Assembly: GCA_017540605.1 (NCBI GenBank)
Contig: JAFYAS010000026.1
Coordinates: 1-64,000 of the forward strand
DNA: 64,000 nt
From: Lachnospiraceae bacterium
GTDB taxonomy: Bacteria > Bacillota > Clostridia > Lachnospirales > Lachnospiraceae
Direction of reading: 5' to 3'
Shown: positions 1 through 64,000 of the stretch, piece after piece
How the letters are laid out: each line of letters starts with the position of its first letter
Position numbering within the stretch: the stretch's first letter is position 1
Position numbers and translations under genes: made by a program
Notes under the pieces: generated by a model
The model's input: only the letters and a program-made list of their open reading frames with translations
The model's database searches: none
Told to the model about the DNA's origin: nothing

Positions 1-167
1 ATGGATTTTTAAGGCGCGCCGCACATTTGGCTCCGCTTGTCAAGTCTTTTTAGAAAAAAGTTTTCGTGCAGGTGGGGGAAAATAAAAAATGGGATCTCAA
101 AACCCCAATATTTATGCGGCTCAGAGATTCCGAGAGGCTATGTAAGTTGAAATGGAGGACAAAGAGT
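1..167. other. Left edge, no gene recognised
   Basis: I see no gene here. The reading frame of the first secreted protein stays open back to position 66, but that part encodes no signal peptide and has no ribosome-binding site, so I treat it as leader. A GGAGG at 154-158 serves the ATG at 168. No known riboswitch could be recognised. Confidence 0.4.
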
Positions 168-1277
168 ATGAAAGAGAAGAAATTTTTAAAAATTATGTTT
201 ATGGCGGTTGTATTGTATTGTACGATTGTATTAAGTGGTAAGAATGTAAGTGCTGAGAATGGCGCCACAGGTATAAGTGTGAATACTCCGGTATATGGAA
301 GTATAGAAGAATGTAATGATTCGAAATGGTATTCTTTTAGTTCAAGTACAAGAGGGTATTTTTATGTTTCTTTTAAATTAACAGATGTAAAATCTGAAGC
401 TACATACAGTATTAAAATATATGATGCTGATAGAAAACAACTATATTTTGATTGTACTGAATCAAGTTCTGAATCGTTTTATATATCTAATGCAATAGGA
501 TCAACATATTATATTGAATTGATAAAAGAAAATCTCTCTATAGGTGAATATGAATTAAAAGTGAATTTCACAGCAGATTTAAATTGGGAGTCTGAATATA
601 ACGATACAGAAGCTTCCGCAAATCTACTAACACCAAATCAGACCGTAACAGGCACAATAAATAATGCAGGTATGTATGGTTACGATGAAGATGTTGATGT
701 ATTTAAAATATCATTAAAAAAGGATAGCATAGTAAATATTGATTTCGGTTCATCTAATGTATCAAATGCTAGAAATTTCGATTTGAATCTTTATAATTCA
801 AAAGGGGTAAAAAAACTATTAGCTAATTACTCAAATGAAAGCGAACATTTTTCCTATTATTTAGCTAAAGGAAATTATTATATTAAAGTTAGTACCTCAA
901 ATGTTAGTAGTTATACACCATATGTAATAAAATACACTACAAAAAAAATCTCTTCCGTCAAAAGTCCCACTATAAAAAATGCTACGATTAAAAAATATAG
1001 TTTATGGGGCACATATCTTTCTCAGGTTAAGCTTTCAAAAAATGTAAAGAATGTAGATACATATGAAGTTAAGGTATCAGGACAAAAGAATATGAAGAAG
1101 CCTGTTCTTACAACAACGGCGGATGCATCTAAAAATATTAATAATTTTGTTTCTAATACAGTAGGTAGTAAAAAAGCATATTATGTTCAGTTGCGTCCTT
1201 GCAAAATTGATGCCTTTGGTAAAAAGATTTATACAGGAAAGAAATCCAATGTTGTTAAAGCAAAAATAGTTGATTAA
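168..1277 (+). CDS. Secreted PPC-domain surface protein
   Basis: The likely start is the ATG at 168, nine bases after GGAGG (154-158). The frame is open further upstream, but only this start puts a signal peptide (basic MKEKKFLK, a hydrophobic core, then a VSA-like cleavage site) at the N-terminus. The mature protein has two segments resembling bacterial pre-peptidase C-terminal (PPC) beta-sandwich domains. The first is around residues 35-130. The second, around 140-255, opens with an ESEYNDTEASAN motif typical of PPC domains and contains DVDVFKISL. A C-terminal beta domain holds YEVKV, KNMKKP and YYVQLRP. The same architecture and C-terminal motifs recur in the minus-strand protein at 33936-35153, so the two are paralogues. 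No catalytic domain is present, so a cell-surface binding or structural role is inferred. Confidence 0.8.
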   Translation: MKEKKFLKIMFMAVVLYCTIVLSGKNVSAENGATGISVNTPVYGSIEECNDSKWYSFSSSTRGYFYVSFKLTDVKSEATYSIKIYDADRKQLYFDCTESSSESFYISNAIGSTYYIELIKENLSIGEYELKVNFTADLNWESEYNDTEASANLLTPNQTVTGTINNAGMYGYDEDVDVFKISLKKDSIVNIDFGSSNVSNARNFDLNLYNSKGVKKLLANYSNESEHFSYYLAKGNYYIKVSTSNVSSYTPYVIKYTTKKISSVKSPTIKNATIKKYSLWGTYLSQVKLSKNVKNVDTYEVKVSGQKNMKKPVLTTTADASKNINNFVSNTVGSKKAYYVQLRPCKIDAFGKKIYTGKKSNVVKAKIVD

Positions 1278-1288
1278 TTATGTTTATG

Positions 1289-1317
1289 GGCTTTCTGTGC
1301 ATTAAGTGCAGAAAGCC
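1289..1317 (+). terminator. Hairpin after the PPC gene
   Basis: A 9-bp perfect stem (GGCTTTCTG pairing with CAGAAAGCC, 1289-1297 and 1309-1317) lies 12 bases after the stop codon. The following sequence is only weakly T-rich, so termination is probable but not certain. Confidence 0.5.
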
Positions 1318-1426
1318 TATATGTTTGAAAAAAATATGAAATTCATAAAATCAAATTTGAAATAGCCGGTACTTATATATGGAAGGTGAAAATGCCTTAT
1401 CATAAATATAGAGGAGAATAAAAGAT

Positions 1427-1654
1427 ATGTTTTGTACGGTTTGCGGAAAACAATTAAGAGATGGAGCCAATTTTTGTTCGGGGTGCGGAGCAAAGGTTAA
1501 TTTTTCAGATTAGGATAAGGATTTGCATGCTGATTCTGAAGAAACAAATTATGTTGCCAATGAAATGACAAGTGCAATGCTAGAAACTTTTCTAATGATT
1601 AGTTTTCAAAAGCCTTTAAGAGCTATGATTCAATGTATAGGGGGTTCACTATGA
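1427..1654 (+). pseudogene. Zinc-ribbon protein gene with in-frame TAG
   Basis: ATG at 1427 follows GAGGAG and encodes 28 residues, [13 protein letters not shown]... with two CxxC knuckles (C3/C6 and C17/C20), a classic short zinc ribbon. It ends at TAG (1511-1513). The same frame then stays open for 46 more codons and stops at TGA 1652-1654, which overlaps the ATG of the following sigma-factor gene (ATGA). That is the arrangement of an intact, translationally coupled upstream gene. I infer that a roughly 75-codon gene has acquired a nonsense mutation. The alternative is a genuine 28-aa zinc-ribbon peptide followed by untranslated leader. Confidence 0.55.
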
Positions 1655-3390
1655 ACATTACAGTAGATAAAGAATTAATACAAGCAATAAATGATATGCT
1701 ATCCGGAAAAGAGGCCGGCTTCAATGTGTTCTATCAAAGAACATATGATTTTGTTTTCAAGCATTGCAGGCTCTATCTCAAAGATGAGGATTCTGCATAT
1801 GATCTTATGCAAGAGGTCTATATTAATGCGTACAATTCAATAGGAACTCTCAATGATATAAAAGCCTTACCCGGTTGGTTAAAAACTATGGCCTTTCGTC
1901 AGAGTACAAAATACTTGAGAAAGCAGCATGCTGATAGAGAGACCCTTCTTGATGAAGAGGGCGAGATGATCTTTGAGTTTCAGGAAACCTCTGATGCGAC
2001 AGTTTTACCGGGAGAGGAATTGGAGCTTAAAGAAACGGCTGATGTGATGATGAATATCATCAATGAATTACCTGATGAACAGAGAACGGCTCTTGTTGCA
2101 TATTATTATGACGAAAAGAGTGTCAATGAGATTGCTGAAATGATGGGAGTTTCAAAGGGCACTATATTATCAAGGTTAAACTATGCCAGGAAGAAATTAA
2201 AAGGTTCTGTTGAAGACTATGAAAAGAAGAGCGGCGTGCGACTTCATTCTTCTGCAGTTGGCGCAATTATCATTGCTATCAAGGTTATCGAGAGCGGATA
2301 TGTATGTGCAGATGCAGCGGCTGTATACGGTGGTGTGTGCGGTGCCGTTGGAATATCAGGAACAGGAGCTGCGACATTAACATCTTTAGAAGCTGGAGTG
2401 AGTACTATTGAGACAGGAATAGGTGCAGGTACAGAAACTGTCGGAACCGGCATAGGTATAAGTACAGAAACTGTCGGAACCGGTATAGGAGCAGGTGCCG
2501 GATCAGTTGGAGGTAGTGTAAGTGCCGCAACTTCTGCTGTTGCATCTACATCAACTGTAGCGGCTGCATCAGGAACCATAGGCGGAGTCATTGCAAAGGT
2601 AGCACTTGGTGTAACCTTGGCAGCAGCTGCAGGCGGTGGTGGTGCTCTGCTTCATCATCAGATAAGTGAAAAGAAAGCAGAAGAGGCTGTGGTTACTACA
2701 ACGGAAGTTGAGATTTCAGAAGCTTCTGAAGGCGAAACAACCAGTGAAAACAATCAGACTGAATTATCCACTGAATCGGTATCATCTGAAGAACCAACAA
2801 CCGAAGAGGATATTGCAAATATATTTCATGAATATTTGAACAATACTTTGATTGCCGAGGCAGGAACTGTCGAAAAGTCGAAAAAAGTAAGCTGGAATGA
2901 TGAAAGTAGAGGTAGCGGATATGGGGATAATACTCAGATTATTGATGGTACACCTTGCGCTGAATGGATAGATGGTGATGGTATTATTTCAGCTGATATA
3001 TGTGATTATGACAATGATGGAAAAAAAGAAATGCTCATAATAAGGGACAATAATCACTCTATTGAACTTGAAATGTATGTTTATGAAGAAGGTGCAGTAA
3101 AGCTACAATCAAAGCTTGATGACACTTCTCTAAATCTTGGTAATACAACTCCGATTGCTCCATATATTGTTGGAGAATCATATAATGATAATAGGATTAC
3201 AAGAAATGAATTTAACGGAACAAAATATATAGTTACGAATTACAGATCTTGTGATAGCGAGGAAGCTGTATTTACATCGAATATTTATGAGAATTATATA
3301 ATATATAAAGATGGTATCCTTCAACCTATTTGTGGAATTTCATGGGTTGTTGACTGTGAAATGGCAGGTGCTTGGGGAACTAAAATATGA
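1651..3390 (+). CDS. ECF-type sigma factor fused to a membrane-anchored domain (frameshifted)
   Basis: The chosen start is ATG 1651, preceded by AGGGGG at 6-bp spacing; an in-frame ATG at 1633 lacks this. Residues about 10-85 form a sigma-70 region 2 (DEDSAYDLMQEVYINAYN) and about 135-185 a region 4 helix-turn-helix (IAEMMGVSKGTILSRLNYARKKL). Then come a Gly/Thr/Ala-rich low-complexity segment with an 11-codon tandem repeat, a hydrophobic helix at about 312-333, and a Ser/Thr/Glu-rich linker. The C-terminal domain contains DYDNDGKKEMLII, similar to calcium-binding FG-GAP/VCBS-like loops. The layout suggests an ECF sigma factor tethered to the membrane by a fused extracytoplasmic sensor. The frame breaks in a G4 run at 3374-3377, and the tail continues in another frame to 3739. 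Confidence 0.75.
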   Translation: MNITVDKELIQAINDMLSGKEAGFNVFYQRTYDFVFKHCRLYLKDEDSAYDLMQEVYINAYNSIGTLNDIKALPGWLKTMAFRQSTKYLRKQHADRETLLDEEGEMIFEFQETSDATVLPGEELELKETADVMMNIINELPDEQRTALVAYYYDEKSVNEIAEMMGVSKGTILSRLNYARKKLKGSVEDYEKKSGVRLHSSAVGAIIIAIKVIESGYVCADAAAVYGGVCGAVGISGTGAATLTSLEAGVSTIETGIGAGTETVGTGIGISTETVGTGIGAGAGSVGGSVSAATSAVASTSTVAAASGTIGGVIAKVALGVTLAAAAGGGGALLHHQISEKKAEEAVVTTTEVEISEASEGETTSENNQTELSTESVSSEEPTTEEDIANIFHEYLNNTLIAEAGTVEKSKKVSWNDESRGSGYGDNTQIIDGTPCAEWIDGDGIISADICDYDNDGKKEMLIIRDNNHSIELEMYVYEEGAVKLQSKLDDTSLNLGNTTPIAPYIVGESYNDNRITRNEFNGTKYIVTNYRSCDSEEAVFTSNIYENYIIYKDGILQPICGISWVVDCEMAGAWGTKI

Positions 3391-3739
3391 TGTGATAGAT
3401 TACAATATTGTTACAGGTGAGAAGAATGCTACAATTGTAGATCAACGATACGTAGATGCAGATACTGATACCGGTGAAGAAACACTTTCTGATTATGTAG
3501 ACGGAGATAAAGAAAAAGCTTTGTTCGATAAAATTATGGGTATAGATATTGAGTCACTTGATTTGTCAAAGAATAGATTGAAATATAACATAGATGGTGA
3601 TAAACAAAGATCAATGAAGCTTTTGTCCCAGTGTAATGTAAAAGAAACTCTTATGTCGAGCGTGTTTGATTTCACTATGGCTGGCTTTGAAAATTCCACT
3701 GCATCTTATAATTGTGTCGGAGGAACCTTCAAAGAATAA
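3378..3739 (+). pseudogene. Frameshifted C-terminal tail of the membrane-fused sigma factor
   Basis: This is the continuation of the preceding gene in another frame. Removing one G from the run at 3374-3377 changes AWGTKI-stop into AWELKYDVIDYNIVTGEK and joins the two frames without a gap. The tail adds about 120 residues (IVDQRYVDADTDTGEET... through CVGGTFKE) and ends at TAA 3737-3739. No ribosome-binding site or plausible separate start is seen, so I read it as a gene fragment rather than an independent gene. A base-calling error in the G run would give the same picture. Confidence 0.65.
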
Positions 3740-3854
3740 AAAGTTTTTTGAATTTTATAAAATCAACTGCTTTTTTGTGGGTATTTATATTTGTAAACAG
3801 GAAATATTCGGAAGAGTATTTGCAAATCAAGTAAAAAAAAAGGAGCGGTGGCAT

Positions 3855-6341
3855 ATGAAAAAGAGATTATTAGCGATCATATTTTTATTAACGGTAATTT
3901 TTAGTAATTATTCCTTTGTATCTGCATCAGATTGCGAGGAAGAGGAATGCGGAGATATAGCAATTGATACCTATGAGGTTTCTCCATATTATTCTGATTC
4001 AGTTATCAAGTTTCAATATGGAATCACAGAGAATTCATCCAAATGGGATCCTCGTCCTTATGGGCTTGTTTCTTCTGTAAAAAGTCAAGGCGAACTTGGT
4101 CTTTGTTGGGATTACGCAATCCAAGCATCTGCCGAAAGCTATCTTATAACCCACAATATTGCCTCTAATACAATAGATCTTTCAGAATTGTATTGTGCAG
4201 CATGTTATTATTCAAATAATAATTACGACAAAACTTTTAAAGAATGTTGTATAGACAATCCGGGATATAATGAAGTTCAATATGTAAGAAGTACAGATGA
4301 TTTAATTTATCTCGCTTTAGAATCTAATTATCCATTAAAAGATAATCCTAAAGAAGATGATATTACCGCTCCACCCGCAGATCTTTCTAATTATTCTTAT
4401 AAGATTAATAGGGCTTATAAAAAATCTCCGGCATTTATAAATGATATGAAAAACGCCATAATAACTTATGGTGGAGGGGTTGTAAGTTTCTTTACAAATG
4501 CATATACTGGTTTTTGTATTAATACTGATGATAATAAAGATAACTATCTTGACTATTTTCCGTCGTTTGAATCTGCAACCGGTGGTCACGCAGTAGAGGT
4601 GGTCGGCTGGAATGATAATTATAAAGATGGAAAAGGGTATTGGTTGTGTAAAAACAGTTGGGGAAAGGATGATTATAAATCCGGATATCTTTGGATACCA
4701 TATTCAGCAGTATTTTATGATTCTGTCTTTTTTGAAGTAATCCCCGCAAATAAATCAATTTCAATTCAAACTTCAAACATTACTGTTAAAGTAGGAGAAA
4801 GTATAGATATTAGGAACTATATTCCTGCTTGTGAAGATATTGGCACAATAGGTACAGAATTAAAAAAAGTCTCAGATTATATTTATATACCTCAATATCC
4901 CGGAAATCAAGAAATATATGTTTATGAAGAGGGTCAAGACAATTTAATAGGTGTTATAAATGTAACAGTTCCCGCCTACATACCGATAAAAAAAGAACTT
5001 ACTCTTTATTATAAGGACGAAACTAAAACTGAGATAAATAAATATCTTCCTGCCAATGTAAAAGTATACGAATACGAAGGTAATACTAGTTCATGGATAT
5101 ACGGAACAAGAGTTATCAATGTATATGGCGGAGATTGTTCTGACAGGAAGTTCAAACTCGGAGAATTTACAGTAAATATCCTCCCCAAGACAGAACTTAC
5201 TACAAATGCAAATAAAACCCACATGTTTACCAGTTCTGTAAAAGGAAATTATCCTATAGATGCTATTCTTGATGATCATAGTGTTATAGAAGATTGTGAG
5301 GTAACAAGTAATAATCTTGATGTAGCAACTATCACATGGGGAGATAAGAGGTTTCTTTATCAGCTTAAAGGTTGTGGAGAGACAAAAATCACCGTAACTC
5401 ATAAGAGTACCGGAAAGAAAGCATCATTTACCGTAAAAGTGACTCAGACTGCTCCTACACTTGATCTTACCATTTATAAAACTGAAATAAAGGATAATGA
5501 AACAACAAGCATTTGGTACAATAGTAATAAAAGTGATGTTACTTGGGAATCTTCAATCGGATCTCTTAAAAATTATGGTGGAGACGGTCTTGCAACCTAT
5601 GTGATGTTCTTTCCCGGAACTGTTACTGAAAAGACCGATGCAGTTATAACATTTATCATACCCGGTACAGATGTGAAAAAGAGTGTAACAGTAACAGTAA
5701 ATCCTACCGTGGTTACACCGGCTGTAGATCCTTCATCAAACGTTACTCCTGCTGTTACCCCTGTTGTCACACCTGCAGTCAATCCTACACCAATCGTTAC
5801 TCCTACACAAAGCGTTGTACCAACGACTACCAATACACCCGAATATGATGTTATGCCGCCTATCGCACCTAGGACTTCTGCCACCAAATCAGAGCCCGGT
5901 GGAAAATTCACTTATAAGGATGCCACTATAAAACTCGATATAGCAAATAATGGCTTTACAGTATATGGTGGAACAAGTATTCCAAAGACTTATGTAGCAT
6001 ATCAGGGTACCTCAAAGGAGACCAAACTTTATGTAACAACAATCGGTAAGAATGCATATAAGAACTCAAAGATTAAGACACTTACTATTCCGGATACTGT
6101 CACTGAGATAAAAGATGGTGCATTTGCAGGTAGCAAGATAAAGAATATCATAATTCCAAAGAGTGTTAAAAAGATTGGTAAGAACGCATTTAAGGGATGT
6201 AAAAACCTTAAATCAATAACCTTTAAGGGAAAAACAACTCTTGTAAAGAAGAGTGGTATTGCAAAGACCGTTAAGGTCACAGTACCCAAGAAATTCAAGA
6301 AGATCTATCAATGTGCACTTAAAGGATATAAAATAAAGTAA
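3855..6341 (+). CDS. Secreted papain-family (C1A) cysteine peptidase with BspA-type LRR tail
   Basis: Start ATG 3855 follows AAAAAAAGGAG; the longer upstream frame has no ribosome-binding site. The 828-aa product begins with a signal peptide (MKKRLLAIIFLLTVIF...VSA). The peptidase domain spans about residues 60-300. Its Cys84 lies in QGELGLCWDYA, His245 in GGHAVEVVGWND and Asn267 in CKNSWG, which is the complete papain triad. Next come Ig-like/Big2-type beta segments (about 300-620) and a Pro/Thr/Val-rich stalk made of VTPAV-like repeats. The C-terminal region has BspA-type leucine-rich repeats (TLTIPDTVTEIKDGAFAGS, IIIPKSVKKIGKNAFKGC). It is a probable secreted or wall-associated protease acting on host or plant protein. 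It shares its orientation with the secreted protein that follows 15 bases later. Confidence 0.88.
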   Translation: MKKRLLAIIFLLTVIFSNYSFVSASDCEEEECGDIAIDTYEVSPYYSDSVIKFQYGITENSSKWDPRPYGLVSSVKSQGELGLCWDYAIQASAESYLITHNIASNTIDLSELYCAACYYSNNNYDKTFKECCIDNPGYNEVQYVRSTDDLIYLALESNYPLKDNPKEDDITAPPADLSNYSYKINRAYKKSPAFINDMKNAIITYGGGVVSFFTNAYTGFCINTDDNKDNYLDYFPSFESATGGHAVEVVGWNDNYKDGKGYWLCKNSWGKDDYKSGYLWIPYSAVFYDSVFFEVIPANKSISIQTSNITVKVGESIDIRNYIPACEDIGTIGTELKKVSDYIYIPQYPGNQEIYVYEEGQDNLIGVINVTVPAYIPIKKELTLYYKDETKTEINKYLPANVKVYEYEGNTSSWIYGTRVINVYGGDCSDRKFKLGEFTVNILPKTELTTNANKTHMFTSSVKGNYPIDAILDDHSVIEDCEVTSNNLDVATITWGDKRFLYQLKGCGETKITVTHKSTGKKASFTVKVTQTAPTLDLTIYKTEIKDNETTSIWYNSNKSDVTWESSIGSLKNYGGDGLATYVMFFPGTVTEKTDAVITFIIPGTDVKKSVTVTVNPTVVTPAVDPSSNVTPAVTPVVTPAVNPTPIVTPTQSVVPTTTNTPEYDVMPPIAPRTSATKSEPGGKFTYKDATIKLDIANNGFTVYGGTSIPKTYVAYQGTSKETKLYVTTIGKNAYKNSKIKTLTIPDTVTEIKDGAFAGSKIKNIIIPKSVKKIGKNAFKGCKNLKSITFKGKTTLVKKSGIAKTVKVTVPKKFKKIYQCALKGYKIK

Positions 6342-6356
6342 GGGAGACGAATGATT

Positions 6357-8753
6357 ATGAAAAAGTTAATTTCTATATTGATCGCACTGTCTATAATAAT
6401 ATCTATGTTTTCTTCTGTTCCGGCTGAAGCTAAGAATGTAGTCACTAAGTATATGGTTGTTGGAGAGAAGCTGGTCATCAAGAAGGCCAAATGGTCGAAC
6501 TCAAACAAAAGAATAGCAATTGTAAAGGGTAAACAGACTATTATCGCTAAAAAGGGCGGCAAGACTACACTAAAATCAAATATTGGCAAGAAAAAACAAC
6601 AGATAAATGTTGTTGTGCTTGCTCCGAATAAAGGAACTGTGATTCTTGATATTGGGGAAACTTTTCAGATTAAAACAAGCGGTGTTTCTTATAAGAAATT
6701 CAAGTGGACTACTGCAGATAAGAAGATCATATCCGTATCCAAGACAGGAAAAGTAAAAGCACTTTCTTCCGGTAGAGCTTATATTAGTGGTACCTACAAA
6801 AACAAGTCTATATCTGTATGGGTTTTTGTGAATAAAGATGATGAAGATGATGATCTTAATGTTGATGAAAAGCCGCTGATCTTTCCTGATAAAGAAACTA
6901 CAGAACAACCTAAAAATACAATACTACCATTTACCTTCCCTACCTATGACAATACAAACAAAGGAAATCCATACGAACCAATAACAGCAGAAAATTGGAA
7001 TGATTGGGTAAGTTGGGAATTGAATTACAATCCTAATGGTGAATTTTGTAAATGGATAGCAGAAGAGCAGGCAAAGGATCCGGGTTTTTGTTTTTGGTTT
7101 AAAGATGGGAAGATTGTGAAGTATGTATCGGATAAGCCATACACAGAAAATATTACTACTGAAGAGTCATCAACCAGTAGTGAAACAACAGAAGAGGAAG
7201 ATATTCCGTACCCATATGAAGTATTACCTGAATGTACTGTAGATATTAACGGATATACATTTAAAGTAAGCGGTATTAAAGATTCAGTATATCAATATGG
7301 TGAAAAGTATGCTACTCGTTTTGATATTGACTGGTATCCGTCTTATCTAACTGATTATTGGAATAAATATACACCTAAAACTAACGGAAATGAAATAATC
7401 TTTGAAGCAAGTCTTCCAGATATGCCTTATGATGATACTTTTTATGATCTTTTAGATGAGTTTGTGAATAAACTTAAGGTTAAATTTGATGATGGAGAAG
7501 GTTTTGAGTATTATGTTAACACAAACGATACTGAATTATGGAGCACATGTCCACGTCAAAACTGGTATAACAATCCTTATTATGAACGGCAAAAATATTA
7601 CCTCCCGGATTTTGAAATGGCACGTCCATCTTTAGTACCAAGTAAAACGAAACAGGATTTTGGCTATAATATAGATATGTACTCATCGGCTATCAGGATT
7701 TATATTCATATCAATAAAAATCCTGCTAATACGCCTGTGCCGATCACTTTATCATTTGATAATAAAGATGTTTTCAGCTTTACTTTTAATAGTAATGAAG
7801 ATATCGATTTTCTTGGATTGAGTGCCTCTGAAGCTTCTTCATATTTAACTCCGGAATCAAAGGTCTGCGTAAAAGAAAATATAGTCAATGATTATAATGA
7901 TGCTATGGCTCAATTTCAGATATTGAATAAGCTAAGTGATGAAGAAATGAAGGAATTATCATCCTTTAGAAAGTTAAAAGCCTTTTCAGTTTATATCATG
8001 GGAAAATACACTTACGATGCAATGGCATGTAATACATATGCTATGTTTATGAAAAGTGTATGTTATGATTTTCTTGACATCAGAGCAATTGCATTGACGG
8101 GTAGATTTAATACTTCGACTCATGTAACCCTTTTTACCTATGATCCTATAAATGATGATACCCGTTGTTATGATGGTCAAGGCTGCAGATTAATAGGAGA
8201 TGAATATGAGGAAAGATTGAAGAGTATTATTAATGCTAAATACAATAATTTTTCATATCCTGAAGACTATAGAGAAGTGAATCTAAATGATTATTATTAT
8301 AAGGATCCTGAAGCGTTTAAAGCATTTGCCGCAAAACAGGATAAGGAGACAAGAGAGTATTTAGAATCATTTCCAAGATCAAGATCAATGGATTATTTTG
8401 ATCAAAGAATAAAAGGGTACTATGATAAATATTGTGAAATGATAGATTTTTTAGAGGGTAAAGTTGAATCATATACTCGAATGTATAATAATATCACAGA
8501 TGATACACCAAAGGAGACCAAGGAAGAAATTATTAATGAATTAGATTATTATGAAAAATGGTTATCTGAAAAACGTGAGAATATAGATTTGTCGATGAGA
8601 GATTTGATGAAGTATTATTTTGATTATACAGGTATTTGTGTAAAAGATTATAAAGAGTATATAAATAAACAAACCGATGAAAACTTAAGAAAATATCTTG
8701 AGAAAAACTTAGAATGTGTTAACGATTCGTATAAATATTCTTATTCGAGATAA
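6357..8753 (+). CDS. Secreted transglutaminase-like protein with Ig-like domain
   Basis: ATG 6357 lies 10 bases after GGGAG; an in-frame ATG at 6351 is only 4 bases away and less likely. The product is about 798 aa with a signal peptide (MKKLISILIALSIIISMFSS...AEA). Residues about 25-165 form Lys-rich Big2/Ig-like repeats (FKWTTADKKIISVSKTGKVKAL). An acidic Thr/Glu/Ser linker and a long middle region of unknown fold follow. Around residues 540-615 a transglutaminase-like core is visible: Cys558 in MACNTYAMFMKSVC, His589 in STHVTLF and Asp606 in CYDGQG, in the right order and spacing. The C-terminus is charged and helical. Family members act as cross-linking enzymes or as peptidases; which applies here cannot be told. 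It is probably co-transcribed with the papain-like gene. Confidence 0.72.
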   Translation: MKKLISILIALSIIISMFSSVPAEAKNVVTKYMVVGEKLVIKKAKWSNSNKRIAIVKGKQTIIAKKGGKTTLKSNIGKKKQQINVVVLAPNKGTVILDIGETFQIKTSGVSYKKFKWTTADKKIISVSKTGKVKALSSGRAYISGTYKNKSISVWVFVNKDDEDDDLNVDEKPLIFPDKETTEQPKNTILPFTFPTYDNTNKGNPYEPITAENWNDWVSWELNYNPNGEFCKWIAEEQAKDPGFCFWFKDGKIVKYVSDKPYTENITTEESSTSSETTEEEDIPYPYEVLPECTVDINGYTFKVSGIKDSVYQYGEKYATRFDIDWYPSYLTDYWNKYTPKTNGNEIIFEASLPDMPYDDTFYDLLDEFVNKLKVKFDDGEGFEYYVNTNDTELWSTCPRQNWYNNPYYERQKYYLPDFEMARPSLVPSKTKQDFGYNIDMYSSAIRIYIHINKNPANTPVPITLSFDNKDVFSFTFNSNEDIDFLGLSASEASSYLTPESKVCVKENIVNDYNDAMAQFQILNKLSDEEMKELSSFRKLKAFSVYIMGKYTYDAMACNTYAMFMKSVCYDFLDIRAIALTGRFNTSTHVTLFTYDPINDDTRCYDGQGCRLIGDEYEERLKSIINAKYNNFSYPEDYREVNLNDYYYKDPEAFKAFAAKQDKETREYLESFPRSRSMDYFDQRIKGYYDKYCEMIDFLEGKVESYTRMYNNITDDTPKETKEEIINELDYYEKWLSEKRENIDLSMRDLMKYYFDYTGICVKDYKEYINKQTDENLRKYLEKNLECVNDSYKYSYSR

Positions 8754-8767
8754 TATATTGTAATCTG

Positions 8768-8801
8768 ATCGCACCCGTAACTTTTACGGGTGCGATTTTT
8801 C
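8768..8801 (+). terminator. Strong Rho-independent terminator
   Basis: A 13-bp perfect stem (8768-8780 with 8784-8796, loop CTT) is followed by a T run (8796-8800). It closes the secreted-protein operon. Confidence 0.9.
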
Positions 8802-8838
8802 TTGAATTTGTTTTCCTTCTGTGATAGACTAAATATGA

Positions 8839-8915
8839 TTTCCGCAGATTATAGATATAAAATCGCTTATAATCTGCGGAAACAGGTGCCAAAATGACAG
8901 TTTCCGCAGATTATA
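8839..8915. repeat. Three copies of a 15-bp element upstream of the ATPase gene
   Basis: The sequence TTTCCGCAGATTATA occurs at 8839-8853, inverted at 8868-8882, and direct again at 8901-8915. The first two form an inverted repeat around a 14-base centre. The third ends 19 bases before the ATPase ATG and abuts its ribosome-binding site. No further copy was noticed elsewhere in the window. The arrangement suggests protein-binding operators for the neighbouring ATPase or the edge of a mobile unit; both are inference. Confidence 0.85.
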
Positions 8916-8933
8916 GCGAAGGTGGCGTTATAT

Positions 8934-9974
8934 ATGAACTTAATTGGAAGAAAAAAAGAACAATATGAGCTTGAACAATGCGTATCATCAGAAAGGCCGG
9001 AATTCATGGTAGTATATGGTAGAAGACGTGTTGGAAAAACATATTTGATAAAGGAATACTTCAATAATAGCTTTTCATTTTATGCGACAGGTTTATTGAA
9101 TGAAAGGACTCGTGGTCAGTTGAAGGCTTTTAATGAATCGTTGCTTAAATACGGAGATGATATTAAAGCTATTCCCAAGGATTGGTTTGAGGCATTCAGA
9201 AGACTTCGTGAAATATTGGAGAAAGAAGATGTATTGAGGGATGCGGTAAGTGGTCGAAGAGTAATATTTCTTGATGAGGTACCATGGATGGATACTGCAC
9301 GTTCTGATTTCAGATCGGCGTTGGATTATTTTTGGAATAGCTTTGCTTCTTCACAAAAGGATATTCTCTTGATAGTATGCGGTTCGGCGACATCATGGAT
9401 CATCAATAACATCCTCTTTGATAAGGGTGGCTTTTACAACAGGATCACGAGGCAGTTAAGGCTTGATCCATTTTCTTTGAATGAGTGCGAAAGCTTTTTT
9501 AAGCACAATGGTTTTTCATACACTCGTAAACAGATAATAGATGCATATATGGTCTTTGGGGGAATTCCGTATTATCTCAATCTGTTTGATAAAAGACTTA
9601 GCCTTGTTCAGAATATCAACAATCTTGTGATCGATCCGAGAGGACAATTGCATTATGAATATGAACATCTCTTCAGTTCATTATTCAAAAAGCCCACAAG
9701 TCATTTAAAAGTAATATCTGTTCTTTCCGAACACAAGTGGGGAATGCTTCGAAAGGATATCGTGAAGAAGACGGGGGAATCTGACGGAGAGGGACTTACT
9801 AAAGCATTACGAGAGCTTGAAGAATGTGGTTTTATCAGAAAATATAAGAATATTACAAAAGAAAAGCAGGGTTTCTTTTTCCAATTGATAGATCCTTTTG
9901 TTCTGTTTTCACAGTTTTATTTAAAAGATGAAAAACTTACCGATTGGGAACAATTTTACAAATCATCAGCTTAG
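8934..9974 (+). CDS. AAA ATPase (archaeal-type ATPase / DUF234 family), truncated by TAG
   Basis: ATG 8934 follows GAAGGTGG with good spacing; GTG 8922 is in frame but lies inside that site. The protein starts MNLIGRKKEQ and has a Walker A motif GRRRVGKT around residue 30, a Walker B RRVIFLDEVPWMD, and a sensor-like VCGSATSW. A winged-helix segment follows (LRKDIVKKTGESDGEGLTKALRELEECGFI). The frame ends at TAG 9972-9974 just after WEQFYKSSA, before the C-terminal DUF234 nuclease-like region that normally completes these roughly 470-aa proteins. Family members are often multicopy, and their function is poorly defined. The truncated form keeps the ATPase core but loses the C-terminal domain. 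Confidence 0.8.
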   Translation: MNLIGRKKEQYELEQCVSSERPEFMVVYGRRRVGKTYLIKEYFNNSFSFYATGLLNERTRGQLKAFNESLLKYGDDIKAIPKDWFEAFRRLREILEKEDVLRDAVSGRRVIFLDEVPWMDTARSDFRSALDYFWNSFASSQKDILLIVCGSATSWIINNILFDKGGFYNRITRQLRLDPFSLNECESFFKHNGFSYTRKQIIDAYMVFGGIPYYLNLFDKRLSLVQNINNLVIDPRGQLHYEYEHLFSSLFKKPTSHLKVISVLSEHKWGMLRKDIVKKTGESDGEGLTKALRELEECGFIRKYKNITKEKQGFFFQLIDPFVLFSQFYLKDEKLTDWEQFYKSSA

Positions 9975-10355
9975 TACTCGTGGAGAGGAAATGCATTTGA
10001 GATTGTTGCATTGTGTCATGTTCCGCAGATCAAAAAACGTCTTGAGATATCCGGTATATCAAGTGAGGAGTATTCATGGAAAAGTGATAGGATCAAAGAC
10101 GGTGCACAGATAGACCTTATCATAGACAGAAGAGATGATATTATGAATATCTGTGAAATGAAATACACTGATGATGAATTTGTGATTGATTCTAAGTATG
10201 AAAAGGAATTGAATCACAAAGTAGAAGTCTTCAGAAATGAAGTGGGATCTAAAAAAGCACTTCATATTACGCTGATAACAGTAAGCGGTTTAAAGAAAAA
10301 TGAGTATTCGGAGGTTGTGCTAAATGTGATAACCGGAGAGGATCTCTTTATCTAA
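9975..10355 (+). pseudogene. DUF234 C-terminal remnant of the ATPase gene
   Basis: The sequence after the TAG stays open in the same frame to TAA 10353-10355. It reads YSSWRGNAFEIVALCHVPQI, then YSWKSDRIKDGAQIDLIIDRRD and NICEMKYTDDEFVI. This is the expected DUF234 / PD-(D/E)xK-like end of the ATPase family, with conserved GNAFE, QIDLIIDR and EMKY motifs. Together the two parts give a 473-codon gene of normal family length. The break is therefore a single nonsense codon, not a frameshift. Confidence 0.8.
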
Positions 10356-10370
10356 ATAATGAGCAAATGA

Positions 10371-10399
10371 TTGTATTTCATCTCATTTTTTGCTATACT
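10371..10399 (+). promoter_or_regulatory. Possible promoter for hisI
   Basis: A TATACT -10 box (10394-10399) lies 17 bases after TTGTAT (10371-10376), ahead of the hisI ATG at 10456. The -10 is good and the -35 is weak. Confidence 0.4.
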
Positions 10400-10455
10400 A
10401 CATAAGTATGAGTAAATAAAAGTCGGATAATTGCGTCCGGCAAAAAGGAAGAACT

Positions 10456-10794
10456 ATGATAAAACAATTTGATTTTTCTGAACTCAAAACAGACAAGGCG
10501 GGACTTATCCCGGTGGTAGTTCAGGATTACGAGAACAATGAGGTTTTAATGGTTGCCTACATGAACGAAGAGGCTTATAATAAGACTATTGAGACCGACA
10601 CTATGACCTACTACAGCAGAAGTCGTGATGAGCTGTGGATAAAGGGGCTTACATCGGGACATTACCAGTATGTGAAGGAACTCTTTATCGACTGTGACAA
10701 TGACACGATCCTTGCAAAGGTAGAACAGGTGGGAGCTGCCTGTCATACAGGTAACAGAAGCTGCTTTTACAGAACCTTGGCTACCAAGGAATGA
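10456..10794 (+). CDS. hisI: Phosphoribosyl-AMP cyclohydrolase
   Basis: This 112-aa protein opens the purine ring of phosphoribosyl-AMP, the third step of histidine biosynthesis, in the cytosol. It is full length for a stand-alone HisI. It shows the conserved [25 protein letters not shown] and the metal-binding Asp/Cys set IDCDNDT and [14 protein letters not shown] ribosome-binding site AAGGAAG precedes the ATG. No other his gene is nearby and no HisE domain is fused, so the rest of the pathway must lie elsewhere. It is followed after 26 bases by a small membrane-peptide gene and then alaS, possibly in one transcript. Confidence 0.95.
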
Positions 10795-10820
10795 AGATAA
10801 TTATTTAGGAGGATATAGAT

Positions 10821-10952
10821 ATGAACCCATTTATCGGCGAGCTTATTACCTACCTTTTTAAGTATGTTGTTCTGCTTGCGATCGCTATTGGCGGAGTTAT
10901 CTGCGGCAAAAAATTAAAGGACAGCAAAGAACAAAAGAAGGCGGAGGAATAA
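10821..10952 (+). CDS. 43-aa single-pass membrane peptide
   Basis: ATG 10821 is preceded by a perfect AGGAGG (10807-10812) at 8-base spacing, and TAA ends at 10952. The product MNPFIGELITYLFKYVVLLA... has one hydrophobic segment (about residues 9-27) with a glycine pair and a short cytoplasmic tail rich in Lys and Glu (KKLKDSKEQKKAEE). The alaS GTG lies only 4 bases downstream and its own GGAGG sits inside the last codons of this ORF, so translation is probably coupled. The strong ribosome-binding site and operon position argue for a real gene. The function is unknown. Confidence 0.75.
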   Translation: MNPFIGELITYLFKYVVLLAIAIGGVICGKKLKDSKEQKKAEE

Positions 10953-10956
10953 GACG

Positions 10957-13584
10957 GTGAAGAAGTATGGCGTAAATGAACTAAGAGAGATGTATCTCTC
11001 ATTTTTTGAGAGCAAGGAGCACCTGAGAATGAAGAGCTTTTCTTTGGTGCCTCACAATGATAACAGCTTATTGCTGATCAATTCGGGTATGGCGCCCTTA
11101 AAGCCATATTTTACAGGACAGGAGATTCCTCCCAGAAGAAGAGTGACTACCTGTCAGAAGTGTATCAGAACAGGTGATATCGAGAATGTTGGAAAGACCG
11201 CAAGACACGGTACATTCTTCGAGATGCTTGGTAATTTCTCGTTTGGTGATTATTTCAAGAATGAAGCTATTTCCTGGACGTGGGAGTTCCTTACTGAGGT
11301 GGTGGGACTTGATCCCGATAGACTCTATCCTTCAATCTATCAGGATGACGATGAAGCCTTCGAGATCTGGAACAAGAAAATTGGTATAGCGGAGGACAGG
11401 ATCTTCCGTTTCGGTAAAGAGGACAACTTCTGGGAGCACGGCGCAGGTCCTTGCGGTCCCTGTTCAGAGGTTTACTATGACCGCGGAGAAAAGTACGGCT
11501 GCGGTAAGCCTGATTGTACAGTAGGCTGTGATTGTGATCGTTATATGGAGGTTTGGAACAATGTATTTACCCAGTTCGACAATGACGGAAAAGGTAATTA
11601 CACCGAGCTCGCCCAGAAGAATATAGATACAGGTATGGGACTTGAGCGTCTTGCGGTAGTTGTGCAGGATGTTGATTCCATTTTCGATGTGGATACCATC
11701 CAGGCTCTTCGTGATAAGGTTTGCGAGTTTGCCAAGGTTACATATAAGACTGATGAGAACAAGGATGTATCTATCCGTCTTATCACTGACCATATCCGTT
11801 CGGCAACATTTATGATATCCGACGGTATCATGCCTACCAATGAAGGTAGAGGCTATGTGCTTCGTCGTCTCATAAGACGTGCCGCTAGACACGGAAGACT
11901 ATTAGGTATTGACGGTATCTTCCTTGCAAAGCTCTCTGAGACTGTGATCGAGGGTTCAAAGGGCGGATATCCCGAGCTTGACGAGAAGAAGGAGTTCATC
12001 TTCAATGTACTTACACAGGAGGAGAACAACTTCAACAAGACTATAGATCAGGGCCTTTCAATCCTTTCTGATATGGAGACTGAAATGGCTCAATCAGGAG
12101 TAAAGGTGCTCTCAGGCGAGAATGCATTTAAGCTCTATGATACCTACGGATTCCCTCTTGATCTTACTAAGGAGATCATCGAGGAGAAGGGCTATACCAT
12201 CGACGAAGATGGCTACAATGCTTGTATGAAGGCTCAGAGAGATGCGGCAAGAAGTGCAAGAAAGGTCAGCAACTATATGGGTGCTGATGCAACCGTATAT
12301 GACGAGATAGATCCTTCAGTAACTACCGTATTTACAGGCTATGACAAGCTTATTGATGAATCGGTTGTCACTGTTATTACCACAGATTGCATCTGTTTGG
12401 CTGTATCAGAGGGCGAAGAGGCTACTATCTTTGTTAAGGAGACTCCCTTCTATGCAACCATGGGTGGTCAGATAGGAGATAAGGGTGTGATCACTACTCC
12501 CGAGGGTGAATTCACTGTATCCGAGACCATCAAGCTAAAGGGTGGGAAATACGGACATGTAGGTAAGGTCACCAAGGGTATGATCAAGACCGGTGACAAG
12601 GTTACACTCACTGTTGATGCTGCAGGCCGTGCGGCAATCTGCAAAAATCACTCTGCAACTCACCTTCTCCAGAAGGCACTTAAAGAGGTTCTCGGTTCTC
12701 ATGTAGAACAGAAGGGTTCACTTGTGGAGCCGGGAAGACTTCGTTTTGACTTTGCACATTTTTCACCTATGACCGATGAAGAGATCAAGCTGGTAGAAGA
12801 GAAGGTCAATGCTGCTATAGCTGCATCATATGATGTAGTGACCAAGGAGATGTCTATTGAGGATGCCAAGAAGACTGGCGCCATGGCTCTTTTCGGAGAG
12901 AAGTACGGCGATGTTGTCCGCGTAGTAGATATGGGCGGTTGGTCTATAGAGCTTTGCGGTGGTACACATGTAAAGAATACAAGTGATATCATCACATTTA
13001 AGATCGTATCTGAGGCCGGTGTTGCAGCCGGAGTAAGACGTATCGAGGCCTTGACCGGTGCCGGAGTATTTGAATATTATAAAGATATAGAGTCCAAGAT
13101 AGCAGAAGCGGCAGCGCTCCTTAAGACCAATCCTGCTTCAGTTGTTGAAAAGCTTTCTCACCTTATCGCTGAGAACAAGGCTTTATCCTCAGAGAATGAG
13201 AGCCTTAAGAGTAAGCTTGCATCTAACTCATTAGGTGATGTGGCAGAGGCTTGGGTCAAGGGAGTTAAGTATATAGCAACCAAGGTTGAGGGCGTTGATA
13301 TGAATGGTCTCCGTGAACTTGGAGACAAGCTTAAGAGCAAGCTTTCTGAGGGCGTTGTGGTAGTTGCTTCCAATGCTGATGGCAAGGTTAATCTTATTGC
13401 CATGGCTACAGACGGAGCGGTTGCCAAGGGAGCTCATGCAGGCAATCTCATCAAGGCTATCGCACCTATAGTCGGTGGTGGCGGCGGCGGTCGTCCCAAT
13501 ATGGCTCAGGCAGGCGGAAAGAATCCTGCAGGTATCGATGAACTCATAGCCAAGGTACCGGAGGTACTTGAAGGTATGCTTTAA
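10957..13584 (+). CDS. alaS: Alanyl-tRNA synthetase
   Basis: AlaRS charges tRNA-Ala in the cytosol and hydrolyses mischarged Ser/Gly-tRNA. The 875-aa length is normal. The N-terminal class II catalytic domain carries LLLINSGMAPLKPYFTG, RHGTFFEMLGNFSFGDYFK and TGMGLERLA. The editing domain carries the zinc motifs HSATHLL and CGGTH (about residues 570-670). The C-terminal Ala domain has the Gly-rich VGGGGGGRPNMAQAGG. The start is GTG 10957, with GGAGG at 10943-10947. No T-box leader is visible: the gene starts 4 bases after the small membrane peptide gene. Confidence 0.97.
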   Translation: MKKYGVNELREMYLSFFESKEHLRMKSFSLVPHNDNSLLLINSGMAPLKPYFTGQEIPPRRRVTTCQKCIRTGDIENVGKTARHGTFFEMLGNFSFGDYFKNEAISWTWEFLTEVVGLDPDRLYPSIYQDDDEAFEIWNKKIGIAEDRIFRFGKEDNFWEHGAGPCGPCSEVYYDRGEKYGCGKPDCTVGCDCDRYMEVWNNVFTQFDNDGKGNYTELAQKNIDTGMGLERLAVVVQDVDSIFDVDTIQALRDKVCEFAKVTYKTDENKDVSIRLITDHIRSATFMISDGIMPTNEGRGYVLRRLIRRAARHGRLLGIDGIFLAKLSETVIEGSKGGYPELDEKKEFIFNVLTQEENNFNKTIDQGLSILSDMETEMAQSGVKVLSGENAFKLYDTYGFPLDLTKEIIEEKGYTIDEDGYNACMKAQRDAARSARKVSNYMGADATVYDEIDPSVTTVFTGYDKLIDESVVTVITTDCICLAVSEGEEATIFVKETPFYATMGGQIGDKGVITTPEGEFTVSETIKLKGGKYGHVGKVTKGMIKTGDKVTLTVDAAGRAAICKNHSATHLLQKALKEVLGSHVEQKGSLVEPGRLRFDFAHFSPMTDEEIKLVEEKVNAAIAASYDVVTKEMSIEDAKKTGAMALFGEKYGDVVRVVDMGGWSIELCGGTHVKNTSDIITFKIVSEAGVAAGVRRIEALTGAGVFEYYKDIESKIAEAAALLKTNPASVVEKLSHLIAENKALSSENESLKSKLASNSLGDVAEAWVKGVKYIATKVEGVDMNGLRELGDKLKSKLSEGVVVVASNADGKVNLIAMATDGAVAKGAHAGNLIKAIAPIVGGGGGGRPNMAQAGGKNPAGIDELIAKVPEVLEGML

Positions 13585-13590
13585 GTAAAT

Positions 13591-13626
13591 AAAAGGTCAG
13601 TGATCGTAATTTTATTCTGGTCTTTT
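13591..13626 (+). terminator. Weak hairpin after alaS
   Basis: AAAAGGTCAG (13591-13600) can pair with CTGGTCTTTT (13617-13626) with two G-U wobbles. The T run forms part of the stem. It is a possible weak terminator. Confidence 0.4.
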
Positions 13627-13654
13627 AAAATAAAAAAAGAAAGGAAAACAAAGT

Positions 13655-15142
13655 ATGGAAAACGAAAATTCATTAAGAAAAAGAGAGCTTGCATTGGCAA
13701 ATAAAAATGCGGTTTTGGCCCTTACGATTATTTGCTCCATCATTTCTGCAGCATATTTACTGGAAGTGTTCAAACATGCAAGAACTGTAGGATATGTGGC
13801 AATGGTCATTGCTCTTGCTATGATACCGGTCTTTCTTTCACAGATCGATTTCAGAGCCGACAATGCATCCCCCAGAACCAAGCACATTGTAGCTATTGGA
13901 TTTGCAATCCTTTATGCGGTTGTTATGTTCACTACAGAGAACATCCTTGTGTTTACCTATGCTATACCGATGCTCATAGTCATCACACTTTATGATGATG
14001 TAGCTTACCTCATGATGAACGGTATAGGTGTGGTTATCATCAATTGTGCGCAGGTTGGTATGCAGGTTTCTCAGGGCAAGGAGATCAATACCGCTGTGGT
14101 TGAGATCCAGATCCTTGTGACTATGATCATTATCGGGTATCTTTTCATGGTTGTTTCCGCCAATCTAAAGACCAGAGATATGCGTGAGAGCAGCCTGAAT
14201 GATGAGCATGATAAGACCACAGGTCTTCTTGATGAAGTATTGGAGATTTCCGGCAGGGTAACAGAGACTGTAGCAAAGCTTTCTTCTGAGATGGATACAC
14301 TTAGGACATCAGTTGATCAGACCCTTACTTCTATGGAAGAGGTAAGCAAGGGAACAGGCGAGTCATCAGATGCTATACAGAATCAGCTCGAGCAGACCAA
14401 TGAGATATCTGATCATGTAAAGAATGTTGAAACAGCTTCCAATACCATTACCGAGAATGTTGATCTTGCAGCAGAGGCTGTGGCTACAGGTCGTGATAAT
14501 ATTTCTCGTATGACAACTCTTACCAATCAGGTTGATACAGCAGGTAATGATGTGGCAAATGCACTTTCTGCTTTCCAGAAGACCGCTGCCGAGATGAACT
14601 CCATTACGGATATCATTACCAATGTGGCTTCTCAGACAAGTCTTCTCGCACTCAATGCTTCTATAGAGGCTGCAAGAGCAGGAGAAGCAGGAAAAGGCTT
14701 CGCGGTTGTAGCAAGTGAGATATCAAATCTTGCAGGACAGACTACATCGGCTACAGATAATATCACAAGCCTTATCAATGAAGTTGTATCTCAGGTAGAC
14801 ACCATGGTATCAACTATCGGAAAGCTTCTTAAGGCCGGTGAGGAAGAGAGTAAATGTGCAGCAGAAACTGCAGCAAGCTTTGATTCTATTTCAGACGTTG
14901 TAGATATTATCAAGAGCCATACATCTGAGCTCGATAATATCGTTGATAAACTTTCGGTTGCCAATGATGAGATAGTAAGCAGTATTGAGACTACATCAGC
15001 TATCACTGAAGAGGTTACGGCTCACGCTACTCAGACCTTCAGCATAAGTGAAGAGAATCAGAGGATTGTTGAGCGCATTAATACATTGGTGGATGGACTT
15101 AACGAGGACGCTGAAAAGCTCAGAGCTCACGAAGAAGAATAA
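13655..15142 (+). CDS. Methyl-accepting chemotaxis protein with polytopic membrane domain
   Basis: This 495-aa chemoreceptor relays signals to CheA/CheW. Residues about 20-175 contain five or six hydrophobic helices with short loops and no large extracellular sensor. A coiled-coil signalling domain follows (about 190-495). Its hairpin tip has the hallmark [23 protein letters not shown] and [15 protein letters not shown] region. No clear HAMP domain is seen between membrane and signalling parts. The ribosome-binding site AAAGAAAGGAAA precedes ATG 13655. It stands alone rather than in a chemotaxis operon. The membrane layout suggests sensing of a membrane or energy signal, which is inference. 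It implies a motile organism. Confidence 0.93.
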
Positions 15143-15179
15143 AAACAAGTTAAAATGTGACATTTAAATTATGATTTCT

Positions 15180-15203
15180 AGGGATGTCTTTGGGGGCATC
15201 CCT
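15180..15203 (+). terminator. Hairpin between the MCP gene and the flavoprotein gene
   Basis: A 7-bp stem AGGGATG/CATCCCT (15180-15186 and 15197-15203) lies in the 87-base gap. It has no strong T tract, and an alternative stem CCCTAT/ATAGGG overlaps it. It could be a weak terminator or part of the leader of the next gene. Confidence 0.35.
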
Positions 15204-15229
15204 ATATCTTTAGATAGGGGTTGATATTT

Positions 15230-16132
15230 ATGTATGATGTTTTGATAATCGGAAGTGGGCCGGCAGGATTGTCGGCTGCAATATATGCAAAGAGGGCAAA
15301 TCTTGATGTCAGGATTTTGGAAAAGAATATGTTTGGCACAGGACAGGTAGCAGAAAGCTCCGAGGTTGATAATTATCTCGGTCTTCCGCATTCAAACGGA
15401 TTTGATCTGGGTGATAAATTCAGAAAGCATGCAGAGGGACTTGGGGTAGAGTTTATTACCGGAGAAGCTGCCGGAATTGTAAAGGAAGATGGGATATTTA
15501 AGATCACCTTGAAAAATGGTGAGATTCTTGAGTCAAAAACTGTTATATATGGTGCTGGAGCTACCCATAGACATCTTGATGTCCCCGGCGAGAACGAGCT
15601 ACGCGGTCACGGTGTTTCTTATTGTGCTACCTGCGATGGTGGTTTTTACAGAGGAAAGACTGTTGCTGTATTTGGTGGTGGTGACACAGCTATAAATGAC
15701 GCTCTTTATCTTTCAAAGTTGGCTTCAAAGGTTTATATCGTTCATAGAAGAGAAGAATTCCGTGGCTCCAAGCAATATGTAGATAAGCTTATGAATACAG
15801 AGAATATCGAACCGGTTTTATCGGAAGAGCTGAAAAATATTGAGGGAGATACAAAGGTTCAGTCTGTATTACTAAAAAGCGGAAGAAAGATCGAGGTGGA
15901 TGGTGTATTCATCGCTGTTGGTATGAATCCACTTACAGACATTTTGCAGGGAACGGTTGACATTGATGCTTCAGGGTATATAATAGCCGGTGAAGACTGT
16001 GTGACTTCACTTCCGGGTTTTTTTGCGGCAGGTGATGTGAGAACGAAAAAACTTCGACAGGTTATCACGGCTGCTGCTGACGGAGCCAACGCAGTTGATT
16101 CAGCTATAGATTTTTTGAAAAATAGTAGGTAA
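15230..16132 (+). CDS. trxB: Thioredoxin reductase-like flavoprotein
   Basis: ATG 15230 follows AGGGG; TTG 15221 is in frame but unsuitable. The 300-aa protein has an N-terminal FAD-binding motif (GSGPAGLSAAIYAKRA), the redox-active CATC in VSYCATCDGGFYRGK, and an NADPH-binding GGGDTAINDALYLS followed by VHRREEFRGS. It ends with the FAD-contacting FFAAGDVRTKKLRQVITAAADGA. This matches low-molecular-weight thioredoxin reductases, which reduce thioredoxin with NADPH or, in some clostridia, related donors. No thioredoxin gene adjoins it. The ABC-transporter gene starts 5 bases downstream. Confidence 0.92.
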   Translation: MYDVLIIGSGPAGLSAAIYAKRANLDVRILEKNMFGTGQVAESSEVDNYLGLPHSNGFDLGDKFRKHAEGLGVEFITGEAAGIVKEDGIFKITLKNGEILESKTVIYGAGATHRHLDVPGENELRGHGVSYCATCDGGFYRGKTVAVFGGGDTAINDALYLSKLASKVYIVHRREEFRGSKQYVDKLMNTENIEPVLSEELKNIEGDTKVQSVLLKSGRKIEVDGVFIAVGMNPLTDILQGTVDIDASGYIIAGEDCVTSLPGFFAAGDVRTKKLRQVITAAADGANAVDSAIDFLKNSR

Positions 16133-16137
16133 AGATC

Positions 16138-16836
16138 ATGGCACAGATAAAGGTAGTTGACCTTGCCGTCGGATATGAGACTGGTGTGGTTGCAGATAAT
16201 ATCAATTTTGAAGTGAATAAAGGCGATTATCTTTCTATAGTCGGGGAGAATGGAGCAGGTAAATCTACTCTTGTAAAGACTTTGCTTGGTCTTCAGGCCA
16301 AAATGGGCGGAGATATCATTTACGGTGATGGACTTAAGGCTTATTCTATTGGTTATCTTCCTCAGCATACCTCGGTTCAGAAGGATTTTCCGGCATCTGT
16401 CGGAGAGATAGTTTTATCCGGCTGTCAGGCGGGAAAGGGTTTCAATCCATTTTATTCAAAGGCAGACAAGGCTCTTGCCAAGGAAAATATGAAAAAGCTT
16501 GGCATAGACGATATGGAAAAGCATTGCTACAGAGAGCTTTCCGGTGGACAGCAGCAAAGAGTATTGCTTGCGAGAGCGCTTTGTGCCACAAAAGAGCTTT
16601 TGCTTCTTGACGAACCTGTGGCAGGACTTGATCCTGTGGTTACAGCAGAGATGTATAAGCTTATAGAGGATCTCAATAAAGAAGGGATCACTATTATAAT
16701 GATATCTCACGATATTGCAAATGCAGTTAATTATTCAACTCATATTTTGCATATTGGCAGTAAGTTCTTCTTCGGAACTACTGAGGAATACAAAAAAAGT
16801 GATATAGGTGCTTTGTTTGTAGGGGAGGAGAGTTAA
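16138..16836 (+). CDS. Metal ABC transporter ATP-binding protein (Zn/Mn family)
   Basis: This 232-aa ATPase subunit belongs to the manganese/zinc/iron chelate uptake family. Its motifs are Walker A GENGAGKSTL, Q-loop LPQHTS, signature LSGGQQQRV, Walker B LLLLDEPVAGLDP and the switch His in MISHD. The permease gene starts 2 bases after its stop and the lipoprotein gene follows, so the three form one transcript. No solute-binding (ZnuA-like) gene is present in the window next to them. Confidence 0.92.
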   Translation: MAQIKVVDLAVGYETGVVADNINFEVNKGDYLSIVGENGAGKSTLVKTLLGLQAKMGGDIIYGDGLKAYSIGYLPQHTSVQKDFPASVGEIVLSGCQAGKGFNPFYSKADKALAKENMKKLGIDDMEKHCYRELSGGQQQRVLLARALCATKELLLLDEPVAGLDPVVTAEMYKLIEDLNKEGITIIMISHDIANAVNYSTHILHIGSKFFFGTTEEYKKSDIGALFVGEES

Positions 16837-16837
16837 T

Positions 16838-17674
16838 ATGGAAAAGCTTATTGAATATTTACAGTTCCCCTTCGTAAGATATGCTATTATTGTTGGAGTT
16901 CTTATTGCACTTTGTTCGTCGCTTCTCGGGGTGACCCTTGTACTTAAGCGCTATTCATTTATTGGAGACGGTCTGTCACATGTGGCCTTTGGTGCCATGG
17001 CAATAGCTGCCTGCGCCAATCTGACCAATGAGATGGTGATCATACTTCCTGTAACGATCTTAAGTGCAATATTACTTTTGAAAACCGGCAACAATACAAA
17101 GATAAAGGGTGATGCTGCCATAGCTATGATATCAGTGGGTGCCCTTGCCTTTGGATATCTTATGATGAATGTTTTTTCAACATCGTCAAATGTGTCGGGA
17201 GATGTATGCTCCACCCTTTTCGGATCTATGTCTATTCTTACTCTTGATTCTGAAGAGGTTACCTTGTGTGTTATCCTTTCGGTAATAGTTGTTGCCGTAT
17301 TCATCATTTTCTACAATAGAATATTTGATGTGACCTTTGATGAGAATTTTGCCAGAGCTGTAGGAACAAAGGTTTCTAAATATAATCTGATGATAGCTAT
17401 TGTGATAGCTGTGATCATCGTGCTTGCTATGAATCTTGTTGGATCTCTCTTGATCTCTGCCTTGGTTATTTTTCCGGCCCTTTCATCAATGCGACTTTTT
17501 AAGAGTTTCAAGTCGGTAACTCTTTTTTCGGCAATCTTTTCTGTGATATGTTCTCTGTCGGGAATGCTTATATCAATACTTGCAGGAACGCCTGTAGGAT
17601 CAACTATTGTTGCAGTACAGGTTGTTGCATTTTTTATCTGTTTCATTATAGGAAAGATAACAGGTAGGAGTTAA
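16838..17674 (+). CDS. Metal ABC transporter permease (ZnuB/ABC-3 family)
   Basis: This 278-aa integral membrane protein with about eight hydrophobic helices is typical of ABC-3 family permeases for Zn, Mn or Fe. It contains the family signature GDGLSHVAFGAMA near residue 43 and the conserved later segment MNLVGSLLISALVIFPALSSM. It pairs with the preceding ATPase. Substrate choice between zinc and manganese cannot be made from the sequence alone. Confidence 0.92.
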   Translation: MEKLIEYLQFPFVRYAIIVGVLIALCSSLLGVTLVLKRYSFIGDGLSHVAFGAMAIAACANLTNEMVIILPVTILSAILLLKTGNNTKIKGDAAIAMISVGALAFGYLMMNVFSTSSNVSGDVCSTLFGSMSILTLDSEEVTLCVILSVIVVAVFIIFYNRIFDVTFDENFARAVGTKVSKYNLMIAIVIAVIIVLAMNLVGSLLISALVIFPALSSMRLFKSFKSVTLFSAIFSVICSLSGMLISILAGTPVGSTIVAVQVVAFFICFIIGKITGRS

Positions 17675-17675
17675 G

Positions 17676-18332
17676 ATGAAGAGGATATTTACTTTGTTTT
17701 TAATATCAGCAATGGCTTGTGGTGTGCTTTCGGGCTGTTCCGATAAAAGCACAAGAACTACAGGAAAGGAAAATATTGTTGATCAGCTTGCAAAAGAAGC
17801 TATGTCTGAGACTGCTACTGACAAAGAACAAACAGAATCACCTACGGAAGCTGTTGCTTCATCTGAAAATGGTGACGAGCTTGTTATAAGTGATAGCGGT
17901 GATACAAGTGATGAAGAATACGATAAGGTCAAGGGCACATACGATAAGACCGCATACCCTGAGGTTGAGGCCAATGACGGAACAGGTACACCTGAGATAG
18001 ATCTGACTCAGATGAATTCAACCATGGTCTATTCCGAGGTTTACAATATGATGTCCGATCCTACAGAGTATAGAGCGAAGACGGTAAAGATGAAAGGGAC
18101 CTGTACCATGACAACTGATGAGAATACAGGAGATTATTTCTTTGCTTGTCTTATAAAGGATGCTACAGCCTGTTGTTCTCAGGGCATAGAGTTTCAGTTG
18201 GTCGGAAAAAAGCCTGTTCCCGAGGATTATCCCGCAGAGAACAGTGAGATCACAGTTCAGGGAGTGTTTGATACATATTTTGATCAGGGGTATGAATATT
18301 GTACCTTAAGATATGCAAGATTGGTTGAATAA
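17676..18332 (+). CDS. Lipoprotein with OB-fold-like domain, in the metal ABC operon
   Basis: This 218-aa lipoprotein has a signal peptide with lipobox LSGC at about residue 18-21 (MKRIFTLFLISAMACGVLSGC). A disordered acidic Ser/Thr linker spans about 25-100. A C-terminal domain (about 110-218) contains PTEYRAKTVKMKGTCT, FFACLIKDATACCSQGIEFQ and ITVQGVFDTYF. That domain resembles the OB-like C-terminal part of TIGR03943/DUF1980 proteins, which often accompany metal-uptake loci; I recall this relation from family knowledge and could not search it. It may capture metal for the transporter in place of the missing solute-binding protein. A Cys-Cys pair in the domain is a possible ligand. Confidence 0.7.
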   Translation: MKRIFTLFLISAMACGVLSGCSDKSTRTTGKENIVDQLAKEAMSETATDKEQTESPTEAVASSENGDELVISDSGDTSDEEYDKVKGTYDKTAYPEVEANDGTGTPEIDLTQMNSTMVYSEVYNMMSDPTEYRAKTVKMKGTCTMTTDENTGDYFFACLIKDATACCSQGIEFQLVGKKPVPEDYPAENSEITVQGVFDTYFDQGYEYCTLRYARLVE

Positions 18333-18345
18333 TTCAAAAAAACAT

Positions 18346-18374
18346 TTGACATTGGTTGTCAAAAATGATAGTAT
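18346..18374 (+). promoter_or_regulatory. Promoter of the L21-L27 operon
   Basis: A consensus TTGACA (18346-18351) lies 17 bases before TAGTAT (18369-18374). Transcription would begin near 18381, giving a leader of about 75 bases before rplU. Confidence 0.75.
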
Positions 18375-18381
18375 GTCATAG

Positions 18382-18450
18382 TGTGCCGCGCGGAGAGGTA
18401 AAAGTGCGTTTATACGCCACCGAATCCGGCGAGTAATGATAAGGAGGATA
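18382..18450 (+). ncRNA. Probable L21 leader (ribosomal protein autoregulatory RNA)
   Basis: The leader between the promoter and rplU is GC-rich and structured, unlike neighbouring gaps. It contains GTGCCGCGCGGAGAGG, then CGCCACCGAATCCGGCGAG just before the ribosome-binding site AAGGAGG. The GCCG and CGGC segments can pair across the element and enclose an inner stem. Position and sequence fit the Firmicute L21 leader family, which lets L21 repress its own operon. I base this on location and resemblance, not on a covariance search. Confidence 0.55.
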
Positions 18451-18455
18451 CCGAT

Positions 18456-18764
18456 ATGTACGCAATTTTAGCAACAGGCGGAAAGCAGTACAAGGTAGCT
18501 GAAGGCGATATCATTAGTGTTGAGAAGCTCGGCGTAGAAGAAGGCGGAGCTGTTACATTCGATGATGTTATCCTGGTGAACAAGGATGGCGAGATTCTTT
18601 GTGGTGATAAGGCTGCTTCTGCAAGCGTTACCGGCTCAGTAGTTGAGAACGGCAAGGGTAAGAAGGTTGTCGTTTACAAGTACAAGAGAAAGACCGGCTA
18701 TCACAAGAAGAACGGTCACAGACAGCTCTTCACAAAGGTTAAGATCGAAGCAATCAATGCATAA
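18456..18764 (+). CDS. rplU: 50S ribosomal protein L21
   Basis: This 102-aa protein is full length, with the family start MYAILATGGKQYKVAEGD and the end KKNGHRQLFTKVKIEAI. It binds 23S rRNA in the large subunit. It is the first gene of the conserved rplU-prp-rpmA cluster and probably feeds back on its own leader. Confidence 0.97.
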   Translation: MYAILATGGKQYKVAEGDIISVEKLGVEEGGAVTFDDVILVNKDGEILCGDKAASASVTGSVVENGKGKKVVVYKYKRKTGYHKKNGHRQLFTKVKIEAINA

Positions 18765-18766
18765 TT

Positions 18767-19093
18767 ATGATCGATGTAACTTTTTTTAAGAACAGTAATG
18801 AAGAGTTTACCGGATTCAGATTTTCGGGACATGCCGATTTTGCCGACAGAGGTGAGGATGTGGTATGTGCAGGAGTATCAGCACTGGTTTTTAATACAGT
18901 CAATTCGATAGAAGCGTTGACTGAGGATCATACAAAGCTTGATATGAAGGATGAGGGTTTTATTGATTTTAGACTTACTTCTGACATATCCGAAGCTACA
19001 AGGATACTTCTAAAGTCGCTCTATATTGGAGTGTCAGGGATATCTGAGGATTACGGTACAGATTTTGTAAAAATACACTTTAAGGAGGTGTAA
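18767..19093 (+). CDS. prp: Ribosomal-processing cysteine protease Prp
   Basis: This 108-aa protein of the Prp (YsxB) family removes the N-terminal extension of ribosomal protein L27 in Firmicutes. The catalytic His is in [15 protein letters not shown] (about residue 22) and the Cys in [13 protein letters not shown] (about residue 34). It starts 2 bases after rplU, and its conserved position between L21 and L27 supports the call. Confidence 0.95.
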
Positions 19094-19097
19094 TCTG

Positions 19098-19388
19098 ATG
19101 TTGACTATGAATCTTCAATTTTTTGCTCATAAAAAGGGAGTTGGTTCTACCAAGAACGGAAGAGATTCAGAGGCTAAGCGTCTTGGCGCTAAGCGTGCTG
19201 ACGGTCAGTTCGTAAAGGCAGGCAATATTCTCTACAGACAGCGTGGAACAAAGATCCATCCCGGTGTGAATGTAGGTCGTGGCGGAGATGATACACTTTT
19301 TGCTCTTGTTGACGGTGTTGTCCGTTTCGAGAGAAAGGGTAGAGATAGAAAGCAGGTTTCTATTTATCCCACAGCTATCAATGAGTAA
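19098..19388 (+). CDS. rpmA: 50S ribosomal protein L27 (precursor with Prp-cleaved extension)
   Basis: This 96-aa protein starts at ATG 19098, nine bases after AAGGAGGTG. The N-terminus [17 protein letters not shown] carries the Firmicute extension. Prp cleaves after the Phe-Phe, exposing AHKKG, which reaches into the peptidyl-transferase centre. The body ([32 protein letters not shown]) is typical. Confidence 0.97.
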
Positions 19389-19399
19389 TTAGTAAAGAT

Positions 19400-19441
19400 A
19401 AAGAAACCGAGGAAAAAAATCCTCGGTTTCTTTATTTTTTT
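19400..19441 (+). terminator. Rho-independent terminator of the L21-L27 operon
   Basis: A 13-bp perfect stem (19400-19412 with 19421-19433) is followed by ATTTTTTTG. A new promoter with TATAAT at 19466-19471 then serves obgE. Confidence 0.93.
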
Positions 19442-19518
19442 GTTTATTTTAGTGGATTTTTATAGTATAATCAAACAGTGTATGAGTTTTTTTGAAAGAG
19501 TTGAAAGGAGAGACTCTG

Positions 19519-20805
19519 ATGTTCGCAGACAGAGCCAAGATCTTCATAAGAGCCGGCAAGGGCGGAGACGGACATGTAAGCTTTAGAAGAGAACTTTATG
19601 TTCCTGACGGTGGACCCGATGGAGGAGACGGAGGCAATGGCGGCAATGTGATAGTAGTTGTCGATGAAGGCCTCAATACGTTAGCTGATTTCAGACATGT
19701 GAGAAAGTATTGTGCCGGTGATGGAGAACCCGGAAGAAAGAGAAAACAACACGGAGCAAATGGTGCAGATGTTACCTTGAAGGTTCCTCCGGGAACTGTG
19801 ATCAAGGACTTTGAATCCGGCAAGGTGATCCTTGATATGTCCAATAAAAAAGAGCCTGTGATACTTCTTACCGGTGGTCATGGTGGCAATGGCAATCAGC
19901 ATTATGCTACATCAACCATGCAGGCACCCAAATATGCTCAACCCGGAGAGGATGCAAAGGAGCTTTTTGTAACATTGGAGCTTAAGGTTATAGCTGATGT
20001 GGGACTTTTGGGTTTTCCCAATGTTGGTAAATCTACCTTCCTTTCAAGTACAACCAATGCAAGACCAAAGATAGCCAATTATCATTTTACTACATTGAAT
20101 CCCAATCTTGGTGTTGTTGATCTTGGAGATGGAGCAAGCTTTGTAATCGCTGATATTCCGGGTATCATAGAGGGAGCTTCCGAGGGAGTAGGTCTCGGTC
20201 ATGATTTCTTAAGACATATAGAAAGAACCAAGGTACTGATCCATGTGGTAGATGCCGCTTCTGTAGAGGGCAGGGATCCCATTGTAGATATAAAGACAAT
20301 CAACAATGAATTAAAGCTTTACAACGAAGAGCTGGCATCTCGTCCTATGGTCATTGCAGCCAACAAGATCGATGCTATGAGTGATGAAGATACAGAGACG
20401 GTTATTTCGATGTTGAAGGATGAATTTGAACCTCAGGGTATAGAGATCTTTCCTATTTCTGCAGTTAGCGGTGAGGGAGTAAAGGAGCTTTTATGGCATG
20501 TTTATGATATGCTTAAGGATGCACCGGATGAAGTTATAGAATTTGTATCTGAGTACACACCTGATTTCAAAAGAGAGATCCTTCCCTTTGATGTTTGGTA
20601 TGATGATTCAGAGGATGTATATGTTATCGAAGGACCTCGAATCGAGAAGATGCTCGGCTATACCAACCTCGAATCAGAGAAGGGCTTTGAATTCTTCCAG
20701 AATTTCCTTAAGGATAATGGTATCCTAAAAAGGCTTGAAGAGCTTGGTATAACAGATGGTGATACCGTCAGGATGTATGGATTTGATTTTGATTATTATA
20801 AATAG
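19519..20805 (+). CDS. obgE: Obg-family GTPase
   Basis: ATG 19519 follows AAAGGAG at 8 bases; the TTG at 19492 is too far upstream. The 428-aa protein has an N-terminal Gly-rich Obg fold (RAGKGGDGHVSFRRE, GGPDGGDGGNGGNV). The G domain from about residue 160 has G1 GFPNVGKST, G3 DIPG and G4 NKID. It ends with the Obg C-terminal (OCT) domain (DDSEDVYVIEGPRIEKM). Obg links 50S maturation, stress signalling and growth. It heads the obg-yhbY-nadD-yqeK-rsfS block. Confidence 0.96.
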   Translation: MFADRAKIFIRAGKGGDGHVSFRRELYVPDGGPDGGDGGNGGNVIVVVDEGLNTLADFRHVRKYCAGDGEPGRKRKQHGANGADVTLKVPPGTVIKDFESGKVILDMSNKKEPVILLTGGHGGNGNQHYATSTMQAPKYAQPGEDAKELFVTLELKVIADVGLLGFPNVGKSTFLSSTTNARPKIANYHFTTLNPNLGVVDLGDGASFVIADIPGIIEGASEGVGLGHDFLRHIERTKVLIHVVDAASVEGRDPIVDIKTINNELKLYNEELASRPMVIAANKIDAMSDEDTETVISMLKDEFEPQGIEIFPISAVSGEGVKELLWHVYDMLKDAPDEVIEFVSEYTPDFKREILPFDVWYDDSEDVYVIEGPRIEKMLGYTNLESEKGFEFFQNFLKDNGILKRLEELGITDGDTVRMYGFDFDYYK

Positions 20806-20819
20806 ATTGGAGTATTGAT

Positions 20820-21110
20820 ATGACAAGCAAGCAGAGAGCTTACTTAAAGAGCCTCGCTATGAAGATGGATCCGATTGTAAATATCGGAAAAGCTTCACTG
20901 ACTCCTGAGACCACCGAGTCAGTTATGGAGGCCTTCAACAACAGAGAGCTCATCAAGATAAATGTACTTAAAAACTGTGATGATGATATTCGTTCTATAG
21001 CAGAGGTTGTTGCTGAAAGAACAAAGAGTGAAGTCGTACAGGTTATCGGAAGAAAGATCGTTCTTTACAAAAGAGACAAGGATGATCCGAAGATAGAGTT
21101 ACCAAAGTAA
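20820..21110 (+). CDS. yhbY: YhbY-family RNA-binding protein (CRM domain)
   Basis: This 96-aa protein is a single CRM domain with the family motif SKQRAYLKSLAMKMDPIVNIGK and the later GRKIVLYKR. It binds pre-ribosomal RNA and is thought to help 50S assembly. It lies 14 bases after obgE, as in many Firmicutes. Confidence 0.94.
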   Translation: MTSKQRAYLKSLAMKMDPIVNIGKASLTPETTESVMEAFNNRELIKINVLKNCDDDIRSIAEVVAERTKSEVVQVIGRKIVLYKRDKDDPKIELPK

Positions 21111-21132
21111 GTTATTGTAGGAGATTGTTATT

Positions 21133-21825
21133 ATGAAGTGTTACGGTATTATGGGCGGAACCTTTGATCCCATTCATTATGGACATCTGCATATTGCTGA
21201 ATCGGCTATGCATGAATTTAATCTTGACAAGGTGATGTTTGTTCCCAACAATCATCCTGCGTACAAGAACAGGGACAATCTTTCATCGGCGGAGCATAGG
21301 GTCAATATGATCAAGCTTGCCATTGAGCCTTATTATGATTTTGAGGTGAATACCATTGAGATAGATCGAGGTGGTGACACTTATACTGTTGATACGGTGG
21401 AAGAGCTTAAGAGAATGTATCCCAGAGATAAGTTTTTCTTTATCATCGGTCTTGATTCATTGATCTCATTCTTAGATTGGAAATCACCTGATAAGATCGT
21501 AGAGTATTGTGACATTCTTGTTGGAACAAGGAATAATGTTACTGTTGAAAAGGTTATGAAAAAGATAGATGAGATTGAAGATCAGCTTGGAGTAGATGGA
21601 AAGATTCATCTGATCCATTCAACCAAGCTTTTTAAGCGTCCTGTGACCAATGGAACTGAGGCTACCTTTAGTGATATGATCGCAACTGGCGGAATATCTT
21701 CAAGTGATATCAGAAACAGCCTCGCTCAGAAGAAGACGAAGATCAACGGCGGGCTTCTTCCCATAAAGAATGCAATGTCGGCTGAAGAGCTTCAATATAT
21801 CAAAGCCAATAAATTATATATGTGA
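21133..21825 (+). CDS. nadD: Nicotinate-nucleotide adenylyltransferase
   Basis: This 230-aa enzyme transfers AMP to nicotinate mononucleotide in NAD synthesis. The nucleotidyltransferase motif GGTFDPIHYGHLHIAE is at the N-terminus and the second nucleotide-binding motif ISSSDIRNSL is near residue 195. It is slightly longer than many NadD proteins because of an insert around residues 140-180. Its stop overlaps an upstream GTG of the next gene. Confidence 0.95.
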   Translation: MKCYGIMGGTFDPIHYGHLHIAESAMHEFNLDKVMFVPNNHPAYKNRDNLSSAEHRVNMIKLAIEPYYDFEVNTIEIDRGGDTYTVDTVEELKRMYPRDKFFFIIGLDSLISFLDWKSPDKIVEYCDILVGTRNNVTVEKVMKKIDEIEDQLGVDGKIHLIHSTKLFKRPVTNGTEATFSDMIATGGISSSDIRNSLAQKKTKINGGLLPIKNAMSAEELQYIKANKLYM

Positions 21826-21839
21826 TCCGAGGTCGTAAA

Positions 21840-22409
21840 ATGGACAGAACAAAGATGCGTGAACGGCTTTATGATAAGCTTGATAAAAAAAGATATGAAC
21901 ATTCCATAGGAGTTTCTTATACAGCCTCAGCTATGGCTATGGCATTTGGTGAGGATCCCGAAAAAGCTTTGATAGCGGGACTTCTTCACGATTGTGCAAA
22001 GAATATCCCATCTGATGAGAAGGTTGAAAAATGCAAGAAGCACAAGATACCGGTGAATTCATTTGAAAAAAAGAATCCGGAGCTTTTACATGCCAAGCTT
22101 TCAGCGTATTATGCAAAGAAAAAGTATGAGGTAGATGATGAAGATATCCTTTCAGCTATTACTTGGCATACAACCGGCAGAGCCAATATGACCACTCTTG
22201 AGAAGATCATTTACATAGCAGATTATATTGAGCCCAACAGAAAGCCCTTGCCTGAAATGGATGAGATAAGACGTGAGGCCTTTACCGATCTTGATAAGTG
22301 TCTTGTTCATATATTAAAGAATACTATAAGATATCTTGAAAAGAAGGACAAGGATAGTATCGATCCGGTGACAAAAGATACCTACAATTATTATTGTAAA
22401 AGAAAGTGA
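21840..22409 (+). CDS. yqeK: YqeK-type HD-domain hydrolase (predicted Ap4A hydrolase)
   Basis: ATG 21840 with GAGG at 7 bases is preferred over the overlapping GTG at 21822. The product is 189 aa. Its HD-domain metal ligands appear as RYEHSIGV, LLHDCAKN and ITWHTTGRANM, followed by the IADYIEPNR motif typical of YqeK. Members hydrolyse diadenosine tetraphosphate symmetrically. It sits in the usual nadD-yqeK-rsfS order. Confidence 0.93.
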   Translation: MDRTKMRERLYDKLDKKRYEHSIGVSYTASAMAMAFGEDPEKALIAGLLHDCAKNIPSDEKVEKCKKHKIPVNSFEKKNPELLHAKLSAYYAKKKYEVDDEDILSAITWHTTGRANMTTLEKIIYIADYIEPNRKPLPEMDEIRREAFTDLDKCLVHILKNTIRYLEKKDKDSIDPVTKDTYNYYCKRK

Positions 22410-22416
22410 AATATAT

Positions 22417-22764
22417 ATGGATTCCAGAGAAAAAGCAAAATTGATAGTAAAAGCCCTTGATGACAAAAAGGGCAAGGATATAAAAGTTATTGATATTAGC
22501 GAGATATCGGTTATCGCCGATTATTTCATCATAGCTGATGGTTCAAATATCAATCAAGTTCAGGCTATGGCCAACAATGTAGAAGAGGTGCTTGGTAAGG
22601 AGAAGGTTCAACCAAAGCAGATAGAAGGCTACCGCTCAGGTAACTGGATACTTATGGACTATCATGATGTGATCGTTCATATCTTTATGGAAGAGGACAG
22701 ACTGTTTTATGACCTTGAAAGGATATGGCGCGACGGCAAGGATGTAAGTATTGCCAATCTTTGA
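22417..22764 (+). CDS. rsfS: Ribosome silencing factor RsfS
   Basis: This 115-aa protein of the RsfS/Iojap family binds L14 and blocks subunit joining during nutrient stress. It is full length with DYFIIADGSNINQVQAMA and GNWILMDYHDVIVHIF. It is the last gene of the nadD-yqeK-rsfS set. Confidence 0.95.
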   Translation: MDSREKAKLIVKALDDKKGKDIKVIDISEISVIADYFIIADGSNINQVQAMANNVEEVLGKEKVQPKQIEGYRSGNWILMDYHDVIVHIFMEEDRLFYDLERIWRDGKDVSIANL

Positions 22765-22799
22765 TTATCAAGAGAAATTTTTAAGGATGTAAACGTTTT

Positions 22800-24053
22800 A
22801 TGGATGGCGAAACCACAGTATTACGAGAAAATACAGCACATGTCAACAATGCATATCTGAACAATCAGAAAGAGCTTCTTTTTAAATCAAAGCGTGTAGA
22901 AGCCAACAAGATCGTGTCTAAGGCGATGAGGATCATTCTTCTTTTGTTCCTTTTGATCTGGATATTGAACGCTGTAGGCTTATATAAAATGGATATCACT
23001 CTTACCACACTATGCTTTGCTAGCTGCGGTTTCTTTATGATGGTTCCGACCCTCCTTATAAATGTTCTTGATATTCAGAAGGAGTATGTGGATTATGTTG
23101 TTGTACTTTGTACTGTTTTAGTTGTCGGCATACTTTGTACCTTCCTTTCGAGCTTTATGTATGCCTTTTTGCCCTTCCCACTTTTTATAGCTGCTATGTA
23201 TAGCAATAAAAGAGTAGTGACATTTACGGCCATAAGCTCAGTGATCATGACAGTGATCGCCAATATCCTTGGCTATACCTTGAATTTTAGTCCTGTAGAA
23301 TTTATACATTTTAGTTGTCTTCAGGATGTATTTCTGTTCTCAATCCTTCCTTCAACAGCTATTTTGATCGCTATTTCAGTCATCGCATTCTATATAGTAG
23401 ATCGGAATTTCAATATGCTTAACAATGCTATTGACAGTGATATTGAGACTAAGAAGAATCAAAAGGAACTTATCTTTTCATTTGCAGAGATATCCGAGAA
23501 CAAATCAAAGATGACAGGTGAGCATATTAAGCGTGTTGCCGAATATTGCAGAGTTCTTGGAAAGGCTTCAGGCTTTACTGACGAATATGTTGAAAAGCTT
23601 GCAACAGCTGCTATGATGCATGATATCGGTAAGCTGATGATAGATGAGAATATTCTTGACAAGACCTCGAGGCTTACGGATGAAGAATACGCCATCATGA
23701 AAAATCATGTTCTCTACGGAGAGGCTCTTCTTCACAATACTACAGGCGAGCTTTTGGAGCTTGCAAGAGTTGTTGCTCTTCAGCATCATGAAAAATGGGA
23801 TGGTACCGGTTATCTTGGTATGAAGGGTACAGAGATAGCCTATCCTGCCAGGATTGTTGCATTGGCGGATGTCTTTGACGCTTTGATGTCCACCAGATAT
23901 TATAAAGAGGGCTGGAGTCTTGATGAGGCGTATGAAGAGATAGTGAGATGCAGTGGTACGCATTTTGATCCTGATGTAGTATTTCTCTTCATTCAACATT
24001 TTGAAGACTTCAAGAGGATAGTTCGTGCTATCCCTGACCAGCAGATATATTAG
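22800..24053 (+). CDS. Membrane HD-GYP-like phosphohydrolase
   Basis: This 417-aa protein has an N-terminal membrane domain (about residues 40-205, five to six helices) and a cytoplasmic HD-GYP-type domain (about 230-415). Metal-binding residues are visible in HIKRVAEYC, MMHDIGKL, KNHVLYGE, ALQHHEKWDG and ALADVFDAL. The eponymous GYP is GYL here (WDGTGYLGMKGTEI). HD-GYP enzymes degrade cyclic di-nucleotides. The membrane part may sense a signal. The Pro-to-Leu change leaves cyclic-di-GMP activity plausible but unproven. An EAL-domain gene at the right edge of the window shows that the cell uses cyclic-di-GMP. Confidence 0.85.
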   Translation: MDGETTVLRENTAHVNNAYLNNQKELLFKSKRVEANKIVSKAMRIILLLFLLIWILNAVGLYKMDITLTTLCFASCGFFMMVPTLLINVLDIQKEYVDYVVVLCTVLVVGILCTFLSSFMYAFLPFPLFIAAMYSNKRVVTFTAISSVIMTVIANILGYTLNFSPVEFIHFSCLQDVFLFSILPSTAILIAISVIAFYIVDRNFNMLNNAIDSDIETKKNQKELIFSFAEISENKSKMTGEHIKRVAEYCRVLGKASGFTDEYVEKLATAAMMHDIGKLMIDENILDKTSRLTDEEYAIMKNHVLYGEALLHNTTGELLELARVVALQHHEKWDGTGYLGMKGTEIAYPARIVALADVFDALMSTRYYKEGWSLDEAYEEIVRCSGTHFDPDVVFLFIQHFEDFKRIVRAIPDQQIY

Positions 24054-24063
24054 AGGTATATTT

Positions 24064-24402
24064 ATGTTCAGAGTAATGAATGAATATATGCGGAATATCA
24101 ACCTTAAGGTGAATGATAGGTTTACGAAAAAGCTTGATTCTACCCTGAAGGCGTCGGAAAACATTTCTACATTCTGCATTACGGTAAATTTTAACAGATA
24201 TATTGTGGATATCCGGTTGAAGGACTATACGGTGAATTCTGCCAAAGAGGAATACGAGCGACTTATTGAGAATATAAGCTGTGACTATTCACAGATGTCG
24301 GTTCGTTATAATGAAGGCAAGGCAGTAAGATATCGTTTCGCCACCTGCGAGGAGAACAAGGACGGATATTATTGTGATGTGGTGATTTCACAGGAACTGT
24401 GA
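24064..24402 (+). CDS. Conserved hypothetical cytoplasmic protein
   Basis: ATG 24064 follows AGAGG at 7 bases; the longer frame from 24025 overlaps the preceding gene. The 112-aa product MFRVMNEYMRNINLKVNDRF... is soluble, mixed alpha/beta and rich in charged residues (RYIVDIRLKDYTVNSAKEEYERL, YDEGK-like turns). I do not recognise the family. It sits 10 bases after the HD-GYP gene and 8 before the lipid-kinase gene, so it belongs to the same transcript. Confidence 0.65.
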   Translation: MFRVMNEYMRNINLKVNDRFTKKLDSTLKASENISTFCITVNFNRYIVDIRLKDYTVNSAKEEYERLIENISCDYSQMSVRYNEGKAVRYRFATCEENKDGYYCDVVISQEL

Positions 24403-24410
24403 GGCTTTAG

Positions 24411-25325
24411 ATGTATTACTTTATTGTGAATGAAAGTGGCGGTAGCGGGAGAGCGAGAAAGACCTGGATAGAGGTTAAGACTATTCTTAAAACAAGAGAT
24501 GTTTCATATAAGGCCTTTAGGACAGAATATGAGGGGCACGCTAGTTTGCTTGCCGAAAAGATTGCTGCTTTAGCTGATGACGATATACGGCTTATAGTTG
24601 TGGGTGGAGACGGAACCATCAACGAAGTTATAAACGGTATCGGCGATTATTCAAAAATCAAATTAGGGATCATACCAACAGGCTCCGGCAATGATTTTGC
24701 GAGGGGCTTTAATATATCAAAAAATGTTAAATCAGCAGTAGATAGAGCTTTATCAAGTGAGGATGGTAAGGCGGTAGACCTGGGAAAAGTCATATTGGAT
24801 GATGGTACCGAGAGGTATTTTGGTATCAGCGCAGGAGTAGGTCTTGATGCGATAGTTTGTAAAAAAGCTCTTGATTCAAAACAAAAGGTCTTTTTGAATC
24901 GCTTCGGACTTGGAAGGTTGACATATCTGCTTCTTACAGTAGAGACTGTATTTTCTATGGAAAAGACGAACGCAAGAATAGAGACTGAGAATGGCATATC
25001 AAAGCTTTCCAATATCATATTTTTGGCAGCTATGAATATGAAGGCAGAGGGTGGTGGCGTTCCTATGACACCTGACGCCAGCTATGATGACGGATATCTT
25101 TCTATATGTTCTGCTTATGATATTTCAAGGCCTAAAGCATTTACATATTTGCCGTTTTTAGCCTGTGGAAAGCATTATGGATTTAAAAATGTATTAAAGA
25201 GTGATGTTAGTTTTGTTGATATAACTCTTGAAAAGCCTGTTACGGTACATGCTGACGGCGAATATCTCGGTGAACACAGTCATATCCGTATGGAATGTAT
25301 TAAAAGAGTGTTAAAGATTTTATAA
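24411..25325 (+). CDS. Diacylglycerol kinase-family lipid kinase
   Basis: This 304-aa protein is of the YegS/DgkB/BmrU family. The phosphate-binding motif VVGGDGTINEVINGI is at about residues 63-77, followed by LGIIPTGSGNDFARG. A C-terminal beta-sandwich contains GGGVPMTPDASYDDGYLSI. It phosphorylates diacylglycerol or a related lipid at the membrane face. Length and motifs are complete. Confidence 0.93.
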   Translation: MYYFIVNESGGSGRARKTWIEVKTILKTRDVSYKAFRTEYEGHASLLAEKIAALADDDIRLIVVGGDGTINEVINGIGDYSKIKLGIIPTGSGNDFARGFNISKNVKSAVDRALSSEDGKAVDLGKVILDDGTERYFGISAGVGLDAIVCKKALDSKQKVFLNRFGLGRLTYLLLTVETVFSMEKTNARIETENGISKLSNIIFLAAMNMKAEGGGVPMTPDASYDDGYLSICSAYDISRPKAFTYLPFLACGKHYGFKNVLKSDVSFVDITLEKPVTVHADGEYLGEHSHIRMECIKRVLKIL

Positions 25326-25335
25326 GGAGAGTATT

Positions 25336-25899
25336 ATGATTACCTTGATCATTTTAGCATTTATCGTGGTTGTTGCCTGCATATTCATATTCGGCAATAC
25401 CACCTTGAGTATAGCACTCATCCTTTTATGGCTTGCTTTTGCCATAGTGATGGGAGTCATCTATTATCTCAGATGGCGTGGCTATGAAGAAACCGGTATT
25501 GCAAAGCTTGATGAGCTTTTAGAGGCGGCAAATAGATCAAAAAGAAAAAACTTTAAGCTTGCTGCTGATAGGATCGTAAAACAATATAAATCCATCGAAG
25601 CACGAAGAGATTATATTAATTCAATGTCAGATGCCAATATCCAGGGAGTTTACGAAAAAATACTTGAGCAGGCTGAGTCTAATGTGATCACAGCTACAAG
25701 CTATATAAATCAATATGACTATTACACCAATCCATCTACTAAGTATCTGGATGATCTTTGTCAGCATGGTGATACGCTGGTATTTAAGTTCAATGCTTTG
25801 GTAGAGCAGCTTATTGATATAGACACCAATCCCACACAGCTTGATATGGCTTATGTGGATGATGTGATAAATTGTATGGAAGAGATCAAAAAACTATAA
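25336..25899 (+). CDS. Membrane-anchored helical protein of unknown function
   Basis: This 187-aa protein has two hydrophobic segments at the N-terminus (about residues 2-19 and 24-44, ending in YYLRWRGYEE) and then a helical cytoplasmic region (about 55-187). ATG 25336 follows AAGGAG. It precedes the vWA/solute-binding protein by 12 bases, and the shared transcript suggests a shared function at the membrane. I do not recognise the family. Confidence 0.7.
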   Translation: MITLIILAFIVVVACIFIFGNTTLSIALILLWLAFAIVMGVIYYLRWRGYEETGIAKLDELLEAANRSKRKNFKLAADRIVKQYKSIEARRDYINSMSDANIQGVYEKILEQAESNVITATSYINQYDYYTNPSTKYLDDLCQHGDTLVFKFNALVEQLIDIDTNPTQLDMAYVDDVINCMEEIKKL

Positions 25900-25911
25900 G
25901 GGGGATAAACC

Positions 25912-27537
25912 ATGAACAACTTTAAAAAATCAAATGTAATAATATTTATCATACCTACGTTGTTATTTATACTGATCGCTATATTATTGATCAGAGTAGC
26001 AACCGGAGGAAGCTCAGGAAAGACCGGAAAAACCGTAGAAAAGCTTATGGAAGATATTGAAGTAAACACGGCAACTCCTACAAAGGGTAAGGTGAATCTG
26101 GCTGCAAATAATCTCTATGACGAGCTACCTGAGATCACAAAATATCCATTGGCTGTTCAGGGCTCCGGTGCGGTTGATATTGAGATATTCACATCCGGAG
26201 AGAAGGCAGGAAAAGGAGATGATAGCTGGCTTATCGATGTGGCCAATTCATTCAATGGTGAGAATAAAACCTTGACCACAGGAGAGACTGTATCTATGTC
26301 AGTTCGTTCTATACCCAGTGGTACAGCTGCTGACTATATCATATCCAACAAATATCTTCCTGATCTTTATACACCGTCTAATACATTGTTCGGTGAATAT
26401 GCCAAGGTAAATGGTGGAGATCTTGAGATGTATGATACGAGGCTTGTTGGTAATACAGCAGGTATCCTTGTAAAGAAGGGTGCATATAAAGACTTCGATT
26501 CTGTGATAAAGGCTGTACAGGCAGGTCAGATCAATATGGGTTATACCAATCCTCAGACAAGTGCTACCGGTATCAATCTGCTACTTACATTATTGAAGGA
26601 TGGAGAGGACAACTTTATCAATTTCAATAAGAATATCCCTTATGTAGCCTTCACAACACAGCAAATGAGAGATTCTGCATCATCAGGAAAGCTTGATGCT
26701 ATGCTCACAGAATATCAGGCTTATATCAATGACAAGAACCTTACTTCAATGTATGATTTCATTCCCTTTGGTATGAGACATGACAATCCTGTATATATCT
26801 GCGGAAAGGGTGTAAAAACACCTGCAGAGCTTGAGGCTATCACTACAGTTATCGACTATTGCAAAAATGCTAATATGCAGAAGATAGCGACAGATAAAGG
26901 CTTCAATGCAAACGAAGATTATAAGTCAGATCTTGATTTCTCAGGTGCTGAGGTAACAAACGGACTTGAGGTATATAAGCAGAAGAAGGATAACGGTGAG
27001 GATATCATCGCAGTATTTGTTGCGGATTGTAGCGGTTCTATGAGCGGAGAGCCCTTACTTCAGCTCAAGAATTCACTGACTAACGGTATGAGCTATATAA
27101 ATGACAATAACTATGTAGGTCTCGTCAGCTATTCATCTGATGTGACGGTTGAGCTTCCCATAGCACAGCTTGATCTTAACCAGAGAGCTTTCTTCCAGGG
27201 AGCTATAGACAACCTCGTAGCAAATGGAAGCACGGCAACCTATGATGCTATTACTGTCGCTATAGATATGATAAATAAGGCAAAGGTTGATCATCCCACA
27301 GCAAAATGTATGATCATATTGTTATCTGACGGTGCACAGAACGAAGGATATTCGCTTTCAACGATCACCTATGCACTTACAGAAAGCAGGATACCTGTAT
27401 ATACCATAGGTTATGGTGCAGATGCTGATGCTGATGAGCTTGCAAGGGTATCTACAATAAATGAAGCAGCTACCATAAAGGCTGACGAAGAAGATATCAT
27501 ATATAAGCTTAAGAGCTTATTTAACAGTCAGCTATAG
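25912..27537 (+). CDS. Membrane-anchored solute-binding/vWA hybrid protein
   Basis: This 541-aa protein has an N-terminal uncleaved signal anchor (about residues 11-29). A domain resembling type 2 periplasmic binding proteins follows (about 75-325), with SGTAADYIISNKYLPDLY, GNTAGILVKKGAY and GQINMGYTNPQTSATG. A C-terminal von Willebrand A domain (about 360-540) has an intact MIDAS: DCSGSMSG, the T in GSTATYDA and LLSDGAQNEG. Similar hybrids exist in Firmicutes without an assigned role. It probably acts on the outer side of the membrane, binding a ligand or partner. It is cotranscribed with the preceding membrane protein. Confidence 0.85.
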   Translation: MNNFKKSNVIIFIIPTLLFILIAILLIRVATGGSSGKTGKTVEKLMEDIEVNTATPTKGKVNLAANNLYDELPEITKYPLAVQGSGAVDIEIFTSGEKAGKGDDSWLIDVANSFNGENKTLTTGETVSMSVRSIPSGTAADYIISNKYLPDLYTPSNTLFGEYAKVNGGDLEMYDTRLVGNTAGILVKKGAYKDFDSVIKAVQAGQINMGYTNPQTSATGINLLLTLLKDGEDNFINFNKNIPYVAFTTQQMRDSASSGKLDAMLTEYQAYINDKNLTSMYDFIPFGMRHDNPVYICGKGVKTPAELEAITTVIDYCKNANMQKIATDKGFNANEDYKSDLDFSGAEVTNGLEVYKQKKDNGEDIIAVFVADCSGSMSGEPLLQLKNSLTNGMSYINDNNYVGLVSYSSDVTVELPIAQLDLNQRAFFQGAIDNLVANGSTATYDAITVAIDMINKAKVDHPTAKCMIILLSDGAQNEGYSLSTITYALTESRIPVYTIGYGADADADELARVSTINEAATIKADEEDIIYKLKSLFNSQL

Positions 27538-27563
27538 TTCGTAAATAATATTATAAAACGAAT

Positions 27564-27612
27564 AAGAACCACCGGGCAAAGCTTTTGAAGGAGGCACGGT
27601 GGTTCTTTTTTA
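27564..27612 (+). terminator. Terminator after the vWA gene
   Basis: AAGAACCACCG (27564-27574) pairs with CGGTGGTTCTT (27597-27607), followed by TTTTTAA. Confidence 0.85.
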
Positions 27613-27643
27613 ATTTATATTGGTGGAGTATAGGTTTTTATAT

Positions 27644-27682
27644 GAGCAGGACTATCAATAATAAATCCTGATAGTCCTGCTC
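27644..27682. repeat. 14-bp perfect inverted repeat between convergent genes
   Basis: GAGCAGGACTATCA (27644-27657) and its exact complement (27669-27682) flank an 11-base loop. Neither side has a clear T tract in the correct orientation. It lies just downstream of the yneA-like gene on the minus strand and may shape or protect its 3' end. Confidence 0.7.
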
Positions 27683-27704
27683 AAGAGTATAAGGATGGGC
27701 TTGA

Positions 27705-28046
27705 TTATGATAACGGAGTAGAGGAATAATATGGAACAATGATATAACAGCCTGAATTGATACTGCCGTCTTTATTTAAATGATTGATATCAATGATCTC
27801 ATCAACATAATCCTGTATAGAAGAGTAATCATCAGTCATATATAACCCGGCAATATCCCATAGGGTATCACCTGAATCAACCTCTATAGATTTAAAATAC
27901 TTGGTGTTCGCTGAATCTGCGAAAGAACGGCTTGAATCCTTCTTCGTGAAAAGAATACCTGTTAATATAAATGATAAGGTAAAAATAACCAAAAGCAATT
28001 TCTTGATCATAACCTCTGTTTTTCTTGAAATACGTAAAGTCTGCAT
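27705..28046 (-). CDS. yneA: LysM-domain SOS protein (YneA-like division inhibitor)
   Basis: This 113-aa protein has an N-terminal membrane anchor (about residues 15-33) and a LysM domain (about 52-108: VDSGDTLWDIAGLYM, INHLNKDGSINSGCYIIVP). It is divergent from lexA, the arrangement of yneA in Bacillus, where YneA delays division during DNA damage. Start 28046 has AGGAGG upstream. On the minus strand a consensus promoter (TTGACA, 17 bases, TATAAT) contains a perfect LexA box in its spacer. The division-inhibitor role is inferred from context and architecture. Confidence 0.82.
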   Translation of the reverse strand: MQTLRISRKTEVMIKKLLLVIFTLSFILTGILFTKKDSSRSFADSANTKYFKSIEVDSGDTLWDIAGLYMTDDYSSIQDYVDEIIDINHLNKDGSINSGCYIIVPYYSSTPLS

Positions 28047-28073
28047 ATAAATATCCTCCTTGATGAATATATA

Positions 28074-28161
28074 CGAACGTTCGTTTGACGAACTTTTGTT
28101 CTGATATGCATTATAACGAACAGTTGTTCGTTTGTCAAGAGAAAAATCGAATATTTGTTCT
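28074..28161. promoter_or_regulatory. LexA (SOS) operators between yneA-like gene and lexA
   Basis: The Gram-positive LexA box has a GAAC-N4-GTTC core. Exact cores occur at 28089-28102 (CGAACTTTTGTTCT) and 28117-28130 (CGAACAGTTGTTCG). One-mismatch versions occur at 28074-28087 (CGAACGTTCGTTTG) and 28148-28161 (CGAATATTTGTTCT). The 28117 box lies between the -35 (TGTCAA on +, 28133-28138) and -10 (ATTATA on +, 28110-28115) of the minus-strand promoter. The 28148 box lies just upstream of the lexA promoter. Confidence 0.88.
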
Positions 28162-28171
28162 GAATATATGT

Positions 28172-28200
28172 TTGCATTTAAAAATGGTCTGTGCTATAAT
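28172..28200 (+). promoter_or_regulatory. lexA promoter
   Basis: TTGCAT (28172-28177), a 17-base spacer and TATAAT (28195-28200) lie upstream of the lexA start at 28273. Confidence 0.8.
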
Positions 28201-28272
28201 ATTTTCAATACATTTTTAAGAGATCGTGTACACCTTATGTACATAGAACATAAGAAAGTTGAGGATTATCAT

Positions 28273-28884
28273 ATGGCAGGAAAGATCAGTGATAAGCAGT
28301 TTGAGATTCTTGAATATATCAAATCATGTATCATCAAGAAAGGTTATCCACCGGCAGTCAGAGAGATTTGCCAGGCAGTTCATCTAAAGTCTACATCATC
28401 AGTTCATTCACATTTAGAAACCCTAGAAAAGAACGGTTATATCAGAAGAGATCCAACAAAGCCCAGAGCTATCGAGATACTTGATGACGAATTTGGACTA
28501 ACAAGGAGAGAACTTGTGAATGTTCCCATAGTCGGAACGGTTACAGCCGGTCAGCCTATTTTAGCTGTTGAGAATATAGAAGGATATTTTCCGGTTCCGC
28601 CTGATTATCTGAGAAATAAAGAAAGCTTTATGCTTAAGGTCCGTGGAGAAAGCATGATCAATGCAGGAATATTTGACGGTGATCTTGTTTTAGTTTCTGA
28701 ACAAAAAACTGCGAACAATTCTGATATTGTAGTTGCTATGATAGATGATTCAGCTACAGTAAAAAGATTTTTTAAAGAAAAGGATCACATCAGATTGCAG
28801 CCTGAGAATGATTTTATGGATCCCATTATAGTTGATAATTGTACGATACTTGGTAAGGTAATTGGCTTATTTAGGACATTTTAG
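28273..28884 (+). CDS. lexA: LexA repressor
   Basis: ATG 28273 ([13 protein letters not shown]) with a TTGAGG ribosome-binding site gives a 203-aa protein of normal LexA length; the open frame to 28132 runs through the operators and promoter. The N-terminal winged helix has [23 protein letters not shown]. The self-cleavage site is Ala-Gly in [10 protein letters not shown]. The catalytic Ser is in [14 protein letters not shown] and the Lys in SATVKRFF. It represses the SOS regulon and is autoregulated through the adjacent boxes. Confidence 0.96.
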
Positions 28885-28894
28885 AGGAATTTGC

Positions 28895-28944
28895 CGCGGG
28901 AGAGCATTGTATAGGTCTATATACAAACATTCGCGAAACCCGCG
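28895..28944 (+). terminator. Nested hairpin after lexA
   Basis: CGCGGG (28895-28900) pairs with CCCGCG (28939-28944), followed by TTTT. Inside lies TTGTATA/TATACAA (28907-28913 and 28920-28926). It may terminate lexA transcription, and its right edge abuts the dif-like sequence. Confidence 0.45.
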
Positions 28945-28973
28945 TTTTACGAAAAAATATAAGATTATTATTG
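28944..28973. other. Candidate dif-like recombination site
   Basis: The stretch GTTTTACGAAAAAATATAAG and the following GATTATTATTG resemble the streptococcal/lactococcal difSL site as I recall it, with about 20 matches over 26 positions. The site ends about 11 bases before the XerS-like gene. In streptococci difSL also lies directly upstream of xerS. AT-rich sequence makes chance resemblance possible. Confidence 0.4.
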
Positions 28974-28984
28974 TAGAATTATTT

Positions 28985-30031
28985 ATGGAAAACAAAACTT
29001 ATCATCAACAACAAGATATTAAAAACACATTACTTCTACGTGAAGTTTTAGCTGAACTCCCACCATATGTGAAATCTTATTTTAGAGGTATTGAGAATCG
29101 CACAAGTACCTCCACAAGACTTGGATATGCCAGAGATATTCTGAGTTTTTTTGAATACATGCACGAATACAATCCATCACTTAAGGGCAAAGAGATCCGG
29201 TCCATTACATGTGGTACATTGGAGCAACTGTATGCGGTTGATTTTGAAGAATATCTTGATTATATGAAATATTATAAAAAGGATGGTCGTGAATATACCA
29301 ATTCCGAACGTGCATTAAAACGTAAATTAGTTGCCATCAGAGGACTTTTTTCATATCTTTTTAAGAATGATCAGATTTCAAGCAATCCTACTGAGAAGGT
29401 TGATATGCCAAAGATTCGTGAAAAAGCTATCATCAGGATGGATGCAAAGGAAACAGCTGAATTCCTTGATAATGTTGAATATGGGAATCAACTTACCACA
29501 AGTCAGCAAAAGCGCCATGAAAAGAACAAGGATCGAGATCTTGCTCTCCTGACACTTATGCTTGGTACGGGTATCCGTGTTTCCGAATGTGTAGGTCTTG
29601 ATATCAATGATGTTGATTTTGACAATGATCGTATCAAGGTCACTAGAAAAGGCGGCTATGAATCTTTTGTTTATTTTGGTGAGGAAGCCAGAGAAGCTTT
29701 GCTTACATATTTAGAAGAACGAAAAAAGGTAGTTGCAAAGGAAGGTCACGAAAATGCATTGTTCTTAAGTAATCAGAACAGACGCATCACTGTTCGTTCC
29801 GTTGAATTGTTGGTCAAGAAATACAACATCACTCCCATGAAAAAGATTACGCCTCATAAGCTTCGAAGCACCTACGGTACAGCTCTTTATCAGGAAACTG
29901 ATGATATTTATCTGGTTGCTGATGTACTTGGCCACAAGGATGTGAATACCACCATCAAGCACTATGCTGAGCTTGATGATTACAGAAAGAGAAATGCCAG
30001 GAATAAGGTTCAGCTACGCGAAAAACCATAA
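28985..30031 (+). CDS. XerS-like tyrosine recombinase
   Basis: From ATG 28985 the protein is 348 aa. The ribosome-binding site is poor, and the open frame reaches back to 28862, so the start is uncertain. The N-terminal SAM-like core-binding domain spans about 10-165. The catalytic domain shows Arg in LGTGIRVSECVGL, Lys in TRKGG, His/Arg in PHKLRSTYG, His in LGHKD, and the nucleophile Tyr in TIKHYAEL. NKDRDLALLTLMLGTGIRVSE and the 348-aa length resemble XerS, the single dif recombinase of streptococci, more than XerC/XerD. Chromosome-dimer resolution is therefore plausible. A phage or transposon integrase is less likely because no mobile genes adjoin. Confidence 0.82.
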   Translation: MENKTYHQQQDIKNTLLLREVLAELPPYVKSYFRGIENRTSTSTRLGYARDILSFFEYMHEYNPSLKGKEIRSITCGTLEQLYAVDFEEYLDYMKYYKKDGREYTNSERALKRKLVAIRGLFSYLFKNDQISSNPTEKVDMPKIREKAIIRMDAKETAEFLDNVEYGNQLTTSQQKRHEKNKDRDLALLTLMLGTGIRVSECVGLDINDVDFDNDRIKVTRKGGYESFVYFGEEAREALLTYLEERKKVVAKEGHENALFLSNQNRRITVRSVELLVKKYNITPMKKITPHKLRSTYGTALYQETDDIYLVADVLGHKDVNTTIKHYAELDDYRKRNARNKVQLREKP

Positions 30032-30046
30032 TGTATTGGAGAATAT

Positions 30047-31060
30047 ATGATTACTATAAGTCTATGTATGATAGTCAAAAATGAAGAACGAATACTCTCC
30101 CGCTGTTTGGATTCCATAGCCGATATTATGGATGAGATCATCATTGTCGATACCGGTTCTACAGATAAGACCAAGGAGATTGCTGCTCGATATACAGACA
30201 AGATTTATGATTTTGAATGGATTGATGATTTTGCTGCAGCCAGGAATTTTTCCTTTTCCAAGGCTACCATGGATTACATCTATACAGCTGATGCTGACGA
30301 GATCCTTGATGAAGTGAATCGAGAGCGCTTTAAGACCTTGAAGGCGCATCTCCTTCCCGAGATAGACATTGTGCAGATGAAATACTGCAATCAGTTAGAG
30401 TACAATACGACCTACAACTTTGATGTGGAGCTTAGAGGCAAGCTTTATAAGAGACTTCGTACATTTTATTATGAGGATCCGGTTCACGAGGTTGTTCGTA
30501 CCTCTCCTATTGTGTTTGACAGTGATATAGAGATCATACACAAGCCTGAATCCTTGCATGCAGGAAGAGATTTCAAGACCTTTCAAAAAGCCTACAAAAA
30601 GAATGGATTTCTTTCCAACAGACTTCATGAGTTATATGCAAGAGAGCTTTATATAGCAGGTAAAGATGATGATTTTATCGAGGCGGTTTCATTTTTTGAA
30701 GCATCTATGACAGACGATAGGCGCACTGAAAAAGAGGTTCTTCAGGCTGCTTGCGTACTCTCCCATGCCTATAGGATAAGCCATGATATTGAAAAACTTT
30801 TCAAATGTACTATAAAAGGTGTAACAGGTGATTCCTGCTCCGAGCTTACTTATGAGCTTGGAGAATACTTCTTTGAAAAGGAAGACTACAAAGAGGCTAC
30901 TATATGGTATTACAATTCGGCATTTAGTTGTGAACCGATATTGAACATTCGATATGCAAAGGAATATCCATTAAAGAAACTTGTTGAATGTTATAGGACA
31001 CTTGGAGATCATGAGAATGAAGCTCTATATAAAGATATGTTGGATTCACTAAATCTCTGA
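30047..31060 (+). CDS. Family 2 glycosyltransferase
   Basis: This 337-aa protein has an N-terminal GT-A domain with SLCMIVKNEERILSRCL, IIIVDTGSTDKT, the WIDDFAAARNF segment and a metal-binding ADADEIL. The C-terminal half (about 190-337) is helical and TPR-like (YELGEYFFEKEDYKEATIWYYNSAF). Such GT2-TPR proteins transfer sugars to proteins or peptides, or to cell-wall glycans. The acceptor is unknown. It lies 15 bases after the recombinase gene. Confidence 0.85.
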   Translation: MITISLCMIVKNEERILSRCLDSIADIMDEIIIVDTGSTDKTKEIAARYTDKIYDFEWIDDFAAARNFSFSKATMDYIYTADADEILDEVNRERFKTLKAHLLPEIDIVQMKYCNQLEYNTTYNFDVELRGKLYKRLRTFYYEDPVHEVVRTSPIVFDSDIEIIHKPESLHAGRDFKTFQKAYKKNGFLSNRLHELYARELYIAGKDDDFIEAVSFFEASMTDDRRTEKEVLQAACVLSHAYRISHDIEKLFKCTIKGVTGDSCSELTYELGEYFFEKEDYKEATIWYYNSAFSCEPILNIRYAKEYPLKKLVECYRTLGDHENEALYKDMLDSLNL

Positions 31061-31101
31061 ACTATCTGAGAAGTTGCTGGACAGTAAAGATATAGAATAA
31101 T

Positions 31102-31146
31102 AAGAAGAAACACAGACTGATCGGATATCAGTCTGTGTTTCTTCTT
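31102..31146. terminator. Bidirectional terminator
   Basis: A 19-bp perfect stem (31102-31120 with 31128-31146) lies between convergent genes. Its right arm includes the stop codon of the minus-strand gene. Confidence 0.9.
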
Positions 31147-32564
31147 CTAATCCTATTTATAGCTTCAAGCTTTTGTTTTGCCATCTTGCATTCTGATATA
31201 TTGAACGAAAAAATGATAATTGCAGCTATAGTTATGATGATCGCCAACATACCCCAGGTAGCATCCTGAAACATCAGAAATACAGAGATTACAATTCCTG
31301 CAAGGAATACTATGACACGTATGAGGGTATAAAGATTTAAATCATTGGCTGTCATGGAAAGGGTTCTGATATCACTTTTAATACTACGCTTAAGCTTTTC
31401 TATCTCAGCCTTGCTTTCTTCAAATTGCCATTCATGATCCTTGGACTTTAGATAGAATTCATACTTACCAACCACATCCTTACCTTTGATGCCATGATGG
31501 ATAATGTCAAGCTCATGATTAACAGCCCTTCTTCTTTGATGTTCGCTAAGATTATCATTATTAGTTGAAGAAGAGTCATTCATTTCCTTAGATAATCCGT
31601 CATAGGCGGAACTACCGGTGCTACCATGAGAATGTGAAGTGTTATTGTTGTTTTCTGATGATTCTGCTCCTTTGTCATTGGAATCAGGAGTGTCAAGTCT
31701 TACTCCTAAAAATGCAGCCTTTGCCCTTATAAAGCCTTCCAATTCTTCTTCTGATTCAATCTCCTCTTTGATATTTTCGGTATATTCTTCCAATATCTCT
31801 TTTTTTAGATTGATCATGGGGCCGACGATATCAAACTCATCTGCAAGCTTTCCAAGCTCATTTTCTTCATCTCCGTAAAGCTTTAAAAGAATCTCATAGC
31901 CGTCAAGATCTAAAGGAAAGCCCTTAATCGCTGATTTCAGCAACTCTATATTTGCCTCAGTAATATCCTCTTCCGGGAATTCCAAAAGAGCATTTTGATA
32001 GGCTTCAATATCATATTCCGGAACCTCGAAGGAATTGGGAAAAATAACACCAATTGTCAATATCTGATCTATGATGAAGGATTTGATATAAACTGCAAAT
32101 TCCTTAGCCATTGTGATAAACGCATGCCCATCATACTTTAGAAATTCCGGCCTTTTTCGTTCCACATATTCACGACTAAGCTTATTCTTATCAGATAGCT
32201 CAATCAATCCCAATATTGGATAATGATATGTGGATATCTTTCTGTAATGTTCCATGAATTCCTTTTGCATATCCTTAATCCTGTCAAGGATCATAGCCTT
32301 TTTTTCGGGATCTATATAGTTATCTATAGTGCATGCTATTTCCCATAAAAGCTCCCAAAGAGAATCAAAGGAGCTTTTTACCGTTTCAATAAGCAAACGA
32401 CAATAAGTAAGATCATCATCTACCTTGTTGATATTCCCATTGATAATATTGATCAGATTCTCAACGTGCTCCCGTACTCGTCTTTCGGATAAAACATAGA
32501 ATTTAGAAATGGCTTTATCCTCATCCGCTATATTCAGTTCTAAACCATGATAATTGATATACAT
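31128..32564 (-). CDS. Conserved hypothetical protein with C-terminal membrane hairpin
   Basis: This 478-aa protein is mostly helical and acidic. A repeat-like segment PLDLDGYEILLKLYGDEENELGKLADEF lies around residues 217-245. A Ser/Asn/His-rich disordered linker spans about 300-345. Two C-terminal membrane helices (about 418-458) are followed by a basic end (INRIRRRNTD). I do not recognise the family by name. It follows recU by 2 bases, so the two are cotranscribed; a function at the membrane is all that can be inferred. Confidence 0.75.
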   Translation of the reverse strand: MYINYHGLELNIADEDKAISKFYVLSERRVREHVENLINIINGNINKVDDDLTYCRLLIETVKSSFDSLWELLWEIACTIDNYIDPEKKAMILDRIKDMQKEFMEHYRKISTYHYPILGLIELSDKNKLSREYVERKRPEFLKYDGHAFITMAKEFAVYIKSFIIDQILTIGVIFPNSFEVPEYDIEAYQNALLEFPEEDITEANIELLKSAIKGFPLDLDGYEILLKLYGDEENELGKLADEFDIVGPMINLKKEILEEYTENIKEEIESEEELEGFIRAKAAFLGVRLDTPDSNDKGAESSENNNNTSHSHGSTGSSAYDGLSKEMNDSSSTNNDNLSEHQRRRAVNHELDIIHHGIKGKDVVGKYEFYLKSKDHEWQFEESKAEIEKLKRSIKSDIRTLSMTANDLNLYTLIRVIVFLAGIVISVFLMFQDATWGMLAIIITIAAIIIFSFNISECKMAKQKLEAINRIRRRNTD

Positions 32565-32566
32565 CT

Positions 32567-33118
32567 TTATCTACCGTCTTTTGTTTCTCTTCCTATAAGG
32601 TCTTTTTTTACACATTCAAGATAATGAACGATCACACCGTTTGAGGAGGGTATAAAATAGCTTTCATCAAGCTCGTCGTATAGGACATTTTTAGGATGAA
32701 GTCCAGCCTCTATACTGTTATAAAAGCTTTCAAGCTCCCTGAAACGCATATAGTAAAATTTGTTCTTAGCCGTGAAATTGATGATCAGAAAGCTTACACC
32801 GTCCTGCGCCTCGAACTCTTTCATAAAGTTGAATTGATGTTCATGAACATTTTGAAATGAAAATGCTTCGGCAGCGCATTCCTTGGCATCAAAGCATATA
32901 GGTACACCCTGACACACTCCGATATAATCAACTGTTGAATCCTTTTCAAAATAGGCTTGTGTGATGGTACTCGTGCTTTTATCAATCTTAAGAGGCTTTA
33001 TGGGGGTTGGTATCTTCTGTACCAAAGCCAGTCCCTTATCTCTGTAGGTTTCATTTGAGAAATTGATAAATTCCTCGAGCGCCGAACCTCTAAGTCCCCT
33101 TGAATTCCAGGTTGCCAT
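32567..33118 (-). CDS. recU: Holliday junction resolvase RecU
   Basis: This 183-aa protein cleaves Holliday junctions during recombination and chromosome segregation in Firmicutes. The RecU start NSRGLRGSALEEFINFSN and the PD-(D/E)xK nuclease core STVDYIGVCQGVPICFDAKEC are present, followed by HEHQFNFMKEF. Length and motifs are complete. It is unusual in preceding a membrane protein rather than the common PBP1 gene. Confidence 0.9.
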   Translation of the reverse strand: MATWNSRGLRGSALEEFINFSNETYRDKGLALVQKIPTPIKPLKIDKSTSTITQAYFEKDSTVDYIGVCQGVPICFDAKECAAEAFSFQNVHEHQFNFMKEFEAQDGVSFLIINFTAKNKFYYMRFRELESFYNSIEAGLHPKNVLYDELDESYFIPSSNGVIVHYLECVKKDLIGRETKDGR

Positions 33119-33165
33119 ATTAACCTCCGATATAGCAATTGCTTTCGATTATTCGATTGCTGTTT

Positions 33166-33936
33166 TCAGGAAATACAAAATAATCGTTCTGTATTCGTAT
33201 TCGCATGAGCAATAAGCTCTTTTTCAGATACTTCCATATATTTAGCAAGCTCTTTGGCTACATATACGATATTCTCCGGTACATTAGTGCGTGAAAGTCC
33301 TTTGACATTTCTCGGAGTCAGATAAGGTGCATCCGTTTCTAAAAGAACTCTATCCAAAGGAATGTGTTTTACAGCCCTACGAAGCTCGTCAGCCCTTCTG
33401 TCATCGCATATCCAGCCTGTGATGCCTATTGAGAATCCAAGCTCAATATAAGCCTTTACAGTCGATTCATCACCGGTAAAGCAATGTACCACCGAACGGG
33501 AACATACAGCCTTATGCTCTTTAAATATCTTAAGAAAATCCTCACTTGCACTTCGTTCATGTAGAAACATAGGCTTTTCAAGCTCTTTGGCAAGCTCTAT
33601 ATGACGATTCAAGGCTTCGATCTGATTCTCCTTTTTTGAGAACATCCTGTCATAATCGAGACCGCACTCTCCTACTGCAACTATTTTATTGTTGTTCTTT
33701 ATTATCTCTCTTATTCTGTCAATATCCGAAGATTTCATATCATCGGCATTGTGGGGATGGATACCTGCAGTTCCAAAACAATCATGATCCTTGGTAAAAG
33801 CATTTACCAATTCGTTTTCCTTCATATCTGATCCGGTTAATATACACCTTACTTCAGCCTTTAAAGCATTTGCTAAAATGAGTTCCTGATCCTTGAATTG
33901 ATGACAGAATAAATTAAGTCCTATATCATAATACAT
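33166..33936 (-). CDS. tatD: TatD-family metal-dependent hydrolase
   Basis: This 256-aa TIM-barrel deoxyribonuclease-like protein has the TatD-type start MYYDIGLNL. Metal-binding motifs follow in order: GIHPHNAD, VGECGLDYDR, PMFLHERSA, VVHCFTG and ETDAPYL. It takes part in DNA repair or turnover. Its ATG shares one base with the stop of the upstream PPC gene (TAATG), implying coupled translation. Confidence 0.93.
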   Translation of the reverse strand: MYYDIGLNLFCHQFKDQELILANALKAEVRCILTGSDMKENELVNAFTKDHDCFGTAGIHPHNADDMKSSDIDRIREIIKNNNKIVAVGECGLDYDRMFSKKENQIEALNRHIELAKELEKPMFLHERSASEDFLKIFKEHKAVCSRSVVHCFTGDESTVKAYIELGFSIGITGWICDDRRADELRRAVKHIPLDRVLLETDAPYLTPRNVKGLSRTNVPENIVYVAKELAKYMEVSEKELIAHANTNTERLFCIS

Positions 33937-35153
33937 TATTTTTTACCATATTTTGTGTTTTGTATTCTTGTAACCTTTGAAACAGGGCCAACATATACCT
34001 TATTTCCAAAATAATCCTCTGTTTGAGGGCGAACTGTGACATAGTAGAATTTACAGTCCCTAAGGTCATCCGTACCGTATAAAGACAATCTTTTATCTGA
34101 ACCTACAACAGTCTTTATCTCCGGCTTTTTCATATTTTTCATTAATGCGACCTTTACCTCATAGGAGATGTCTTTAACAGTCTTTTTAAGCTCTATATAG
34201 TCGAATTCCATCTTGCCCTTTTCATCTACATAATCATAGCCGTGAGTGTATTTCACATTCCTTATGACAGGCTTTTTTAAGAGCTTATAGGTCTTTGCGG
34301 ATAGTTTGAAGTTGTATTCACTGTAAGACGCACCATCAGTAGTAATGCTGATATAATATGTTCCCTTCTTAAGCAGCATCTTGACCTTTTCTTTCTTTTG
34401 AGTGGTTTCAATGGTCTTGGTCACTCCATTGGAATTGATGATATTGATCGCGTACGAATTTTTGTCGCCAAGAAGCTCGGGAGAAAAATTGAGTGTAACA
34501 TTGGCAAGCTTATTTACCGTAAACTTAAAATAATCTGCTGTATCACCATTCATTCCGAGATTGCCCTTATAAAGCTTACCGGAGGTAACAGGTATTGCTT
34601 TTTTTGAAGTGCTGTTATCTTCTATCTCATAGCTGGAATCAGCAGTATGAACTATCATAAATCTGTATTCATTGAGATTGACTGCCTTGTCTTCTACCTT
34701 CTTTTCATCGGCTCCGGACATAAGCTTTGTGATGTCTATCTTGGCCTTTCCTTCTTGCTCTTCCTGATCCCCTTGCTCCTCCTGCTTTTCCTCAGAGGCA
34801 ACTTTTATATACCAAAGTGATCCTGCAACCGCTGTAATCTTGTTGGATATAAGCTTATTGGTATTCTCTGATAAAACATTCTTAACATCCTGATCGTATA
34901 GGCTCACAGTCCATTTGCCATCACCATTTGCTATAAGATTTGTTGCAGAAAAATCAATAGTGAAATAACCATTTGAAGGAATACTAAAGCTATACCACTG
35001 TTCGGTCACATCCTTCATTCCCTTAAAGGTCCCCTTGATCTCAGTATTTACAGCTACCTGTTTGGGAGTTGCGGCCTTTGCGTTTGGAGAAAATGATAAT
35101 AAGCCGAAACAAGCAGCGATCATCAGCAACAGATTAAACAATAATTTTTTCAT
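33936..35153 (-). CDS. Secreted PPC-domain protein, paralogue of the first gene
   Basis: This 405-aa protein has a signal peptide (MKKLLFNLLLMIAACFGLL...AKA). A first PPC-like domain (about 30-130, QWYSFSIPSNGYFTIDFS) is interrupted by a Glu/Gln-rich low-complexity loop. A second PPC-like domain (about 175-285) has GDTADYFKFTVNKLANVTLNF and KKGTYYISI. The C-terminal domain has YEVKVALMKNMKKPEIKT and FYYVTVRP...DYFGNKVYVG, matching the end of the protein at 168-1277. AAGGAG precedes the ATG. It probably sits at the cell surface. Overlap with tatD shows they are cotranscribed. Confidence 0.85.
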   Translation of the reverse strand: MKKLLFNLLLMIAACFGLLSFSPNAKAATPKQVAVNTEIKGTFKGMKDVTEQWYSFSIPSNGYFTIDFSATNLIANGDGKWTVSLYDQDVKNVLSENTNKLISNKITAVAGSLWYIKVASEEKQEEQGDQEEQEGKAKIDITKLMSGADEKKVEDKAVNLNEYRFMIVHTADSSYEIEDNSTSKKAIPVTSGKLYKGNLGMNGDTADYFKFTVNKLANVTLNFSPELLGDKNSYAINIINSNGVTKTIETTQKKEKVKMLLKKGTYYISITTDGASYSEYNFKLSAKTYKLLKKPVIRNVKYTHGYDYVDEKGKMEFDYIELKKTVKDISYEVKVALMKNMKKPEIKTVVGSDKRLSLYGTDDLRDCKFYYVTVRPQTEDYFGNKVYVGPVSKVTRIQNTKYGKK

Positions 35154-35243
35154 GATAAATCTCCTTTATTGCATAGAATATATAGGTAAGATTATAGCAT
35201 GTAAATGTATCTAAGTTGTAACAAAAACACTCGTTAATTATAA

Positions 35244-35280
35244 CACAAAAAATAACCGCTGACAAACGCCAGCGGTTATA
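35244..35280 (-). terminator. Terminator of the groES-groEL operon
   Basis: On the minus strand a 10-bp stem ATAACCGCTG/CAGCGGTTAT (35279-35270 and 35261-35252) is followed by TTTTTTGTG. Confidence 0.88.
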
Positions 35281-35299
35281 AATTCAAAGTTCTATCGGA

Positions 35300-37230
<1,931 letters not shown>

Positions 37231-37256
37231 AACTTTATTCCTCCTGTTAATTATTT

Positions 37257-37283
37257 TTAGCACTCATTAAAATCGAGTGCTAA
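37257..37283 (-). promoter_or_regulatory. CIRCE (HrcA operator) of groESL
   Basis: A perfect CIRCE is present: TTAGCACTC, nine bases, GAGTGCTAA. On the minus strand it follows a promoter with TACAAT (about 37298-37293) and TTGATT 16 bases further upstream, so HrcA would block early transcription. Confidence 0.95.
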
Positions 37284-37319
37284 CACACAAGTATCATTGT
37301 ATAACATTTTGAAAAAAAA

Positions 37320-37922
37320 TCAAGTGTTTTTTTGAAAAAATCTATCAATAAAAAAATCAATATGCTCCACCATCAATCTGACCATATCTTCTTTTTTTTC
37401 AGGTTCTCTGTCGCACATTTGTATCAATATAGAAAGAGGACTGCAATAATCCAATGCGTATATCCTTGGCTTTCCCTTTACCATAATTCCATGATCTATT
37501 AATTCACCAAAAATCTGTATAAAAACTTCCATAAAGATATTCATTTGATGTTTTGTGGCTTGTATTGCAAACTCTTCATCTCTGAATTGTTCAATAGTAA
37601 ACAAACGACGATATTTTACAAGTAAATCATTGGTTGTTAGTCTTTCGATATAGTCCATTGTAAAAGCTTTTAAACTGCTTCCGGATACAATATTTGTAGC
37701 AGCCTTAAATGTTGAGGTTATCACATAGTTGTAATCATGATTTGCGCGACTGACTATGTTTTCAAGAAGGCACTTCTTTCCATTAAAATATTTGTAAATA
37801 TTCGGTCCCTTTATCCCAATGGATCCTGCAATCTCATCTACGCCGGTTCCGGAATATCCCTTTGAAGAGAAGATATCTATTGCGGCTTCAATCAATCGTT
37901 CACTAGTACTTTTATCTGACAT
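37320..37922 (-). CDS. TetR-family regulator, probably autoregulated
   Basis: ATG 37922 (MSDKSTSERLIEAAIDIFSSKG) follows AAAGGAG and gives 200 aa; the frame to 37946 begins inside an operator. The helix-turn-helix is TGVDEIAGSIGIKGPNIYKYFNGK. The ligand-binding C-terminal half has no recognisable specificity. Two copies of a palindromic operator overlap its promoter, so it most likely represses itself. No obvious target gene adjoins. Confidence 0.88.
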   Translation of the reverse strand: MSDKSTSERLIEAAIDIFSSKGYSGTGVDEIAGSIGIKGPNIYKYFNGKKCLLENIVSRANHDYNYVITSTFKAATNIVSGSSLKAFTMDYIERLTTNDLLVKYRRLFTIEQFRDEEFAIQATKHQMNIFMEVFIQIFGELIDHGIMVKGKPRIYALDYCSPLSILIQMCDREPEKKEDMVRLMVEHIDFFIDRFFQKNT

Positions 37923-37945
37923 GTTGACTCCTTTAATAATACACA

Positions 37946-37998
37946 TAACGTTCGTTAACTAATATTATAATTGTAATATAACGCTCGTTAACTGTCAA
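37946..37998 (-). promoter_or_regulatory. TetR promoter with two operator copies
   Basis: TAACGTTCGTTAAC (37946-37959) and TAACGCTCGTTAAC (37979-37992) share an AACG-NN-CGTT palindrome at 33-bp spacing. The minus-strand promoter is TTGACA (TGTCAA on +, 37993-37998), 17 bases, then TACAAT (ATTGTA on +, 37970-37975). One operator fills the spacer and the other covers the start region. Confidence 0.8.
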
Positions 37999-38090
37999 CT
38001 ACTAACAATATTACAAATACAAAAAAAGCCATGTAAACACAGCCCTTGTCATAGTTTACTAAAAAAAGACTAAAAAAGTGAAATTTGTGC

Positions 38091-38119
38091 TTGCTTTTAT
38101 GTTTCAGATAATGTATAAT
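38091..38119 (+). promoter_or_regulatory. tRNA-Thr promoter
   Basis: TTGCTT (38091-38096), 17 bases, TATAAT (38114-38119) lie 19 bases before the tRNA. Confidence 0.75.
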
Positions 38120-38137
38120 AGCCATTGTTTTGAGATT

Positions 38138-38210
38138 GCTGATATAGCTCAGGTGGTAGAGCGCAACATTGGTAATGTTGAGGTCACGGGTCCGACTCCC
38201 GTTATCAGCT
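38138..38210 (+). tRNA. tRNA-Thr (anticodon GGT)
   Basis: A complete cloverleaf is present. The acceptor stem is GCTGATA/TATCAGC, the D arm GCTC...GAGC and the anticodon stem CAACA/TGTTG, with loop TTGGTAA giving GGT. The T stem is ACGGG/CCCGT. The 3' CCA is not encoded. A T run follows directly. Confidence 0.95.
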
Positions 38211-38225
38211 TTCTTTTTTTATCTA

Positions 38226-38396
38226 AACCTAGTGCCTCGATTCTTAAATAACTGGACCGAATGCTTGCCTGCTAATCCCGATAGCACACACCTAAAAGCC
38301 TCAGCGTAGCCCGCTACGCCTACGTTTTTAGGTATGCACTCTCGCGCAAGCATTCTGCGCATTAGTCCAGTTTTTTTGCGACCGATGCACTAGTTT
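38226..38396. repeat. ~170-bp nested imperfect inverted repeat next to tRNA-Thr
   Basis: The two halves of this gap are near complements. From outside in: CTAGTGC with GCACTAG; AACTGGAC with GTCCAGTT; GAATGCTTGC with GCAAGCATTC; CCTAAAA with TTTTAGG; GCGTAGC with GCTACGC. The right AACTGGAC complement is followed by a run of seven T, so part may terminate the tRNA transcript. No ORF is present. It could be a palindromic repeat element (MITE-like) or a structured RNA. The window shows only one copy. Confidence 0.8.
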
Positions 38397-38439
38397 TGAT
38401 TTCGATGTTAATAAAATGAATAAAGTTGTTTATAACATC

Positions 38440-38475
38440 AAAAAGAGGAGAACGATCATCGCTCTCCTCTTTTTT
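38440..38475. terminator. Bidirectional terminator
   Basis: AAAAAGAGGAG (38440-38450) pairs with CTCCTCTTTTT (ending 38474), with an inner CGAT/ATCG. It ends the rhomboid gene from the right and any transcript from the left. Confidence 0.88.
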
Positions 38476-38533
38476 GATTTTTAACTATTTAGTTTTCTTT
38501 ACTCATACTTAATATCTGATCTCAGCTTCTTTA

Positions 38534-39094
38534 CTACTTTCCTTTGTTCATCATCCAACCGAATATACCGCCGCATATACCGCCTACAACATGGGTAAGC
38601 TGCGAGATGTTATCCTGTGTAAAGACTCCTGTGATAACCTCATTACCAAGATACAGAACACATACACAGATCATAGTGATAGGTATCTCGCCCTGCTTAA
38701 AGCTTACCATAGAAGTAAGCATGATCATCATAAACACAACTCCTGATGCACCAAGCAAGGCTGTGTCAAAGAAGAAAGTATTGATAAGACCGGTCACTAA
38801 AGCGGTTAACATGATCATACCGAGCATCTTTCCACTTCCATACTTTTCTTCAAGGATGGGTCCGAGTAAAAGTATGTAAAGCATATTGTTGACATAATGC
38901 TCGAGATTTGCGTGTCCAAGTACATGACCGAACATTCTGACATAGGTTAACGGATCATCAAGAGCACTCTTGTAAACGCAAAAGCACAGCTTGGTTGATT
39001 GACCGTCCGATAGCTTATCTACCAAAAGTACAATTAGTGAAAATAGAGCAAATGTTAATACAACCGGTGAGTTGTATTTGATCTTTACATTCAT
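38534..39094 (-). CDS. Rhomboid-family intramembrane serine protease
   Basis: This 186-aa protein has six hydrophobic helices. HANLEHYVNNMLYI on helix 2, the nucleophile Ser in LLGASGVVFMM and His in LTHVVGGICGGIFGWM make up the rhomboid signature. Rhomboids cleave membrane proteins within the bilayer; the substrate is unknown. It starts 78 bases after mutL on the same strand and may have its own promoter. Confidence 0.92.
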   Translation of the reverse strand: MNVKIKYNSPVVLTFALFSLIVLLVDKLSDGQSTKLCFCVYKSALDDPLTYVRMFGHVLGHANLEHYVNNMLYILLLGPILEEKYGSGKMLGMIMLTALVTGLINTFFFDTALLGASGVVFMMIMLTSMVSFKQGEIPITMICVCVLYLGNEVITGVFTQDNISQLTHVVGGICGGIFGWMMNKGK

Positions 39095-39172
39095 ACGATC
39101 TCTCCTATCTGTATAAAATTTGTTTCATAAGAATATTTTAACCGAATAAGGTCTAAGTTTCAATCACAAAAA

Positions 39173-41191
39173 TCAATCCTGTATCCTATGGAATTTCTTC
39201 TCAATCTCAGCCTTGGTCATCCTAATGATCGTTGGCCTTCCGTGAGGGCAATTATAAGGGTTATCGAGGGTCAAAAGCTCGTCAATAAGGTCATTGGCTT
39301 CTTTTAGCGAAAGGCTTGTATTTCCCTTCACAGCGGCCTTACAGGCCATCATAGAAAGCTTAACCACAAATATCTCATCATCTATCCTACCGGTATCTTC
39401 TGTTACAGATGAAATAAGGGTCATAAAAACATCCTTTGGAGCTATACCGAATATATCCTCCGGAACAGCTCTAAGCATATATTCATCACCGCCAAAGCTC
39501 TCTACCTGAAATCCACAGCTTTCAAAAAGCGTTTTGTATTTATTAAGGGCTGCAGCCTCAGTAGGTGAAAGGGTTACAACCATAGGTGGATTGATGCTCT
39601 GGGAATAGATCTCGCTGTTTTTAAGCTTCTTCATAAACCTCTCATACATTACCTTCTCGTGAGCGGCGTGCTGATCCATAATGAAGAATTCGTTGCCGTA
39701 TTCCATAAGCCAATAGGTTTTAAAAAGCTGACCTATGATGATATGCTCCGGTCTTGCATCCTCGGAGATAAATCTAAGCTGTTCCGCCTTTTCAATTACA
39801 ATATCTTCATTAGCCTTCTTTTCCAAGGTTATCGATACCTTAGGTTCATTCTTTTCTTCATTGCTAAAAGAATCCTTGGATTCTTCCGAATAACCAATAG
39901 ACACATCTTCGTGCACTACGGGGATTTCTTCTTTTTTAGGAGTTTCATAGGACGCCATCCCCTTAAATATATCCGTAACCTCTGCTTTTACCACCGGCTT
40001 ATCGGTTGTATTTAGCACCACCTTATCAATAGGTGGAGCTTTTTTCTCAAATTCCTCGAACTTCTTTGTTTCCTCAGCCTTCACAGAGGCAAATCGCGAG
40101 GCTTCAAAGGGCTCAACTCGCACTCGCGCGCTATCAGCCTGTTTTCTTTCTTCAACGATCTCCTTCTTTTCCTCTTTTATCGTACCTGCCGTCGTCTCCG
40201 GCATCAACTCATCGTCATATAAGGCATTTTGGATAGTCTTATATATGACCTTATACAGATTTTCATTGTCGCTATATCTCATCTCCAGCTTCTGAGGATG
40301 AACATTTACATCGAGCATTGTAGGCTCCAGCTCAAAATCTATCACGGTAAAGGGAAATTTGTGGATCATTACGAAGGTTCTAAAGGCCTCCTCTATTGCC
40401 TTTGTAATGGTCTGATTCTTCATATATCTGCCGTTCACAAAATAATTCTCGTAGGAACGGTTGCCCCTGTTTATAAAGGGCTTACCGATATAGCCCGTCA
40501 TCTTTATATGCTCACCTATGCCCTCAATCTCTATCAGGTTCCTGGTGATATCCCTGCCGTAGATCTGGTAAATGACTTCCTTGAGTCTGCCATTTCCCGA
40601 GGTTGACAGTCTGTTCTGTCCATTTAGTATAAATTGAAAAGCGATATTCGGATTGGACATGGCAAGTCTTCTCACCAGCTCTTCAATATAACCGCCCTCT
40701 GTCATGGGAGTCTTCATAAACTTCTTTCTCGCCGGTGTGTTGTAAAAGAGATTCCTTACGATAATGGTAGTTCCACCGGGACAACCAATCTCCTCAAAAG
40801 CAACCTCCTCGCCACCATGTATCTCATACCTTGTTCCCAGTATGGAATCCTTGGTCTTGGTAAGAAGCGAGGTCTCGGAAACAGCCGCTATGGAAGCAAG
40901 AGCCTCACCGCGAAAGCCCAAAAACGAAAGTCTGTTAAGATCCTCCGCCGTTTCAAGCTTGCTTGTGGCATGTCTTAAAAATGCTGTTCTCACTTCGTTC
41001 TTTTCTATACCAGCACCATTGTCGGTTATCCTGATAAATGAGAGTCCTCCCTCTTTTATCTCCACCGTGATAGCCGTTGACCCTGCATCTATGGCATTTT
41101 CAACAAGCTCCTTAACCACCGAAGATGGTCTTTCAACAACCTCTCCTGCAGCTATCTGATTTATCGTATCTCTGTCAAGTAATCTGATCAT
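39173..41191 (-). CDS. mutL: DNA mismatch repair protein MutL
   Basis: This 672-aa protein has an N-terminal GHKL ATPase (NAIDAGSTAITVEIKEGG, FLGFRGEALASI), an acidic Lys/Glu-rich linker (about 345-480) and a C-terminal endonuclease/dimerisation domain. The nuclease motif DQHAAHEKVMYE is intact, followed by ACKAAVKGN and CPHGRPT metal ligands. This is a nicking MutL, as expected in organisms without MutH. It starts 1 base after mutS. Confidence 0.97.
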   Translation of the reverse strand: MIRLLDRDTINQIAAGEVVERPSSVVKELVENAIDAGSTAITVEIKEGGLSFIRITDNGAGIEKNEVRTAFLRHATSKLETAEDLNRLSFLGFRGEALASIAAVSETSLLTKTKDSILGTRYEIHGGEEVAFEEIGCPGGTTIIVRNLFYNTPARKKFMKTPMTEGGYIEELVRRLAMSNPNIAFQFILNGQNRLSTSGNGRLKEVIYQIYGRDITRNLIEIEGIGEHIKMTGYIGKPFINRGNRSYENYFVNGRYMKNQTITKAIEEAFRTFVMIHKFPFTVIDFELEPTMLDVNVHPQKLEMRYSDNENLYKVIYKTIQNALYDDELMPETTAGTIKEEKKEIVEERKQADSARVRVEPFEASRFASVKAEETKKFEEFEKKAPPIDKVVLNTTDKPVVKAEVTDIFKGMASYETPKKEEIPVVHEDVSIGYSEESKDSFSNEEKNEPKVSITLEKKANEDIVIEKAEQLRFISEDARPEHIIIGQLFKTYWLMEYGNEFFIMDQHAAHEKVMYERFMKKLKNSEIYSQSINPPMVVTLSPTEAAALNKYKTLFESCGFQVESFGGDEYMLRAVPEDIFGIAPKDVFMTLISSVTEDTGRIDDEIFVVKLSMMACKAAVKGNTSLSLKEANDLIDELLTLDNPYNCPHGRPTIIRMTKAEIEKKFHRIQD

Positions 41192-41192
41192 C

Positions 41193-43853
41193 TTACAAAA
41201 GCTTCTCCTGTAATGAATTCAAATACATAAGTGCCTTCATGGGTGTCATATTGGAAAGATCAAGCCCTTTAAGCTCAGCAATAAGCTCGCTTTCTGCCTG
41301 ATTTGCAAAAAGAGAAAGCTGTACATTTTCCTCTTTCTTCTTCTTAAGGGAATGTGCCTTGATATTCTTGGCATTTGCTGCAATATCAGAATCGGATAGC
41401 TCGCTCGCTATCTCCATAGCACGATCGATAACAACTCTCGGAACACCCGCAAGTCTTGCTACCTGAATACCATAGGAACGGTCAGCGCCGCCCTTTATGA
41501 TCTTTCTTAGGAAAATGATATTTTCTCCCTGTTCCTTTACCGCTATGCAGTAATTGTTGACACCACTTAGCCCTCCTTCAAGCTCGGTAAGCTCGTGGTA
41601 ATGGGTGGCAAAAAGTGTCTTAGCTCCAATCTGTGAGCTGATATATTCAACCACTGCCCAGGCGATAGAAAGACCGTCAAAGGTGGAGGTTCCTCGCCCT
41701 ATTTCATCAAGTATCAAGAGAGAATTGGGAGTGGCATTCCTTAATATGTTCGCCACCTCGTTCATCTCCACCATAAATGTGGACTGTCCCGAAGACAGAT
41801 CATCAGATGCACCCACTCTGGTAAATATCCTGTCAACCAAACCGATATTTGCTGAGGCAGCAGGCACACAGCAACCTATCTGCGCCATCAACACTATCAA
41901 AGCCGACTGCCTCATATAAGTGGACTTACCCGCCATATTGGGACCTGTGATGATGGATATCCTCTGATCCTTTAAGTCAAGCAAAGTATCATTTGCTATA
42001 AAAAGATCATTGGGGATCATCTTCTCAACCACCGGATGACGCCCATCCTTTATGTCTATCACACCCTCTTCGTTGATGGTGGGACGAACATATCTGTTGT
42101 GCTCGGATACATAGGCAAGGCTTATAAGCACATCAAGTCTTGCTATGGAATCGGCAGTCCTTTGAACGCGCTTAAGGTTGCCTGCAAGTTCATCTCTAAG
42201 TTTTACATATTCCTCGTATTCAAGGGCATTCATCTTGTCCTCTGCACCGAGAATGGTATCGGCAAGCTCATTTAATTCCTCTGTGGTAAAACGCTCAGCA
42301 TTTGCCAGAGTCTGCTTTCTGATAAAATGCTCGGGAACCAGATCCTTGTAGGAATTGGTCACCTCAAAATAATAACCGAATACCTTGTTGAACTTAATCT
42401 TTAGATTCTTGATACCTGAGGCATCTCTTTCCTTTTCTTCAAGCTCGGCAAGCCACAGCTTTCCATCAGTCTTGGCTTTTTTTAGCATATCTACATCTGC
42501 TGAAAAACCGTCCTTTATAAGACCGCCCTCTCTGATAAGGATAGGCGGTTCATCAATCAAAGTCTTATCTATCAGATCATGAAGATCAGAAAGTACATCA
42601 AGCTTTTCATATATATCCTTAAGTAGTGTCGAATTATAATCCTTTAATGCTCTCTTGATATCCGGAAGATAAGTAAGAGAAGTCTTAAAGGCTATCAGAT
42701 CTCTCGGATTGGCTGTACGAAGAGATATCCTGGTCATTAACCTTTCGAGATCGTAAACAGGGATCAGATACTCCCTGATCTCCTCTCTTTTCATCATATC
42801 ATCATTGATAGCAGAAAGGGCATCCAGACGATCCTCTATCTGTTTTTTTGATATCAGAGGTTGCTCAATATAACGCCTCAAAAGCCTTGCACCCATAGCG
42901 GTCTTTGTTTTATCAAGTATACCAAGCAGGGATCCCTTCTTAGTCTTATCACGAAGGGTTTCGGTAAGCTCAAGATTCCTTCTGGTAGCATTGTCAAGGA
43001 GCATAAAATCATCAACGGAATAGATCAAAAGCTCGCTTATATGCTCCATGGAATTCTTCTGTGTCTCAAGAATGTACTTAAGAAGTGCCCCTGATGATCT
43101 TACACTCTGAGGATATTCAGAAAGCCCAAATCCCTCCAAGGATTTGGTATGAAAATGCTCACATATTCCATTTTCGCAATTGGTCTTATCAAAATAATGA
43201 TCGTTGACAGTGGAAATGGTGATCTTTAGTCTGTCTCTCATATAAGGGATATCAAGACCTAAGGAAAGCATCCTTTCATTGCAAATGATCTCTGAGGGGG
43301 TAAATTTAAATATCTCGTCAGAAAGCTTCCCGCTATCAGAAAGCTCGCAGGTCTTAAATTCGCCTGTTGAGATATCACATAAAGAAACTCCGATAAACGG
43401 AGCCAAATTAAAGACGGACTTTTGGGGCTTTAGATTGCCCTTGTCCTCACTCACATAGATACACATGAGATAATTGTTCATATTCTCCGTTAGCACCTGA
43501 TCTGACATATTGGTGCCCGGAGTAACAACCCTTATGACCTCGCGCTTTACAAGACCCTTGGCGAGCTTTGGATCCTCCACCTGCTCGCATATAGCCACCT
43601 TGTAGCCCTTTGATATAAGCTGGTTGATATAGGTATCACAAGCGTGATAAGGCACGCCACACATGGGAGCACGTTCAGGCAGACCGCAGTCTCTTCCTGT
43701 AAGTGTCAGCTCTAGCTCCCTTGAAGCAAGCTTTGCATCCTCGAAAAACATTTCGTAAAAATCACCCAAGCGGTAAAAGAGGATGCAATCCTTGTATTCT
43801 TCCTTTGTATTTACATATTGCTCCATCATGGGAGACAATTTATTCTCACTCAT
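41193..43853 (-). CDS. mutS: DNA mismatch repair protein MutS
   Basis: This 886-aa protein has the mismatch-binding Phe-X-Glu in LGDFYEMFFEDA (residues 32-34). The ABC-type ATPase has Walker A GPNMAGKSTYMRQ, the DDLSSGQSTFMVEM signature and Walker B LLILDEIGRGTSTFDG. A C-terminal dimerisation tail follows. Its start overlaps the end of miaB by 8 bases, giving the conserved miaB-mutS-mutL order. Confidence 0.98.
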   Translation of the reverse strand: MSENKLSPMMEQYVNTKEEYKDCILFYRLGDFYEMFFEDAKLASRELELTLTGRDCGLPERAPMCGVPYHACDTYINQLISKGYKVAICEQVEDPKLAKGLVKREVIRVVTPGTNMSDQVLTENMNNYLMCIYVSEDKGNLKPQKSVFNLAPFIGVSLCDISTGEFKTCELSDSGKLSDEIFKFTPSEIICNERMLSLGLDIPYMRDRLKITISTVNDHYFDKTNCENGICEHFHTKSLEGFGLSEYPQSVRSSGALLKYILETQKNSMEHISELLIYSVDDFMLLDNATRRNLELTETLRDKTKKGSLLGILDKTKTAMGARLLRRYIEQPLISKKQIEDRLDALSAINDDMMKREEIREYLIPVYDLERLMTRISLRTANPRDLIAFKTSLTYLPDIKRALKDYNSTLLKDIYEKLDVLSDLHDLIDKTLIDEPPILIREGGLIKDGFSADVDMLKKAKTDGKLWLAELEEKERDASGIKNLKIKFNKVFGYYFEVTNSYKDLVPEHFIRKQTLANAERFTTEELNELADTILGAEDKMNALEYEEYVKLRDELAGNLKRVQRTADSIARLDVLISLAYVSEHNRYVRPTINEEGVIDIKDGRHPVVEKMIPNDLFIANDTLLDLKDQRISIITGPNMAGKSTYMRQSALIVLMAQIGCCVPAASANIGLVDRIFTRVGASDDLSSGQSTFMVEMNEVANILRNATPNSLLILDEIGRGTSTFDGLSIAWAVVEYISSQIGAKTLFATHYHELTELEGGLSGVNNYCIAVKEQGENIIFLRKIIKGGADRSYGIQVARLAGVPRVVIDRAMEIASELSDSDIAANAKNIKAHSLKKKKEENVQLSLFANQAESELIAELKGLDLSNMTPMKALMYLNSLQEKLL

Positions 43854-45264
43854 CGGTTTTAAGTTCTCCGTAATAATAAAAGCCCTTGCATTCAGTAAGT
43901 CTTACATTTACCAGTTCTCCAATCAAAGAAGGATCACCGGGAAAATGAACTATCACATTGTTCTCAAGTCTTCCCGAAAGGTAGCCTTCAAGCTGGGCGT
44001 TCTTTTCTTCCACAAGAACCTCCATAACTCTGCCCTCAAAGCGCTTAACTCTCTCCACGGAAATCTCCTGAACCAGAGCAAGCACCTTGTCAAAACGCTC
44101 CTTTACAATATCCTCAGGAATCTGATCGGGACGCTCGGCAGCCTTGGTGCCTTTTCTGATGGAATAAATGAAGGTATATGCTGAATCATATCCCGCCTTT
44201 CTAACTACATCCATAGTTTCCTCGTTGTCCTCGTCAGTCTCGCCGGGATAGCCAACCATGATATCTGTAGAAAGAGAAATATCGGGTATAGCCTTTTTAA
44301 TCTTATCAACCAAGGCTAGATAATCCTCCTTGGTATATCGACGGTTCATATCCTTTAAAAGCCTTGAACTACCGGTTTGAACAGGCAGATGAAGATGCTT
44401 GCATATCTTCTTGGAATGTGCCATCACCTCGATAAGATCATCGGACAGATCCTTGGGATGTGAGGTCATAAAACGGATCCTCTTAAGTCCCTCAATCTTT
44501 TCAACCTCTTTTAAGAGCTCAGCAAATGACATGGGTTCCTCAAGGTTCTTGCCGTAGGAATTCACATTCTGACCAAGAAGCATTACCTCAACAACACCGT
44601 CGGCAACCAGGCCTTCTATCTCACGAACTATATCCCTTGGATCACGACTTCTTTCTCTGCCTCGAACGTAGGGAACGATACAAAAGCTACAGAAATTGTT
44701 GCAGCCGAACATGATATTTACGCCGGTCTTGAACTTAAATTTCCTTGTTGAAGGAAGATCCTCAACTATCTCATCGGTCTTCTCCCACACATCTATCACT
44801 CTGTCATCAGTGTCGAAATGTATCTTTATAAGCTCAGCAAGCTTGAATACATTGTGGGTACCGAAGACTATATCCACCTGAGGATAGCTGGTTCTAAGCT
44901 TTTCAACCACATGGGCTTCCTGCATCATGCAGCCGCAAAGAGCAACTATCATCTCCGGATTGGCTTTCTTTTGATGCTTGAGCCCCCCAAGTCTTCCATA
45001 GACCTTCATATTGGCATTCTCTCTGACGGTACAGGTATTGTAGAGGATAAAATCAGCCTCTTCGCTTTCTGTAGGCACATAGCCTATACTTTCAAGTATA
45101 CCTGAAAGCTTCTCAGAATCTCTGGCATTCATCTGACAACCAAAGGTGGTCACATGGTAGGTCAGATCCCTGTTAAGTCTTCTTTTCTTTTCAGCTATGA
45201 CATCCTTTAGCTCCTCTATAAAACCTAATTGTCTTTTTGTTTCTTCTTCACTTATCTTATTCAT
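43846..45264 (-). CDS. miaB: tRNA-2-methylthio-N6-dimethylallyladenosine synthase MiaB
   Basis: This 472-aa radical-SAM methylthiotransferase modifies A37 of tRNAs reading UNN codons. The N-terminal cluster domain has FGCQMNARDSEKLSG and CGCMMQEAH. The radical-SAM motif CNNFCSFC lies in MFGCNNFCSFCIVPYVRG. The C-terminal TRAM domain ends ...VNVRLTECKGFYYYGEL. It is 8 bases downstream of the patatin gene in the same operon. Confidence 0.97.
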   Translation of the reverse strand: MNKISEEETKRQLGFIEELKDVIAEKKRRLNRDLTYHVTTFGCQMNARDSEKLSGILESIGYVPTESEEADFILYNTCTVRENANMKVYGRLGGLKHQKKANPEMIVALCGCMMQEAHVVEKLRTSYPQVDIVFGTHNVFKLAELIKIHFDTDDRVIDVWEKTDEIVEDLPSTRKFKFKTGVNIMFGCNNFCSFCIVPYVRGRERSRDPRDIVREIEGLVADGVVEVMLLGQNVNSYGKNLEEPMSFAELLKEVEKIEGLKRIRFMTSHPKDLSDDLIEVMAHSKKICKHLHLPVQTGSSRLLKDMNRRYTKEDYLALVDKIKKAIPDISLSTDIMVGYPGETDEDNEETMDVVRKAGYDSAYTFIYSIRKGTKAAERPDQIPEDIVKERFDKVLALVQEISVERVKRFEGRVMEVLVEEKNAQLEGYLSGRLENNVIVHFPGDPSLIGELVNVRLTECKGFYYYGELKTDE

Positions 45265-45272
45265 AAATCATC

Positions 45273-46397
45273 CTATATATCCGCAAAGCGTTTTAACTGC
45301 TCCATATTTGCATTAAATCTATTCTCGTATTTGTCGATCTTAAGATCTGTCATGATATCCTTAAAATCAATGGCTGCAAGCTCATCCATCTTCTTTATAA
45401 AGGCTTCATCTTTCTCAAAATGAGCCTTAAGGTACCTAAGTGTATCTCTGTAACCAAGCTCATAGGTGAATTTCACCTGATGGTCGCTGAAATTAAGTGT
45501 TCCCGTAAAAAGATTGCCGGTCTCAGCAGTGGGCTTTATAAAGACGAATTCACAACCCGGATATTTGCTCTCATCTAGCTCACTTTCAGTACTTAAGCCA
45601 ATCACGATGATCTTTCTGTAGCCTGCATCATAAAGAGGCTTTACAGGAGTATTGTCAGTGAGTCCGCCATCACGATAATATCCGTCACCGATCTTTACCG
45701 CCTCGTATATCACAGGAAGCGCTGACGAAGCGAGGATGATATGCTCGATCAGATTGTCATCCTTGCCATTTAGCAATGTATAAACCGGAACTCCTCCACT
45801 TGGTGAAGTGCTGTTGTCCGCATACCTTGTCATATTTACATACATCAGTCTTTCGCTCTCTGAAAGCTTTTTAAAGTTGATATGCTTTCTCATGACATCT
45901 ATCATTTCATTTCTTGAAAATGTACCCTCACGCATATCAATGAGCTCAGGCTCTGTATCAAATACGGTCAAAAAATCAATATCAAGCCAAATCTGCTTTG
46001 CCGTAGCATTGTCCACGCTTTCAAAGAGAAGCTCGTTGATAGCTCCAATGGAATCACCTGAATAAGCTGTAACCTTTGATAATAGGTTATTGTATTCCAT
46101 AAGCGCCTTCCACGCACCGATATGATAAGCGCCTCTTCCCCCACCACCGCATAGCACAAGTCCCCATTCATCGGGACCTATCTCTCTATCCGGGATCAGC
46201 TTGTCACCCGCAAATGGATTGCCGAGGATCACTTCTCTTTCTGAGATGCCCTCAATATCAGCAACCACTGATTTTAGAACATCCTCTTTTTTATAAACCT
46301 CGCGGACATCATCCACGGTGGGGTCATCTATTTCAAAAAATGTATTGAGCTTGTCTATCTTATTAAGCATATCATCTATATTTGTCATCTTAATCAA
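45273..46397 (-). CDS. Patatin-like phospholipase
   Basis: This 374-aa protein has the oxyanion loop CGGGGRGAYHIGAWKAL, the nucleophile elbow GDSIG (Ser about residue 124) and the catalytic Asp in DGGLTDNTPV. That is the complete Ser-Asp dyad of patatin-type lipid acyl hydrolases. About 75 N-terminal residues before the domain are helical and unassigned. It is embedded between a vWA protein and miaB. No signal peptide is seen, so it acts in the cytoplasm or on the inner membrane face. Confidence 0.9.
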   Translation of the reverse strand: MIKMTNIDDMLNKIDKLNTFFEIDDPTVDDVREVYKKEDVLKSVVADIEGISEREVILGNPFAGDKLIPDREIGPDEWGLVLCGGGGRGAYHIGAWKALMEYNNLLSKVTAYSGDSIGAINELLFESVDNATAKQIWLDIDFLTVFDTEPELIDMREGTFSRNEMIDVMRKHINFKKLSESERLMYVNMTRYADNSTSPSGGVPVYTLLNGKDDNLIEHIILASSALPVIYEAVKIGDGYYRDGGLTDNTPVKPLYDAGYRKIIVIGLSTESELDESKYPGCEFVFIKPTAETGNLFTGTLNFSDHQVKFTYELGYRDTLRYLKAHFEKDEAFIKKMDELAAIDFKDIMTDLKIDKYENRFNANMEQLKRFADI

Positions 46398-46403
46398 CCT
46401 CCG

Positions 46404-47603
46404 TTACTTCGGTGCCATCAGATATTTAATTCCTTGCTTTAGCCCATCGACCGTCAGCGGATACATATGATAAAGCTCAGCTAAAGCCTTTTCGGATTCC
46501 ATCCAGTGAGCTGTATTAAAGCCCGGATGATATTTGGGATTTAACCAAATGATCTTCTTGTAAAAGTTGTTGATGAAAACATTCCATTCATAGCCGGAAA
46601 GACCTTCATTGGGACCACGATAATTTCCTGTCTTGTCGTAAAGCTCCTCGGGAGCCATGGCGGCATCACCTACGATGATCACCTTATAATCCTTGTCGGT
46701 AAGCTTCATCATTTCGTCAACCTTGATCCAGTCTCCAAGCTCACACTCCGCACTCTTATACACATGCGAGTAGATACAGTTGTGGAAGTAATAGGTCTTT
46801 ACATCCTTGAAATGATTCGCTTTATTCACAGCCTGAAACAGTGTATTACATAGTGCTGTAAAGGGATACATGGTACCGCCACAGTCAAAGAGAAGTAAAA
46901 GTTTCACCGTATTCTTTCTGGGCTTGTCATATTCAAGCTTTAATATTCCTCCCTGATTGCAGGTGGAATCAATGGTCTTATCTATATCCAGCTCCGTCTT
47001 TGCCACATCAAGTCTTGATGAATATTGACGAAGCCTACGAAACGCCACCTGAAACTGCCTCATGGAAAGCACCCGGTCCTGTCTGAAATCAGCGTATTTG
47101 TGCTCTCCTACCACAGCAAATGCCGAGCGCATTCCGGAAGTGCCGGCAACCCTGATACCGCCCACATTTCTTCCGCTGTGACCAAATGCTGAACCACCTG
47201 AAGTACCTATCCAGAAGTTTCCGCCATTGTGCTCGGAATTCTGTTCCGTAAGCCTTTCGTTGAACATTCGCTTGACCTCGGAAGCGGTACGTTTCTGATT
47301 GAATTTATAAAGATCCTTGTTGGGATCGTAGTCATCTCTTTCTTCATCTGCGTGAAGCCATTCAAGTATCTTATCCGGAAGCTTGTCCTCCGACTGAATA
47401 CCCTTGTAGTATTCCTGGAACGCAAAATCATACTTGTCATAATCGGATTCCGTTTTGACAAGTATCATTCTTCCCAGATAATAAAATTTGGTAAAGCTTG
47501 AATCGGCAAGACCCTTATCGAGAGCCTCCAGGAATGTGAGCCATTCTGTCATGGAGACCTCGAGGCCTTTGGCCTTCAGCATATAGAAAAAATCAGTAAA
47601 CAT
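46404..47603 (-). CDS. CoxE-like vWA-domain protein, MoxR partner
   Basis: This 399-aa protein is of the CoxE/YehP-like vWA group encoded next to a MoxR ATPase. The helical N-terminal region includes GIQSEDKLPDKILEWL, followed by a Gly/Ser-rich NFWIGTSGGSAFGHSG. The vWA domain has a degenerate MIDAS, LLLFDCGGTMYP in place of DxSxS, and later IIVGDAAMAPEEL. Such pairs act as metal- or cofactor-insertion and protein-remodelling chaperones. The target here is unknown. It starts 6 bases after moxR. Confidence 0.85.
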   Translation of the reverse strand: MFTDFFYMLKAKGLEVSMTEWLTFLEALDKGLADSSFTKFYYLGRMILVKTESDYDKYDFAFQEYYKGIQSEDKLPDKILEWLHADEERDDYDPNKDLYKFNQKRTASEVKRMFNERLTEQNSEHNGGNFWIGTSGGSAFGHSGRNVGGIRVAGTSGMRSAFAVVGEHKYADFRQDRVLSMRQFQVAFRRLRQYSSRLDVAKTELDIDKTIDSTCNQGGILKLEYDKPRKNTVKLLLLFDCGGTMYPFTALCNTLFQAVNKANHFKDVKTYYFHNCIYSHVYKSAECELGDWIKVDEMMKLTDKDYKVIIVGDAAMAPEELYDKTGNYRGPNEGLSGYEWNVFINNFYKKIIWLNPKYHPGFNTAHWMESEKALAELYHMYPLTVDGLKQGIKYLMAPK

Positions 47604-47609
47604 TAATTA

Positions 47610-48422
47610 TTACGCTCTCTCTTTTCTTACAGCATTCAGATCCTCGTCCTTCTTTACAAGGACACCAAGATAAGGTAACTCCTTCATAAGTCTCTCAGGC
47701 TCGATACCTGAGATCATCAAAGCCTTAAGCCAGTCAATAAGCTCAGAGGTGGAAGGCTTTTTTCTAACATCCCTGATTGTTCTGATCCAATAGAATGTAT
47801 CCATAGCCTGCTTTAAGAGGTTCTCATCTATCTTATCAAAATGTGCATTGACTATCTCTGTCATCTGCTCTCTGTCGGGGAAGGCGATATAGTGGAAAAT
47901 GCATCGCCTAAGGAATGCGTCGGGGAGCTCCTTTTCTGCATTGGAAGTAATGATGACTATGGGCCTTGTCTTTGCCTTAATGGTCTTCTTTGTCTCGTGT
48001 ATATAGAATTCCATCTTATCAAGCTCCCAAAGCAGATCGTTGGGAAACTCAAGATCAGCCTTGTCGATCTCATCGATCAGGAGGATAACCTGATCCTCGG
48101 AATCAAAAGCCTCTCCCAGCTGACCCAGCTTGATATAATGAGCAATATCATCCACACCCTCTACACCAAACTGGCTGTCATAGAGACGCTGAACCGTATC
48201 GTAGGTATAAAGACCGTCCTGAGCCTTCGTGGTTGATTTGATATTCCAGATATAAAGCTTTTTACCGAGGGCTTCGCTTATAGCTTCAGCTAACATGGTC
48301 TTTCCAGTACCCGGCTCTCCCTTTATGAGCAATGGCTTTTCAAGAGCTATAGCTACATCTACAGCCTGCATTAACTCAGGTGAAGCGATATATGTGCTTG
48401 TTCCTTTAAATGTATTTTCCAT
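47610..48422 (-). CDS. MoxR-type AAA+ ATPase
   Basis: ATG 48422 (MENTFKGTSTYIASPELMQ), with GGGAG upstream, gives 270 aa; the open frame beyond overlaps proA in another frame. It has Walker A GEPGTGKT, Walker B VILLIDEIDKAD, sensor 1 IVIITSNAEKELPDAFLRR and a helical lid. It belongs to the small MoxR-like family that works with the adjacent CoxE-like protein. Confidence 0.92.
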   Translation of the reverse strand: MENTFKGTSTYIASPELMQAVDVAIALEKPLLIKGEPGTGKTMLAEAISEALGKKLYIWNIKSTTKAQDGLYTYDTVQRLYDSQFGVEGVDDIAHYIKLGQLGEAFDSEDQVILLIDEIDKADLEFPNDLLWELDKMEFYIHETKKTIKAKTRPIVIITSNAEKELPDAFLRRCIFHYIAFPDREQMTEIVNAHFDKIDENLLKQAMDTFYWIRTIRDVRKKPSTSELIDWLKALMISGIEPERLMKELPYLGVLVKKDEDLNAVRKERA

Positions 48423-48426
48423 GTGT

Positions 48427-49689
48427 TTACTCCCTGATCTGACCGTTACCGAATATGATAAACTTGGTGGTTGTAAGTGCGTTAAGTCCCATAGGTCCTC
48501 TTGCATGAAGCTTCTGGGTGCTGATACCGATCTCGGCACCGAAGCCGAATTCGAAGCCATCTGTGAATCTTGTTGAAGCATTTACATATACGGCAGCAGA
48601 ATCCACAAGCTTTTCAAATTCCATGGCAGCAGAATAATTCTCTGTGATAATGGCTTCGGAATGACCGGTACTGTACTTGTTGATATGCTCGATGGCTTCA
48701 TCGAGGGAATTAACTATCTTTACTGAAATGATCTTCGCCAGATATTCAGTTCCGTAATCCTCTTCTACAGCCTTGGTTATAAGAGAGGAAAGCCTCTGAG
48801 CCTCTTCGTCACCTCTGATCTCACAGTTTTCTTTTGCAAGATCCTCTGCTATCATAGGGATGGCTCTGTCTGCGATATCTGAGTGAACGACCAGAGATTC
48901 GCATGCATTACATACACCGAGTCTTTGAAGCTTGGCGTTGTGAATGATGGGGATCGCCTTCTTTAGATCCGCATCTCTGTCAACATAGATATGGCAATTG
49001 CCAACACCTGTCTCTATAACAGGTACGGTGGAATTGTTGACTACATTTTTGATAAGTCCGCTTCCTCCTCTTGGGATTATCACATCGACATATTTGTTCA
49101 TCCTGCAAAGTGCACTTACCGTCTCATGGTCTGTGCTCTCAATGAGACTAACGGCATCAGGAGATATCTTCAAGGAAAGAAGAGTTTCTCTGATCACATT
49201 TACCAATGCCTTGTTGGAATTCAGGGCATCGCTTCCGCCCTTTAGTATCACGGCATTGCTGGTTTTAAAACATAATGCAAATGCGTCCACGGTAACATTG
49301 GGACGGGATTCGTAAATGATGGCAACAACACCTAAGGGAACTCTCTTTTGTCCAATCATCAGTCCGTTGGGTCTTTCCTTCATGGAGAGGATCTCTCCCA
49401 CGGGATCATCGAGTGCCACAACCTGTCTCACACCCTCTGCTATACCTTCGATCCTTTCTGTTGTCAGACGGAGTCTGTCTATCATGGCTTCGGATGTGCC
49501 CTTCGCTTTAGCTTTTTCTATATCCTTGTCATTGGCATAGATGAGATCTGCGCTGTGAGCTATAAGTGATTCGGCGATCTTAAGTAATGCCTCGTTTTTC
49601 TGAGGCTTAGTGAGAGTCATCAAAACCTTACTTGCTCTTTTTGCACTTTTTCCAATCTCAATAAGCTCTTCATTGATTACTTCGTTCAT
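48427..49689 (-). CDS. proA: Glutamate-5-semialdehyde dehydrogenase
   Basis: This 420-aa enzyme reduces gamma-glutamyl phosphate with NADPH in proline synthesis. The catalytic Cys lies in RLGVCNACESLVVHSD. GVVAIIYESRPNVTVDA and IPRGGSGLI are family-typical. Length is complete. proB, its usual partner, is not adjacent. It is the second gene of the long minus-strand operon. Confidence 0.97.
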   Translation of the reverse strand: MNEVINEELIEIGKSAKRASKVLMTLTKPQKNEALLKIAESLIAHSADLIYANDKDIEKAKAKGTSEAMIDRLRLTTERIEGIAEGVRQVVALDDPVGEILSMKERPNGLMIGQKRVPLGVVAIIYESRPNVTVDAFALCFKTSNAVILKGGSDALNSNKALVNVIRETLLSLKISPDAVSLIESTDHETVSALCRMNKYVDVIIPRGGSGLIKNVVNNSTVPVIETGVGNCHIYVDRDADLKKAIPIIHNAKLQRLGVCNACESLVVHSDIADRAIPMIAEDLAKENCEIRGDEEAQRLSSLITKAVEEDYGTEYLAKIISVKIVNSLDEAIEHINKYSTGHSEAIITENYSAAMEFEKLVDSAAVYVNASTRFTDGFEFGFGAEIGISTQKLHARGPMGLNALTTTKFIIFGNGQIRE

Positions 49690-49695
49690 ACTCTC

Positions 49696-49905
49696 TTACC
49701 TCTTTTCTTTCTTTTTAACGGGAGTGATGCTTCCGTCGGCATTTACTATACTTACATTGGCCATCTGTGCGTCAATATTCTGCCTGATAGCCGCTAAATA
49801 TTCCTGTCTGAGTTTCTTCTGCTCTTCTGCCTCCATAACAGTCAGTCCCTCAGCTTTTGACTTATGATAGAGTTCGTTTATTCTTTTTATCTTTTCTTCT
49901 GTCAT
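49696..49905 (-). CDS. DUF896 family small protein
   Basis: This 69-aa protein of the YnzC-like DUF896 family starts MTEEKIKRINELYHKSKAEG and has EQKKLRQEYLAAIRQNIDAQM. Its N-terminal helical hairpin and disordered Lys-rich tail are typical. It is the first gene of the operon. A minus-strand promoter with TATAAT (ATTATA on +, 49940-49945) and TTGAAT 17 bases upstream precedes it. Confidence 0.9.
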   Translation of the reverse strand: MTEEKIKRINELYHKSKAEGLTVMEAEEQKKLRQEYLAAIRQNIDAQMANVSIVNADGSITPVKKKEKR

Positions 49906-49939
49906 ATCGGTAACCTCAAAAAATACAATAATTATGCCT

Positions 49940-49968
49940 ATTATAGCAGAAATACAAACCTAATTCAA
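49940..49968 (-). promoter_or_regulatory. Promoter of the DUF896-proA-...-mutL operon
   Basis: On the minus strand TTGAAT (49968-49963), a 17-base spacer and TATAAT (49945-49940) lie 35 bases before the DUF896 start. Confidence 0.65.
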
Positions 49969-50035
49969 ATACTTGTGGCAATATCATTCGTTTTAGTGTA
50001 AGATGTTAGCAGTAAATTTGAATTGGAGATTTTTT

Positions 50036-50608
50036 ATGAACGAAACAGATGAACGCTACAGCACTGCTGAGGATGCCATATATGACGCTTTCTTTTTACT
50101 TTTAAAGGAAAAGGATATTGAAAAAATCACGGTTTCAGATGTGATCAAAAAGGCCGGTATCGTTAGAAGTACCTTTTACAATCACTATGAGAATGTTCCG
50201 GCTTTGGTGAGCGCTGCTGAGGACAAGACAATAAAGGATATATTCTCGTTGATGGAAAGCTTCCATCCACAAAATGACAAGGATATGTGCCATTCATATT
50301 TCCTTGCAATCTGCAATTACACAAAGAAGAACCCCTTTTTAGCAAATCTTTTGGAAAGCCCCAGAGGCGATGCATTCTTCGAAAAGACCATCACCATGTT
50401 TCATCGATATGTTACCGATGTTTCGCATACGGTAGTCTCAAAGAAAGACTATCAGATAGAGTTCTCCTACTACATAGCAGGCGCCATTGGAAGCACCATC
50501 GGTGTCCTTCACAAATGGATCACTGAAGATTTCAAGATTCCCGCTGAGGATATAGCAGATATTCTGGCGACGATATTCTTAACAGGTGTTTTGCCGTATC
50601 TGAAATAA
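50036..50608 (+). CDS. TetR/AcrR-family regulator
   Basis: ATG 50036 (MNETDERYSTAEDAIYDAFF) follows TTGGAG and gives 190 aa. The helix-turn-helix is ITVSDVIKKAGIVRSTFYNHYEN. The C-terminal part resembles DhaS-type TetR proteins. It precedes the condensation/carrier/ligase genes by about 200 bases on the same strand, divergent from the DUF896-proA operon. It may control either neighbour. Confidence 0.88.
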   Translation: MNETDERYSTAEDAIYDAFFLLLKEKDIEKITVSDVIKKAGIVRSTFYNHYENVPALVSAAEDKTIKDIFSLMESFHPQNDKDMCHSYFLAICNYTKKNPFLANLLESPRGDAFFEKTITMFHRYVTDVSHTVVSKKDYQIEFSYYIAGAIGSTIGVLHKWITEDFKIPAEDIADILATIFLTGVLPYLK

Positions 50609-50623
50609 TAAGTCAATTATTTA

Positions 50624-50651
50624 CCGTCGAGTATTCGGCGGTTTTTCTTTT
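50624..50651 (+). terminator. Terminator after the TetR gene
   Basis: CCGTCGA (50624-50630) pairs with TCGGCGG (50635-50641) with one G-U, followed by TTTTTCTTTTT. Confidence 0.8.
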
Positions 50652-50729
50652 TATAAAACACTTTTCATCAATCTGTTCGATAAGTTTCGGTCAATTTTTC
50701 TCGATGTGTTCATTAAGTCTTTAGGGGTA

Positions 50730-50758
50730 TTGTAATCATTTTTCAAATCTGCTATGTT
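50730..50758 (+). promoter_or_regulatory. Possible promoter of the condensation-ACP-ligase operon
   Basis: TTGTAA (50730-50735), 17 bases, TATGTT (50753-50758) lie 47 bases before the first start codon. Each box matches the consensus at four of six positions. Confidence 0.4.
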
Positions 50759-50805
50759 CTCACTTGTCAAGCAAACCAGTAAAAGATTTTTGGAGGTTAT
50801 GAAGG

Positions 50806-52191
50806 ATGAAAAAAGAGTACGAACTCACCGCTGCACAGAACATGCATTATCAGTGGATCAGGGAATACAAGACACAGCAGGTGTCAGGTGTTTCAATCGT
50901 GGCATCGATAAAGTCACCACTTGATTTTGGCCTTTTGAAAAAATGTATTGAACTCGAAACCGAGAGATACGGATGTTTGAGACTGCAGTTTACAAAGCCT
51001 GATAAGAAGGGAAATATCAAGCAATATATAGTTGATAAATATAAGGCTGATATTCCTGTAAAAGACTTTACCGGCATGTCCTTAAAGGAGGCCGATGATA
51101 TCATGCAGAGCATGGCTTACGAAACTCTTGACGGAGATGATCGTCCCATGTGCGAGATCATGATGGTAAGACTTGCTGAGGGCTACAACGGATTTTTCAT
51201 CCATATGGATCACAGACTTATAGATTCCTGCGGTATCGTGGTTATGGTAAATGACATCATGCAGCTTTATACACATTATCGCTTCGGTGCTGAATATCCT
51301 CAGGATCTTGCCGACTTTGAGAAGGTTCTTGAAAATGATCTAAAAAAGGCCAACAGCGAAAAGCGCTTTGCAAAGGACAAGAAGTTCTGGGATGATCAGC
51401 TTGATGCTCTTGGCGAGCCTCTTTACTCAGATATTCAGGGAACCAAGGTTTTGGAGGCCGCAAGAAAGAAACACAAGAATCCAAAGCTTCGTGCGGCTGA
51501 TATCGAAAGAAAGGAGCTCTTTGTTGCAGTCAAGGATTATGTACTTGAGCCGGATCCCACAAAGTGGCTGATGCACTTTTGTATGAACCATCAGCTGTCT
51601 ATGACAAACCTTTTACTTCTTGGCATACGTACCTATCTTCAAAAGGTAAATGACGGCCAGGAGGATATCACCATAGAGAACTTCATATCAAGGCGTTCAA
51701 CTCATGACGAATGGACCTCAGGCGGAAGCAGAACCATCATGTTCCCCTGCCGTACCGTGATAAGCGAAGATACAGATTTCCTTTCGGCAGCCTACGAGAT
51801 ACAGAATATACAGAACAAGATCTATATGCACAGCAATTATGATCCTGCTCTCATTGTAGAGGAAATGAGAAAGAGATATAAGACACCTGCTGACACTTCT
51901 TATGAGAGCTGCTATCTTACCTACCAGCCTATGCCGGTTCGTATGGACAATCCTTTTCTTAAAGATATTCCCATGCATTCAAAATGGTTTGCCAACGGCG
52001 CAGCTACAAAGAAGATGTATCTTACTGTATCTCATACAGAAAACGGCGGTATGAACTTCTCATATCATTACCAGACAAAATGCCTTACAGAAAAGGATAT
52101 GGAGCTTCTTTACTACTACATGATGAGGATACTATTTAAGGGTATAGCAGAACCGGATATGACTATCGGTGAGATAATCAAAGCAGTTTAA
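50806..52191 (+). CDS. Condensation-domain-like acyltransferase
   Basis: This 461-aa protein has the chloramphenicol-acetyltransferase-like fold of NRPS condensation domains and alcohol acetyltransferases. It starts MKKEYELTAAQNMHYQWI, as free-standing C domains do. The HHxxxDG active site reads DHRLIDS (in FIHMDHRLIDSCGI): the catalytic second His and the Asp are kept, and the first His and the Gly are changed. It probably joins an acyl or aminoacyl group held on the adjacent carrier protein to an amine or alcohol acceptor. GGAGG lies 9 bases before ATG 50806. It is the first of a three-gene operon. Confidence 0.82.
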   Translation: MKKEYELTAAQNMHYQWIREYKTQQVSGVSIVASIKSPLDFGLLKKCIELETERYGCLRLQFTKPDKKGNIKQYIVDKYKADIPVKDFTGMSLKEADDIMQSMAYETLDGDDRPMCEIMMVRLAEGYNGFFIHMDHRLIDSCGIVVMVNDIMQLYTHYRFGAEYPQDLADFEKVLENDLKKANSEKRFAKDKKFWDDQLDALGEPLYSDIQGTKVLEAARKKHKNPKLRAADIERKELFVAVKDYVLEPDPTKWLMHFCMNHQLSMTNLLLLGIRTYLQKVNDGQEDITIENFISRRSTHDEWTSGGSRTIMFPCRTVISEDTDFLSAAYEIQNIQNKIYMHSNYDPALIVEEMRKRYKTPADTSYESCYLTYQPMPVRMDNPFLKDIPMHSKWFANGAATKKMYLTVSHTENGGMNFSYHYQTKCLTEKDMELLYYYMMRILFKGIAEPDMTIGEIIKAV

Positions 52192-52224
52192 AATATAAAA
52201 CAATTTATAAAGGAGAATAAAACA

Positions 52225-52461
52225 ATGGATAGAACACTGGAATTTAAAGAGCTTATAGCACAGTATTGTGATGTAGCAGCAGAGGATCTTACAGAGGATA
52301 TGCGTTTTAGAGAGGACCTTGATTTTAGCTCTCTTGGCTTTATGTCATTTCTCGGAGATATCGAGGATACATTTGATGTAGAGCTTGATCAGGAGCAGGC
52401 ACTTAAGGTTATAACTGTAGGCGATGCACTTGATATGTTCAACGATCTTGTGGAGGCGTAA
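52225..52461 (+). CDS. Acyl/peptidyl carrier protein
   Basis: This 78-aa acidic four-helix protein has the phosphopantetheine attachment Ser (about residue 36) in DLDFSSLGFMSFLGDIED. Its position between a condensation-like protein and an adenylating enzyme shows it is dedicated to this pathway, not to general fatty-acid synthesis. AAAGGAG precedes the ATG. No phosphopantetheinyl transferase gene is in the window. Confidence 0.88.
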   Translation: MDRTLEFKELIAQYCDVAAEDLTEDMRFREDLDFSSLGFMSFLGDIEDTFDVELDQEQALKVITVGDALDMFNDLVEA

Positions 52462-52466
52462 AATTT

Positions 52467-53993
52467 ATGAAGACTATAGCTGAGATCTGGGATCACGCAG
52501 AAAACTCATATCCTGAACTTGCTGCAGTGAAATGGCTTGAGAAAAAGGAAATAAAAGAAAGAACCTATAAAGAGCTTGGAATAAATATTTCTCTTGTGAA
52601 GAAGGGCTTAAAGGCAGCAGGCTTTGAAGGCTCACATATCTCCTTGATAGGTACATCATCTGTATGGTGGATGGAGGCATATCTTGCTATCACCACAGGA
52701 AACAATATCGCAGTACCCCTTGATGCAGGACTTCCGGTTGAGGATCTTTTAGAGCTCCTTAATCGTGCTGATTGCGAGGCGCTTTTTATCAGTCCAAAGC
52801 TTAAGGGGATGATCGATCAGGTGAAAACCGAATGTCCCAAGATCAAAAAGATATGGTTACTTCAGGAGGATGATATTGAAGGCTTTGAAACGATAGAAGC
52901 TTTGAAGGTATTAGGCAAGGACAAAGAAAACGTAACTTCCTCTTCACCTGATGATGTGGCAACTATTATCTATACTTCGGGAACGACCGGAAAAAGCAAA
53001 GGCGTTATGCTTTCCGAGAGAAACCTTGCTGAAAATGTAGCCAACGTTCCTTTTTATTCCGAGCCCGGCTGTCAGCTAATGACTGTTCTTCCCATACATC
53101 ACTGCTTCTGTCTTGTGATGAATTGGCTCATGGGCTTTTCCCTTGGTGCATCTATATGTATCAACGATTCATTTATGCATATGGTAAGAAATATGTCCAT
53201 TTATAAGCCAAAGGTTATGCTGATGGTTCCTTTGATGATCGAGACTATCTATAAGAGACTTGCAGCTGCTGACCAGAGCATTCCCAAGAAAGCTGTAGCA
53301 GACAGCGTATTTGGCGGTAATCTGGAGATCATATTTACCGGTGGCGCACACCTTGATCCCTTCTATGTGGATAGCTTAAAGGAATATGGCGTATCCGTGC
53401 TTGAGGGCTACGGAATGTCAGAATGCTCTCCTGTAATAAGCAGTAATATGCCGGATGATCACAAGGTAGGATCCATAGGAAGACCTTTAAAGAATGCCGA
53501 GATAAGATTTGAAAACGGAGAGATACTTGTAAAAGGCTCAAGTGTGATGAAGGGCTACTACAAGATGCCCAAGGAAACAGAAGAAACTCTTAAGGATGGC
53601 TGGCTTCATACCGGAGACAAGGGCTACATTGACGAGGATGGTTTTTTGTTTATCAATGGTCGTGTAAAGAATCTGATCATCCTTTCAAACGGCGAGAACA
53701 TTTCTCCTGAAGAGATAGAGAACAAGCTGGCTTTGGAAGCCTTGGTGGGTGAAATAGTTGTAACCGGTGAGAACAATGGACTTACAGCAAGGATTTATCC
53801 CGATCAGGAGGTAGTAGCCGCAAAAGGCTTATCAGGTGATACATTAAAAGCAGAGCTTCAGGCAGCGATTGATAAATTCAACGTAGACCAACCTACATAC
53901 AAGAAGATCGTCGGCCTTGTAGTAAGAAATAATCCTTTCCACAGGAATGCAACAGGAAAGATTAAAAGAACTGAGGCTGAGATAGACGATTAA
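52467..53993 (+). CDS. AMP-forming acyl/aminoacyl ligase (adenylation enzyme)
   Basis: This 508-aa ANL-superfamily enzyme has A3 IIYTSGTTGKSKGVML, A5 YGMSECSP, A7 LHTGDKGYIDEDG, A8-like INGRVKNLIILSNGENISPEEIE and the A10 Lys in NATGKIKR. It activates a carboxylate with ATP and presumably loads it onto the carrier protein encoded 5 bases upstream. Whether the substrate is a fatty acid, aryl acid or amino acid cannot be read from the sequence. No thioesterase or reductase domain is fused. Confidence 0.9.
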   Translation: MKTIAEIWDHAENSYPELAAVKWLEKKEIKERTYKELGINISLVKKGLKAAGFEGSHISLIGTSSVWWMEAYLAITTGNNIAVPLDAGLPVEDLLELLNRADCEALFISPKLKGMIDQVKTECPKIKKIWLLQEDDIEGFETIEALKVLGKDKENVTSSSPDDVATIIYTSGTTGKSKGVMLSERNLAENVANVPFYSEPGCQLMTVLPIHHCFCLVMNWLMGFSLGASICINDSFMHMVRNMSIYKPKVMLMVPLMIETIYKRLAAADQSIPKKAVADSVFGGNLEIIFTGGAHLDPFYVDSLKEYGVSVLEGYGMSECSPVISSNMPDDHKVGSIGRPLKNAEIRFENGEILVKGSSVMKGYYKMPKETEETLKDGWLHTGDKGYIDEDGFLFINGRVKNLIILSNGENISPEEIENKLALEALVGEIVVTGENNGLTARIYPDQEVVAAKGLSGDTLKAELQAAIDKFNVDQPTYKKIVGLVVRNNPFHRNATGKIKRTEAEIDD

Positions 53994-54018
53994 ATAAAGC
54001 GAATTCTTCACACAATAT

Positions 54019-54060
54019 AAATAAAGTGACAGGTTGTTATGGCCTGTCACTTTATTTTAT
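54019..54060. terminator. Bidirectional terminator
   Basis: A 15-bp stem (54019-54033 with 54043-54057) is followed by TTTAT. It separates the + strand ligase operon from the minus-strand hydrolase, whose stop codon touches the right arm. Confidence 0.9.
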
Positions 54061-55049
54061 TCACATCTTCCAAAAAACTCCATAACCTTCTCCTCATAAT
54101 ACTCCGGTGCAGTATAATAACAACACAGATGTCTTGCCTCAGGGATCAGGTGAAGCTCCTTTTCGGTCTTTGTGATATGAAAGTTTTTTATAGTATTTTC
54201 AGGCCACACATAGGTATCGTCTTCTCCGTGAAAAAAAAGTATGGGAAGCCTGTTCTTTTCGAGGGCTACAGAGGTATCCGTCTCCTTCATGGCAAAGCCG
54301 GCGAATATACGACAGAACAGATCAACTCGTAGTAAAAGCAGTTCTATGTAGTGAAGATGAAACCATCCTGATGCGATATCCCTTAGCTGCTGCTTCATGG
54401 AATGGAATGCGCAATCTGCGATAAGCCCTTTTACTTCCTTGGGAAGAGCATGACCTGCCGCAAGTATCAAAGAGGTCGCTCCCATGGATTGACCGTAAAG
54501 GTAAATGGGTAGCTTTTCTACATTCTCTTCATTGAGCCTTCCAATCCACTCGAGCATATCATACTGCTCTCTCGCTCCAAAGGTTATGTATTTTCCTTCG
54601 CTCTCACCGCAGCATCTTTGATCTACGAGCAAAAGACTTGAATCATGCTCATGAAGATATTTAGCAATAGCCGCCACACTTCCAAATCTCGTGCCTCGAT
54701 AGCCGTGACACATAAGCACAATTCGCTTAGGATGTTCACAAGGATAATACGATGCGTGAAGTTTTAGTCCCTCAGCACTTCTGATATACCAATCCTTCAT
54801 GGGTTGATTCAAGCACCATGCTTTGGTTTCCTCATATTCCTTTTCATATCTGTATCTTGGATGATTGACCTCCGTGTGTTTTAGCTTAAACCATTTTTTA
54901 CTGATCTTTTTTCTATCAGATGATTTCTTCTTTCCGGCATAGGTACAGAATTTAAAAAACGGATAACCGATGGCAACAAAGCCACCGGCACTAATTGATG
55001 CAAAAAAGCCAACCTCACGGAGCAGGCTGTGATTTATATGTTTGATCAT
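54057..55049 (-). CDS. Alpha/beta hydrolase
   Basis: This 330-aa protein has an N-terminal hydrophobic segment (about 10-35), probably a membrane anchor, and then a hydrolase domain. The oxyanion region is MCHGYRGTRFGS, the nucleophile Ser lies in YGQSMGA, Asp in FHGEDDTYV and His in EARHLCCYY. It resembles BAAT/YqkD-type esterases of unknown substrate. Its start overlaps the preceding cyclo-ligase gene by 4 bases, so they are cotranscribed. Confidence 0.9.
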   Translation of the reverse strand: MIKHINHSLLREVGFFASISAGGFVAIGYPFFKFCTYAGKKKSSDRKKISKKWFKLKHTEVNHPRYRYEKEYEETKAWCLNQPMKDWYIRSAEGLKLHASYYPCEHPKRIVLMCHGYRGTRFGSVAAIAKYLHEHDSSLLLVDQRCCGESEGKYITFGAREQYDMLEWIGRLNEENVEKLPIYLYGQSMGATSLILAAGHALPKEVKGLIADCAFHSMKQQLRDIASGWFHLHYIELLLLRVDLFCRIFAGFAMKETDTSVALEKNRLPILFFHGEDDTYVWPENTIKNFHITKTEKELHLIPEARHLCCYYTAPEYYEEKVMEFFGRCE

Positions 55050-55597
55050 TTAATTGTCCTCTTTTCGGTAATGATCATATCAGGTTTTATATCATAGGAA
55101 TCAGCCTCCACCTTGTCGACAATCTGAACCTCATACGCCAAAGCAATGGTATTTTCCACATCATGCTCGAACAGATATTTATCATAATATCCTCCACCAT
55201 AGCCTATACGATTTTTAGTTTCATCAAATGCAACTCCCGGCATGATAACAAGTGCATTGTCTAAGTTCACTCTTTCATCACCGGTTGGTTCAAGAATATC
55301 AAAGAATCCGGGCTTAAGCTCTGACATATCATCAAAATAATAAAAATCCATTACACCATCCGATATTCTCGGAGCCGCGATCCTCTTTCCGTCACGGATA
55401 CAGGCCTTTATAAGGGGCATGGTATCCACCTCTTTATTGATGCTTATATAAAGACATAGGGTATCGGCAGCTTTATATTCGTCAGTTTTAGTAACATTAT
55501 CACAGATGATTGAAGATAGCTTTTTTACAACATCATCGGCAAGACCTATCCGTCTGTCCCTTATTTCTCTTCTTGTAAGTATCTTTTTTGGTTGCAT
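55046..55597 (-). CDS. 5-formyltetrahydrofolate cyclo-ligase
   Basis: This 183-aa enzyme converts 5-formyl-THF to 5,10-methenyl-THF with ATP. The ATP/Mg-binding signature RIGYGGGYYDKYL and LVIMPGVAFDETKNR are present, with a basic N-terminus (KKILTRREIRDRR). It lies 3 bases after the cobD gene, at the end of the cobalamin operon. Confidence 0.94.
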   Translation of the reverse strand: MQPKKILTRREIRDRRIGLADDVVKKLSSIICDNVTKTDEYKAADTLCLYISINKEVDTMPLIKACIRDGKRIAAPRISDGVMDFYYFDDMSELKPGFFDILEPTGDERVNLDNALVIMPGVAFDETKNRIGYGGGYYDKYLFEHDVENTIALAYEVQIVDKVEADSYDIKPDMIITEKRTIK

Positions 55598-55600
55598 AGC

Positions 55601-56653
55601 TTAACCTCTATTTTCCAATACATGCTTTATGGTATTCAACAAAATATCGTTCTCTTCTCTCTTTTTGATACCTATCCTAAAGTAACCTCCAAGACCCTTT
55701 AAGCCGTTCAGTTCATTTAAGCTCCTGATAAGGATCTTTTCCTTGAGTAAAAGCTCATCAAGGTTTATATCCGAACTAAAAAGCAGGAAACAGGTATCAG
55801 AATCCATGACCTTCATTCCAAGCTCTGAAAGTCCTTTTTTCAAATACGGCCTCTCAGTCCTTAAGATATCTCTCCCTTTATCCAGATAAGAGGTTTCTTT
55901 AAGGCAGGCAATTCCAGCATACTCTGCTATAGTACTTATATTCCATTCTGGAAGCATATAGTTTATCATGTCACAGGTTTTAGTATTACTGCACATAAGA
56001 TATCCGAGTCTGATTCCAGGCATAGAATAAGCCTTTGTAAATGATCTGATGATCATAAGATTGTCATATTTATCCATCAGATTGATGCAGGAATTCTTTT
56101 CGCCCTCATCGGTCAATTCGATATAGCTCTCATCAACAAGAACAGGCTTTTCGTATTCCTTACAGTATGAAATGATATTCTCCAAAAGAGAAGGTGATAT
56201 GAGCTTTCCTGTGGGATTGTTGGGATTGACTATGATCACAGCACTTCCACCAATTTTTTCTATGCAATCAATGATATCCTCATTGATGGTAAAGTCATGC
56301 TTAACATCAAGGAGATGATAGGTGATCGCCACATTCTTACTCATTGCCGCATAACGATAGCCGTCATAAGAAGGCATGGGTATCAAAACATTTCCTCTGA
56401 TGATCCTTGAAAAAACAGCAGAAATAAGCTCAGATGCACCGTTTCCACAGACCACACATCTTGGATCAATGCCATGATAAGCGGCAATAGCTTTTTTCAG
56501 CTTTCTATGCAGAATATCAGGATAGTTCACTAAAAGCTTAAGTGAATCATCAATCGCCGATACAATACAATCGGGAACCCCCATGGGATTTAAGTTCACA
56601 GAAAAATCATGCTCTATTTCCTTGCTATATATGTCACCGCCATGTAATGTCAT
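55601..56653 (-). CDS. cobD: Threonine-phosphate decarboxylase (CobD/CobC type aminotransferase fold)
   Basis: This 350-aa PLP enzyme makes (R)-1-amino-2-propanol phosphate for the cobalamin nucleotide loop. The start LHGGDIYSKEIEHDFSVNLNPMGVP is typical of this group. The PLP Lys lies in IIRSFTKAYSMPGIRLGY, with the NPNNPTGK motif upstream. Histidinol-phosphate aminotransferase is the closest alternative, but the cob gene neighbours decide for CobD. Confidence 0.93.
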   Translation of the reverse strand: MTLHGGDIYSKEIEHDFSVNLNPMGVPDCIVSAIDDSLKLLVNYPDILHRKLKKAIAAYHGIDPRCVVCGNGASELISAVFSRIIRGNVLIPMPSYDGYRYAAMSKNVAITYHLLDVKHDFTINEDIIDCIEKIGGSAVIIVNPNNPTGKLISPSLLENIISYCKEYEKPVLVDESYIELTDEGEKNSCINLMDKYDNLMIIRSFTKAYSMPGIRLGYLMCSNTKTCDMINYMLPEWNISTIAEYAGIACLKETSYLDKGRDILRTERPYLKKGLSELGMKVMDSDTCFLLFSSDINLDELLLKEKILIRSLNELNGLKGLGGYFRIGIKKREENDILLNTIKHVLENRG

Positions 56654-56664
56654 AAGAACCCCCT

Positions 56665-57630
56665 TTAAGTTAAAAATCCAACCTCAATACAACCTATTAA
56701 AAGACAAAAAAGCAAGAATACCTGAGATGTCTTATACATAAGTCTTACAGATCGGATGATATCATCTCTTTCAACCGGTCTTCTCTCATCACCTATGGTA
56801 GGCTTTTCGACAAGCTCACCAAAATAATAATTACTTCCCCCAAGCTTTATTCCAAGAGCCCCGGCGCAGGCTGCTTCGGTCTGTGCGGAATTAGGACTTT
56901 TGTGATTCCTTCTGTCCCTTTTCCATATATGCCATGCATTCTTCATATCGTAGCCTGTACCGCAAAGAAGACAGGCGAAACACATAAAGATCGCCGTGAG
57001 TCTTGATGGTATGAAATTCAGTATATCATCAAGCTTTGCAGCACATTTTCCAAAATCAGCATATCTTTCATTCTTATAGCCTACCATGGAATCCATAGTA
57101 TTGACGGCCTTATATATATATCCTCCAACAGGTCCGAAAAGCGCTAAGGCAAACATGGGTGCCGTTATACCGTCGGAGGTATTCTCAGCTACGGTTTCTA
57201 CAGCGGCTCTTATAACGCCCTCCTCACTAAGCTCTCTAGTGTCTCTTCCGACTATCCTTCCTACTGCCTGCCTTGCGTCAATCAGAGTTTTTTCCTTTAG
57301 GGCAAGGTGCACGTTGTAGGCCTCATCACGAAGATTTCTCATAGCCAGAGCCTGCCAGGTAAGGATAGCCTCGAGAAAGCATCCGAATACCTCATGCATA
57401 CTGTATGCGCCAATAAGCAGCAAAAAGACGCACACTGCTGTTAAAAATATAACGATCAAGACCATGATAAGACCATTGAATACCTTATGATTTCCTTTGT
57501 TCATCCCTTTTTCAAGCCCTGAGATAAGAGCTCCTATCATCCTTACGGGATGGTATATCCATTCGGGATCGCCAAGCACAAGGTCTATCACAAAGCCTGC
57601 AAAAAAGGCGATCCAATGATATCTAAGCAT
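56665..57630 (-). CDS. cbiB: Adenosylcobinamide-phosphate synthase CbiB
   Basis: ATG 57630 (MLRYHWIAFFAGFVIDLVLGDPEW) shares one base with the stop of the short CobU-like gene (TAATG), favouring this start over the frame to 57669. The 321-aa membrane protein attaches aminopropanol (phosphate) to adenosylcobyric acid. HPVRMIG, VAENTSDGITAPMFAL and the MDSMVGYKNERYADFG motif are conserved. Confidence 0.95.
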   Translation of the reverse strand: MLRYHWIAFFAGFVIDLVLGDPEWIYHPVRMIGALISGLEKGMNKGNHKVFNGLIMVLIVIFLTAVCVFLLLIGAYSMHEVFGCFLEAILTWQALAMRNLRDEAYNVHLALKEKTLIDARQAVGRIVGRDTRELSEEGVIRAAVETVAENTSDGITAPMFALALFGPVGGYIYKAVNTMDSMVGYKNERYADFGKCAAKLDDILNFIPSRLTAIFMCFACLLCGTGYDMKNAWHIWKRDRRNHKSPNSAQTEAACAGALGIKLGGSNYYFGELVEKPTIGDERRPVERDDIIRSVRLMYKTSQVFLLFCLLIGCIEVGFLT

Positions 57631-57950
57631 TACTTTATCCTCATTCCTACCCCGCAAAATACACGCCATACCTCACTTGCATTTTTTGCAAGCTCACACA
57701 GGTATCTGCCGTATTCCTCGCGATAAGATCTTTCTTCTTTGTCTATGGGAACAATCCCATTTCCGATCTCGTTGCCAATGATGATCAGCTGCTCGTTTTT
57801 TAGAAGCTTATCATTTATCTCATCTATCAGAGATGCTTTATCCGTTTTAAACCTTTCCTCAATATCTGTGATGAATTTTGCTTTGTCTCCAAAATGATCT
57901 CTTGCAAAATCCTTCTTACCCTGAAAGGCTCCGCCCAAAACAAGTATCAT
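57630..57950 (-). CDS. Short CobU-like protein lacking the central region
   Basis: This 106-aa protein aligns with both ends of CobU but not the middle. The N-terminal MILVLGGAFQGKKDFA corresponds to the P-loop but has Lys where Ser/Thr should follow GK. The C-terminal IIIGNEIGNGIVPIDKEERSYREEYGRYL is a canonical CobU end. The segment with the guanylylated His is absent. A normal-length CobU is encoded at 58739-59269. It may be a helper subunit or a decaying duplicate; its good coupling to cbiB argues that it is translated. Confidence 0.75.
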   Translation of the reverse strand: MILVLGGAFQGKKDFARDHFGDKAKFITDIEERFKTDKASLIDEINDKLLKNEQLIIIGNEIGNGIVPIDKEERSYREEYGRYLCELAKNASEVWRVFCGVGMRIK

Positions 57951-57960
57951 ATATTTTCCT

Positions 57961-58734
57961 CTATATCTTTAGCTTAATAAAACCGCAGATCACAACGGTA
58001 ATAAGTACCACCATCTCGGTCATAGTCACAAAATATCCCGATGTATCTCCGGTGATCCCACCAAACTCACGAAGGCAAAATCTTTTGTATATCAAGGTCC
58101 ATAAAAGTGCTGCTATAAAAGCAGCTAAGCCTGCAAGTATGTTGAAGCCTATCATGGCAACAGCACATATTAAAAGGGTCAAAAACAGCCAGTATTTTAC
58201 ATCATCCTTCCTTGTGTTGGTTGCCTCCTCATAAAGCATCCCTTCCGCTCTGGCAGGCTTGAAAAAGACAAGTGAAAGCCCTGAGAGTGTTCTTGAAAGC
58301 ACAAAACCGACAGCAACTATCATAACCTGTCTGTCAGTCTTTAGCTCCGATAAAAATGCGATATACAGTATATAGTAAAGCAGAAGAGATATTATGGCAA
58401 ATGCACCCACATGGGGATCCTTCATGATAGAAAGCTTTACTTCCTTTTCACGAAATGATCTGACAGCATCCATGGTGTCCATAAAACCGTCAAGATGAAA
58501 ACCTCCGGTGATGATAAGTGGAATAGCTGTGCCTACTAAAACAGTAGCCGGCACACCAAGCTCTAAGCGCTTTGCAAAGCCTAACCAAAAATATAAAAGT
58601 AAGCCAATCACGGCCCCTATCCAGGGAAAGAAAACAAGTGAATATGCCATATCCTCTTTTTTCCACTTAAATCTCGGCATAGGTATTCTTGAATAAGTTG
58701 AAAATGCAATAACAAACGATCTTATCAAAAGCAT
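57961..58734 (-). CDS. cobS: Adenosylcobinamide-GDP ribazoletransferase
   Basis: ATG 58734 (MLLIRSFVIAFSTYSRIPMP) follows AAAGGAT and starts 4 bases after cobU. The 257-aa membrane protein joins alpha-ribazole to adenosylcobinamide-GDP, the last assembly step. FFPWIGAVIGLL, TGGFHLDGFMDTMDAVRS and the metal-binding Asp residues are conserved. Confidence 0.95.
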   Translation of the reverse strand: MLLIRSFVIAFSTYSRIPMPRFKWKKEDMAYSLVFFPWIGAVIGLLLYFWLGFAKRLELGVPATVLVGTAIPLIITGGFHLDGFMDTMDAVRSFREKEVKLSIMKDPHVGAFAIISLLLYYILYIAFLSELKTDRQVMIVAVGFVLSRTLSGLSLVFFKPARAEGMLYEEATNTRKDDVKYWLFLTLLICAVAMIGFNILAGLAAFIAALLWTLIYKRFCLREFGGITGDTSGYFVTMTEMVVLITVVICGFIKLKI

Positions 58735-58738
58735 GGTT

Positions 58739-59269
58739 CTATCCTTTGTGTACAATAGGTATTCCGGCAACAACCTCAACGACTCTGTCAGCGATGTTTG
58801 AAAGCTTTTTATTGATCTCTCCCATGGCTTTCATATAGGATATCGTATATTGATCATAGTCTGTTCCGGAATCGAATATATTGTCTGATACTATCACCAA
58901 AGAATCAAGCTTCGATAACAGGCCTTCGATATCCGAAACTATCTTATCTGCTATTCTTTCAGGATCAGGGATAAATGAAGGATCATCAAACATTTCATTG
59001 GCAAGAAGATTTGCCATATCCTCAAGTATGGCTACGCCCTTATGATCTTCAAGCTCTATCGCACCTATATCCTTAGTCTTTTCGATGGTTATAAAGTCTT
59101 TTCCCTCGCGTAGCTTAATATGTCTTTTAACCCTTTTATCATCCTCAGCATCGTGAACCTTCATGGTAGCGATATAATACCGAATTTCACGATCAAGCGC
59201 CAAAAGACAACCTTCTGCATATTCTGATTTACCGCTTGATGCTCCGCCTAAAATTAGTATCAATGACAT
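58739..59269 (-). CDS. cobU: Adenosylcobinamide kinase / guanylyltransferase
   Basis: This 176-aa protein has an intact P-loop GGASSGKSEYAE, then RHIKLREGKDFITIE, which carries the His expected to be guanylylated. Near the C-terminus the usual NEVGxGIVP loop is replaced by VSDNIFDSGTDYD. The short CobU-like protein in the same operon keeps that loop. It converts adenosylcobinamide to its GDP derivative. Confidence 0.92.
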   Translation of the reverse strand: MSLILILGGASSGKSEYAEGCLLALDREIRYYIATMKVHDAEDDKRVKRHIKLREGKDFITIEKTKDIGAIELEDHKGVAILEDMANLLANEMFDDPSFIPDPERIADKIVSDIEGLLSKLDSLVIVSDNIFDSGTDYDQYTISYMKAMGEINKKLSNIADRVVEVVAGIPIVHKG

Positions 59270-59280
59270 AATTTCACCTG

Positions 59281-60369
59281 CTAATTGAATCTTTGATATT
59301 TTTCTATATCAATATCAGCAAAACGGAGTCCGTTCTTAAAAAATGAAAGCGCCATATCAAGAACAGGCATCAAAAGCACTGCGCCTGTTCCCTCGCCAAG
59401 AGCAAGATCAGCATCAATGATGGGACGCATATTGAGATTCTCCTCTGAAAAAAGCAGCTTTGCTACCGGCTCTCTGCTCATATGTGAGGGTATGATATAT
59501 TCAGATACTACGGGATTGATAAGGACTGCTATATAGGCTGCTAAAGCGCTTATAACACCGTCAATAACGATTGGTATGTGATAGAGTGCGCCGCCAATAT
59601 AAAGTCCTACCATAGCCGCTATATCGAGGCCTCCGGCTATTCTTAAAACCTCAAAGGCACGGTCAGGTGTGTCATTAATAGCCTTTATCATAGGTCTGTA
59701 TTTTTCTATACCTTCTGCTATTACTCTCTTCTTTTTTGCAAGCCTTTCATCATCAAGACCTGCTCCTCTTCCTGTGACCTTTGAAGCATCAAGATCTAAA
59801 AGCAGGGCTGCACAAAGAGCTGTTGTAGAGGTATTTGCTATTCCCATCTCGCCGGTGCAGATGATGTTATACTGCTTTTCCTTTAAAGTAAAAACAGTAT
59901 CAATTCCGGCTTTTATGGCAAGGGAGCATTCCTCCTCGGACATAGCAGGCTCCTTAAGAAAATTGTTGGTGCTTTTTCTTATCTTTTTTTGCTCCACGCC
60001 CTTGATCTTTTCATCGGTATCTATTCCTACATCAACAGGAAATACGTCTACTCCACAAGCCTTGGCAAGTGTACATACGGAGCTCTCACCCATGCCCATT
60101 GCCTTTGCAACCTTGTAGGTAACATCCTTTCCGCTTTGTGTGATATTCTCTTCCACCACACCATTATCGGCACACATTACAACCACGCATTTTCTGTCCA
60201 AAGAAATGTTGGTATTTCCCTTTATGGTGCTGACCTTGATGATCATATCCTCTAAAAGTCCGAGACTGTCTATGGGCTTTGCTATACTATCCCAGCCTTC
60301 CTTCATCTCACGTCTGATATTTTCGTTGGGCTTTGAAAGCACTATATTGAACAAATCTTCCTTCTTCAT
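59281..60369 (-). CDS. cobT: Nicotinate-nucleotide--dimethylbenzimidazole phosphoribosyltransferase
   Basis: This 362-aa enzyme activates the lower-ligand base as alpha-ribazole phosphate. It has VVMCADNGVVEENI, GEMGIANTSTTAL, VTGRGAGLDDERLAKK and the catalytic Glu region LALGEGTGAVLLMPVLDMA. Length is typical. The upstream neighbour is a K+ channel gene 14 bases away. Confidence 0.96.
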   Translation of the reverse strand: MKKEDLFNIVLSKPNENIRREMKEGWDSIAKPIDSLGLLEDMIIKVSTIKGNTNISLDRKCVVVMCADNGVVEENITQSGKDVTYKVAKAMGMGESSVCTLAKACGVDVFPVDVGIDTDEKIKGVEQKKIRKSTNNFLKEPAMSEEECSLAIKAGIDTVFTLKEKQYNIICTGEMGIANTSTTALCAALLLDLDASKVTGRGAGLDDERLAKKKRVIAEGIEKYRPMIKAINDTPDRAFEVLRIAGGLDIAAMVGLYIGGALYHIPIVIDGVISALAAYIAVLINPVVSEYIIPSHMSREPVAKLLFSEENLNMRPIIDADLALGEGTGAVLLMPVLDMALSFFKNGLRFADIDIEKYQRFN

Positions 60370-60383
60370 GATAAAACCTCCTC

Positions 60384-61622
60384 CTATATCTCGATATCTA
60401 TCTCATCTCCGGGAATTCTCTCCTTGGAGTATAAGAATATCATATCGCCCTCAAGTAAAATAGTATCCCCACGGGGAATAAGCATGGTATTGTTTCTTTT
60501 GATCATAATGATAAAGGATTGCCTTGAAATATCAAGCTCCTTTATCCTTTGTCCTATCCAGGGGTGAAGCTTTGCAAGCACAAGCTGTTTGATCTTAATA
60601 GGAATATCACTCTTATAGGATTCAGCTCCGAGTATCAGCGAATCATCAACCTTCAATACCACATTGCCTCTCGGCACCATAGTTCTTGAGCCTCTAATGA
60701 TGGCAGCAACTATCACACCCTTTGGAAGCTTCAGATCAATGATCTTTTTATCAGCCCAGGAGTCGCCTTCATTTATCCTCACATTGATAAAATGCACATC
60801 CTGTTCAAGAGCATATTCACCAAGCTTTTTTAGTCTTTGATATTGCTCAACGAATCCGGCAGAAATGATACCTGTAGGAATAGCCACCATACCTACTCCG
60901 AGAAATGCTATAACTATACCGAAAAACTTACCGGCAGTTGTGACGGGATAAATATCACCATATCCTACGGTAAGCAATGTGGATGCGGACCACCAGATTC
61001 CTGAAAATGCATTGGAGAATATTTCAGGCTGAGCTTCATGTTCAACCGAATACATGCAAAGGCTTGAGGATATCATCAATATCAAAATAATGAATACTGA
61101 GGATAAAAGCTGTTGTTTTTTACTCGACAATACCTCTGTGATAACATTTAAGGAATCATAATAAGCATTGATCCTAAACAGCCTGAATATCCTTGCTACC
61201 CTAAACATACGGAAAACAGCGGTTCCTGCCGGGAAGAATACCGGTAGATAATAAGGCAAAAAAGATAAAAGATCGATCACTCCGCTAAAGGAAAGAATAT
61301 ATTTTCTCAAAGCCTTTCCTTCGCTGTCAGCAGGATAAAGACACTTTGCAGTGATCAGCCTGAGCACATAATCCACGGCAAACATAAAGACCGTAACTGC
61401 CTCTATCGTCGTAAAAAGCTTGCCATAGCTTGCTCTCAGTTCATCATAGGTATTCATAATGGTAACAGCAAGGTTTATTATCAAGGCCATGGTTGATATC
61501 ACATCATACATAGAATTGACCAGATCATCCACCACTCCAACTGAAACCATTTTAAAAAGCTTGTGTCTGAATATCGATATTTGTTTTTTTCTGTTGTCAA
61601 TTATTTGTTGTTGGTTGTCCAT
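60384..61622 (-). CDS. Voltage-gated-type potassium channel with two RCK/TrkA-C-like domains
   Basis: This 412-aa protein has six membrane helices, including an Arg-rich S4-like RMFRVARIFRLFR. The pore loop carries the K+ selectivity filter TVGYGD. After S6 a cytoplasmic part holds two TrkA-C-like segments (WADKKIIDLKLPKGVIVAAI and IKELDISRQSFIIMI). It conducts K+ across the cell membrane. It lies between cobQ (one-base overlap, TAATG) and cobT, so it is cotranscribed with cobalamin genes, which is unusual. Confidence 0.92.
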   Translation of the reverse strand: MDNQQQIIDNRKKQISIFRHKLFKMVSVGVVDDLVNSMYDVISTMALIINLAVTIMNTYDELRASYGKLFTTIEAVTVFMFAVDYVLRLITAKCLYPADSEGKALRKYILSFSGVIDLLSFLPYYLPVFFPAGTAVFRMFRVARIFRLFRINAYYDSLNVITEVLSSKKQQLLSSVFIILILMISSSLCMYSVEHEAQPEIFSNAFSGIWWSASTLLTVGYGDIYPVTTAGKFFGIVIAFLGVGMVAIPTGIISAGFVEQYQRLKKLGEYALEQDVHFINVRINEGDSWADKKIIDLKLPKGVIVAAIIRGSRTMVPRGNVVLKVDDSLILGAESYKSDIPIKIKQLVLAKLHPWIGQRIKELDISRQSFIIMIKRNNTMLIPRGDTILLEGDMIFLYSKERIPGDEIDIEI

Positions 61623-63094
61623 TATACTTCACCATTAACGATTTTATATATATAATTTATATCCATATATTCTCTGAGAACCTCGGAAAGCTTGTCATAT
61701 TCCCTATCTCTTGTATTCCTACTGTTCTCAGTAATATGTATATCCTTAAGACCGTTTTTATCGGCCAAAGCCTTTAGGATAACATTTGCAACCTCCGACC
61801 TGTCAAATATTCCATGAATATAGGTTCCGTAGGAATTGCCTGACATGAATAAGCTTGTTCCATCTGTCGCTTTTTCATCCGGACCAATAGTCCTTCCCAT
61901 ATGTATCTCGTAGCCCTCAAATGCTCCGTATGAAAGCTTTTCCAGTATCCCACTCACCTTATCAAAGGTTCCTTTTTTCTGAGTTCTTTTCTTATCTCCC
62001 TCTAAAATCGTTGTAAGTGGAAATATATCAAGTCCCCTTATCTCTTCACCTAAAGAACCTTCCACTCCGTAGGGATCCTTTATCATTCTTCCCATCATCT
62101 GAAATCCGCCGCATATTCCAAATAGCAAGCCGCCTTTGTCGATATGATCATAAATGCTGTCGAAAAAACCGTTGTCCTTTAGCCATTTTAGATCCGATAT
62201 GGTATTCTTGGTTCCGGGAAGAATTATCATATCAGGAGACATAAGCTCCGAGGGACTCTTTATATACCTGACAGATACCTTATCTATACCTTCGAATACA
62301 TCAAAGTCGGTATAATTGGATAATCTCGGATAAGCGATCACTGCGATATCTATATCCCTCTGTATTCTTCTTTCAAATCTGTCAGATAGAGAATCCTCTT
62401 CGGGGAGTTTTAAATCAATGTAGGGAACAACTCCAACAACAGGTATACCTGATCGATCCTCTAGTTCCTTTATTCCCGGATTCAGAATGGTTTTATCTCC
62501 ACGGAATTTGTTGATCACCAAGCCCTTTACGCGCTTTTTTTCATCGTCCTCAAGCAACATCAATGTTCCAAGAAGCTGTGCGAACACTCCTCCTCTGTCT
62601 ATATCTCCGACTAAAATCACGGGACTGTCAGCCATATCGGCCATGCCCATATTGACTATATCATTCTCTTTTAAATTTATCTCTGCGGGACTTCCTGCGC
62701 CTTCGATCACTATAGGACTATATTTATCGGCGAGGATATTGTAAGCCTTCATGATATCAGGAACAAGCTTTTTTTTATGGTCAAAGTACTCTCTCGCTTT
62801 CATATTCCCGACCACTTCACCGGCTACTATGACCTGAGATCCAACATTACTTGTAGGTTTTAACAGGATAGGATTCATCAACACTGAAGGTTCAAGCATA
62901 GCTGCCTCTGCCTGCATAACTTGAGCCCTGCCCATCTCAAGCCCTTCCTTGGTAATGTAGGAATTGAGTGCCATATTTTGAGACTTAAAGGGAGCAGGTG
63001 AATATCCATCCTGCTTAAAAATACGACAGAGTCCGGCAGCGATCAGGCTCTTTCCAACATTTGACATTGTCCCTTGAATCATTATATTATGCAT
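61622..63094 (-). CDS. cobQ: Adenosylcobyric acid synthase (glutamine-hydrolysing)
   Basis: This 490-aa enzyme amidates the corrin ring at four side chains. The N-terminal ATPase domain has [29 protein letters not shown] and [15 protein letters not shown]. The C-terminal class I amidotransferase domain has the Cys in [13 protein letters not shown] and the His in GTYIHGIFD. It heads the cobalamin operon. No B12 riboswitch fits in the 83-base gap upstream. The ribosome-binding site is weak, and ATG 63082 is an alternative start. Confidence 0.95.
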
Positions 63095-63134
63095 ATTCGA
63101 TTATTATTACAGGTAGCTTCGTTTCTTATAAAGT

Positions 63135-63171
63135 GAAAAAAGGACAGACGATAAAGGCTCAGTCTGTCCTT
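63135..63171 (-). terminator. Terminator after the EAL gene
   Basis: On the minus strand AAGGACAGAC (63171-63162) pairs with GTCTGTCCTT (63149-63140), followed by a T run. It separates the EAL gene from the cobQ operon. Confidence 0.88.
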
Positions 63172-63176
63172 CATTA

Positions 63177-64000
63177 TTACTTTAATTCTCCGTCAAGCTC
63201 CAAATCTTCTTCAGGGAAAAAGGATTCATCCTTTTTCTTAAGTCTCTCTTCAAATTGTTTAACAGGCATAGGTCTGTCAAAATAAAAGCCCTGAGCCAGA
63301 TAACAATTATTCTTCTTTAGTAACTTCACCTGTTCAAGTGTCTCAACGCCTTCAACAATACACTCAAGTCCCATATCCTGAGCCATAGCGATAACATGCT
63401 TTAGCATCACCATCTCATTCTTACGGCTCTGTCCTATCACAGGAAGGAAGCTCTTGTCAATCTTTAGAACATTCCAGGGAATCTCACGGATAAGATTGAG
63501 GGATGAATAACCAATACCAAAATCATCCACAGAAGTTGAGATACCTCTCTCCTGAAGTCCGTAAACGACTCTCTTTAAATCCTTGAACTCCACATCAGTG
63601 GTTGTCTCAGTAAGCTCTATCTCTATGTACTTATATGGAACATCATAGGAGTCGATGATCTGAAGAATGTGATTCAAAAGATCCATATCACCAAGATGTC
63701 TTCTAGACAGATTCACAGATACCTTGACAGGTTCAACTCCTTCGTCAAGCCATCTTCTGATATCTGCACACACATGGGCAAGCATATAAAAATCAAGCTT
63801 ACATATGTTCATGCTTTGTTCAAATACCGGGATAAAATCGCTGGGAGGAACAAGTTTGCCATCTCTTTCCCATCTACAAAGTGCCTCAGCTCCAACCAGA
63901 TTGTATCTCTCAAGGGATATCTTAGGCTGATAATATACCTTGAATTCTTCGTTGGCCATAGCGTCAGGGAAAAGACTTTCTATCCTCTTCATCTCAGACT
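63177..64000 (-). CDS. EAL-domain cyclic-di-GMP phosphodiesterase (5' end outside window)
   Basis: The visible 271 residues form a complete EAL domain: YYQPKISLERYNLVGAEALCRW (EAL motif), VSVNLSRRH, ELTETTTD, the catalytic DDFGIGYSSL, KIDKSF and VEGVET, plus a short acidic tail. An ATG occurs at 63992, but the frame stays open to the window edge with no ribosome-binding site. The first residues (KRIESLFPDAMANEEFKVYYQPK) look like the linker between a GGDEF and an EAL domain. I infer that the gene continues upstream, probably as a GGDEF-EAL or sensor-EAL protein. Confidence 0.88.
   Translation of the reverse strand, partial: SEMKRIESLFPDAMANEEFKVYYQPKISLERYNLVGAEALCRWERDGKLVPPSDFIPVFEQSMNICKLDFYMLAHVCADIRRWLDEGVEPVKVSVNLSRRHLGDMDLLNHILQIIDSYDVPYKYIEIELTETTTDVEFKDLKRVVYGLQERGISTSVDDFGIGYSSLNLIREIPWNVLKIDKSFLPVIGQSRKNEMVMLKHVIAMAQDMGLECIVEGVETLEQVKLLKKNNCYLAQGFYFDRPMPVKQFEERLKKKDESFFPEEDLELDGELK

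Follow-up and report, generated by a model that had tools for sequence, protein, structure and literature searches.

The tyrosine recombinase encoded at 28985-30031 and the dif-type site at 28927-28956 very probably form a single-recombinase Xer/dif system for chromosome-dimer resolution, with site binding and recombination as its predicted activities. Both lie on the + strand of the window, the 64,000-nucleotide stretch of Lachnospiraceae DNA that we analysed. The enzyme is linked to a unique site at the replication terminus, neither XerC nor XerD is found in the assembly, and traces of insertions are seen at the equivalent sites of relatives. According to published accounts, chromosome dimers are resolved by XerC and XerD in most bacteria, with XerS, XerH, XerA and XerL as the exceptions (PMC3025954; PMC5357621; PMC8138268; PMC2731167; PMC9765430; PMC6813254). 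An earlier note on this DNA had proposed a XerS/dif system outside the streptococci. The XerS-related enzyme, the linked terminus site and the lack of a XerC/XerD pair bear this out, but the enzyme is not XerS itself.

The recombinase and its lineage

The listed open reading frame spans 28862-30031; the likely start is the ATG at 28985, which gives an intact tyrosine recombinase of 348 amino acids. XerS is its best curated family, in line with the resemblance recorded in the earlier note, and the quoted sequence NKDRDLALLTLMLGTGIRVSE is present as stated. The score against the XerS equivalog model NF003462 (221.4 bits) is below the cut-off of 267, and those against XerC (TIGR02224; 166.7 bits, cut-off 335.15) and XerD (TIGR02225; 150.6 bits, cut-off 329.6) do not pass either. 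A Pfam search found the catalytic domain PF00589 and a SAM-like core-binding domain only, with no arm-binding domain. Arg198, Lys222, His291, Arg294, His317 and Tyr327 are invariant in an alignment of 14 orthologues; we take these residues to be the catalytic set by analogy with XerD. The AlphaFold model (mean pLDDT 83.7, pTM 0.57) has a Xer/tyrosine-recombinase fold and matches the structures of XerA, XerH and XerD. Domain packing in the model is poor, and therefore the large rmsd values are uninformative beyond the fold. The closest named relatives, identified via the protein family, are Lachnospiraceae with up to 67% protein identity. The host assembly consists of 2.85 Mb in 64 contigs and is 94.8% complete.

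At E ≤ 1e-60 the recombinase is detected in 285 of 296 genomes of the family, mostly as one strong match each. Among 61 relatives that include other families of the order, 58 match at E ≤ 1e-20, a looser threshold at which some non-orthologous Xer matches are counted. A tree of 74 rows places the 20 rows of the Lachnospiraceae type, the window's included, in one clade (100/98). This clade is joined first by four rows of the class and phylum samples (97/91), next by eight XerS rows (99/94), and lies apart from XerC and XerD. The Lachnospiraceae-type clade is the sister of XerS and is not nested within it. Because it joins the XerS rows but stays separate from them, it represents a lineage that is related to XerS and distinct. 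The tree covers XerS, XerC, XerD and integrase rows, and its root rests on long-branched integrases. Five of 79 proteins were left out (one of 211 residues, one of 261 residues and three short rows of the 300-residue type), and loci L147 and L243 contributed no open reading frame to the set. A clade of ~310-residue Xer proteins (L145, L149, L151, L153, L154, L156 and L160) stands beside the XerS superclade. It is possibly another single-recombinase lineage; in its families, some sampled genomes match XerD only weakly.

The dif-type site and the replication terminus

Loci were oriented by the recombinase and scanned for conserved non-coding sequence. A 30-bp near-palindrome emerged across them, typically CTATTCGCAAAA-CACAAG-TTTAACGAATAG. 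In the window it ends 28 bp ahead of the recombinase ATG and reads ACATTCGCGAAA-CCCGCG-TTTTACGAAAAA on the + strand, two inverted 12-bp arms flanking 6 bp. The left arm (28927-28938) and its palindromic partner, the right arm (28945-28956), are the putative recombinase-binding elements, and the centre (28939-28944) is the likely region of strand exchange. The centre varies among species; the AAA before it and the TTT after it are constant in all 87 distinct sites. Among the 11 nearest loci, the 30-mer is kept and the flanking sequence has diverged. The window site scores 25.2 bits at 28927, or 20.6 bits with its own row left out of the model, and differs from the consensus at outer positions.

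With duplicates removed, 112 of 191 distinct genes have a site above 17 bits, located upstream in 110 cases and downstream in two. Where 5 kb or more of upstream DNA was available, the site was found for 52 of 68 genes, with none above threshold for the remaining 16. Several loci below threshold (L170, L188, L193, L194, L037 and L110) bear related palindromes with other outer letters. The scan omitted L007, L021 and L025, which duplicate longer stretches, and L129, an uninformative stretch; in none of the loci scanned was there a second site. A model trained on just 55 loci found the site in 57 of 80 named loci, upstream in 55, and in one of 400 shuffled loci; the training and test loci may have some species in common. 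Since most of the outer letters do not vary, covariation between the arms is modest (532 complementary outer pairs, compared with a mean of 509.7, sd 5.8 and maximum of 526 in 300 shuffles).

The 24-bp core has one exact match in its own genome, and the sole other match within three mismatches has three; the shuffled window gives a mean of 0.07 matches. With up to one mismatch allowed, 17 of the 21 single-contig genomes each have just one match to the site pattern, and it precedes the gene by 58-12,175 bp. Across loci the distance between site and recombinase is 52-5,953 bp, including loci where lexA is not a neighbour. One locus (L329, genome G003) has XerS-related genes in tandem (5226-6239 and 9059-10096), 3.6 and 7.4 kb downstream of one site. 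Upstream of the six XerS genes of the large-genome family f54 (L133-L138), no such dif-like site was seen by eye.

The earlier note had announced a dif-like site upstream of the gene, at 28944-28973, and had likened it to the streptococcal difSL. Such a site exists and is conserved in relatives, but those coordinates are off by 17 bp and in the wrong register: the relatives' model gives -33.1 bits at 28944 and -15.1 bits at 28945. The 28944-28973 register was rejected, since conservation in relatives falls on 28927-28956. The stretch contains the right arm alone, set against the streptococcal left arm. The comparison was made with the streptococcal-type site of L131, which lies upstream of a XerS gene and contains the published difSL arms (PMC5357621). 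Agreement at 28945 is real, at 19 of 30 positions, and shuffled versions of the 104-bp gap attained this value 13 times in 2000, but it is out of register; in register, at 28927, only 15 of the 30 positions agree.

The window covers the terminus of its chromosome, with gene direction and GC skew switching near 29-31 kb. Across the whole 179,667-bp contig, which starts with the window, GC skew changes at the site from +0.170 on the left to -0.148 on the right, and the cumulative skew peaks at a distance of 2.2 kb from it. The + strand carries 98% of the coding DNA to the left of the site, and the - strand 95% of that to the right. All 21 single-contig relatives have a dnaA that could be located, and the recombinase was placed in 20 of them, G227 being omitted since its recombinase could not be placed. 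The distance between recombinase and dnaA is 0.383-0.500 of the chromosome (median 0.481; 18 of 20 genomes at 0.43 or more; Kolmogorov-Smirnov test against uniform, p = 9e-15). The outlier is G057, where the gene is located at 0.383 from dnaA, not 0.5. The ftsK gene, with its gamma domain, likewise lies toward the terminus in 20 single-contig relatives, often less than 100 kb from the recombinase.

The recombinase sits between lexA (28273-28884, + strand), a neighbour outside the system, and a glycosyltransferase-like gene named by eye. It directly follows lexA here, as the earlier note had pointed out, but this order is absent in the relatives compared. Among 52 named relatives with long flanks, 31 have lexA no more than ~6 kb away from the recombinase: in 22 it is downstream in the same orientation and in nine upstream in the opposite one; none of the 52 has the arrangement of the window. 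Three repeats upstream of lexA, at 28074-28083 (CGAACGTTCG), 28090-28101 (GAACTTTTGTTC) and 28118-28129 (GAACAGTTGTTC), resemble the LexA-box consensus. In addition, CCGCGGG at 28894-28900 could pair with the site centre CCCGCG (28939-28944) and the T run that follows. This pairing is perhaps a lexA terminator that overlaps dif, and it is not conserved in the centres of relatives.

Partner recombinases and the proposed mechanism

The earlier note had asked for a search for a XerC/XerD pair. In the 94.8% complete assembly of the window genome, the XerC and XerD models gave no match at E ≤ 1e-60, and a search with a subfamily model returned only the window recombinase and weak mobile-type matches. 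It is conceivable that XerC or XerD falls in an assembly gap, given the completeness and the 64 contigs. At the same E-value, 114 of 119 genomes in a phylum sample have a XerC match and 111 of 119 a XerD match. The XerC model scores above its cut-off in 77 of these 119 genomes, versus none of 150 family genomes. A 300-residue Xer protein, a weaker match, is kept in 91 of 150 family genomes (E ≤ 1e-60). A XerD-clade gene accompanies the XerS-related system without XerC at L271-L275, L277, L282, L283, L286 and L289, and the large-genome family f54 similarly has XerS together with one XerD-type match. The FtsK gamma domain was found in 22 of 22 genomes tested, the window genome among them.

Of the 16 300-residue proteins placed in the tree, 10 are inside XerD, six form another clade and none groups with XerC. 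The retention of XerD-clade proteins in many relatives in which no XerC is seen raises the idea that the XerS-related protein is one half of a pair, having replaced XerC and binding one arm while a XerD-type partner binds the other. Sites of the CTATACGACAAA...TTTTTCCAATAG type, in which the inner arms are unlike, would agree with this. We nevertheless consider such a pair improbable. The window genome has no XerD-like protein, and the sites are of the same kind in genomes with a XerD-like gene (G245, G068 and G241) and without one (G308 and G175). The outer arm positions are largely one sequence, inverted. In the six genomes measured, the XerD-like genes are 0.198-0.455 from dnaA and not focused on the terminus.

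Alternatively, the recombinase could be a mobile-element integrase, from a phage, an ICE or a transposon, which came to lie beside lexA by chance, the upstream repeat being its attachment site. It is a tyrosine recombinase (PF00589), one of four PF00589 proteins in its genome. The rest are integrases of mobile type: two have the Phage_int_SAM_3 domain and one has the Tn916 integrase DNA-binding domain. A mobile integrase is highly unlikely and was rejected on its family-wide distribution, mostly with one strong match per genome, its position in the tree and the lack of an arm-binding domain. The orthologous clade lies with XerS and away from integrases, and the recombinase does not group with the phage/ICE-type integrases of its own genome, a grouping that the earlier note had asked to be checked. 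The terminus placement in the 20 measured genomes also argues against this origin. We give hardly any weight to the 30-mer being a regulatory element (a LexA/SOS box, a repressor site or the lexA terminator), which its location between lexA and the next gene and a vaguely repressor-type inverted repeat (TTCG..CGAA) might suggest, and rejected an SOS box or terminator: there is one close match per genome, the 6-bp centre varies between constant arms, phage insertions break exactly at arm and centre, the site persists at variable distances from the recombinase gene where lexA is no neighbour, and LexA-type boxes sit upstream of lexA instead.

For the single-recombinase system, we infer that the protein binds the site, that FtsK controls the reaction and that chromosome dimers are thereby resolved. 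Two monomers of the XerS-related recombinase would bind the two inverted 12-bp arms of 28927-28956. At division, the septal FtsK translocase would bring the two sites of a chromosome dimer into contact. A two-step strand exchange over the 6-bp centre would follow, carried out by the recombinase with Tyr327 as the nucleophile. This strand exchange would turn the dimer into two monomers.

The system can be compared with known ones. It shares with XerS/difSL of streptococci and lactococci a single tyrosine recombinase of ~350 residues, the lack of a XerC/XerD pair, a site immediately upstream of the gene at the terminus and membership of the same superclade in the tree. In contrast, the protein here scores below the equivalog cut-off and belongs to a sister clade, and its site agrees with that of L131 at only half of the positions in register. 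difSL is described as 31 bp long, its arms being unequal and its centre 11 bp (PMC5357621), whereas the window site has near-symmetric arms and a 6-bp centre. Filing the locus under XerS/difSL proper, as in the earlier note, is therefore not supported. XerH/difH of Helicobacter and Campylobacter also has a single long Xer enzyme, a 6-bp centre and a site that is usually near the gene (PMC2731167). The XerH structure 5jk0 aligns with the AlphaFold model over 261 residues (Z 19.3, rmsd 8.0), but the sequence match is weak (43.6 bits, compared with 70.8 for XerD; phmmer) and the difH arms differ in sequence. In Legionellales, XerL is a single recombinase acting with a dif of long uninterrupted inverted arms, found via an element integrated at dif; dif and xerL are more than 400 kb apart there (PMC9765430), whereas here site and gene adjoin.

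Viruses at the site and implications

When both arms were fixed in a search pattern, at least 120 stretches of IMG/VR matched it, and none matched the reversed control. We examined 80 of the matching viral loci (L335-L414), in slices of up to ~15 kb; four of the 80 carry a XerS-like gene. Inovirus-like elements abut the dif sites of relatives at L338 (1993-7774, 5.7 kb), L385 (2362-8619, 6.2 kb), L360 and L382. L338, L360 and L382 have a gene of the PF05707 family of phage-assembly ATPases (Zot in Pfam), L338 and L382 one for a PF02486 replication initiator, and L385 one for a G2P-type replication protein. A second, half-matching copy of the site is located 5,752 bp away in L338 and 6,228 bp away in L385. 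In both pairs, one 12-bp arm and the 6-bp core are identical (18 of 18 positions) and the other arm differs. With the core permuted, about one match per 80 viral loci is obtained at 9 of 12 arm letters. L396 has sites at 4676 and 6481, the second being a half-matching copy 1.8 kb away; it is weak because the permuted-core control still yields about one match per 80 loci.

The arm and core shared at the ends of the elements in two relatives point to natural recombination at the site. The pattern in L338 and L385 is that expected of filamentous phages integrating at dif. Phages of the CTXphi type integrate at dif with the host XerCD, and the inovirus-like elements here are likewise flanked by dif copies; in contrast to CTXphi, the host enzyme would be the single XerS-related protein, and the comparison covers two viral loci only.

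Tailed phages carry the site as well. Of the 80 loci, 55 encode a large-terminase relative; all 55 have the site on its 5' side, 46 of them within 1.5 kb (48% expected for a random place). In the two biggest viral groups the arms are constant, as the exact pattern demands, while the centre takes 14 forms among 26 loci in one and 11 among 18 in the other. L412 carries an integrase. The copy in the tailed-phage contigs is a perfect dif-type 30-mer, and many of these contigs are apparently from rumen samples. An even bet, in our judgement, is that the host order runs on a single-recombinase Xer system, undescribed in the literature searched, that serves as a standing entry for viruses, with inoviruses and rumen tailed phages that carry a perfect dif copy 5' of the large-terminase gene using the XerS-related enzyme to integrate or to resolve multimers and matching their host by swapping the 6-bp centre.

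Searches of one limited literature collection returned nothing joining XerS or chromosome dimers with Lachnospiraceae, or XerS with Paenibacillus. Wider searches returned reviews on XerS, XerH, XerA and XerL and, among the matches listed, nothing on Lachnospiraceae.

Our analysis provides an exact site and enzyme that are now available for testing. The site could serve as a natural integration site for tools in gut anaerobes that are hard to engineer, it marks the terminus in draft genomes, and through it site-bearing viral contigs could be connected to their hosts. In one large family of gut bacteria, joined daughter chromosomes appear to be separated by one XerS-related enzyme instead of XerC and XerD, and phages appear to enter the chromosome through the dif-type site of the host. 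Across the whole order, these dominant bacteria of gut and rumen appear to have lost XerC and to rely on a single XerS-related enzyme that has its own dif.

Follow-up and report, generated by a model that had tools for sequence, protein, structure and literature searches.

The fatty acid amide (FAA) pathway of gut Clostridia, with the Oaa (oleoyl aminovaleric acid) system of Coprococcus eutactus, was reportedly described by Chang in 2021. In this FAA/CTA pathway, the products of three genes join a fatty acid to a small amine, yielding a hormone-like lipid (PMC13142362). In vitro, the Oaa trio of C, ACP and A proteins coupled oleoyl, palmitoleoyl and lauroyl chains to aminovalerate and to GABA as amides, and the condensation protein OaaC was crystallised (PDB 12kh; Singh et al. 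2026, PMC13142362). The CTA operon found in Blautia wexlerae and further Lachnospiraceae was proposed to serve in detoxifying fatty acids and in producing acyl amines: operon-carrying Blautia and Coprococcus isolates made more N-acyl ethanolamines, most tested Lachnospiraceae were poisoned by free fatty acids, and the growth of B. wexlerae was rescued by amines (PMC13060934). Host receptors respond to bacterial N-acyl amines, which may also shield bacteria from fatty acids, whose toxicity to bacteria of the rumen and herbivore gut is of practical interest. Both studies dealt with human isolates and covered only three genes, the latter with a 70% identity cut-off (PMC13142362, PMC13060934). Neither a TetR regulator nor a hydrolase is named in the main text of Singh et al. 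2026 (PMC13142362) or of PMC13060934.

We analysed a 64,000-nucleotide stretch of Lachnospiraceae DNA (the window) containing a related locus, whose features are listed in Table 1. The C protein matched the Pfam Condensation family (2.1e-32) and was 52% identical to OaaC over 460 residues, full length (E = 1.1e-170). Its catalytic motif, DHRLIDS (residues 135-141), differs from the HHxxxDG of canonical condensation domains and fits (D/H)HxxxD(S/A/G). The sequence-only reading, an earlier annotation of this DNA, had called the motif altered; the motif is present as described, but DHxxxDS is the published hallmark of the FAA condensation clade, and we found it in 88 of 89 close relatives. In a tree restricted to FAA-type C proteins, the C protein grouped with OaaC (98% SH-aLRT), the window clade being separate and OaaC its outgroup.

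Table 1. Positions in the window of the genes and DNA elements discussed in the text.
Feature	Position	Strand	Remark
proA (flanking gene)	48427-49689	-	
tetR	50036-50608	+	ORF call; ATG start with GGAG ribosome site
Intrinsic terminator-like hairpin and T-tract 3' of tetR	50623-50650 (hairpin 50623-50642)	+	
Palindrome	50652-50682	none	candidate operator
Conserved promoter-region block	50686-50733	+	
C (condensation) gene	50806-52191	+	ORF call, 461 aa
ACP (carrier) gene	52225-52461	+	ORF call, 78 aa
A (AMP-ligase) gene	52467-53993	+	ORF call, 508 aa
Terminator-like hairpin where the A and hydrolase genes converge	54014-54061	none	
Hydrolase gene	54057-55049	-	probably membrane-anchored alpha/beta hydrolase, esterase/monoglyceride-lipase-like, PF12146

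As in the Oaa system, C is free-standing and accompanied by a single ACP, and the C, ACP and A genes are adjacent, with the carrier gene between C and A as in the CTA operon of the same bacterial family (PMC13060934). No second carrier domain was found in or beside the operon among the ORFs and their Pfam matches. The ACP (Pfam PP-binding, 1.9e-9) has its attachment residue, Ser36, within DFSSLGFMSF, where the Asp usual in DSL is a Ser. The A protein (Pfam AMP-binding, 8.7e-61) is an AMP-forming acyl:ACP ligase, or adenylation protein, with intact YTSGTTGKSKG (169), GYGMSE (314), HTGD, NGRVKN and NATGKIKR (494) motifs. Catalytic motifs were intact in all three proteins, and the genome has a gene for a 4'-phosphopantetheinyl transferase (PF01648). 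Since general models for ACPs and for acyl-CoA ligases match the ACP and the ligase, though below the cut-off, one could take the genes for a D-alanylation set, for housekeeping fatty-acid proteins, as the sequence-only reading had allowed, or for a piece of a peptide NRPS. However, none of the NCBIfam matches listed for the two proteins reached its curated cut-off, be it a Dlt or a housekeeping ACP equivalog, the C protein is a close homologue of OaaC, and no other NRPS domains occur nearby, the genome's other condensation domain sitting on contig C51. We rejected these readings on the sub-cut-off scores, the OaaC homology and the lone NRPS context, and the chance that one of them applies is negligible.

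From these sequence comparisons, we estimate a probability of about 0.93 that this is a Lachnospiraceae FAA/CTA biosynthesis locus of the OaaC-like DHxxxDS type, a figure that covers this identity together with the C-ACP-A chemistry and excludes the inferred hydrolase, TetR and physiological additions. Our analysis comprises homology, catalytic motifs, gene set and order, the promoter block and the gene for the carrier-activating transferase; the chemistry was demonstrated by others for homologues. The earlier view of a free-standing condensation, carrier and AMP-ligase set that probably makes an acyl amine or amide was thus right in its function, and the co-occurrence of the three genes that it had proposed to check was seen in dozens of genomes. 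It erred in recognising no characterised pathway with this exact set, which is the FAA/CTA pathway reconstituted in vitro (PMC13142362). What is new is a rumen-type version of this known pathway with two companion genes, a hydrolase and a regulator, that are usual in relatives; their links to the pathway are leads.

In the proposed pathway, the A protein would use ATP to activate a free long-chain fatty acid, then load the acyl chain onto the phosphopantetheine arm of the ACP, from which the free-standing C would move it to a freely diffusing small amine, giving an N-acyl amine. The starter condensation domains of lipopeptide NRPSs have an acyl donor and the condensation fold in common with C, but they lie within multidomain NRPSs and typically use an acyl-CoA donor and a carrier-bound amino acid acceptor (PMC13142362). 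By analogy with the Oaa system, the enzymes likely couple a long-chain fatty acid to a small amine, and an omega-amino acid such as GABA or 5-aminovalerate would be a plausible acceptor. At 52% identity, the preferences for amine and chain may nevertheless differ from those of OaaC, and there is close to an even chance that the same enzymes use another amine, such as ethanolamine, an aromatic biogenic amine or a polyamine, instead of forming an OaaC-type conjugate: OaaC is only the outgroup of the window clade, and carriers of related operons have been linked to ethanolamides and acyl dopamines (PMC13060934). Against this, OaaC also has the basic residues R137, R187 and K403 of C, whereas the distant DHxxxDA clade almost always has other residues there, a pattern that appears to fit an acceptor with a carboxylate.

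The plus-strand island of four genes noted in the sequence-only reading is real, with proA and the hydrolase gene on the minus strand on both sides, and the four genes, core motifs intact, lie where it had placed them. It had joined them into a single operon with TetR; the plus-strand genes are there, but tetR and C-ACP-A probably form two transcription units because a hairpin follows tetR and C has a conserved upstream region of its own. Likewise, its extent of 50036-53993 was correct for the plus-strand genes and missed the linked hydrolase just beyond, and the minimal unit is probably larger than it had described, since the hydrolase gene accompanies the set in most relatives. The hairpin between the A and hydrolase genes had a folding energy of -22.6 kcal/mol (z = -8.1).

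The hydrolase matched PF12146 (Hydrolase_4, 7.6e-21) and has a GxSxG motif and an S188-D278-H307 triad, of which Ser and His are invariant and Asp near-invariant among relatives. Its structural model (pLDDT 92) matched 5g59 and MGLL, indicating an alpha/beta hydrolase fold; the best sequence and fold matches were esterase Pf2001 and monoglyceride lipases, and a predicted N-terminal helix is probably a membrane anchor. Such a membrane hydrolase would handle acyl esters or amides in the FAA pathway, most likely freeing fatty acids from glycerolipids as substrate. Foldseek matched the thioesterase DcsB as well, and the type II thioesterases that accompany NRPSs likewise belong to the alpha/beta hydrolases. 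Instead of supplying fatty acids, the enzyme could thus serve in editing, by clearing acyl groups stalled on the ACP, or in turnover, by cleaving the amide that the pathway makes. We consider such a role less likely, given that the top matches are the esterase, the lipases and PF12146 and that a membrane-anchoring helix suits lipid substrates.

Of the 84 close loci that are informative, 56 have the hydrolase gene beside C, as do 28 of 28 distant loci (L088-L115), and in both clades most relatives have it immediately upstream of C. Nearly a third of the close loci are without the gene beside C, so the hydrolase is not indispensable for the pathway. Its absence within reach in 24 of the 84 close loci, and at 1e-40 in 11 of the 52 operon-bearing genomes of the family sample, could also mean that hydrolase and TetR are mere bystanders, retained through synteny and without a role in the pathway. 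This is very improbable, however: no other gene recurs in the flanks, including any amine source or transporter, adjacency of the hydrolase holds in two clades that are only 35-40% identical in C, and the presence of hydrolase and C is strongly associated across 397 genomes (counts 41/11/26/319; Fisher p about 6e-28, kinship ignored).

Upstream of C lies a palindrome, TATAAAACA-N13-TGTTCGATA, that occurs once in the genome. Sites with at least 15 of the 18 arm bases were found in 47 of 79 close loci, the window included, and in 0 of 1580 shuffled upstream regions. The palindrome is absent in about 40% of the close loci, and the block 3' of it is kept. This promoter-region block reads cGGTCAATTTT...TGTTCATTAAGTC-N5-GGGGTATTG; its core element scored above the cut in 74 close-relative loci, again including the window, usually about 80-150 bases upstream of C even where the hydrolase gene precedes C. 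On inspection, the N5 spacer was not consistently paired, so that we read the block as protein-binding DNA rather than RNA; the region in and around the C upstream sequence had no Rfam match. A half-site repeat 33 bases downstream of the palindrome was rejected as a second operator because its arms do not match each other. No second copy of the palindrome was present near tetR in any close locus, which leaves autoregulation through the same operator unsupported. A sigma-70 consensus scan upstream of C found no promoter; downstream of the block, a conserved TGTGnTAA-like stretch is at most a suggested -10 element.

The regulator matched Pfam TetR_C_8 (1.9e-9) and, slightly below the curated cut-off, TetR_N (6.7e-5). 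It was 58-82% identical to 52 orthologues adjoining the operon, and no close paralogue was found in the genome. In the window, both a TetR and a hydrolase gene are linked to the C-ACP-A trio, and a tetR orthologue lies downstream of and convergent to the operon in 71 of 75 informative close loci. Note that an in-frame ATG at 50003 offers an alternative start for tetR. At the sequence level the protein weakly resembles DhaS-like TetR proteins (DhaS/DHSK_reg: 4mk6, 8.7e-5; 2iu5, 1e-3). The match to the DhaS-type activator model TIGR02366 (1.9e-8, 34.5 bits) missed the curated cut-off of 129 bits and indicates a distant relative only. Fold matches to EthR, MtrR, FadR, FasR and DesT reflect the fold in general and give no clue to the ligand. 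The pneumococcal FasR (SPV_0647), which controls fatty acid saturation, is predicted to resemble the structures that the window TetR weakly matches in sequence (PMC12647141). The window TetR would probably respond to fatty acids or acyl thioesters and might control the C-ACP-A promoter via the conserved upstream block, a lead taken from position alone.

Physiologically, the locus would probably serve to detoxify free fatty acids, and lipids active on the host would arise as a by-product. Tentatively, and at somewhat less than even odds, we propose that the FAA pathway is a five-gene cassette in which a membrane lipase frees fatty acids, C-ACP-A caps them with amines and a lipid-sensing TetR acts via the promoter block, forming a dedicated circuit for fatty-acid detoxification that would be widespread among Lachnospiraceae of ruminants and of the gut. 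The conserved hydrolase, regulator and promoter block offer direct handles on where the fatty acids come from and how production is switched on.

Among about 115 Lachnospiraceae loci, nearly all with a long enough contig had the C-ACP-A order. These loci came mostly from rumen or gut, the close relatives being largely genomes from the rumen or other herbivore guts. A single inversion of the C-ACP-A block would turn the gene order of the close relatives into the unusual one of the window and would account for the plus-strand island.

All four genes that the sequence-only reading had named at this locus were present as described, and Pfam assigned each of their proteins (TetR_C_8, Condensation, PP-binding and AMP-binding). 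In a sequence search of solved structures, the condensation protein (C) had one strong match, 12kh (E 1.1e-170), followed by PvdL (E 2.9e-5). Judging from the molecule name, length, two chains and content of the entry, we infer that 12kh is OaaC, which catalyses condensation in the oleoyl aminovaleric acid pathway of Coprococcus eutactus and whose crystal structure was reported by Singh et al. (PMC13142362). Window C was 52% identical to OaaC across 460 residues. That pathway is one of the fatty acid amide (FAA) clusters identified by Chang et al. (2021); in FAA systems, A (the acyl:ACP ligase), ACP (the carrier) and C are separate proteins, C carries a (D/H)HxxxD(S/A/G) motif, acceptors are free amines, and the reconstituted trio made acyl amides of aminovalerate and GABA (PMC13142362). 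Because window C is OaaC-like with DHRLIDS at residues 135-141, both the motif formerly called altered, which is present and of FAA type, and the supposedly unknown pathway are accounted for: the FAA pathway is already known, and the window locus is a further member from a rumen-type clade.

Features of the locus and its surroundings (window positions)
Feature	Position	Strand	Remark
TetR-family regulator gene	50036-50608	+	
Palindrome	50652-50682		upstream of C
Conserved block	50686-50733		upstream of C
C	50806-52191	+	
ACP	52225-52461	+	
A	52467-53993	+	
Alpha/beta hydrolase	54057-55049	minus	50-64% identical to close relatives' hydrolases
Cyclo-ligase-like, then cobalamin-pathway-like genes	55046-57950	minus	upstream of hydrolase

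The source assembly is a draft (2.85 Mb, 64 contigs, 95% complete), and its best matches were for the most part Lachnospiraceae, largely rumen genomes. C is single-copy in it. The sole other condensation domain (contig C51, 28937-29839; locus L124) is part of an NRPS-like protein of C-A layout, with an open frame of 1224 aa, that has no relation to the FAA operon.

Among 80 loci whose C was 74-86% identical to window C, the order C, ACP, A was kept in every case where the contig extended far enough. FAA-type C, called at E 1e-50 or better, occurred in 52/397 genomes of the family sample. These proteins formed two clades. Those of the close clade are 54-86% identical to window C, with DHxxxDS in 88/89; those of the distant clade are about 35-40% identical to it and mostly have DHxxxDA. 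OaaC fell just outside the close clade in one quick tree with SH-aLRT support only. The ACP attachment motif in both clades is an unusual (S/T/N)S(L/F/Y)DFM-like sequence replacing DSL. Window C and OaaC have R137 (within the motif), R187 and K403 in common, and proteins of the distant clade nearly always lack these residues; this pattern would fit an acidic amine acceptor such as GABA or 5-aminovalerate, to which we give about even odds.

A fifth gene, which the sequence-only reading omitted, is linked to the operon. In 56/84 informative close loci the gene immediately preceding C, on its strand, encodes an alpha/beta hydrolase, and in 71/75 a TetR gene lies downstream and convergent. All 28 distant-clade loci (L088-L115) likewise had the hydrolase as the gene directly upstream of C; a TetR-like gene with weak scores usually stood upstream of the hydrolase in divergent orientation (22 loci). 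Besides these two, flank clustering of the operon loci yielded no recurrent real gene, and the few other recurrent clusters resembled reading frames antisense to operon genes. A single inversion of C-ACP-A turns the window arrangement, TetR> C> ACP> A> <hyd, into the common hyd> C> ACP> A> <TetR. This would explain the + strand island most simply; no intermediate was seen among the loci. Upstream of the window hydrolase, a 5-formyltetrahydrofolate cyclo-ligase-like gene overlaps it by 4 bases, followed by cobalamin-pathway-like genes (names assigned by reading translations); these genes and the hydrolase may now share a transcript.

In the AlphaFold model of the hydrolase (pLDDT 92), residues 7-36 form a long helix at the N terminus, probably anchoring the protein in the membrane, ahead of the alpha/beta hydrolase fold. 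Both clades keep Ser188 and His307 without exception, and Asp278 almost without exception. The best fold matches were Pyrococcus esterase Pf2001, thioesterase DcsB and monoglyceride lipases, and sequence matches concurred for the esterase and lipases. We prefer release of fatty acid from glycerolipids as supply; editing or product turnover would be alternative roles of this enzyme.

As for regulation, a terminator-like hairpin lies 3' of tetR, and a block upstream of C is conserved in 74 close-relative loci, window included. A palindrome, TATCAAACA-N13-TGTTYGATA, precedes the block (GGTCAATTTT...TTAAGTC-N5-GGGG) and occurs once in the window's genome. It was found in about 60% of loci tested (47/79, versus 0/1580 shuffles), which shows conservation, not function, because the shuffles preserved base composition only and the pattern was derived from the same loci. 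Where the hydrolase is present, the block falls between it and C, so that a separate promoter region for C is probable. As the sole regulator nearly always nearby, TetR is the evident candidate for binding the block. Activation would be as possible as repression, because DhaS carries an activator annotation and pneumococcal FasR, which is predicted to be similar to DhaS, supports fatty acid gene expression (PMC12647141). The literature comparison covered PMC13142362 and PMC13060934: their main texts do not mention the hydrolase or TetR, and we found no description of the promoter block in the portions consulted. On this comparison, novelty is not claimed for any of the three.

Operon-carrying Blautia show higher N-acyl ethanolamine output, and amines restored B. 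wexlerae growth in the presence of oleic acid (PMC13060934); fatty acid detoxification is therefore the leading candidate role, and by analogy may hold for the window strain.

The FAA-type condensation genes of L086 (around 6073-7461) and L087 (around 6027-7430), whose products are 39-45% identical to window C and OaaC, adjoin no ACP, ligase or hydrolase gene; they possibly encode orphan enzymes using a carrier encoded elsewhere. The very divergent C proteins of L116 and L117, in orders C-A-ACP and ACP-A-C, possibly represent a separate kind of condensation operon. The record for L074 (JAMPBI010000171.1) is named Alistipes sp., and its FAA operon is of the usual Lachnospiraceae type (80% identity); mis-binning of the contig is more likely than transfer into Bacteroidota.
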